Positions 1 to 28,600 of a stretch of DNA of 28,600 nt are shown piece after piece. Made by a program: the position numbers and the translations under genes. Below the pieces are notes generated by a model. The model saw only the letters and a list, made by a program, of their open reading frames with translations, was not told the origin of the DNA and searched no databases. Location of the stretch: IMG/VR virus record IMGVR_UViG_3300044695_004231, positions 1-28,600 of that record, one strand, 5' to 3'. The number at the start of each line of letters is the position of its first letter. Position 1 is the stretch's first letter. The DNA is from a virus.

Positions 1-854
1 TTAAGCGGATTAGCACGAGCAAGCATCATTTGTGCAGCACTCATGCTAGGAGGTCCGTAAGGAGTTGCTGGTTGTTGAGGTTGTTGAGGCTGTTGATTAA
101 AAATCATAGGTTGCTGTACTTCATTACTAAACAGGTTAACATTTGGATTTTTTTGAGTTAAATCCAAAAAGGGCTGACTTGCCTGTGTAGCAGTTTGTTG
201 TTCTACTGTTGTTGAAGCACTATTGTTTTGAGCTCCCATCATAGGCAATGACTTGCTGTCGATGTCTAGTTTTGTTGTTTTGTCGGTGTCGTTAGCTAAA
301 CCAAAAAGATTGCTGGCTACGTTAGCACCACCTACAAGACTACCAAATCCTACTTGCAAAGCAGATGCAAGAGGATTGATATTGTTCTTTTCACGTTCTA
401 GATACGTCACGTAATCAGAAAGCTTTGCCTGCGAGTTAGCAATAGACTCTGATTGCTGTACTTTTTGTTGCTCTGCTTGCTGTGCTTGTTGGCTTATTTG
501 TGCTTGTTGCTGTGCAAATGGCGATGCTGCAGCTTGTGCAGCTTGACTCATTTGAATGCCTGATGCTTGAGCATTGCCAAAATCGCCACTGCTTGCAGAC
601 TGTCCTGCTGCTGCATTAAGTGCTTGACCTACTGCTGCTGCCTGTGTAGCTGCTACATCTTGGCGTTGACGCTGTGCTGCTGCTTGTGGGTTAATTAGCT
701 GGTTAGCTTCATTAGCTCGCTCCAGCTTGGCATTAGCAGATCTGTTGTAATCTTCTTCAAGGCGTAACATTTCCTTTTGTTTTTTGCCTTGTTCATAAGC
801 GTTCCAAGCGTTAACTAGTCCGCCTATACCAGCTCCAGCAAGTTGAGCTAACAT
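1..854 (-). CDS. Gln/Ala-rich internal virion (ejection-type) protein, partial
   Basis: Open frame from an ATG at 854-852 that runs off the left edge, so at least 284 codons are present and the C-terminus is missing. It begins with a short hydrophobic, Gly-rich stretch (MLAQLAGAGIGGLVNAW), then a charged helical segment. A long region very rich in Gln, Ala and Ser with coiled-coil character follows (roughly residues 60-160), then a Gly/Leu-rich patch (about 175-195) and a Pro/Gln-rich stretch near the cut end. This low-complexity, helix-rich layout with a small N-terminal membrane-active segment is typical of phage internal or DNA-ejection (pilot) proteins. It sits downstream of the tail and lysis genes on the same strand, two bases after the stop of the small gene at 857-1090. 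The role is inferred from composition and position; no catalytic motif is seen. Confidence 0.5.
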   Translation of the reverse strand, partial: MLAQLAGAGIGGLVNAWNAYEQGKKQKEMLRLEEDYNRSANAKLERANEANQLINPQAAAQRQRQDVAATQAAAVGQALNAAAGQSASSGDFGNAQASGIQMSQAAQAAASPFAQQQAQISQQAQQAEQQKVQQSESIANSQAKLSDYVTYLEREKNNINPLASALQVGFGSLVGGANVASNLFGLANDTDKTTKLDIDSKSLPMMGAQNNSASTTVEQQTATQASQPFLDLTQKNPNVNLFSNEVQQPMIFNQQPQQPQQPATPYGPPSMSAAQMMLARANPL

Positions 855-856
855 GA

Positions 857-1090
857 TTATTCCTCGTTTAGAGTATGTACTTCTGTTGTTATTTCACCTG
901 TTTCAGTTACTGCTGGAGCAAATGATTCAGGCTTTGGTACAAATGTGAACATTACCTTCTGAACAATAAATTCAGCACCATACTTATCACATAGATACTG
1001 GATAAACGACGTCAATTCTTGAGTTGCCTTATCCATCTGTTCGGCAATCTGCTGTTGTTCTGGTGTGAAATCTACTTGTTCTGTGCTCAT
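857..1090 (-). CDS. Small acidic hypothetical protein (77 aa)
   Basis: A complete 77-residue frame with an AAGGTGA Shine-Dalgarno-like sequence about four bases before the ATG and a TAA stop two bases ahead of the next gene. The protein is acidic, Gln-rich near residues 10-20, mostly helical in the first half, and ends in an extended Thr/Glu-rich tail. No family is recognised. It appears to be cotranscribed with the ejection-type protein that follows. It is the first gene after a 160-bp gap, so it could head a separate transcript. Confidence 0.6.
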   Translation of the reverse strand: MSTEQVDFTPEQQQIAEQMDKATQELTSFIQYLCDKYGAEFIVQKVMFTFVPKPESFAPAVTETGEITTEVHTLNEE

Positions 1091-1250
1091 AAAGTCACCT
1101 TGTGTAAATAAAATTGTAGTTCATGTTACAACATAGCACTTGATTCCCCAAATCTACTTTAGATTCTAGAGCCATTTTTGCTGTTGTTGTTTTATTTTGG
1201 TTTTTGTAACGTGTTGATATAGCAGCACTTACAAAAGCGTTTATTCAAAC
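1091..1250 (-). promoter_or_regulatory. 160-bp gap with palindromes and a possible promoter
   Basis: This is the largest noncoding gap in the left arm. Reading on the minus strand, it contains TAGATTTG (1156-1149), which fits the Bacteroidota -7 consensus TAnnTTTG, but no good upstream TTTG at the expected spacing. A hairpin AATCTA-3 nt-TAGATT (1151-1165) overlaps that element. Just downstream is the near-palindrome ATGTTACAACAT (1123-1134), about 33 bases before the next start codon. No T-tract terminator is visible. It may be a promoter/operator for the two genes at 1-1090; evidence is weak. Confidence 0.3.
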
Positions 1251-1550
1251 CTACTTTATGCGTTTAGGTTTTGCATATTTAGACGTCATAATTACTTGAA
1301 GGAACAATTCTTCAGCTCCTCTAACAAGCTGTTCGTCATCAGGTAAACCCATAGTGCTTAACACTGCATGACCTAACTCATGGATAAACGTACTAAATTG
1401 TTCTAGCTCAGTCGTTGGTTTGTTGTTTACAAACGTAGAGATATAAATGATGTGGTTATCGCAATCACACATACCATAAAAGTCTTCCATCTTTTTACGA
1501 CGGATCTTCCATGTATGAGCACCTAGCTTAAATGACGTAGGTACCCTCAT
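1251..1550 (-). CDS. Small HExxH zinc metallopeptidase-like protein
   Basis: A 99-residue protein with the zinc-metallopeptidase signature FIHELGHAVL (His57, Glu58, His61) and a plausible third ligand in the following helix (Glu80 or Glu81). The HELGH form and the small size resemble the catalytic core of ImmA/IrrE-type peptidases and small phage metallopeptidases. The usual substrates of such domains are regulatory proteins, but the real substrate here cannot be told. An N-terminal beta-rich segment (residues 1-40) with the CDCDNH patch precedes the active site. Its ATG overlaps the TGA of the metallophosphoesterase gene (ATGA), implying translational coupling. There is no signal peptide, so it should act in the cytoplasm. 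Confidence 0.65.
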   Translation of the reverse strand: MRVPTSFKLGAHTWKIRRKKMEDFYGMCDCDNHIIYISTFVNNKPTTELEQFSTFIHELGHAVLSTMGLPDDEQLVRGAEELFLQVIMTSKYAKPKRIK

Positions 1551-2686
1551 CGTACTTTACCATTAAGAATAATTCTATTGTTAATAGTAAACTCACCAGT
1601 CTTTTCTAAATCTACGGTGCATACACCATGATTCCAGGCGTTTCTAGGGGCATACAGAGGATTCAAATCACAAAGACAGCCCATCGTCCATCCTGCAAAA
1701 AAAGAACCGTCTAGCGGTCTTTTGACCATATCAAACGTGGTACGGTGTACATGCCCTAGTAATATATTGTCATTGGCTTTCATGCGATAGGCACGAGCAG
1801 GGTTTACTCCACCTGATCCGAACCACTCGTGTCCGTGATCCACCCAGAGTTTGCCGATAGAAAGCTTACGCTTTTCACCCACCCATTCAATTCCCAAACC
1901 TGATAGTCCGAGGAGGGTGTGCAAATCAACAACTCCCTGTAACGCTCCGGCCTGATTAGCGAGGTATTTAGCAAATCGTTCTTCGTGATTTCCCTCACGA
2001 TAGATAATCCTAACCTTGTCTCCAAAAAACTCTCGTAAATAGCGTAGCATCGCTCGTGCGACATCCAGCTCCCAGGAAAAGTCTCTGTGTTTTTCAAGTT
2101 TCTCGTGCCTACTTAATTGGTAACAATCCATAGCATCGCCATTAATTACTAACGTACCGATGTTAGATTGTTTCAAATGTTCAAGTGCAGTAAGGTAAGA
2201 TCCATAAAACTTACCATCCTTGTCTTTTTTGACATCGTGAAAAGGCCAGTGCATATCGGAGATAATGCCTGTTCTAGACGACGTTACTTCGGCTATATCG
2301 TCATCTCTTAACCAGCCTTCTATCAGGTTTTCTGTTTGTTCTTGCTGATTTACACTCAAACCACGTCGTGTTATTTCATTTGCTATTGCTTCAAATCCTT
2401 TAATAGCAAATTCAACTTCTTTGGTTTTTTCAGCTAAACGCTCACCTGATCTTTTGGAACTTTCTGGTGTAGGTTTGGGCGGAACTCTTTTAGAAATAGC
2501 AGGCACCTTGCGTGTTTTGCGAGGTGCCTTTGTGTCTATTTCTTTTGTTAATTCGTACGCTTCTATAATTTGTGCTCCACGCACTTTACCACCAGCAGAC
2601 TTATCAGCTACTATGCGCTTTTTACGCATTTCGGCTATTATCTCATATTCTTCTGGGGATAATCTATATTTAGCGTTAGGAGCCAC
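1547..2686 (-). CDS. Calcineurin-like metallophosphoesterase
   Basis: A 379-aa protein with the ordered metal-binding motifs of the calcineurin-like superfamily: SDMHWPFHD (Asp144, His146), NGDAMD (Asp184), GNHE (232-235), DHGHE (His284, His286) and GHVH (311-314). It probably hydrolyses a phosphoester, nucleic acid or nucleotide, with two metal ions. The first 140 residues are basic and Lys/Pro-rich, lack these motifs, and could bind DNA. The start is GTG (2686-2684), directly after the TAA of the upstream gene with no spacer; the stop overlaps the next gene's ATG. Comparable phosphoesterases occur in many phages near late genes, but the substrate is unknown. All key residues appear intact. 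Confidence 0.8.
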   Translation of the reverse strand: MAPNAKYRLSPEEYEIIAEMRKKRIVADKSAGGKVRGAQIIEAYELTKEIDTKAPRKTRKVPAISKRVPPKPTPESSKRSGERLAEKTKEVEFAIKGFEAIANEITRRGLSVNQQEQTENLIEGWLRDDDIAEVTSSRTGIISDMHWPFHDVKKDKDGKFYGSYLTALEHLKQSNIGTLVINGDAMDCYQLSRHEKLEKHRDFSWELDVARAMLRYLREFFGDKVRIIYREGNHEERFAKYLANQAGALQGVVDLHTLLGLSGLGIEWVGEKRKLSIGKLWVDHGHEWFGSGGVNPARAYRMKANDNILLGHVHRTTFDMVKRPLDGSFFAGWTMGCLCDLNPLYAPRNAWNHGVCTVDLEKTGEFTINNRIILNGKVR

Positions 2687-3103
2687 TTACTTCTTGTCGG
2701 GTGTAAACCAAGCTTGGACAAGATCTACAATAGCATAACCAAGACCAAGTACAAGACTCTCTGTAACGTGACCTGTATTAACGCCAAATACTGCAAGTGT
2801 CAAAAACAATGCCTTGACAATGCCAGTTACTGTTGTTTTCCAGTCCTTAAACATTAGACTGCCTTTAATAGTTATTAAAATTGGTATTAGTTTAACACCA
2901 AGTAAAGCTAATTTACCGTAGAGTTTTGTCTTTTCCCAAAAGCCCATTTCGGCATTGTCTGTGTACACCGTTTGAAATGTAGGCTTAATTGGCTTTGGTT
3001 TGTAACGCTCAGGGATATCAAACGTCGTTATAGGCGGACGTTCAATTTTTCTAGGAGGAACCTTTGTAATGAGAGGTTCGTCTAGCGGGTTTGCCATAAA
3101 CAT
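2687..3103 (-). CDS. Membrane protein, holin candidate
   Basis: A 138-aa protein. Residues 1-55 are polar and Pro-rich (cytoplasmic or linker), followed by hydrophobic segments at about 62-78 and a longer pair at about 92-128, separated by a short turn (GVNTGHVTES). It ends in a charged tail. Small size, two or three membrane spans and a position next to another small membrane protein suggest a holin, which would permeabilise the inner membrane so that the endolysin at 13172-13732 can act. A second ATG two codons in (MANP) is an alternative start. The first 53 bases overlap the end of the preceding gene in another frame. Function is inferred from topology and context only. Confidence 0.45.
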   Translation of the reverse strand: MFMANPLDEPLITKVPPRKIERPPITTFDIPERYKPKPIKPTFQTVYTDNAEMGFWEKTKLYGKLALLGVKLIPILITIKGSLMFKDWKTTVTGIVKALFLTLAVFGVNTGHVTESLVLGLGYAIVDLVQAWFTPDKK

Positions 3104-3350
3104 GCCTATCCGTATTTGTTCGTTCCTCTAATCTAACTAAACGTTCAATTATGTCTACGATACGTTGCGTAATGAGCTCATCAGACTTTTTGAGGTTAAC
3201 TATTTCTTCAGTAGTAAACTTCAAATTCTCGTGCATAGCAATAAAGCTATCACGGGTCTTGTGATGTTCAGCTATAAGGCTTTTGAGCATATAGCCGATT
3301 ACGCCTATCATCGTAGTAATGATAAGCCCAAGCAACGTATTGATTGTCAT
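3051..3350 (-). CDS. Small membrane-anchored coiled-coil protein (spanin-like?)
   Basis: 99 aa. One N-terminal transmembrane helix (residues 4-24) is followed by a long charged helix of coiled-coil character (about 28-80) and a basic, Ser-rich tail. This topology is that of an inner-membrane spanin (Rz-like) or an accessory holin. Its 3' end overlaps the holin-candidate gene by 53 bases in a different frame, an arrangement common in phage lysis cassettes. Its ATG overlaps the TGA of the gene before it (ATGA). No outer-membrane lipoprotein partner with a lipobox is seen nearby, so the spanin reading is tentative. Confidence 0.45.
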   Translation of the reverse strand: MTINTLLGLIITTMIGVIGYMLKSLIAEHHKTRDSFIAMHENLKFTTEEIVNLKKSDELITQRIVDIIERLVRLEERTNTDRHVYGKPARRTSHYKGSS

Positions 3351-3595
3351 GATATGTTAAGTTTTGTCTTTACTAATAAAAGCAATTCAGTATCATCTGA
3401 ACCCCAACCTGCAAGCTCTTCCTCTGTAAATTCTACTGTTTTACCTTCAACAGTTTTGCCATCTTCATCTATTAAAGAACAGGATGCAAAAGCATACTGA
3501 TCCCCAGGTCCAAAACGAAAAATAACTGTATCAATACGGAGTTCGACCGCAGGTTTTACCACTTCTTGTGGCGCGATTGGTTCTTGTAGAGCCAT
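3347..3595 (-). CDS. Hypothetical small acidic protein (82 aa)
   Basis: A compact 82-aa frame predicted to be mostly beta-strand in the middle (about 19-55), with an acidic C-terminal half and no membrane segment. It lies 27 bases after the fibre gene and overlaps the following membrane-protein gene by four bases. A duplicated DGKTVEGKTVEF stretch is visible near residues 45-56. No family is recognised. From its place between the fibre and the lysis genes it could be a tail accessory protein or fibre chaperone, but nothing in the sequence proves this. Confidence 0.55.
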   Translation of the reverse strand: MALQEPIAPQEVVKPAVELRIDTVIFRFGPGDQYAFASCSLIDEDGKTVEGKTVEFTEEELAGWGSDDTELLLLVKTKLNIS

Positions 3596-3622
3596 TGTAG
3601 TTTTCCAGAAATAAGGGAGTGA

Positions 3623-5332
3623 TTAACCTGTAATTTTTATCATGCGTATTGTTGCAGCCCATCGTATAGTCTTGCCATTCTCGCCTGTCACAAGTAGCGT
3701 CAGCCTATCGTTTGTATTATCTGCAACAATGTTTGCTACCCAAACGCCACTAGAATCATCGCCAAGAACACTGTTAGTAGGCGTACCTACAAATGCTGTT
3801 GTGCCAGCGTTATTATCAATGCAGCCAGTAAAACGCCATGCTGCTGATTCATTATCTGCATCAACACGCCTAGCAATTAGTAGGATATCAAAGGCATACG
3901 TTGAATCATTTGCAATCCGCATTGACGCAGCAACATTAACTCCAGCAGCCTGACCATCTTGTGTCAACTCAGTTTGTGCGTTCGTAGTCGTAATTGTTCG
4001 CTGCACATAATTTTCAGTTTGACAACTACCGTTTACGCTTGCAAATCCACCAGAAGCGTGTACAACAGAGCCGTAATTTGATGATGTTGCATTAAGACCT
4101 AATACAGCAGAAAAATCACCGATTGCAATGTTTGCACGCCCACCTAAAACTGATGAATTTAGACCGAATGTTTCATTATTGTCACCGCCTATAATGGCTG
4201 TATACTGGGCGTGTGTGCGATTCCCATTTCCACCGCTGATAACTGAATGGTTACCATTTGCGTTATTTGCGCTTCCACCACCTATAAAACCGTGAGCTTG
4301 CTGAATAGCATTTGATTGACCGCCACAAATTACAGTGTATGTTGCCTCAGTTAGATTATTTGTACCGCCAGAAATAACAGCATTACTAGCTGCTAAAGCG
4401 CAAGAATTCAAACTTCCACCACCTACAAATGACGAACTACCACCTGCTACGTTTGAATTACCACCAACACACACTGCATTAGTAGCACTACTACCTGTTC
4501 TATTACTTTGGCCTCCCACAACGACACAAAAAGAGCTATTTGCTTGGTTTGCACTACCACCGCCAAGTACACTAGAATTACCAGGAGCAACATTGTTTTG
4601 ACCTCCACCAATAAAAGCATAATTGCCACCATTGATGTTATTTTGAAAACCGCCTGATATAGTTGCGTGTGTTGCAAGTATAAAATGACTTTGCCCTCCA
4701 CCTATAAATGCGTGTTGCCCATAATTTTGATTTGCTTGACCACCAACAACAGCAGCATAATTGTTAAGTCCAGCGTTGCCATTACCGCCACCAATAAAAC
4801 TAAAGTCATTAACGGCACTGTTATTTATTCCACCAGTAATACTACTGTACGAACTTGAAACTCTATTTGATGAGCCTCCTGCAATTACAGAGTATGCACC
4901 CGATGCGACTTGGTTAGCGTTACTTCTAAAAGTTTGTAAATCAACGGAATAACTATTGCGTTTATTGCCTCCAGTAGTAGTGCCGTCTGGCAACTGTGCC
5001 AGTATTGCGCCCTGACCTTTAGGCTGCAATACTATGTCAGCATTAGCAGACGCAGCATCTGCAAGTAACTGTGAAGCATTAACAGTTATGTTTACGCCAG
5101 TAGAGTTCTGCGATCCAGTAAATCCAGTTAGTCCTCCACCGCCACCAGCAGCGCTGATCGTCAGCGTCTCATCGCCACCGTTGTTGTTCTCGGTTAGCGT
5201 AATGTTTGTTCCTGCTACCAGCTTGCCATTCAAATATCCGGACGTCGTATCGTTAGATGATACCTTTGCTTTTTCGTCTGCTGAAGAACCACCACCACCA
5301 CTGTAACCACTTTGCAATTGTGAAGTTGACAT
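3623..5332 (-). CDS. Tail fibre with YadA-head-like GG-N repeats
   Basis: 569 aa. Residues 1-65 are a Gly/Ser-rich head with a conserved-looking SSNDTTSGYL...LVAGTNITL stretch of the kind seen at the start of many phage fibre proteins. Residues 66-142 form a linker. Residues 143-425 hold about 17 copies of a 14-17-residue unit built around (S/G/V)GG-x-x-N with preceding small or aromatic residues, for example ISGG and FIGGG. This strongly resembles the left-handed beta-roll of YadA-type trimeric adhesin heads. Residues about 440-569 form a C-terminal beta-rich domain. It is probably the trimeric receptor-binding fibre or spike. It is followed by the small gene at 3347-3595 and preceded, two bases away, by another structural gene. 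Confidence 0.75.
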   Translation of the reverse strand: MSTSQLQSGYSGGGGSSADEKAKVSSNDTTSGYLNGKLVAGTNITLTENNNGGDETLTISAAGGGGGLTGFTGSQNSTGVNITVNASQLLADAASANADIVLQPKGQGAILAQLPDGTTTGGNKRNSYSVDLQTFRSNANQVASGAYSVIAGGSSNRVSSSYSSITGGINNSAVNDFSFIGGGNGNAGLNNYAAVVGGQANQNYGQHAFIGGGQSHFILATHATISGGFQNNINGGNYAFIGGGQNNVAPGNSSVLGGGSANQANSSFCVVVGGQSNRTGSSATNAVCVGGNSNVAGGSSSFVGGGSLNSCALAASNAVISGGTNNLTEATYTVICGGQSNAIQQAHGFIGGGSANNANGNHSVISGGNGNRTHAQYTAIIGGDNNETFGLNSSVLGGRANIAIGDFSAVLGLNATSSNYGSVVHASGGFASVNGSCQTENYVQRTITTTNAQTELTQDGQAAGVNVAASMRIANDSTYAFDILLIARRVDADNESAAWRFTGCIDNNAGTTAFVGTPTNSVLGDDSSGVWVANIVADNTNDRLTLLVTGENGKTIRWAATIRMIKITG

Positions 5333-5333
5333 G

Positions 5334-5777
5334 TTACACCGATGCTATAACAGAAAAGAAACCGTTATCACTTGCGCCTGTGACCGTTAAATTATATGCG
5401 CTAAATGGAAGCAAAAGCAAATGTGCTACGCTTTGAGTATTTGTTACTGCTACCCCTGTTACTGGAGTAGGCAAGGCAACAAAGTTGACTCCATCAATCG
5501 TACCTTGTAGCGTATATGTCAATGAAGGCCAGTTATTATTAGCATCTTGGAATGGGATGATCTGGATAGCTTGACCACCTGGCATACCCCCAGGAATTAG
5601 AAAGTGGTATACCAAACCATTACGACACTTGACATGCGTATAGTTAGCACGTTGTTGCGATCCAGCAGGGCCGACCAGCATATTTTCACGGTCAATCACT
5701 TGATAGTTTTGCTTTTGTGCAGTAGTGCCAACAACTAGCGTTGGTTCTATATTGTTATGGTATTGTCCTGCTGCCAT
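5334..5777 (-). CDS. Virion/tail-associated protein (147 aa), function unknown
   Basis: 147 aa, mostly beta-strand by composition, with a Gly/Pro-rich turn (IPGGMPGG) near the middle and a C-terminal segment alternating hydrophobic and Thr/Ser residues. No signal peptide or membrane helix is seen. It lies between two other small beta-rich proteins and the repeat fibre, all tightly packed on the same strand, so a tail or decoration role is likely. No family is recognised with confidence. The stop is one base from the fibre ATG. Confidence 0.55.
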   Translation of the reverse strand: MAAGQYHNNIEPTLVVGTTAQKQNYQVIDRENMLVGPAGSQQRANYTHVKCRNGLVYHFLIPGGMPGGQAIQIIPFQDANNNWPSLTYTLQGTIDGVNFVALPTPVTGVAVTNTQSVAHLLLLPFSAYNLTVTGASDNGFFSVIASV

Positions 5778-5786
5778 GATAACCTC

Positions 5787-6155
5787 TTACTGTAAATCGG
5801 CACACATAGCCGTTACGGTGAAACTTTCTGCATTGTTTGTACTAGCACCTAGCTGTTGGTTATGCCCAAGATAGATTGCTGGAATGCGATATGGGCTTGT
5901 CCAAAACGGTGTAAAAGCATTGCCAGTAGTCGCTGTTACAGGTAGTTCAGCAAGTAACACCCAACTACCACCATTTTCTTTTGTGAACAATCTGATCATC
6001 CCGGCAGTAACATTAGCAATAGCTTTAACTACAACATAGTCAACACGAGTACCTTGATTTGTCCCTGTAACTAAAGCCGCGATTGTGCCAGTACCGTTTG
6101 TATTGGTATTAGCAGTGCTAATCGTTATGTTTTCTACTCGTAGTGTATGTGCCAT
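5787..6155 (-). CDS. Small beta-rich virion protein (122 aa)
   Basis: 122 aa. It starts with a Thr/Asn-rich segment, then a compact beta-rich core. The run of features (a valine-rich strand at 39-46, then RLFTKENGGSWVLL, then TSPYR) resembles small phage structural proteins found beside fibres, but I cannot name the family. It lies nine bases before the next gene and 40 bases after the 391-aa protein. Together with the preceding and following genes it forms a set of small beta proteins likely to decorate the tail or capsid. Confidence 0.55.
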   Translation of the reverse strand: MAHTLRVENITISTANTNTNGTGTIAALVTGTNQGTRVDYVVVKAIANVTAGMIRLFTKENGGSWVLLAELPVTATTGNAFTPFWTSPYRIPAIYLGHNQQLGASTNNAESFTVTAMCADLQ

Positions 6156-6178
6156 AGTGCTTCAAAGTTGTAGGGTAA

Positions 6179-6194
6179 ATTGCGATTATGCAAT
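6179..6194 (-). repeat. Small inverted repeat after the 391-aa gene
   Basis: ATTGC-6 nt-GCAAT lies directly after the TAG stop of the gene at 6196-7371 and 24 bases before the next start, in a 40-base gap. On the minus strand it is followed by only a few T residues, so it is not a convincing terminator. It could slow ribosomes or polymerase, or be chance. Confidence 0.25.
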
Positions 6195-6195
6195 A

Positions 6196-7371
6196 CTAAA
6201 CGTTAGTAAACTGCATGTTGTGGTAGTTTGTAAATACGTCTGGGTCGTTGATAGGGGTAAGATTTACCTGTGTAGCTGGATCGAGGGTTGTATTATCAGC
6301 TACCAAAACTGCTTCAAACGCATGATACGTTACCTGATAGCCGAATCTTGCCTCACCGCCATTACCATTGTAATAGCTAATAGCTGTGCCTACTTCGTCA
6401 TCTGCGTTGAGCCAAACAAGACAACCACCGTTTAATGACCACGGTAGTGAACTAAACCGTTCGATAAACACGCCTCGTTCGTCTACACTTGAGCCCAAGC
6501 TTGGAGCGTATAGATCCCACGGCATAATGTCTAGACTCTTATAAATTTTAGGGGCTAAACCACTTCGCCGTACCATACAGTAATAAAACACGCGATTGTT
6601 AATAAAAGGAGTCATGCTTGCAAGTATGGCGTTAGAAACCCAACGATACCCCTGCGTAGTCATATAAACCCAGTATAGACCAGCTTTATTTACTTTGCCA
6701 AAACGAGTGTAAGCATGCAGCGGGTTAGCGCGTATAGATGTGCCCCAATCCCATTCTGTGTCTTTGGCGTTGTTAGAGTAGTTAGAAGCTGTATAAGGCG
6801 TTGTACTGTTGATAGCGTTTTGCCATCCCCACGGCCCAATCATCAAAGAATTAAGGTATGACGCTGATACGGTATCGTAGCCAAACCCAGTAGCAAAATC
6901 CCCATTCGCATCTTTAATCCAGACAGTAGACAAAGCACCATCTAAACTTGATGTAGTTGGCGCAGTACCCTCGATATGTATAGAAACTTTGTCTTCTTCG
7001 ACGTTGTGACCATATACTTTGATGTTTTTACCACCTACAAAATCAATATGCTTAACGGTATCAAAACGGTAATTAAGATGGTACGGATCGTAAATACGAG
7101 TAGGTATTTCGATATTATCAACACTTACCGTTAAAAACCGATCAATATCCCAAATAACCTTTGTATTAGATTTTTGGGTATTAATACTAATTGTATTTAA
7201 TGGGGATCTTAACTCGTATTCTTTAACAGGTACATTTATAGTTGGAACGTTAGCAGGAGCACTAGGTGCAGGTGTTTCTGCTACTATTGTAGTGGTCCCT
7301 GCTTTTTGCTTACGTATACGCTCAAATTCACGTTGTGATTCAGGGTCGCTATGTCTCCAAGCAGTTTGCAT
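6196..7371 (-). CDS. Tail/virion structural protein (391 aa)
   Basis: 391 aa with an Arg/Glu-rich N-terminal helix (1-24), a Pro/Ala-rich linker (30-48), and a long aromatic- and Asn-rich body with many Trp and Tyr residues, typical of phage tail or baseplate proteins. No catalytic motif, signal peptide or transmembrane helix is seen. It overlaps the upstream gene by one base (TAATG). It sits between the 260-aa protein and the small beta proteins, downstream of the nozzle-like protein, so it is probably part of the tail tip or fibre attachment. The specific function is unknown. Confidence 0.55.
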   Translation of the reverse strand: MQTAWRHSDPESQREFERIRKQKAGTTTIVAETPAPSAPANVPTINVPVKEYELRSPLNTISINTQKSNTKVIWDIDRFLTVSVDNIEIPTRIYDPYHLNYRFDTVKHIDFVGGKNIKVYGHNVEEDKVSIHIEGTAPTTSSLDGALSTVWIKDANGDFATGFGYDTVSASYLNSLMIGPWGWQNAINSTTPYTASNYSNNAKDTEWDWGTSIRANPLHAYTRFGKVNKAGLYWVYMTTQGYRWVSNAILASMTPFINNRVFYYCMVRRSGLAPKIYKSLDIMPWDLYAPSLGSSVDERGVFIERFSSLPWSLNGGCLVWLNADDEVGTAISYYNGNGGEARFGYQVTYHAFEAVLVADNTTLDPATQVNLTPINDPDVFTNYHNMQFTNV

Positions 7372-8153
7372 TATCCGTATGTTCTCCGCGCAAATTCTGT
7401 GCTAAATACTTGAATTGAGCGAATTGTCGTCATTTTTTGGGATGATTCTAAATACACACGACAACGACGATATTTACCAAAAGGAACAACCAACGCCAAT
7501 GATTCACGATAAACTGCTACATCATTAGCACTAATAGATGTTCCTCCTGGGGTATTGCTACGAGATGACCATGGATTTACGCCATTAATTTTTATTGGTC
7601 CTAAAATGTTGACCCCCGGAGATGCAGCTAGATTTTGAGCAATTGCATTAAAAGTAAGTCTAGGAGTTTCTCCCATATAACTTGTATTCCGCAACTCAAC
7701 ATTAACTATTGGATCTGGCAAAGCTGCGTTGTAAGTATATGGTGGAGTGGTTGTAGCAGGAACTACATTAGGTAGCTGGTAGGGCCCATAACTTTTTGTG
7801 TCACATTGAGCATCTACAATAAGCTTATCTAATTGATAGTCATTTTCACCATTGCCAATATCGTGAGTTACGACAATACCACCTATTTCACGGAATGGAT
7901 ATATGCCTTGATAATCAAGAGTTGTTGGAACTAAATTTTTTAGATAATACTGAGTAAAGTTTCCCATACCAAAGTATTCATCATATCTAAAATTCTGAAG
8001 ATTAGCCCAAAACGCTCCACGAAGTTTAACTGGGGTTGAAGACGTTTTTTTATAGCATTTAGCTGTGATAAAGCGTGATAGATTAAACTTCATACGCCAG
8101 CGTCTGCTGTACGTATAAGGTCTGTTGTCTTCGCCTATAAATCTAGTTCTCAA
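7371..8153 (-). CDS. Tail structural protein (260 aa), TTG start
   Basis: 260 aa, beta-rich with many Tyr, Asn and Pro residues. The N-terminus is strongly basic (about 1-35) and the C-terminal segment (about 215-260) is rich in Arg. The frame opens with TTG (8153-8151), whose last bases overlap the TGA of the 1159-aa gene, the same four-base coupling used elsewhere in this cluster. An internal ATG at residue 21 is the alternative start. No family is recognised; position and composition point to a tail component that binds the nozzle-like protein. Confidence 0.5.
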   Translation of the reverse strand: MRTRFIGEDNRPYTYSRRWRMKFNLSRFITAKCYKKTSSTPVKLRGAFWANLQNFRYDEYFGMGNFTQYYLKNLVPTTLDYQGIYPFREIGGIVVTHDIGNGENDYQLDKLIVDAQCDTKSYGPYQLPNVVPATTTPPYTYNAALPDPIVNVELRNTSYMGETPRLTFNAIAQNLAASPGVNILGPIKINGVNPWSSRSNTPGGTSISANDVAVYRESLALVVPFGKYRRCRVYLESSQKMTTIRSIQVFSTEFARRTYG

Positions 8154-11100
8154 AACGTTACCTTACCTTCTGAGTCAAACTCGTTTAGATAGTTTCCAAA
8201 AGGTGTAAGATCTGCATGCTGTACATGCCAAAGCTTTGTTTCAAAAGAATAAACTAAACGATATTCTTCTGACAATTGCTGGTGATCTTCTGGTTGATAA
8301 TCTGTCACACCAACAAACTTGGCAATTGGAGATGATATTACAAGCTCGTTAGCAAACTCATTGTAAGCTACTTCCATATAAGGATTGATGTTATTTTCAT
8401 CAAATGGGAATTGAGGTAAATCAATTTTTGTAGCGTAATAAGTTGGGTTGTTGGTAGACATACGCTTATAAAACGTAAGCACTTGCTGTGCTAAATTTTC
8501 AGGCATACGACCATCAGACAACCAAACGCCACTTTCATTACCCCAAATAACTCCATGAGGAGTTGTAATTACAGTTTTTTGGCTAAACGTTCCTTGCCCT
8601 GGGATTTTATCTAAATACTCCCATGAAGTAATATCAACAACATCAGGCATTTGAATACGATGACATTCAGAACGACTGAATACCCACAAATGCTCACGAT
8701 ATTCTGTAAATGCTACGTGAGGCAATCCGCCCACTTTAAGATAATTTTCTTCTGAAAATACATCTAACGAAATTACACCTGACTGCACATCGCTATATCG
8801 TATCAATGCTTGCTCTTCTTCTCCGTAGCGATCAAGGCAACCACCAATAAACGTACGTCCTTTAATATTTGTGACTAGTTTAGCTCCACGACCTTGCCAA
8901 TAATTGCCACTGCTATTAATTGATAATGGTGTTGATACAGGATAATCCCATAGAATAAAATCAGGCGTTAGTAAAGAACTAGCATTAGACCCAGATACTT
9001 CTGTTTTGTGCTGACCTGTCGCAATTAAAAATCCAGTTGTACTGTTTGGACCTTTTTCTACCCATGAGTTAGTAGCTGTTGGGCTTCCAGTATAAAAGTC
9101 TTTCCAATACTGATTATCGTCGCTTGTTCTAAAATTGTTAAATGGAGATCCATCTCCATCAAGAACAAAACGCTTTACTAGTCTATATTTCCCAAAATCG
9201 TTTTCATCTGGAGTGTCTGGCAGCATATAAATGCCAGTTGTAGGTGATTGTAATGAATGTAAACCTACACTGTTAAAAGCCGATATATCTGATGGTTGCG
9301 CGCAATAAAGATTTAATGATTCGATGTTTTGTTCAATGATTTCATTTAAGCGTGATTTTTTCAGCTTAATTGTGAACATAATAAGTTTAGGGTTAGTATG
9401 TTCCATACGATAACCACAAACCTCATCATCATAAGCATATTCAGGCGCATTAAATATGTTTTTACTTGTAGCTACTGGCCTACTAAAAATACGACCGTAT
9501 GTGTCATCAAATGGAAGAGGATAACCAATTGCGCTAGTATCATCAGTGGCTACATAAGGAGCATTAGATGTAGGGTTAAACGGCTCAATGCAATATGCTT
9601 TATATGATTCATAAAGACGGTATCTAACAAGATTACCACTACCAGCCACAAATGTTCCTGACCTAGCTAAAGCATACCCTCTTACGCTTGCAACTACTAC
9701 TTTTTTACCATTAAATCTTATTTGATTATCTAAAGCAAGATAATACTGCTCCGTTACTTGATCTTTATAAGGCGGAGGTCCTGCATGAGCTAGATCGGGA
9801 AGTCCCGGCAGTAAAGATAATTGCTGTTCGTCGTAGGTTTTTGTAGAAGAATTGTACCCATTGTAAGATCCCCCTTGAAATGTCATATGATACCAAAACT
9901 TGTTTGGGAACCATAAGCTAGGGTACGGCAAATAATCGTTTGTAGAAACAGTATGAGTATGCGTACTGATTATTACTTCAAGTCCACGTATAGTTGCTGT
10001 TAACAACAGTGGTATCTGCTCACCTTTTAACCACGGTCTAGGGCAATTATCTTGTAAATAGTTAGGCAGTGATACGCCAACCGTCCAGTAAAAAGATTCA
10101 TTTTCTATTGACTTTTCATCTGGTGGTGTTTTCCCATTTTTAATAGTTAGATCATCGCCTGTATCGTTTTTCGTTAAAGGATGGCAAATAACCGACGCTT
10201 GTTTTTGCGACGTACCATACATCAACACGCCATTTACAATTGAGATATTTTCTACGGCTCCGAAACGCCATAATTTCCAGTAATTATGATCTACTGCTTG
10301 TATTTCATAATTTTTAGGGATTTCTAGTGTACGGATATAATTGTTGTAATTATTTAACCATACATACTCACGTGTAGCTGTAAGCTTGTCTGTAAATGGA
10401 TTGTTTTCATTTACATACGTTATAGGTGCAGTTTGGAATTGTCTACCACGTGCTTCTATAATAGATACTTCAATTGCGCTAACTACTGGTTCGGTAGTTA
10501 ATAAATTCTGCGCGTCTACAAATGGAGTTTGCAAAGCTGCTGCGTACTGCATTTCTCCTGTACTAGAAACATCACCATTTTGAATGACAGCACTACCTAA
10601 ACCTGCATTGTTAACACGCTGAATGTAAGTACGCCAAGAAACAAACGTCGTGTCTCTAGTTGGTTTTAATGAAGGCAGTAATACCTTAAACTGAGAATAC
10701 TTATCGTCAAACGTGTAATTGTTATTGAGATCAGATAAAAATGTTACTGTATTTGATCCATCATTTATAATTTGCCAAAACTTACGTTTGTCACGCTTAC
10801 GACGTAAATCCCAATAAGTCCATACGTAACATGGGTACATTTCATCGGTCCACGGATTAGCAGCCCACGTAAATGTTGTACCTGTGTATACTTGATGAGC
10901 CCATGGATATGTTTCAATTGCAACATCAGTCGTAAATACAATAGTACCGCCATGCCTAGCAGCATCAGTAAACGTCCCACGTACGTCCCATCCTGGGAAA
11001 GCACTTGGTTGCGGAGAGATTCTAATACTTTGGTTATAAGGGCTTATTCCGTTAATATGGGAATTGCGCCATATAGGAGACTCCGTAGTTACATGCGTTC

Positions 11101-11629
11101 CAAAGTGTACAATCCTAGTGCGTTCTTCATCTGGAGAACTTTCAATAACGTGCCGTAAAAAATAAATTAGCACATTTTGTGATAAAGGTTTATTGTAAGG
11201 TACTGCCATAGCACCGCAAACGGTAAATGGATCAATTTGACCCGTACCTAATTGCAATGTTGGGTTAGCTTCTATATCGCATAACGTTGTAAAACGGCTT
11301 AAATCTACTTCTATAACCTCTGTTTGATTATAAAGTAAAGGCAGTCCTTTTACTGGGGGTGATTGACCTAGGCCTTGTTGAGTCCTAAAATCAATCAACC
11401 CCATATCTCCATTTGTAAATCTTTGCGTTGTTCGCAAAAGACCATATCCACCACGTTTAGTCAAGGCACCTTTAACCAATGACGGATCGTAGTTTTTAAT
11501 AAATACCGCTGATCGAGATTGAGGTACTTGCCAACGCAAATCACCATCCTGATAGTCGTAGTCACTGACTACGGTATCAACCATTCCTTGTTCAAACGAT
11601 ACTTGTAGATATAGTTTTTTCTTTGACAT
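8150..11629 (-). CDS. Large tail nozzle / head-tail stabilisation-like protein
   Basis: 1159 aa, the largest protein in the window. The N-terminus includes a Gly/Asp-rich stretch followed by RGGYG (about 59-63). The C-terminal third carries the pattern typical of podovirus nozzle and stabilisation proteins: GRTFIGG, then IRYSDVQSG...DVFSEENYL, then LWVFSRSECHRIQ, and finally GVIWGNESGVWLSDGRMP. Such proteins form beta-propeller-like rings below the portal and adaptor. At 1159 residues it is longer than T7 gp12 (about 794), so a large insertion in the middle is likely. It begins eight bases after the gene at 11638-12144 and overlaps the next gene by four bases. The class is fairly clear; the exact name is not. 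Confidence 0.6.
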   Translation of the reverse strand: MSKKKLYLQVSFEQGMVDTVVSDYDYQDGDLRWQVPQSRSAVFIKNYDPSLVKGALTKRGGYGLLRTTQRFTNGDMGLIDFRTQQGLGQSPPVKGLPLLYNQTEVIEVDLSRFTTLCDIEANPTLQLGTGQIDPFTVCGAMAVPYNKPLSQNVLIYFLRHVIESSPDEERTRIVHFGTHVTTESPIWRNSHINGISPYNQSIRISPQPSAFPGWDVRGTFTDAARHGGTIVFTTDVAIETYPWAHQVYTGTTFTWAANPWTDEMYPCYVWTYWDLRRKRDKRKFWQIINDGSNTVTFLSDLNNNYTFDDKYSQFKVLLPSLKPTRDTTFVSWRTYIQRVNNAGLGSAVIQNGDVSSTGEMQYAAALQTPFVDAQNLLTTEPVVSAIEVSIIEARGRQFQTAPITYVNENNPFTDKLTATREYVWLNNYNNYIRTLEIPKNYEIQAVDHNYWKLWRFGAVENISIVNGVLMYGTSQKQASVICHPLTKNDTGDDLTIKNGKTPPDEKSIENESFYWTVGVSLPNYLQDNCPRPWLKGEQIPLLLTATIRGLEVIISTHTHTVSTNDYLPYPSLWFPNKFWYHMTFQGGSYNGYNSSTKTYDEQQLSLLPGLPDLAHAGPPPYKDQVTEQYYLALDNQIRFNGKKVVVASVRGYALARSGTFVAGSGNLVRYRLYESYKAYCIEPFNPTSNAPYVATDDTSAIGYPLPFDDTYGRIFSRPVATSKNIFNAPEYAYDDEVCGYRMEHTNPKLIMFTIKLKKSRLNEIIEQNIESLNLYCAQPSDISAFNSVGLHSLQSPTTGIYMLPDTPDENDFGKYRLVKRFVLDGDGSPFNNFRTSDDNQYWKDFYTGSPTATNSWVEKGPNSTTGFLIATGQHKTEVSGSNASSLLTPDFILWDYPVSTPLSINSSGNYWQGRGAKLVTNIKGRTFIGGCLDRYGEEEQALIRYSDVQSGVISLDVFSEENYLKVGGLPHVAFTEYREHLWVFSRSECHRIQMPDVVDITSWEYLDKIPGQGTFSQKTVITTPHGVIWGNESGVWLSDGRMPENLAQQVLTFYKRMSTNNPTYYATKIDLPQFPFDENNINPYMEVAYNEFANELVISSPIAKFVGVTDYQPEDHQQLSEEYRLVYSFETKLWHVQHADLTPFGNYLNEFDSEGKVTF

Positions 11630-11637
11630 TTAACGCA

Positions 11638-12144
11638 TTACTTTTTTGTTTTGGTTGGCGTTGTTTGTGGTTGCTTAAGAATCAGCGCATTAGCAGGCAA
11701 TGGCACACCTTGTGGCTCACGTTGCATCTTTTGCTTTAGGCGAGCTCTTGCTTGGTTCTTTGCTTCTTCTTCATCACCACCGCCAAACAATCCACTAAAA
11801 AACCCACCAACGCTTTCAGCAGCATCACCTACAACGCTACCAACGCTTTCTGCTGCGCTACCAACGGCTTTAAGTGCTGTATCTCCTGCTTCAATCAAAG
11901 CTCCACGATCAGGCAAATCATCTGGGCTAACCATTTGAAGAGCCGTAGGTCGCTGCTGCATCAAAGCTGGTTCGCGCAAATCGATGCTTTGATCTTCTGG
12001 TGGAGCGACAAACATTTGACCGTATGATGGACCTGGCTTAACTGAGCTATATGTACCTTGTGGTAGTTCAATATCTGCTACTGCTGCATAATTAGGCTTG
12101 CCACGCTTGCCAGCTTGCTTTTTGAATCTTGGATCAATAGCCAT
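11638..12144 (-). CDS. Hypothetical virion protein with Gly/Ser helix region
   Basis: 168 aa. The first 85 residues are polar and Pro-rich. A central amphipathic Ala/Val/Ser/Gly segment with a duplicated AESVGSVVGDAAESVGG-type unit (about 96-113) ends in a Phe/Gly patch (FFSGLFGGG), then an acidic cluster and a basic tail rich in Lys and Thr. A Gly/Phe amphipathic helix of this type can insert into membranes, so a minor ejection or tail role is possible. No family is recognised. It overlaps the preceding gene by 11 bases. Confidence 0.5.
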   Translation of the reverse strand: MAIDPRFKKQAGKRGKPNYAAVADIELPQGTYSSVKPGPSYGQMFVAPPEDQSIDLREPALMQQRPTALQMVSPDDLPDRGALIEAGDTALKAVGSAAESVGSVVGDAAESVGGFFSGLFGGGDEEEAKNQARARLKQKMQREPQGVPLPANALILKQPQTTPTKTKK

Positions 12145-12379
12145 TGTTGTTTTCCTTTTTAGAGTTTAGTTTTTCTTTGATTTTCTTACCAAGCAACATC
12201 CGAATTATATCCCGATTTTGCTTATCACTAGGGTCAGTTTTACTTGTTTCGTACGCTCCTTCATCTTCTTCAATCTCATCTTCATCTTCGTAGTCGTCGT
12301 ATTCGTCTTTAGCTTTCACAACATCTGCTCCAGCTAGTACGGCTGCTATTTTAGCCTTAAGGCTTTTTTCGTTTTTCAT
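12134..12379 (-). CDS. Small highly charged protein (81 aa)
   Basis: A Lys/Ala-rich N-terminus is followed by a very acidic Asp/Glu/Tyr stretch (about residues 25-45) and a basic, Asn-rich C-terminus. I choose the ATG at 12379-12377 (MKNEKS), because it overlaps the TGA of the upstream gene as ATGA, the junction used repeatedly in this cluster. An ATG four codons upstream (12391) is also open. It resembles small assembly cofactors or chaperones in charge pattern, but no family is recognised. Confidence 0.5.
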   Translation of the reverse strand: MKNEKSLKAKIAAVLAGADVVKAKDEYDDYEDEDEIEEDEGAYETSKTDPSDKQNRDIIRMLLGKKIKEKLNSKKENNNGY

Positions 12380-13203
12380 TCTGGTAACCATCGTAAAGGT
12401 TGAATTTTAATTGTTGAGTTTTCGTTTATCAGGTTTCGCAAGTAAGCATTAGCACTATTTAACTCAGTAGTAGCTATCTGCTTTGCGTACATCGCTTTAC
12501 CTTGTGCAGCTTCATCGCCCTGCATATACAGTGTTGTCTGGCACATTTGCACTGCCTGCCACAGTATAGCCATTACAACTGGATCTGGTATTGCTATGCT
12601 GCTAGTCCAAAGGGTAGGGATAATGGGTTTTTCCCTACGATAGATTACAGTAACCACATCACTAGATTCAAAATCCCTAGAAAAAATGAGATTAGAACCA
12701 TCGTCAGGTCTACGATAATGGGCATACTCAATGCCAATAGATACAGGTTCCACAGCATTTGTACCAGAAAAAAGAAATCCCGATGCGTAGCCTTGATTAA
12801 TAGATTGGAGAGACTGCTCTGCACATTGGACACCGTTCTTCCAAACCTGAATAGTTTGGTAGATCTGCGTAGTACCTGGGTCAATTTTGACCACATTGTA
12901 TGGTAGTATTTCCCAAGCATTATTGTAAAACCTGTATCGTTGTGTTTCATTTAATACAAAAGCCGTATCGTACAAAGCAGGCGTAAGCGATGACAAATCA
13001 TTAAAAGTGTTAACAGTAAAAGTTTCTGTAACACTTCTAGGGAATATAGTAAGCTGTTCTATCCAAAGACGTACATCATCAGCTACTTTAGACGCTGCAT
13101 CTTCAATAGTATCTATAAGCTCTGCTCGTTTGATACGAGTAAAGCCTTCATCACCTATAATACGTTGTACTTTAGACAGTAGGCTTTGTAGGGTTATCGC
13201 CAT
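12376..13203 (-). CDS. Head-tail adaptor-like structural protein
   Basis: 275 aa from the ATG at 13203-13201 (MAITLQ). The frame stays open upstream to 13332, but that longer start would overlap the endolysin by 161 bases and add a hydrophobic, atypical leader, so the shorter form is preferred. The N-terminus is helical (about 5-48), with alternating acidic and hydrophobic residues as in adaptor proteins that dock on the portal. A beta-rich middle follows, then a helical C-terminus (about 200-265). It lies between the endolysin and the small charged protein, upstream of the nozzle-like protein, which fits a connector role. The call rests on order and secondary-structure pattern. Confidence 0.5.
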   Translation of the reverse strand: MAITLQSLLSKVQRIIGDEGFTRIKRAELIDTIEDAASKVADDVRLWIEQLTIFPRSVTETFTVNTFNDLSSLTPALYDTAFVLNETQRYRFYNNAWEILPYNVVKIDPGTTQIYQTIQVWKNGVQCAEQSLQSINQGYASGFLFSGTNAVEPVSIGIEYAHYRRPDDGSNLIFSRDFESSDVVTVIYRREKPIIPTLWTSSIAIPDPVVMAILWQAVQMCQTTLYMQGDEAAQGKAMYAKQIATTELNSANAYLRNLINENSTIKIQPLRWLPE

Positions 13204-13732
13204 GTGAAGGAGGTATAATAGTTCCCAAATAACGCCAATCGCCATTATGTTTAGCGGTAGGCTGTAATTTCCTGCGTTTTTCCATAACTTTGTCGCCCTC
13301 TCGAACACCTGCTCGAGTAGTATTGCCTTCAATTGTTACGGTGTTAAACTCGTCTCGGATTTCTATATGTATTCCTTCATGGCCCTTGCCATTACCTGTA
13401 CCCCAACAAACTATGCCACCAACAATGGGCTTTTCGCTTGTTTGAATTACTGGGGAAGCTTTAGCGTTTCGCCACGTAACAAGTACGCTAGCACTGAGTG
13501 CTACATTTAGCACTTCGTACATAGGCGTGTCTTTGTAAACATTTAACCAAATCAGCTTACAAAAAAAAGCACACCAAGCATGGCCTGGCCTCCAACCAAT
13601 TGCTCGCATTTGCTTTTCAAAATCTGGGTCATTAAAGCCTGCGTTACGTCCTACTTCGCGAACATGTAGCCACCGTTTAGCTTCTTCGACTATTTTGATT
13701 TGTATATCACTGAGTTGGAGATTGTTGTGCAT
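13172..13732 (-). CDS. CHAP/NlpC-P60-type peptidoglycan hydrolase (endolysin)
   Basis: 186 aa with the papain-like amidase arrangement: AWCAFFCKL gives the catalytic Cys54 at a helix start, GHEGIHIEI gives the catalytic His118, and TIEGNT supplies a polar third residue (Glu135 or Asn137). It should cleave peptidoglycan peptides or the amide bond during lysis or during entry. There is no signal peptide or cell-wall-binding domain, so release would need a holin. The gene is embedded among head-tail connector genes and overlaps both neighbours (26 bases upstream, 32 downstream). It is nearly 10 kb from the holin candidate. The location also allows a virion-associated lysin role. Confidence 0.75.
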   Translation of the reverse strand: MHNNLQLSDIQIKIVEEAKRWLHVREVGRNAGFNDPDFEKQMRAIGWRPGHAWCAFFCKLIWLNVYKDTPMYEVLNVALSASVLVTWRNAKASPVIQTSEKPIVGGIVCWGTGNGKGHEGIHIEIRDEFNTVTIEGNTTRAGVREGDKVMEKRRKLQPTAKHNGDWRYLGTIIPPSHGDNPTKPTV

Positions 13733-14597
13733 TTCCTAAAGACAGCAATAGTGATTGTTCAATTAAAGAAGTTACTTGCTTCGCATTAGGATCTTCTGGC
13801 TTACCAAGATACCCTATTGCTGTTTCACGAGCATATTGAAGCAATAGTCCTATCGCTTCATCAGGACAATCAGATAGTTCTTCCCAGTTGGTAAGCTGGC
13901 TATCGGGTGCTAGTAGATCATCTAAAATTGGCTTGCGTACAACGGTAAGTTCTACTGTTGCATCTTTATACCAGTTATTAAGTAATGCTAAATTACCGAC
14001 AGCAGGATCCTGTAATACTTGACTTCCTGCCCATACCAATACTTTGTAATCTTGCTGCGTCCAAATTATATCTTGACGCCATTGATCGTTAAGGCCAGCA
14101 CTAATAGCAGCAAACTTTTCAATATCTACCTTTTGAGGTATACCCATCCAAAAGTTAGATGTTGTGTTTTGGAACCTATGTATTAACTGCAAACTGTTTA
14201 TAGACCCAACATATTTGTAAGGGTTTACAGTTGAATAGCCAATTGTATTAGGCCATTGTTTTTCGCCACGTTCAGGATCTGCTATGTTAGCTGTAACTGG
14301 CGTATTTAGGTTAATTACATAATAAGGAAACTGAGTTAACCCATACTGCAAATTTGCAAATGAACCTAACTGTTCTGGCACAATTTGGGCAGACCAACGT
14401 ACTGTATAGAATTGTGGAGCAAACTGGCGTATAAAACTAGCTGCTCTGGTCAATCCAACATTAAGCCATAGTCGCAGATCGTACGTTGGTAGATCTTGTC
14501 CACCATAATCACGCAACATACTACGCAAACTAGTTACTAGCATTTTAGTTGTCCAGTAACTGTTAGCAGGAACAATGTTAGGGATGTTGATTATCAT
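13707..14597 (-). CDS. Connector/structural protein (296 aa)
   Basis: 296 aa with a short N-terminal strand, a helical stretch (about 18-58) and a long beta-rich Trp/Gln/Asn-rich body. The final 60 residues are helical, contain a run of acidic residues (about 240-250), and end in a Gln/Ser tail. The ATG overlaps the upstream TGA (ATGA); the 3' end overlaps the endolysin by 26 bases. It lies between capsid-side genes and the adaptor, so a connector or neck role is likely. No family is recognised. Confidence 0.5.
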   Translation of the reverse strand: MIINIPNIVPANSYWTTKMLVTSLRSMLRDYGGQDLPTYDLRLWLNVGLTRAASFIRQFAPQFYTVRWSAQIVPEQLGSFANLQYGLTQFPYYVINLNTPVTANIADPERGEKQWPNTIGYSTVNPYKYVGSINSLQLIHRFQNTTSNFWMGIPQKVDIEKFAAISAGLNDQWRQDIIWTQQDYKVLVWAGSQVLQDPAVGNLALLNNWYKDATVELTVVRKPILDDLLAPDSQLTNWEELSDCPDEAIGLLLQYARETAIGYLGKPEDPNAKQVTSLIEQSLLLSLGNAQQSPTQ

Positions 14598-15262
14598 TGA
14601 CCTTGTGCTTCCTGTGCGTCTGCTTTAGCATAACTATTAGCAACACTAATAACTTTATCGTACAGCAAAGGCTCAAAGTCCAAAACATCCGAAGCTGTTT
14701 GCGTACTTGGGTCTATTGGTGTTGGAATGTATAAAGCGTGTATGCTATCTGTTGTATTGTTAAACTGTGGTATTTCAACTTTGATTTTGCCTTTGCCATA
14801 ACTTTCTGTCCCACCTACTGCCTGTGGGCTAGACACACTGTACATAGCGTCATGGCCCATATCGTGATATGGGTTGGCACTTTGGATAGCATGGAACCTG
14901 TTAGCTGGTTGTTTAATGAAAGTTATTTTGGTTGTTTCAAAGTATACAGCATGCACGTAAACTGGTCTACGTGTAAGTAATAGCTCATTGTTTAACGACC
15001 ATGTTGCGTAAGGCACTATATCTTCAACAACATAGTTTGGCAAATAACGTTGAAGTTGTGCCGAAGCATCGGCATCAGGTGCTTGCAATGCTGGTTGGAC
15101 AATGCTATCCATAATAGATAGCATTGCTCGATATAAATAAAGATCACGCAGTTGACGACTGTAACGTACGCCATCAGGTATAACAGTGACAGGGGAACCC
15201 GATACAACGATCGGGTCCCCTATCATCTGAGCTAAAGCTATATGAGCTTGCCATCTACGCAT
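14594..15262 (-). CDS. Head-associated structural protein (222 aa)
   Basis: 222 aa. A helical N-terminal half contains the MLSIMDSIVQPALQ segment (about 48-61). A beta-rich centre with aromatic strands follows, and the C-terminus is Asp/Gln/Ala-rich. It overlaps the preceding gene by one base (TAATG) and the next by four (ATGA), indicating a single transcript with coupled translation. The position right after capsid genes suggests a head-completion or decoration protein. No motif identifies it. Confidence 0.5.
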   Translation of the reverse strand: MRRWQAHIALAQMIGDPIVVSGSPVTVIPDGVRYSRQLRDLYLYRAMLSIMDSIVQPALQAPDADASAQLQRYLPNYVVEDIVPYATWSLNNELLLTRRPVYVHAVYFETTKITFIKQPANRFHAIQSANPYHDMGHDAMYSVSSPQAVGGTESYGKGKIKVEIPQFNNTTDSIHALYIPTPIDPSTQTASDVLDFEPLLYDKVISVANSYAKADAQEAQGQ

Positions 15263-15552
15263 TAGTCGCGGATTCCACCAATTGCCTGATGACCAAGACC
15301 AAGAACCATATAACCACCAGCAGTGCCAGTGCCTGGCTCTGGGTTAGGCGTAAGAAGAACATCACCGTTAGCATCAACAGTTGCAGTTGCAAGAGGTACT
15401 ACAAGAACAGTAGTGCCGGGAGCAAATGGCGTTGATACTAGGTTGTTTGTAGCTGCCAGTGTAGCAAATTGCGTAATTACAGCAATTCGATCTTCTGGGT
15501 TAGGCCCAAACTTGACGTTAATGTCTTCAAGTCGAACGCAGTTAAAAAACAT
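15262..15552 (-). CDS. Small head protein (96 aa)
   Basis: A 96-aa, mostly beta-strand protein with Thr/Val/Ala-rich strands and Gly/Pro turns (NPEPGTGTAGG) near the C-terminus. There is no membrane segment. It lies nine bases after the signal-peptide gene and overlaps the next gene by one base. Size, composition and position close to the major capsid protein suit a capsid decoration or head-stabilising protein, but this is inferred only from context. Confidence 0.5.
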   Translation of the reverse strand: MFFNCVRLEDINVKFGPNPEDRIAVITQFATLAATNNLVSTPFAPGTTVLVVPLATATVDANGDVLLTPNPEPGTGTAGGYMVLGLGHQAIGGIRD

Positions 15553-15561
15553 AATTACCTC

Positions 15562-16047
15562 TTAGTAACGATATAGTGAAAGAGAATACCGTGATCCGTT
15601 TACACTTTGCGTAGCACCTTGTGCACGGATCAAACGAAAACGAACAAAGTGTGTCGAAAGACCTACAATGTTCCAGATTTGGTTGCCACGATTCGGAACA
15701 AATTGCAATGCTGTTCCAATCGTTGTCCATGTTCCAGGATTAAATGGCGCACCTTCTGGTGTACAATCTTGGAATGCGATAGTATATGTACAGGTATCAC
15801 CTGTAACAATTTGATACCCTACAAAACGATGGATTGTATCAATAGTTGCTGAATACAGCGTACCCTTAAGAGCAACAATATCACTAAATACAGTGTCTGT
15901 TGCTGCACCGCCTGTCTTTGTTGATGTAAAGACAAGTTCAGGGCGGACTGTTGGAGTTTGCGGTGCACGAGTTTGCACCACTCCCTGTGCTGATGTCGTA
16001 ACGACACCAGCAACAAGGAGAACGATAGCAATGATAAAGTTCTTCAT
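15562..16047 (-). CDS. Secreted-looking protein with an N-terminal signal peptide
   Basis: 161 aa with a clear signal peptide: Met-Lys-Asn, a hydrophobic core (about 4-16), then TTSAQ with likely signal-peptidase cleavage around Ala20/Gln21. This ending is very common in Bacteroidota secreted proteins. The mature part is beta-rich with two Cys residues (86 and 95) that could form a disulphide after export, and ends in SRYSLSLYRY. An AAGGAA Shine-Dalgarno-like site lies just before the ATG. It sits six bases after the major capsid gene. Exported phage proteins are often superinfection-exclusion or surface-masking factors, but an unprocessed virion role cannot be excluded. Function unknown. Confidence 0.65.
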   Translation of the reverse strand: MKNFIIAIVLLVAGVVTTSAQGVVQTRAPQTPTVRPELVFTSTKTGGAATDTVFSDIVALKGTLYSATIDTIHRFVGYQIVTGDTCTYTIAFQDCTPEGAPFNPGTWTTIGTALQFVPNRGNQIWNIVGLSTHFVRFRLIRAQGATQSVNGSRYSLSLYRY

Positions 16048-16053
16048 GGTTCC

Positions 16054-17538
16054 TTATTCAAAAGAAATGATTGATTGATACTGAGCATAACGACGCTCAA
16101 GACCCTTAATGCCAATCCATTCTTCCTTGTAAACCTGCTCACCCTTATTACCAATATCCTTATTGATAACCATGTCCCATTCTTTGTGTGTTACCACAGT
16201 GAATGAAGGAACACCAAGATCAAGGCAAAGCATCTTACGGGAATAACCTGTTTCTTCCATTGTCTGCGAAGGAACAAGAATCAGCTTAACGCCAGCGTGT
16301 ACGATAGATTCAACTGGAATATCAAATTCCTTTGATGCTTCTTCATCATAGCGCATGTAGCCTGAATCGTAGAAAGCAATTTTGAAATCTGTATAAAGAG
16401 TTGTGCCAATAGGACAAATCTTTTCTGTTGAACCACCGTTCTTCATAACCTGATCGAGCAAACGCTGAAGCGATGGATATGAAATAGAAGGAGCTGTGTG
16501 ACGCAGAACGTGGTCTGTATCGCGTGGGATGTATTCAGCAATACCGCCCATTGTGTAAACAGCGTTACCCAATGAATCTGTTGACTTACCCTTACGACCA
16601 AAAAGAAGCGTACGTTCCCAGTCAAGAGCCATTTGCTTCATGCGAAGCATACGGTTGATTTCGAGAGGATCCTTATCAAGATATGTTGCGTTGATCTTGG
16701 ATTCCTTAACAATTTCAACAGCATACTTAAACTCTTGAGTAAAGTTGTTGTCGATTACTGGATTCTTGTGGAAACCACGAGCTGTACCAGAACCTTCAGG
16801 CCATGATGGAGTAGCGCGGAGAAGGATATCGCCACCAAGAATAGCACCAGCATTGTTAAGGTTTACAGCAGTATTAACAAGTGCCAATGGAACACGAGCA
16901 CCACCAAAGTCACGAGGACCTGGACCTGTGTAAAAACGCTCAACAGTAATTTGTGTGCTACCAGCACCAGCACTGTTAGGTGCGCCTACTGAACGAACGA
17001 TAATTTGATCGTAGTCAATAAAGTAAAATCCTGTGTTAGTAGGATCTTCACCCCATGTACGACCATAAACTACTGCCGTTGGTTGACCACCAACAGTATA
17101 GCCAAGTGCAGGCGGTACGTTTGTAGCAGGAACTTGGTTTGTTGCCTGCAATACCTGACCAGCCACCATGTTTTGTGTTTGTGCATAAGCATACAAACCA
17201 CGTACAAAGTAGATATCATTAGGCTGAAACATTGCCGCTTGCAAATTACCTACACCAAATGTAGTGTGGTTATTGCCAGCACCAGATGGTACTGTTACTG
17301 TGATGGTACGATCAAGCTCGGTAAGTTCGTGGACGCGATGTTCACGATCATTTACGATCTTGGTCTTTGGAAAACGCTGTGACAACATCGAAGCAAACTT
17401 GGTATAATCACGAGTGATATACGACATCGCTCCCATGTTGTCCATGCCATACTTCCGAAAACGCTCAGGGAGTGCTCCGGATGTGTATAGCGACTGCCAA
17501 AATGAACCCTCTTGTTGGGTCTGTGGGACGGTTGCCAT
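16054..17538 (-). CDS. Major capsid protein
   Basis: 494 aa. After a short polar N-terminus the protein has a beta-rich middle and a long helix region (about 265-312: FTQEFKYAVEIVKES, then DPLEINRMLRMKQMALDWERTLLFG). That region matches the spine-helix pattern of HK97-fold phage capsid proteins, where a dplE...R...al..E..lL.G series is common. It lies between the scaffolding gene upstream and small head proteins downstream, the standard order for a capsid module. It would form the icosahedral shell on the scaffold around the portal. No protease gene is evident nearby. The ATG lies within an inverted repeat (see 17537-17554). Confidence 0.8.
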   Translation of the reverse strand: MATVPQTQQEGSFWQSLYTSGALPERFRKYGMDNMGAMSYITRDYTKFASMLSQRFPKTKIVNDREHRVHELTELDRTITVTVPSGAGNNHTTFGVGNLQAAMFQPNDIYFVRGLYAYAQTQNMVAGQVLQATNQVPATNVPPALGYTVGGQPTAVVYGRTWGEDPTNTGFYFIDYDQIIVRSVGAPNSAGAGSTQITVERFYTGPGPRDFGGARVPLALVNTAVNLNNAGAILGGDILLRATPSWPEGSGTARGFHKNPVIDNNFTQEFKYAVEIVKESKINATYLDKDPLEINRMLRMKQMALDWERTLLFGRKGKSTDSLGNAVYTMGGIAEYIPRDTDHVLRHTAPSISYPSLQRLLDQVMKNGGSTEKICPIGTTLYTDFKIAFYDSGYMRYDEEASKEFDIPVESIVHAGVKLILVPSQTMEETGYSRKMLCLDLGVPSFTVVTHKEWDMVINKDIGNKGEQVYKEEWIGIKGLERRYAQYQSIISFE

Positions 17539-17554
17539 TAGGTTATTTCCTAAT
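17537..17554 (-). promoter_or_regulatory. Inverted repeat overlapping the capsid-gene start
   Basis: ATTAGG-6 nt-CCTAAT is a perfect 6-bp repeat. Read on the minus strand, the AGGA ribosome-binding sequence falls in the first arm, and the second arm runs into the ATG (CCTAATG). In mRNA, folding would hide both signals, so it may tune capsid translation. The effect is inferred; the stem is short and AT-rich. Confidence 0.3.
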
Positions 17555-17575
17555 TAGTTATAAATGAATTGTCGG

Positions 17576-18550
17576 TTACAGGCGTAATCCCATAAACGAC
17601 TTTGGTTTGTATTCTTCGTCAAATTTTTCGTTTGGTACGTATTCAGCAGCAGCTTTTTTGCTACCTTTTTTGAACTCGTTTACCATTGATTTTCTGCCTT
17701 CTTCGTATGCTTTTTGTCGTTCCTGCTTGATAAGATCTTCGTACTTGATAATACGGTAGATATCTTTCATGCTAGGTTGATACTCAAACGACGCCATAGC
17801 AATATCAATAAACTCATCTTCTGTTAAACCACTGTCTGCAAAGTCAGTATGATAAGCATCTGCCATAATATCAAGGATATTATCTAGTTGCTGTTCATTC
17901 ATTCTACCATTAGATGCAGGTTGGTTGTCTGTTCTATTAGCAAGTTGTTGCAAATACTTATTACGGTTAGTAGTAATCTTTGCATTGTGATCTTCCAATG
18001 CTTGCTCAAGTGCTTGTGTACGCTTAAGTATTTGTGAGCTTACACTATTACGTCGCACAAGGTCAGCAGGATTGTAGATGTCTCTCCAGTTTTCACCAAA
18101 CTCTTCCTCGATCTGTTGCTCAATGTATTCACCAATTTCATCATTGTTGAATACTCTGCCTATTCCTAGCTTTTCAGCATATTCAGGCAAATGTGCAGCA
18201 ATAAAAGTTTCAGGATCTGTATTAAGCGATTTAATTAGCTGCAAAGCAGAATCTATTTCAGACTCTTTTGAAGCAATTTTTTCGCCATAAATGTTCAAAA
18301 AACCATCTATGAATTGATCACTATTTATATGTTTCCAAAGACCAGGATATTTCTCACGGTAAAATTGTAGCTCATCTTCCGATGATGCAAATTTTTGTTG
18401 AGGTTTCCATCCATCTGGAAGATTATCTAGGAAAGAAACATCAGCTTCGTAGGAATTACCCTGTTGTTGTTCAGATGGTTCCTGTTCATTTGGTTCATTT
18501 TCGCCTTCTGATTCAGGCATAGAACCTAGCAACTGATAAAAGTTACTCAT
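17576..18550 (-). CDS. Scaffolding protein
   Basis: 324 aa, acidic and highly helical. It has a disordered Glu/Gln/Asn-rich N-terminus (about 8-35), an acidic helical middle, and a Lys/Glu-rich C-terminal helix (about 270-324) ending in a basic segment. This is the typical make-up of phage scaffolds, whose basic C-terminal helix binds the capsid protein. Its place between portal and major capsid protein matches P22-type order. It is 18 bases after the portal and 37 before the capsid ATG. No protease domain is seen. Confidence 0.75.
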   Translation of the reverse strand: MSNFYQLLGSMPESEGENEPNEQEPSEQQQGNSYEADVSFLDNLPDGWKPQQKFASSEDELQFYREKYPGLWKHINSDQFIDGFLNIYGEKIASKESEIDSALQLIKSLNTDPETFIAAHLPEYAEKLGIGRVFNNDEIGEYIEQQIEEEFGENWRDIYNPADLVRRNSVSSQILKRTQALEQALEDHNAKITTNRNKYLQQLANRTDNQPASNGRMNEQQLDNILDIMADAYHTDFADSGLTEDEFIDIAMASFEYQPSMKDIYRIIKYEDLIKQERQKAYEEGRKSMVNEFKKGSKKAAAEYVPNEKFDEEYKPKSFMGLRL

Positions 18551-18568
18551 ATAAAACCGTGTGTAATG

Positions 18569-20848
18569 TTAAAAAGGAGGTGGTCCTGGCTCTTGATTAG
18601 GTGCAGCTTGCTGCTGCTCGCCTGCAATTTGTGGTTGGTTTGGCATTTGCGGTGTCTGACCAGACTCAACTTCATTGCTTGCAATTTCCATTTCAGCTTG
18701 TAGCTTTGCTTTTGCTTTAGCGTAATCAACTTCAAGATTTTTCTGGAAGATTTGCTGCTGCAATTGCTTGTTTTGTGATTCAAGATCTTGCAACTGTTGC
18801 TGAATCTGCTCCAATTGACCAGATAGATTTTTAACAGCGTCAACTTCTTGACGTATTTTTTGAGATTCTGGCAAGTCCAAATACTCGATCATGTATTGAG
18901 TAAGTAGTTGTTGGACATGAGGATCTTTAGTTTGTCCTCCAAGAACACCAAGAAGTTGAGCAGCCATTGCACGGGCAGTAGGCAAAGCACTAGTCATATT
19001 AGCTCGTACCTTAAACCGTATATCTTCTGAGTTTTCTAGCAATTGGATTTCTTGCTGATCGCCATTATCGTCTAAATAAGTCAATACTTTATCTTTTGGA
19101 GCATACGCTTGCAAGTAAGAAACGTATACATACGTAAACCTCTCAATTGCATCTTCCAGCCAACGAGCGTATAGCTTAATCCGTTGAGTGCCAAACGACT
19201 GCATTGTTTGTATTCCGCCAAAAGTATCTGGCGTAGCTGCGGTTGGTTGACCTTGAACGATACTAGAAATACCAGTAATGTATTCCAGCAAATTTTGAAG
19301 CATACCCAAAATGCGTTCAATAGCAGGATTAAGAGAAGAGCCATCAGTGATAACAGGTTGACCACCATTTGGCAATTCAGCAATAGGATTGTATTCAATA
19401 AAAGCATTTGGTTTTGACCATTCTTTTTCTGCTTTGCTTGGATCTGTTATTGAGCCTTTAGGGTATAGCACTTTACGATGTGCAGAGCTTTGCATATCGT
19501 AAATAAGCAAAGACCAAAACTTATTCAAAGCTTTAACAATGTCTTTGATAAAGTGCATAATCCCATAGATCTTGTCAGGTCTATTAGCAACAGCAAGCGT
19601 AAATGGAATCAATGGATATTCATCACATGGGATTACGTTTTGCTCAATAATCCTATTGTTAACAAGCAACCAGCGTTTAACCATTTTTTGGTTACGCTTA
19701 AAAAAGTTGCGTACTGTAACTACCTCACCATTAAGCGATTCGATTTCATACGCTGGAATTTCATCAGGCATTTCAGCATATGAGATCATCATCTCTTGCA
19801 ATTGTGCCGATTGTTCATCTAGTTGACCAGCAACAGCTTCGTATTCACGTTGGCTACCTTGAACAGATTGAATGCCCTGCATCAAATTCGTGCCGGGAGT
19901 AGTAATCATATCTTCAGCTTGCTGGAGACCATCACTTGCTTGCGATGCTTGCTGAACATTAGCTTGCATCTGCTGTTGGAACTGCTGAATTTGTTGACCC
20001 ATTGCTGCTTTGTCAGGATTTGACATAGTAGTTGGCTTGGGCTTTTTACTCGAAATGATGCCAGTATCGCTGATGTATACGTTTACTTGTTGCTTTGAAA
20101 AAAATTCTCGCACCCACACATAGCGATCCTGCTTGTTAGCAGTCATGCCAGTATCAAAAGGCCATCCAGCAACAATGGGAACGATGTTAGTATCAACACC
20201 CCACATAATATCTGGGGCAAAATTTGTCACATCGTAGTCAGTGATTGTAATATCATACTTACGTTCAGCTTTACCTTTAGGAAGAACGTCTACAATACAC
20301 ATGTATTCAGCATCTGAAAAGTCAGGCTTTTGAGCATGTGGGTCTACAAACACCTGCGCCCACGGTTTGTACTCTCCAACTACACCAAATGTTGTTTCAG
20401 CATAAAAATCATTTGGTCTAACGTACAACCAACCAATACCGCCAGCAAATGTATCGCGAACACACATAGTAAGCTCGCGATTAAAATGTCCTTCATACAA
20501 AGAAGCTACAATTGCCTGCTCATACATGTTTGTAAAGTCTTGGCTAACTGCAGCAGAAGCAAGCAAGCGAGGTGCTGGCTTGCCTCCAGTAATAAACGAA
20601 ATCATTTGCTCGATAATAGCCCAAGATACTTTTGTTGAAATTGGGATATCGTAGCGTTGCTGAATATAATCTAGCTGATTATTAGTAAATTGCGTCCTCG
20701 TACCCTCGACATCCGAATAGTACAATTCGTGATCTTCCTTCATCATTCTGCGTGTAGCAGATGATTGCGCCACCATTAGCCGAAATTGATTGTTCAATAT
20801 CGTAACAATGTCGGGAGTTTCTTCAATACCTCGATTGCGTTTAGCCAT
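18569..20848 (-). CDS. Portal protein (P22-like size)
   Basis: 759 aa, close to the 725-aa P22 portal. The N-terminal region contains RRMMKEDHELYYSD and the TNNQLDYIQQRYDIP stretch, followed by aromatic-rich helices, a pattern common in podovirus portals. A Gln-rich insertion (about 275-340) interrupts the middle. The C-terminal quarter is a long coiled coil (about 670-725) resembling the barrel of P22-type portals, ending in a Pro/Gln-rich tail. It would form the dodecameric DNA entry ring and dock the terminase. It is the first gene of the leftward arm, with its ATG only 10 bases from the repeated motif at 20859-20873. Confidence 0.8.
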   Translation of the reverse strand: MAKRNRGIEETPDIVTILNNQFRLMVAQSSATRRMMKEDHELYYSDVEGTRTQFTNNQLDYIQQRYDIPISTKVSWAIIEQMISFITGGKPAPRLLASAAVSQDFTNMYEQAIVASLYEGHFNRELTMCVRDTFAGGIGWLYVRPNDFYAETTFGVVGEYKPWAQVFVDPHAQKPDFSDAEYMCIVDVLPKGKAERKYDITITDYDVTNFAPDIMWGVDTNIVPIVAGWPFDTGMTANKQDRYVWVREFFSKQQVNVYISDTGIISSKKPKPTTMSNPDKAAMGQQIQQFQQQMQANVQQASQASDGLQQAEDMITTPGTNLMQGIQSVQGSQREYEAVAGQLDEQSAQLQEMMISYAEMPDEIPAYEIESLNGEVVTVRNFFKRNQKMVKRWLLVNNRIIEQNVIPCDEYPLIPFTLAVANRPDKIYGIMHFIKDIVKALNKFWSLLIYDMQSSAHRKVLYPKGSITDPSKAEKEWSKPNAFIEYNPIAELPNGGQPVITDGSSLNPAIERILGMLQNLLEYITGISSIVQGQPTAATPDTFGGIQTMQSFGTQRIKLYARWLEDAIERFTYVYVSYLQAYAPKDKVLTYLDDNGDQQEIQLLENSEDIRFKVRANMTSALPTARAMAAQLLGVLGGQTKDPHVQQLLTQYMIEYLDLPESQKIRQEVDAVKNLSGQLEQIQQQLQDLESQNKQLQQQIFQKNLEVDYAKAKAKLQAEMEIASNEVESGQTPQMPNQPQIAGEQQQAAPNQEPGPPPF

Positions 20849-20942
20849 ATCGGTGTTTCGTGGTTTAACTACGCTTGGTTGGGTTTGTCTTGTTTAACAT
20901 AAGGCTAAACTCCAAATTTCACAACTATTTAATGGAGCTAGT
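20849..20942. promoter_or_regulatory. Divergent regulatory region between the two arms
   Basis: 94 bp separate the portal (leftward) from the recombinase (rightward). It holds copy 1 of the 23-bp repeat (20855-20877), with the core CGTGGTTTAACTACG and a TACGCTTG element, one base from TAnnTTTG. A GGAG ribosome-binding site lies five bases before the rightward ATG. No strong sigma-70-like boxes stand out on either strand. Because the core is nearly palindromic and only 10 bases from the portal ATG, it may also control the leftward arm. Confidence 0.5.
20855..20877 (+). repeat. 23-bp repeated promoter/operator motif, copy 1
   Basis: Shares the pattern GTT-W-CGTGGTTWAACTACG-YTTG with three other copies at 25239, 25300 and 25788. 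This copy has C instead of T in the final element (TACGCTTG). It is oriented toward the recombinase gene, whose ATG is 66 bases downstream. Confidence 0.7.
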
Positions 20943-21545
20943 ATGTCAGAGATACTATCTGATACACCAACACAACGCATTTATGCGAAACTATTTGCAG
21001 TACAAAATGAGATACCAGTTATCCCAAAGACTGCAACTAACCCGCATTTCAAAAGTAAATATGCGGATCTTCCCACAATCATGGATATTATAAGGCCAAT
21101 TTTAGCCAAGCACAAAATCTTGCTATTGCAGCCTTTATACGAAAGTGAAAGTCTTGATGTACTGCGTATTTCTACGCAGTTTATTGATATTGAAACAGGT
21201 TTTTCGACAACTTCTACAACCACAGTGCCAATTGGTACTAATAAAACTCCACAGGCATTTGGCAGTGCTATTACTTATGCGCGTCGCTATGCACTATGTA
21301 GTTTTCTCGGAATAGTAGCAGATGAAGATGACGATGGCAATGCTTCAAGTACGCCAGCAGTTAGCAAAATTACGCAGTCGCAAATTATTGCGCTATACGA
21401 AGCAGCTAAAACAGCAGGATACACCAAAGATGATGTGCTTGCAAAGCTTAAACCTAAAGGCATACACCGTGCCGATCAATTAACGCCAGAACTTTACACC
21501 AAATTCATGGCATGGCTTACAAATAACCCAAAGAAAGACGCTTAA
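20943..21545 (+). CDS. erf: ERF-family single-strand annealing recombinase
   Basis: 200 aa. The N-terminal 130 residues match the ERF family: KTATNPHFKSKYADLPTIMD (about 29-48), a strand-rich segment with TGFSTTSTTTVP (85-96), and the signature GSAITYARRYAL (107-118), followed by acidic residues (128-131). ERF proteins bind single-stranded DNA and anneal complementary strands for phage recombination and genome circularisation. The C-terminal 60 residues form a separate helical, Lys-rich domain. The start is supported by GGAG five bases upstream. It opens the rightward arm and shares one base with the next gene (TAATG). Confidence 0.85.
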   Translation: MSEILSDTPTQRIYAKLFAVQNEIPVIPKTATNPHFKSKYADLPTIMDIIRPILAKHKILLLQPLYESESLDVLRISTQFIDIETGFSTTSTTTVPIGTNKTPQAFGSAITYARRYALCSFLGIVADEDDDGNASSTPAVSKITQSQIIALYEAAKTAGYTKDDVLAKLKPKGIHRADQLTPELYTKFMAWLTNNPKKDA

Positions 21546-22072
21546 TGGAAGACTCAGTAGAGCAACTTAACGAGAAGCACATGCTTCTCAACTTTATGTC
21601 CTGTTTTTACTTTGACCATTTTAAACAATTGGACATAGCATGGGACAAGTATGTCCCATTTTCCACGCTTTACACTAGACTGTTTAGCTTCAAATCATTT
21701 TTAAGCAATGATTTAGTAGTATTCAAACCAGATCAGGTACGACTGTACATGATTTTGACTGCTATTATAGGTCAGTATGCCGATTCAATTGAGTGGGAGC
21801 TAGATTCTGATGGCAAAATGATTATTAAGCATGTCAAGTTGCCTAAAGAATTTATGAGTCCCGATAAAACAACTAAAATTAACATGGAAAGTGTAGCTGA
21901 AGGCGATAGTCTGCTAGTAGACGAAGCCTATTTTGGTAAAGTACACGACCCAAATACACCTACCCGTAGATTATGTATGGCTCATTATGGGTCTTACATG
22001 GCAGAATTGACCGACATGCACAAAATCATCAACAATCTAATCTGGAGGGTAGGCTCATTGGCCTACGAATAA
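21545..22072 (+). CDS. Hypothetical protein in the recombination block (175 aa)
   Basis: 175 aa, aromatic-rich, with a helical N-terminus, a central beta segment and an Asp/Glu-rich middle. No membrane helix or known motif is seen. The ATG overlaps the ERF stop, and the stop is one base from the Gp157-like gene, so the three genes are likely translated together. A role in recombination or DNA protection is inferred from context only. Confidence 0.55.
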   Translation: MEDSVEQLNEKHMLLNFMSCFYFDHFKQLDIAWDKYVPFSTLYTRLFSFKSFLSNDLVVFKPDQVRLYMILTAIIGQYADSIEWELDSDGKMIIKHVKLPKEFMSPDKTTKINMESVAEGDSLLVDEAYFGKVHDPNTPTRRLCMAHYGSYMAELTDMHKIINNLIWRVGSLAYE

Positions 22073-22073
22073 C

Positions 22074-22703
22074 ATGGCAACAGCAAAATTCCCAGGAAAT
22101 TGGTTTTATCACGTCACATCTAAATCGATATTAGAGCCTGATGAGTCAGGTAAGTCTAATCTAGAGTCTATGGTAATGGCTTGTGGAGCAGACAATGACG
22201 CTGAGTACATATTCCAAGTATTAGACGAGTGCATAAATCACCTAATGCACTCGGATATTGATACTAATGAAGCTACTAATGTAATTGACACTGTTTATTC
22301 TAGCAGAAACGCGCTAGATAATAAGATCAGCGACATTACAAAGGAAATCAAAAAGCTGAAAAAGAAGCTTGACATGTACAATTACCTTTACGATGCTCAC
22401 ACTAAACAAATGCGTGACCTACTTATGAGCCTTCCTGTTAATCAGGTGATGCTTACTGATGGTACCGACATTAAACTGCGTAGCAATCCTGGGAAATTGG
22501 TCAATGAGCGCGTTCCAACGCCTGATGATTACAAGCGATTTGGCGATACATTTATTAGAGCAAGCTATGCTTGGGATTTAACCAAGATTAAAGGTGCTTT
22601 AATGGATGGAGAAATTGATCATACTTGGGTAGAAAAGCATGGATTTGAGTTTATCCGTGATGTATCTTTGACTATCAAGTCATTATCAAAGGATTCTCAG
22701 TAA
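22074..22703 (+). CDS. Gp157-family protein
   Basis: 209 aa. A long Lys-rich coiled coil (about 80-115, with KEIKKLKKKLDMYNYLYDAH) is followed by a segment typical of the siphovirus Gp157 family: LTDGTDIKLRSNPGKL, then VPTPDDYKR and WDLTKIKGALMDGE. The extreme C-terminus is beta-rich. Gp157 proteins are often found beside ERF or other annealing proteins and have been linked to phage resistance or DNA protection, but the biochemical role is not established. The first 60 residues include an acidic patch (CGADNDAEY) not obviously part of the family. Junctions on both sides are TAACATG. Confidence 0.7.
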   Translation: MATAKFPGNWFYHVTSKSILEPDESGKSNLESMVMACGADNDAEYIFQVLDECINHLMHSDIDTNEATNVIDTVYSSRNALDNKISDITKEIKKLKKKLDMYNYLYDAHTKQMRDLLMSLPVNQVMLTDGTDIKLRSNPGKLVNERVPTPDDYKRFGDTFIRASYAWDLTKIKGALMDGEIDHTWVEKHGFEFIRDVSLTIKSLSKDSQ

Positions 22704-22704
22704 C

Positions 22705-22962
22705 ATGGACGTTTACACCCAAATTCATCTAGCTTTAGAGCTAATTTACCACGTAAGTATTGTTGCTTGGCTTTACTTTTTGTCTAGAAACGTAAACTTC
22801 ATAGACGAAATAAAGCAACGTTTGCAAACTGGGCAGCGTCTTACAGAAGATCGTCTACACGAACTTGAAAACGATGTGTATACATTGCAACAGCAGGCAA
22901 AAGTGTCTGATAGGCCACTTCCAGTAAAGCGTAAAATAGGACCAGTAACACGCAAGAAGTGA
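22705..22962 (+). CDS. Small membrane-anchored coiled-coil protein (85 aa)
   Basis: One N-terminal hydrophobic helix (about 6-27) is followed by a charged helix with heptad spacing (about 32-66) and a basic tail (PVKRKIGPVTRKK). It resembles in layout the small membrane proteins at 3051-3350 and 25365-25613. It is the last gene before an intrinsic terminator. A role at the membrane, for example anchoring replication or blocking superinfection, is possible but not shown by motifs. Confidence 0.5.
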   Translation: MDVYTQIHLALELIYHVSIVAWLYFLSRNVNFIDEIKQRLQTGQRLTEDRLHELENDVYTLQQQAKVSDRPLPVKRKIGPVTRKK

Positions 22963-23017
22963 AAAATGTAGTTGTTTGTGGAAGAGCAGCGTTTATTTTT
23001 CAACATTCTTGCTTTAG

Positions 23018-23051
23018 GCGGGGGATGAATTTACTTTTGTCCCCCGCTTTT
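23018..23051 (+). terminator. Intrinsic terminator after the recombination genes
   Basis: A perfect 8-bp GC-rich stem, GCGGGGGA (23018-23025) with TCCCCCGC (23040-23047), a 14-base loop, then a short T run. It lies 56 bases after the gene ending at 22962 and 25 bases before the endonuclease ATG. The 113-base gap holds no other recognisable element. The short T run means termination may be partial. Confidence 0.7.
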
Positions 23052-23075
23052 CTTTAATCATTACAAATACATGGT

Positions 23076-23456
23076 ATGGCAAAAGCAAAAAGCGAACAAA
23101 AAGGAAAGCAATCACTAAAAAACAACGCAACAACCAAGAATGAGGCGAAGTTTTTTGAGTTACTTACGTTAGCAGGCCTACCATTGCCTGCCAAAGAAGT
23201 AATGATGATACAAGGAAGGAAGTACCGCGTTGATTATGCTTGGCATAGTCTACGTTTAGGCATTGAAATACAGGGAGGAGTGTTTACTAGAGGAGCTCAT
23301 GGCAGTGTTTACGGCATATTGCAGGGCTATAAAAAGTCAAATGATGCAGCACAGCATGGGTGGACACTTATGTACTACCTACCTAGCGAAATGTTGAAAC
23401 CAGAAACTGTAATAGCAATAAAAAGGGCGTTTGAATGGAAGCTGGAGAATGGATAG
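23076..23456 (+). CDS. PD-(D/E)XK-type phage endonuclease
   Basis: 126 aa. After a basic tail (1-20) come a conserved Glu/Phe helix (NEAKFFELL), the KYRVDYAW strand (Asp53), and LGIEIQGGVF (Glu64, Gln66). Then GAHGSVYG and a KKSNDAAQHGW helix follow. This order matches small Vsr/DUF559-like nucleases encoded by phages, which cut DNA or resolve recombination intermediates. The usual D...ExK triad reads as D...ExQ here, as in relatives with an E-I-x-G-G strand. It overlaps the helicase gene by 22 bases. The ATG five bases upstream is out of frame. Confidence 0.65.
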   Translation: MAKAKSEQKGKQSLKNNATTKNEAKFFELLTLAGLPLPAKEVMMIQGRKYRVDYAWHSLRLGIEIQGGVFTRGAHGSVYGILQGYKKSNDAAQHGWTLMYYLPSEMLKPETVIAIKRAFEWKLENG

Positions 23457-24787
23457 ACAGAGATTTAGAAGCGTTGGTGTTAGGTACTTTTCTAGCTGAT
23501 AGCAAAAGACTTGATCCTACGCTTGTAAATCCAGAGATCTTTACGTTACAACCATATAAAACTATATGGTCAGTAGCATTTCAGGAATGGACAGCAGGCA
23601 ATCCCGTTGATCTAGTTACTGTAACAAGTGCTCTGCAACGAGATGGTCTTCTAAACCTAGTTGGTGGAGCAGGGACAATTGCTAAAATGATGGCAGATTG
23701 TCCTATTAGTGCTACGGATAAGCACATTAAAATACTAACAGATTTGTGGCAAAAGCGTTGTACGTTCTACGCACTTAACAATGCGTTGCAAGAACTACGC
23801 TCAGGCAAAACTTCTATCAAAGAATTGGTTTCTAAAGTAGACCAGACTGTTTTAGAAGTTGTAGCAGATCATTCGTACAGCCATCTTAACAAAGACAAAG
23901 AGCTAGATGAGATTGCAGACAAGATCTTTAACCCAGTCAGCGGAGACTGTATTGGTACTGCATGGCCTAGTCTTGATAAGCTAATAGGTGGTTATAGGCC
24001 GGAAGAACTTGTACTTATGGCAGGACGTCCTGCTATGGGTAAAACTGCTCTTATGGTTACGGCACAAAGAGATCTAGCATTGCGTGGTATACCATCTGTA
24101 TGTTTCTCCCTTGACATGGGTAGAAAGCAATTGTGGTCACGTTACATTAGTCAGGGAGCAGATATATCCGTATCTACCCTCGAGTCTGGAGCAGCGTTTA
24201 ACGACGAAGAAGTAACTCGTATCAAAGGCGCAGTAGGCGAACTAAAGGATTTGCCGATGTGGGTTGATACAGATCCATATCACACATTAGCAGAAATACG
24301 GATGATTACTAGGCAGATGGTTCTTAAACATGGCGTTAAGGTTGTGTTTATAGACCATCTAGGTAAGATCCGCCCAGAGAAAGCTAATAGCAGAGAGCAG
24401 GAAGTAAGTGTAATTGTACAAGGTCTAAAGGCACTAGCAAAAGAGTTTAACCTTACAGTTATATCACTAGTACAGTTAAACCGTCAAGTAGAGATGAGAG
24501 CAGACAAACGTCCTATGCTATCTGATCTACGAGAATCAGGTTCAATAGAGCAGGAAGCTGATATTGTTCTAATGTCGTATAGACCAGAGTATTACAACCT
24601 GCCTACATTTGAAGATGGTGTAACTCTAGCAAAGAATCGCATGGAAGTAATAGCAGCCAAAGTACGCAATGGTATTCCAGGTGGCGTTATCCTTAACTTC
24701 CAGGGCCATTTAACCAAAGTAGAAGAAATGACAATCGAACATAGGAACCCCAACATTCTTGATTGGAATGATGCGGTTTTTGCTTAA
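23435..24787 (+). CDS. dnaB: DnaB-like replicative helicase
   Basis: 450 aa with both DnaB domains. An N-terminal helical domain (about 5-105) precedes a RecA-like motor with Walker A GRPAMGKTAL (197-206), Walker B VVFIDHLG (303-310), the SLVQLNRQVE motif (about 344-353), and LSDLRESGSIEQEADIVLM (362-380). It should unwind DNA as a hexamer at the phage fork. No primase, loader or polymerase is in the window, so these may lie elsewhere or be supplied by the host. The ATG lies in the end of the endonuclease gene. A strong terminator follows at 24824. Confidence 0.9.
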   Translation: MEAGEWIDRDLEALVLGTFLADSKRLDPTLVNPEIFTLQPYKTIWSVAFQEWTAGNPVDLVTVTSALQRDGLLNLVGGAGTIAKMMADCPISATDKHIKILTDLWQKRCTFYALNNALQELRSGKTSIKELVSKVDQTVLEVVADHSYSHLNKDKELDEIADKIFNPVSGDCIGTAWPSLDKLIGGYRPEELVLMAGRPAMGKTALMVTAQRDLALRGIPSVCFSLDMGRKQLWSRYISQGADISVSTLESGAAFNDEEVTRIKGAVGELKDLPMWVDTDPYHTLAEIRMITRQMVLKHGVKVVFIDHLGKIRPEKANSREQEVSVIVQGLKALAKEFNLTVISLVQLNRQVEMRADKRPMLSDLRESGSIEQEADIVLMSYRPEYYNLPTFEDGVTLAKNRMEVIAAKVRNGIPGGVILNFQGHLTKVEEMTIEHRNPNILDWNDAVFA

Positions 24788-24823
24788 ATTAGATCAGCTC
24801 CATTCCTTCCCCTCCTTCCCCAG

Positions 24824-24854
24824 ACCCTACCCGTAAAAAGGTAGGGTTTTTTTT
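24824..24854 (+). terminator. Intrinsic terminator after the helicase
   Basis: A perfect 8-bp stem, ACCCTACC (24824-24831) with GGTAGGGT (24840-24847), an 8-base loop, then a T8 tract. It lies 37 bases after the helicase stop and should end the replication transcript. Confidence 0.85.
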
Positions 24855-25080
24855 ACATATCAATTGTGACATGTAAAGAAAAGGCTAATCTTTTTACTTG
24901 ACTCATATAGTGATTATTTGTTAGGTTTACACCGAACAGGGGCAAAAACAACAGGGTAATAATAACAACTAATTATTACTTTATATTATTAAAGCAAGGT
25001 ATACTAAAGTTAGGCAAGTTATCGCCAATTGATAACTTTAAAGGGGCATAGAACAAGGTAGAAAATATGTGTAGGGACCC
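24855..25080. other. AT-rich noncoding stretch with an inverted repeat
   Basis: About 225 bp without a credible gene, first part of the 577-bp gap between helicase and the gene at 25365. It includes an AT-only-like run (about 24970-25000) and a perfect 8-bp inverted repeat, AAGTTATC-7 nt-GATAACTT (25016-25038), with no T tract behind it. This could be an operator or part of a replication origin when taken with the next block. No clear promoter is seen, only a weak TATACT at about 25000. Confidence 0.4.
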
Positions 25081-25086
25081 CCACGT

Positions 25087-25150
25087 AACTAGGTGGTCGC
25101 TCTGACAGATCACCACCCCCCCCTACCCAGGCTACCCCCCACCCCTAGTT
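25087..25150. other. C-tract block with G-quadruplex potential inside an inverted repeat
   Basis: Four C runs of 8, 3, 6 and 4 bases (25116-25145), with short loops of 2, 6 and 1 bases, meet the usual G3+N1-7 rule on the minus strand. The block lies inside the inverted repeat AACTAGG (25087-25093) / CCTAGTT (25144-25150), with a second pair GGTGGT / ACCACC nested within. It is very unlike the AT-rich surroundings. Possible origin, terminus or transcription-pausing element; function unproven. Confidence 0.5.
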
Positions 25151-25158
25151 GACCTTCG

Positions 25159-25212
25159 GCTCGCTACGCTCGCCTCGGTTGCTCCGCTACCATCGCTCGC
25201 TTCGCTCGCTCC
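25159..25212. repeat. GC-rich TCGCT repeat cluster
   Basis: Several short copies of TCGCT or CGCTCGC occur within 54 bases (GCTCGCTACGCTCGCC, then TCGCTCGCTTCGCTCGCT). Such clusters occur as iterons but also as general low-complexity sequence in phages and plasmids. No gene covers it. Confidence 0.4.
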
Positions 25213-25238
25213 GGTGCTACGTGTAGGACGCTTGAACC

Positions 25239-25261
25239 GTTACGTGGTTAAACTACGTTTG
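25239..25261 (+). repeat. 23-bp repeated promoter/operator motif, copy 2
   Basis: Core CGTGGTTAAACTACG (25243-25257), then TTTG, giving TACGTTTG (25254-25261), a perfect TAnnTTTG. It lies 61 bases upstream of copy 3, same orientation. Confidence 0.75.
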
Positions 25262-25299
25262 CTTCACCAATGTGTTACGCCCAGACACAATGCCATAGT

Positions 25300-25322
25300 G
25301 TTACGTGGTTTAACTACGTTTG
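25300..25322 (+). repeat. 23-bp repeated promoter/operator motif, copy 3
   Basis: Core CGTGGTTTAACTACG (25304-25318), then TTTG, giving TACGTTTG. The next ATG (25365) is 43 bases downstream. A short hairpin follows immediately. Confidence 0.75.
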
Positions 25323-25341
25323 GTAAGGGAAAGTCCTTTAC
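25323..25341 (+). promoter_or_regulatory. Leader hairpin before the gene at 25365
   Basis: GTAAGGGA-3 nt-TCCTTTAC forms an 8-bp stem with one G-T wobble. It is right after copy 3, so a transcript starting there would begin with this hairpin, a layout that may stabilise the mRNA. Confidence 0.4.
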
Positions 25342-25364
25342 ATCACAATAACTTGGAGACCGCA

Positions 25365-25613
25365 ATGGAAATCGCATTTGGATTACTCGCACTAACACTA
25401 GTCGGTGTTATCGCCTATCTCAGCATCAAGCTCGAGTCGTTCGAGGTTGAAGTCAAGGTGCTCAAGGAATACCTCGACAATGCCAACGGAGAAATCTCCC
25501 TATGCTACGACGAGCTATGGGAAACCCGACAGATGTGCAATGCTATATCACAACAACGTAATGATTACTTCAAACAACTCAACGAACTGTCGTCCGAGAT
25601 AGCTCGAAGCTAA
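25365..25613 (+). CDS. Small membrane coiled-coil protein with C-ending codons (82 aa)
   Basis: I place the start at ATG 25365 because GGAG lies six bases upstream; the frame is open from a TTG at 25320, but that falls inside repeat copy 3. The protein has an N-terminal membrane helix (about 2-21) and a charged coiled coil (about 24-80). Codons favour C endings and CTC/ATC, unlike the AT-rich neighbouring genes, which suggests recent acquisition or different expression demands. It is preceded by two copies of the repeated motif and followed by two stem-loops. No family is recognised. Confidence 0.55.
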   Translation: MEIAFGLLALTLVGVIAYLSIKLESFEVEVKVLKEYLDNANGEISLCYDELWETRQMCNAISQQRNDYFKQLNELSSEIARS

Positions 25614-25646
25614 TCAGTGTTCTCTCCACTGGTTATCGGACGATAT

Positions 25647-25702
25647 TACGTACATTGGAGGCGGAGGTGCTACCTCCAAAGCTTCCGCTTCCTTTGTACG
25701 TA
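25647..25702 (+). ncRNA. Candidate structured element: long stem-loop A
   Basis: The arms 25647-25668 and 25681-25702 pair over about 20 positions (TACGTACA with TGTACGTA, then GGAGGCGG with CCGCTTCC plus further pairs), interrupted by one TT/TT mismatch and a few wobbles. An alternative inner hairpin GGAGGT-3 nt-ACCTCC exists. There is no T tract, so it is not a standard terminator. It begins 34 bases after the stop of the gene at 25365-25613. Could be part of a noncoding RNA, an mRNA stability element or an origin. Confidence 0.45.
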
Positions 25703-25703
25703 T

Positions 25704-25782
25704 CAATACAGGACAAAACCGATGCGTGGTAGTTACGCTAAGTATTCTATGTGCCGATATTTCAGCCATAGGTCCTGTATTG
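25704..25782 (+). ncRNA. Candidate structured element: stem-loop B
   Basis: A perfect 11-bp inverted repeat, CAATACAGGAC (25704-25714) with GTCCTGTATTG (25772-25782), closes a 57-base loop that contains a small GCGT/ACGC hairpin. It starts one base after stem-loop A and ends five bases before repeat copy 4. Together, A and B fill most of a 266-base gap that lacks a convincing gene. Confidence 0.45.
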
Positions 25783-25787
25783 TCGTT

Positions 25788-25810
25788 GTTTCTTGGTTTA
25801 ACTACGTTTG
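25788..25810 (+). repeat. 23-bp repeated promoter/operator motif, copy 4
   Basis: Core CTTGGTTTAACTACG (25792-25806), one change from the others, then TTTGG, giving TACGTTTG (25803-25810). It faces the gene at 25880, 70 bases downstream. Confidence 0.7.
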
Positions 25811-25879
25811 GTTTGGTGGTGTTCGCCAGACCGTATTCTTCCACAGGGCATATCGCCCACACCTAGAAAGGGTCCTACC

Positions 25880-26404
25880 ATGGACGCAACAACAACAGCA
25901 CCTACATCTATCGCAACGATGGTGCATCTCCTACCAACAGCCACAATCTTTGGCGAAAAGGTAGACACAATTCTTACCAATCTGTTCAAGTATGTGAAGC
26001 CCAAAGCCGTCGAGCTTGCTTCAGGACTTGCAGATATGGTCCTCGAGTTCGATACCAATCGTCTCATCCATATCGACCAGAAGGTAGCAGTGCAATTCGC
26101 TCTGACAGACCTTCTGTACAGCAAAGGTATGGTCAATGAAAACGGTACGCCAAGACTGTTCTCCCCAGTCACAATACCGTTTCATATTTCGCCCGAAGAT
26201 GGTGTCCCTGAGACACAACTTCGTGTATACTTCTACCGCAAGCCAGCGAACAGCAGCGATCCTCGCCCACAAGCGACGATTATGCTACGCCTCGAGCGTT
26301 TCGGCACGGAGTATAAGTTCGACACGCAGTCGAAGTACGGTGCAAAGGCAGTCGCTAACGCTCCTGCCGAGGCAACCGAGGCTAACGCCCCGTTTGCCGA
26401 GTAA
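25880..26404 (+). CDS. Hypothetical protein (174 aa), high-GC codon use
   Basis: I choose ATG 25880 because GAAAGGG lies seven bases upstream; an upstream TTG at 25808 falls within repeat copy 4 and lacks such a site. The protein has a Thr/Ala-rich N-terminus, a helical segment (about 27-55), a beta-rich centre with IPFHISPEDGVPE and LRVYFYRKP, and an Ala/Glu-rich acidic tail (about 155-174). No signal peptide or membrane helix is seen. Codons prefer C and G at third positions, like the gene at 25365 and unlike the rest of the window. It has its own copy of the repeated motif and is followed by a strong hairpin. No family is recognised; an acidic tail can occur in DNA-binding proteins, but there is no further support. 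Confidence 0.6.
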   Translation: MDATTTAPTSIATMVHLLPTATIFGEKVDTILTNLFKYVKPKAVELASGLADMVLEFDTNRLIHIDQKVAVQFALTDLLYSKGMVNENGTPRLFSPVTIPFHISPEDGVPETQLRVYFYRKPANSSDPRPQATIMLRLERFGTEYKFDTQSKYGAKAVANAPAEATEANAPFAE

Positions 26405-26415
26405 CAATACGCAAA

Positions 26416-26446
26416 CCCCTGCATGCCAACCCACGGTGTGCAGGGG
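26416..26446 (+). terminator. Strong hairpin without a T tract
   Basis: CCCCTGCATGCC (26416-26427) pairs with GGTGTGCAGGGG (26435-26446) over 12 positions with two wobbles, around a 7-base loop. It lies 12 bases after the gene ending at 26404. The next bases are not T-rich, so it may be an mRNA 3'-end stabiliser or a factor-dependent stop instead of a standard intrinsic terminator. Confidence 0.45.
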
Positions 26447-26496
26447 AATGCAATCGCTCAAGATGGCTGCACGTTTCACAAACTTTTTTTGGCAAA

Positions 26497-27039
26497 ATGG
26501 AAAACAACCTAAACGATCGCAAAATCGATGTAAAAATCGATGATTATTTCATGGTAAGCGATTACCATAATTACAAAGACACTAATGACTTCCAGAAAAT
26601 TAGCATTGTCCCAACTACATTTATGGTAGCACACGACATTGTTTCGATGAAAGTCTTTAACATTGGTGAGATTTGTTGCTCTGCTATTATTATTGTTACT
26701 AAAGTAAATACTAGCAAAGCTAAAGATGACACAATTGGTACATCAAGCATTAGCATTAGTGCATCATTCGTACCAAAAGATGATCCCACTAAAATGAACT
26801 CATTTGATACTAGCTTTATTGAAGTTAACGTACGTGCTTCTGATCGTGTTATTGATTTGTTTGATACTGCCTTTAATTGGGCTATTACAGCAATCCAGCA
26901 AGAATACGATAAGGATATCATCATGGAAGCTGCTCAAGCACTTGACGAACAGAATCTAATTAACATCGACGATGCCAAGGGCCCAGTCAACGATGAGGGC
27001 CCAGACGAAGGCCCAGTCGATTACGCTCAAATCAATTAA
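26497..27039 (+). CDS. Hypothetical protein with GP-repeat acidic tail (180 aa)
   Basis: 180 aa. A polar N-terminus is followed by a beta-rich core (about 35-120), a helix (about 117-148) and an acidic tail with three GP-containing units (about 161-173, GPVNDEGPDEGPVD). It returns to AT-rich codon use. Directly before the large terminase, where a small terminase often lies, but no helix-turn-helix or TerS pattern is visible. An acidic tail is also seen in single-strand-binding proteins. I cannot assign a function. A strong terminator follows. Confidence 0.55.
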   Translation: MENNLNDRKIDVKIDDYFMVSDYHNYKDTNDFQKISIVPTTFMVAHDIVSMKVFNIGEICCSAIIIVTKVNTSKAKDDTIGTSSISISASFVPKDDPTKMNSFDTSFIEVNVRASDRVIDLFDTAFNWAITAIQQEYDKDIIMEAAQALDEQNLINIDDAKGPVNDEGPDEGPVDYAQIN

Positions 27040-27042
27040 CTT

Positions 27043-27073
27043 TACCACCCATTAATTTGGGTGGTATTTTTTT
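27043..27073 (+). terminator. Intrinsic terminator touching the terminase start
   Basis: A perfect 8-bp stem TACCACCC (27043-27050) with GGGTGGTA (27059-27066), an 8-base loop and seven T residues (27067-27073). The terminase ATG begins at the very next base. The GGGTGG in the second arm is the only Shine-Dalgarno-like sequence available for it. Confidence 0.85.
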
Positions 27074-28600
27074 ATGACAAGTGAACAAAAACAACAAATC
27101 GCTAGATGGCTGGACAACACCCATCCTCAATCGTCGGCTGATAAGCAGGGTATACTTGCTTTCTTAAAGCATTGGTTCCCTGAACATTTCAGTAAGCCGT
27201 GGGCAACGCATCACCATCAGATGACTAAAATCTTGTGGGAAATGTTCCGCCCAAATAAGGAATCACGACTAGAACGACAAGGATATTTCATTATCCATCG
27301 TGAAGCAGCTAAAACAACATTGTCGTCGTTTGGCTTTCCTAATTACTTTATATGGCTGAAGGGTTATTCGCCCTGGGTTAGATATGAAGCCGATGGTTGG
27401 GAAGGATCAGATCGCCATGACTATGACATTGTTAAGCTACCACCTATTGACGAACCTGTTATCCTTATCCTATCGGAGACAGCAACACAGTCAGAATACT
27501 TTGTAACTAACATCAAAGACAACATAGATACACACAAAGGTCTACGTAAGTTCTTTGGTCCTAAAGATGCAACTGTTATTGAAAGTGAAGAAGATGAAGA
27601 GTCTGTCAAAGGCACTAAAATTTGGCGTAAAAATGCTTTCAGGACTAATGATGGTACGATGGTGGTCGGCAAAGGAGCAGGCCAGCAAATACGTGGAACA
27701 AACTTTTTCGGTAAGCGTCCGCATCTTGCGTTTGTCGATGACATGTACTCTCGTAACAATACGAAGACGGAAAATAGACTTAAGGATCTTAATAGGTGGT
27801 TCTTCGCCGAGCTATCAAATTCGTTGGACAATGAAAAAGGCAAACTATTTTTTCTAGGCACTATCGTACACCCTGATACGGTAGCACAACAAATTCAAGG
27901 TAGCGATCAATGGTTTGGTTTGAATAAACCTATTATTGGCCTTGAGGAACTGCGTGATGTCCTAGACAAACATTGTGAGCTTAAGCATGGTAAAGTAAAC
28001 ATACCATCTAAAGAAAAGTGTAAAGAAATACAAGACAAACTAAAAACGCTATCATGGCCTGAAAAGCATACGTTGCACTATATCCTATCGCTATACAAAC
28101 GTGAATGGGAACAAAACAACATACGCTACTTCTATCAAGAGTATCTAAACATATCAGAAGCTCCTGAAGAAGCTAAATTCAGCCGTGATAAGCTTGTTGA
28201 AGTTGATTTTGGTTATGACATACATAATCTATTGACATTTAACTATGACAATACATTGTGGAAGGCTTTAGTTGACCCAGTTATGGTTGTTGACGTTGCA
28301 TCATCAGAACGTCAAACTGCTGACGATTCGGTGATAGCTGTTACAGCGTTTATTAGGGCTGTTGGTCAACGTCAGGGTAACGATAAGCTAGTAGAAAAGA
28401 CATTTCCTATAATCCTGCACATCGAGGGTGGTAGAGGTTGGGGCATTTACGAAGATGCTCGTAATCCAAAGTTTATACGTCCCGGCATTGTAGATCAGAT
28501 GATACGTATTAGCTCTGTAATGCCTATTGATAAGTATTACATCGAAGCTAACGCTACGCAGGAAAATGTACGTCGTGAAGCAGAAAAAGCACTAAACACA
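27074..28600 (+). CDS. terL: Large terminase subunit, partial (TerL)
   Basis: At least 509 codons, open at the right edge. It has an ATPase domain with a Walker-A-like FIIHREAAKTT (about 72-82, Lys80), a Walker-B-like LAFVDDMYS (219-226, Asp222-Asp223) and the LGTIVHPDT coupling-type motif (261-269). A nuclease domain with MVVDVASSERQTADDS (Asp407, then Asp417-Asp418) follows, and YYIEANATQENV further on is typical of terminase nuclease regions. It should cut concatemeric DNA and power packaging into the portal. The ATG (27074) is the first start after an in-frame stop at 27053. Unusually, it lies some 6 kb from the portal on the opposite strand. Confidence 0.85.
   Translation, partial: MTSEQKQQIARWLDNTHPQSSADKQGILAFLKHWFPEHFSKPWATHHHQMTKILWEMFRPNKESRLERQGYFIIHREAAKTTLSSFGFPNYFIWLKGYSPWVRYEADGWEGSDRHDYDIVKLPPIDEPVILILSETATQSEYFVTNIKDNIDTHKGLRKFFGPKDATVIESEEDEESVKGTKIWRKNAFRTNDGTMVVGKGAGQQIRGTNFFGKRPHLAFVDDMYSRNNTKTENRLKDLNRWFFAELSNSLDNEKGKLFFLGTIVHPDTVAQQIQGSDQWFGLNKPIIGLEELRDVLDKHCELKHGKVNIPSKEKCKEIQDKLKTLSWPEKHTLHYILSLYKREWEQNNIRYFYQEYLNISEAPEEAKFSRDKLVEVDFGYDIHNLLTFNYDNTLWKALVDPVMVVDVASSERQTADDSVIAVTAFIRAVGQRQGNDKLVEKTFPIILHIEGGRGWGIYEDARNPKFIRPGIVDQMIRISSVMPIDKYYIEANATQENVRREAEKALNT

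Follow-up and report, generated by a model that had tools for sequence, protein, structure and literature searches.

The early mRNA of bacteriophage T7 is cut at five RNase III sites of the R1.1 type, R1.1 being a 60-nt RNA with an irregular stem of about 49 nt (PMC4858673, PMC8708148). We have analysed two adjacent stem-loops, A and B, that lie between early genes in the genome of a virus from a small uncultured clade. Stem-loop A resembles the T7 sites, which are hairpins of about 50-60 nt, in having an internal loop, in lying between early genes, in spanning about two helical turns and in having no U tract. The likeness is one of structure, and no relationship of the phage to T7 was seen. 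Intrinsic (Rho-independent) terminators are likewise found at the end of a gene and, as here, ahead of a new promoter-like repeat, and one relative of the phage has such a terminator at this place, but A and B themselves lack the U tract. A third comparison is with hairpins in the 5' leaders of early phage mRNAs. A local hairpin that the conserved core of stem A can form resembles these in being promoter-proximal in two relatives (L008 and L032), whereas the core described here has no promoter-like motif directly upstream and is absorbed into a longer stem.

The window, by which we mean the whole stretch of 28,600 nucleotides analysed, is a 28.6-kb virus record with head, tail and portal genes on the minus strand. 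The early block is on the plus strand and comprises genes for an ERF recombinase and the DnaB helicase and small genes, followed by the terminase region. Searches with DnaB and the portal protein retrieved only the small uncultured clade, made up of near-identical strains of the window, the relatives L007, L008, L032 and L011, and a few fragments (L033 denotes the locus of the L007 phage). Annotated phages contained no homologue of the DNA of the region or of the portal, plasmids contained no homologue of the DNA of the region, and a search of genome contigs gave distant DnaB only. The features that concern us here are the following.

25304-25322, plus strand: copy 3 of the promoter-like repeat, preceding the small gene
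25365-25613, plus strand: upstream small gene, 82 aa, with a weak match to an Rz-like spanin family (E 1.5e-4)
25644-25680, plus strand: core element (TATTACGTACATTGGAGGCGGAGGTGCT...), homologous to L008 7181-7217, L032 3736-3772 (minus strand) and L033 4970-5006
25647-25702, plus strand: stem-loop A, 8 bp, a 2x2 internal loop, 12 bp (G.U pairs counted) and a 12-nt loop
25655-25679, plus strand: local hairpin with arms UUGGAGG...CCUCCAA and loop AGGUG, an alternative to stem A with which it is mutually exclusive, and which also forms in L008 and L032
25704-25782, plus strand: stem-loop B, a perfect 11-bp basal stem around an interior that branches into two small hairpins
25792-25810, plus strand: copy 4 of the promoter-like repeat, preceding the 174-aa gene
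25810-25832, plus strand: hairpin immediately after repeat copy 4
25880-26404, plus strand: downstream gene, 174 aa, function unassigned, with 45% identity in L007 and homologous DNA in L008 and L032
Repeat sites in relatives: L033 4556, 5014 and 8751; L008 6773, 6881, 7167 and 8710

Stem A contains 20 pairs over a length of 22 positions, and its predicted stability alone is -32.4 kcal/mol (z -7.9 versus dinucleotide shuffles), which makes it the most stable of all plus-strand hairpins of up to 81 nt in the window. Stem B alone reaches -28.3 kcal/mol (z -4.7, again versus dinucleotide shuffles), and the spacer between the two is the single base 25703. When A and B were folded jointly, -62.2 kcal/mol was obtained compared to -34.6 kcal/mol in shuffles (z -7.8), and none of 200 shuffles equalled this value. 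A preliminary description of the locus, made from the letters of the sequence, had counted about 20 paired positions in A and had placed a perfect 11-bp inverted repeat in B at one base from A; the former count was borne out and the latter proved exact to the base. However, at least one 11-bp inverted repeat within 80 nt was also present in 17 of 40 shuffled windows. The repeat of stem B alone is thus not rare, although the complete fold of B is, and the evidence beyond chance lies in stem A and in the joint fold. That the gap holds no plausible gene was likewise upheld, as the open reading frames across it gave no significant family match and no recognisable gene. A coding reading of the core, the frame of which reads Y-[IFL]-G-G-G-G-[AV], was rejected because it has neither a start codon nor a family match, and also because its frame relation to the neighbouring genes varies among the relatives.

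The two stem-loops differ in what they reveal about the strand. Stem A favours plus-strand RNA because its G.U pairs work in that strand only, the corresponding minus-strand RNA reaching -25.1 kcal/mol. Stem B is about equally stable on either strand (-28.3 kcal/mol plus, -29.3 kcal/mol minus) and so gives no strand evidence. The asymmetry of stem A is the best sign that it acts as RNA. The earlier suggestion of a transcribed structured RNA is plausible, with the asymmetry of stem A and the directional repeats upstream of early genes in its favour, and with no strand preference from B.

These repeats, CGTGGTTTAACTACGTTTG with at most one mismatch, occur in four copies in the window (20859, 25243, 25304 and 25792), all on the plus strand, where none is expected by chance. 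They are near-palindromic, their counterparts in L008 read ATATAT[TC]AC, and from their position they look like promoters or regulator sites. A and B are located between copies 3 and 4, as had been reported, and any transcript that passes through them most likely originates at copy 3. The hairpin immediately after copy 4 probably forms part of the 5' leader in the transcript that follows. At 11 sites in the clade the repeats tend to be followed within a few bases by a hairpin, with a mean of -11.1 kcal/mol over 50 nt compared to -8.0 kcal/mol over 50 nt at control positions (P about 0.005). Stronger hairpins after the repeats of the clade support an RNA-hairpin style of gene boundary.

The DNA on the upstream side of the gap has further features of its own. 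Repeat copies 2 and 3 pair together into a strong hairpin (25242-25319, -31.2 kcal/mol). The noncoding stretch 24892-24970 after dnaB (TTGACTCATATAG...GGTTTACACCGAACAGGGG) is 82-84% conserved in L008, L011 and L007 and is a candidate for the main early promoter or an origin. Between 25100 and 25220 a C-rich tract is followed by GCTCGCTTCGCTCG-like repeats, and L007, L008 and L011 have a C-rich tract at the same place.

A very stable joint fold with a compact modular shape and a branched interior in B, in a gap without a coding gene, is what might be expected if A and B together were a discrete, structured noncoding RNA about 140 nt long. Such an RNA, transcribed from a promoter of its own or released from the small-gene transcript by cleavage, would act in trans, e.g. 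as a decoy or as antisense RNA. A scan with a promoter-like matrix, which was built from the repeat copies of the window and L007 and represents the phage motif, gave no site immediately in front of stem A, where the best score was 2.7 compared to 22-25 for true copies. The covariance models of Rfam 15 gave no match to A or B at the gathering score, the best relaxed matches being far below threshold, and the A and B structure is absent from the relatives. We therefore regard a separate noncoding RNA as unlikely, and nothing shows A and B to be a new class of noncoding RNA. Among the functions proposed earlier, an mRNA processing or stability element fits best, and there is no specific evidence for either an anti-defence decoy or an origin.

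No U-rich tract directly follows stem A or stem B, in agreement with the preliminary description, and neither was called in a terminator scan that found canonical U-tract terminators on the same strand at 23016, 24822 and 27043. As U-tract terminators are thus present in other parts of the phage genome, A and B seem to be a signal of a different kind. A rival reading is that of a U-less transcription terminator, Rho- or NusG-assisted or bidirectional, that insulates repeat copy 4. It would be in line with the canonical terminator that L007 carries in the same gap, before its 174-aa homologue (L033 4950-4974, stem GCCCTACTTCGGTAGGGT plus seven T), with the T-rich DNA 3' of stem B (TCGTTGTTTCTTGG), and with a 12-bp hairpin after the 174-aa gene (26416-26446) that is also U-less, its place being taken in L007 and L032 by U-tract terminators. 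On the other hand, the scan called three same-strand terminators but not A or B, and the base of stem B is A-T rich, unlike that of intrinsic terminators. On balance we find a terminator improbable.

In L008 (8662-8711) and L032 (2562-2611) the boundary in front of the 174-aa homologue is formed by a U-less two-turn hairpin consisting of 8 bp, a 4x4 internal loop and 9-10 bp, and this hairpin directly abuts the promoter-like repeat that belongs to this homologue. The L008 hairpin has a z of -6.4, the differences between L008 and L032 fall in the loop, and its stem has the same length as stem A of the window, 22 positions. An intercistronic hairpin of about two turns, usually with an internal loop, was taken as the mark of an RNase III signal, and stem A, with 22 positions and a 2x2 loop, is of this form.

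The two other strain records of the window have no changes in the A and B region and only three changes over 1.25 kb (25146-26401), coding DNA included, whereas the same strains differ by 2.5-3% outside this interval, which looks like a recently exchanged tract. The unchanged state of A and B in near-identical strains was consequently rejected as evidence for selection, since the whole tract, coding parts too, is nearly unchanged. The complete A and B structure is confined to one lineage, the strains of which are identical there, and has no diverged homologue.

The core, on the other hand, is shared. Its 25 letters CGTACnTTGGnGGCGGAGG, which supply stem A with its 5' arm, are common to the window, L007, L008 and L032, and in the three relatives the core lies in the gap behind the first small gene after dnaB. 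In the alignment of the core element from the window, L008, L032 and L033, 22 of 38 columns are invariant. The flanking DNA is barely alignable, and to judge from this alignment the core is therefore likely to be under selection. Matches to the core pattern were also obtained outside the clade, but most of them appear to come from glycine-rich coding DNA and were not accepted as homologues. In the local hairpin one pair is changed between the window and L008, from A-U to U-A. This is the one compensatory pair among three distinct sequences, and it is not significant, 174 of 500 shuffles being as good. By energy, a two-layer G-quadruplex (GGnGGCGGAGG) is possible in L007 and L008, while stem A is predicted to win in the window. 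A sigma-54-like reading of the core (TGGC-N7-TTGCA, L033 4986-5000) was discarded as it fits L007 only, and not the window or L008.

In L007 the linear core is kept although the local hairpin is lost, and it is situated downstream of the terminator, which is difficult to reconcile with the core acting simply as RNA. The same arrangement, together with the location of the core near the terminase genes, would suit a DNA site, i.e. a regulator-binding, packaging or replication signal, with the hairpins being incidental or cruciform. We hold this also to be unlikely, as the pairing of stem A in the window depends on G.U pairs and these are of no help in DNA, and as the core is present in a single copy in the window with no further copy in the clade loci searched. 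It is very unlikely that CGTACnTTGGnGGCGGAGGnG, the core, acts as a clade-specific control element, in RNA or in DNA, that in the window would switch between the small hairpin with the conserved AGGUG loop and stem A, and in this way couple the small gene to the next gene.

L008 (7184-8700) and L032 (3750-2620, minus strand) have an accessory block of small early genes that extends from the core to the boundary of the 174-aa gene. The first gene of the block, right after the core, differs between L008 and L032 by presence or absence, and the block is a possible site of counter-defence cargo. This block is missing in the window, and its absence has brought the core up against the boundary hairpin. 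From the same difference A and B might be suspected to be a decaying, functionless remnant of the leader and the end of a lost accessory operon. However, such strong pairing would be expected to decay in the absence of selection, and 20 pairs still hold, which renders a remnant extremely unlikely.

The explanation that we tentatively put first is that A, with or without B, is an RNase III-processing or 3'-end-protecting element at an early transcript boundary. The observations in its favour are the structure itself, stem A with its strand asymmetry, the position, the conserved core and the other boundary hairpins in relatives. According to this explanation a transcript would start at repeat copy 3, pass through the small gene and continue into A and B. 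Stem A, a two-turn, U-less hairpin with an internal loop, may then serve as the processing or 3'-end-protecting hairpin. It would provide the small-gene mRNA with a defined, exonuclease-resistant 3' end and keep it distinct from the next unit, in which the 174-aa gene is preceded by repeat copy 4 and by a leader hairpin of its own. As regards its history, the 5' arm of stem A probably descends from the conserved element that constitutes the leader hairpin of the accessory operon in L008 and L032.

Early transcripts in this small uncultured clade thus seem to be bounded by hairpins together with promoter-like sites that recur, one and the same boundary being marked by a U-tract terminator in one relative and by U-less two-turn hairpins in others. 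If true, mRNA would be processed in the T7 manner in an unrelated group of phages as well.
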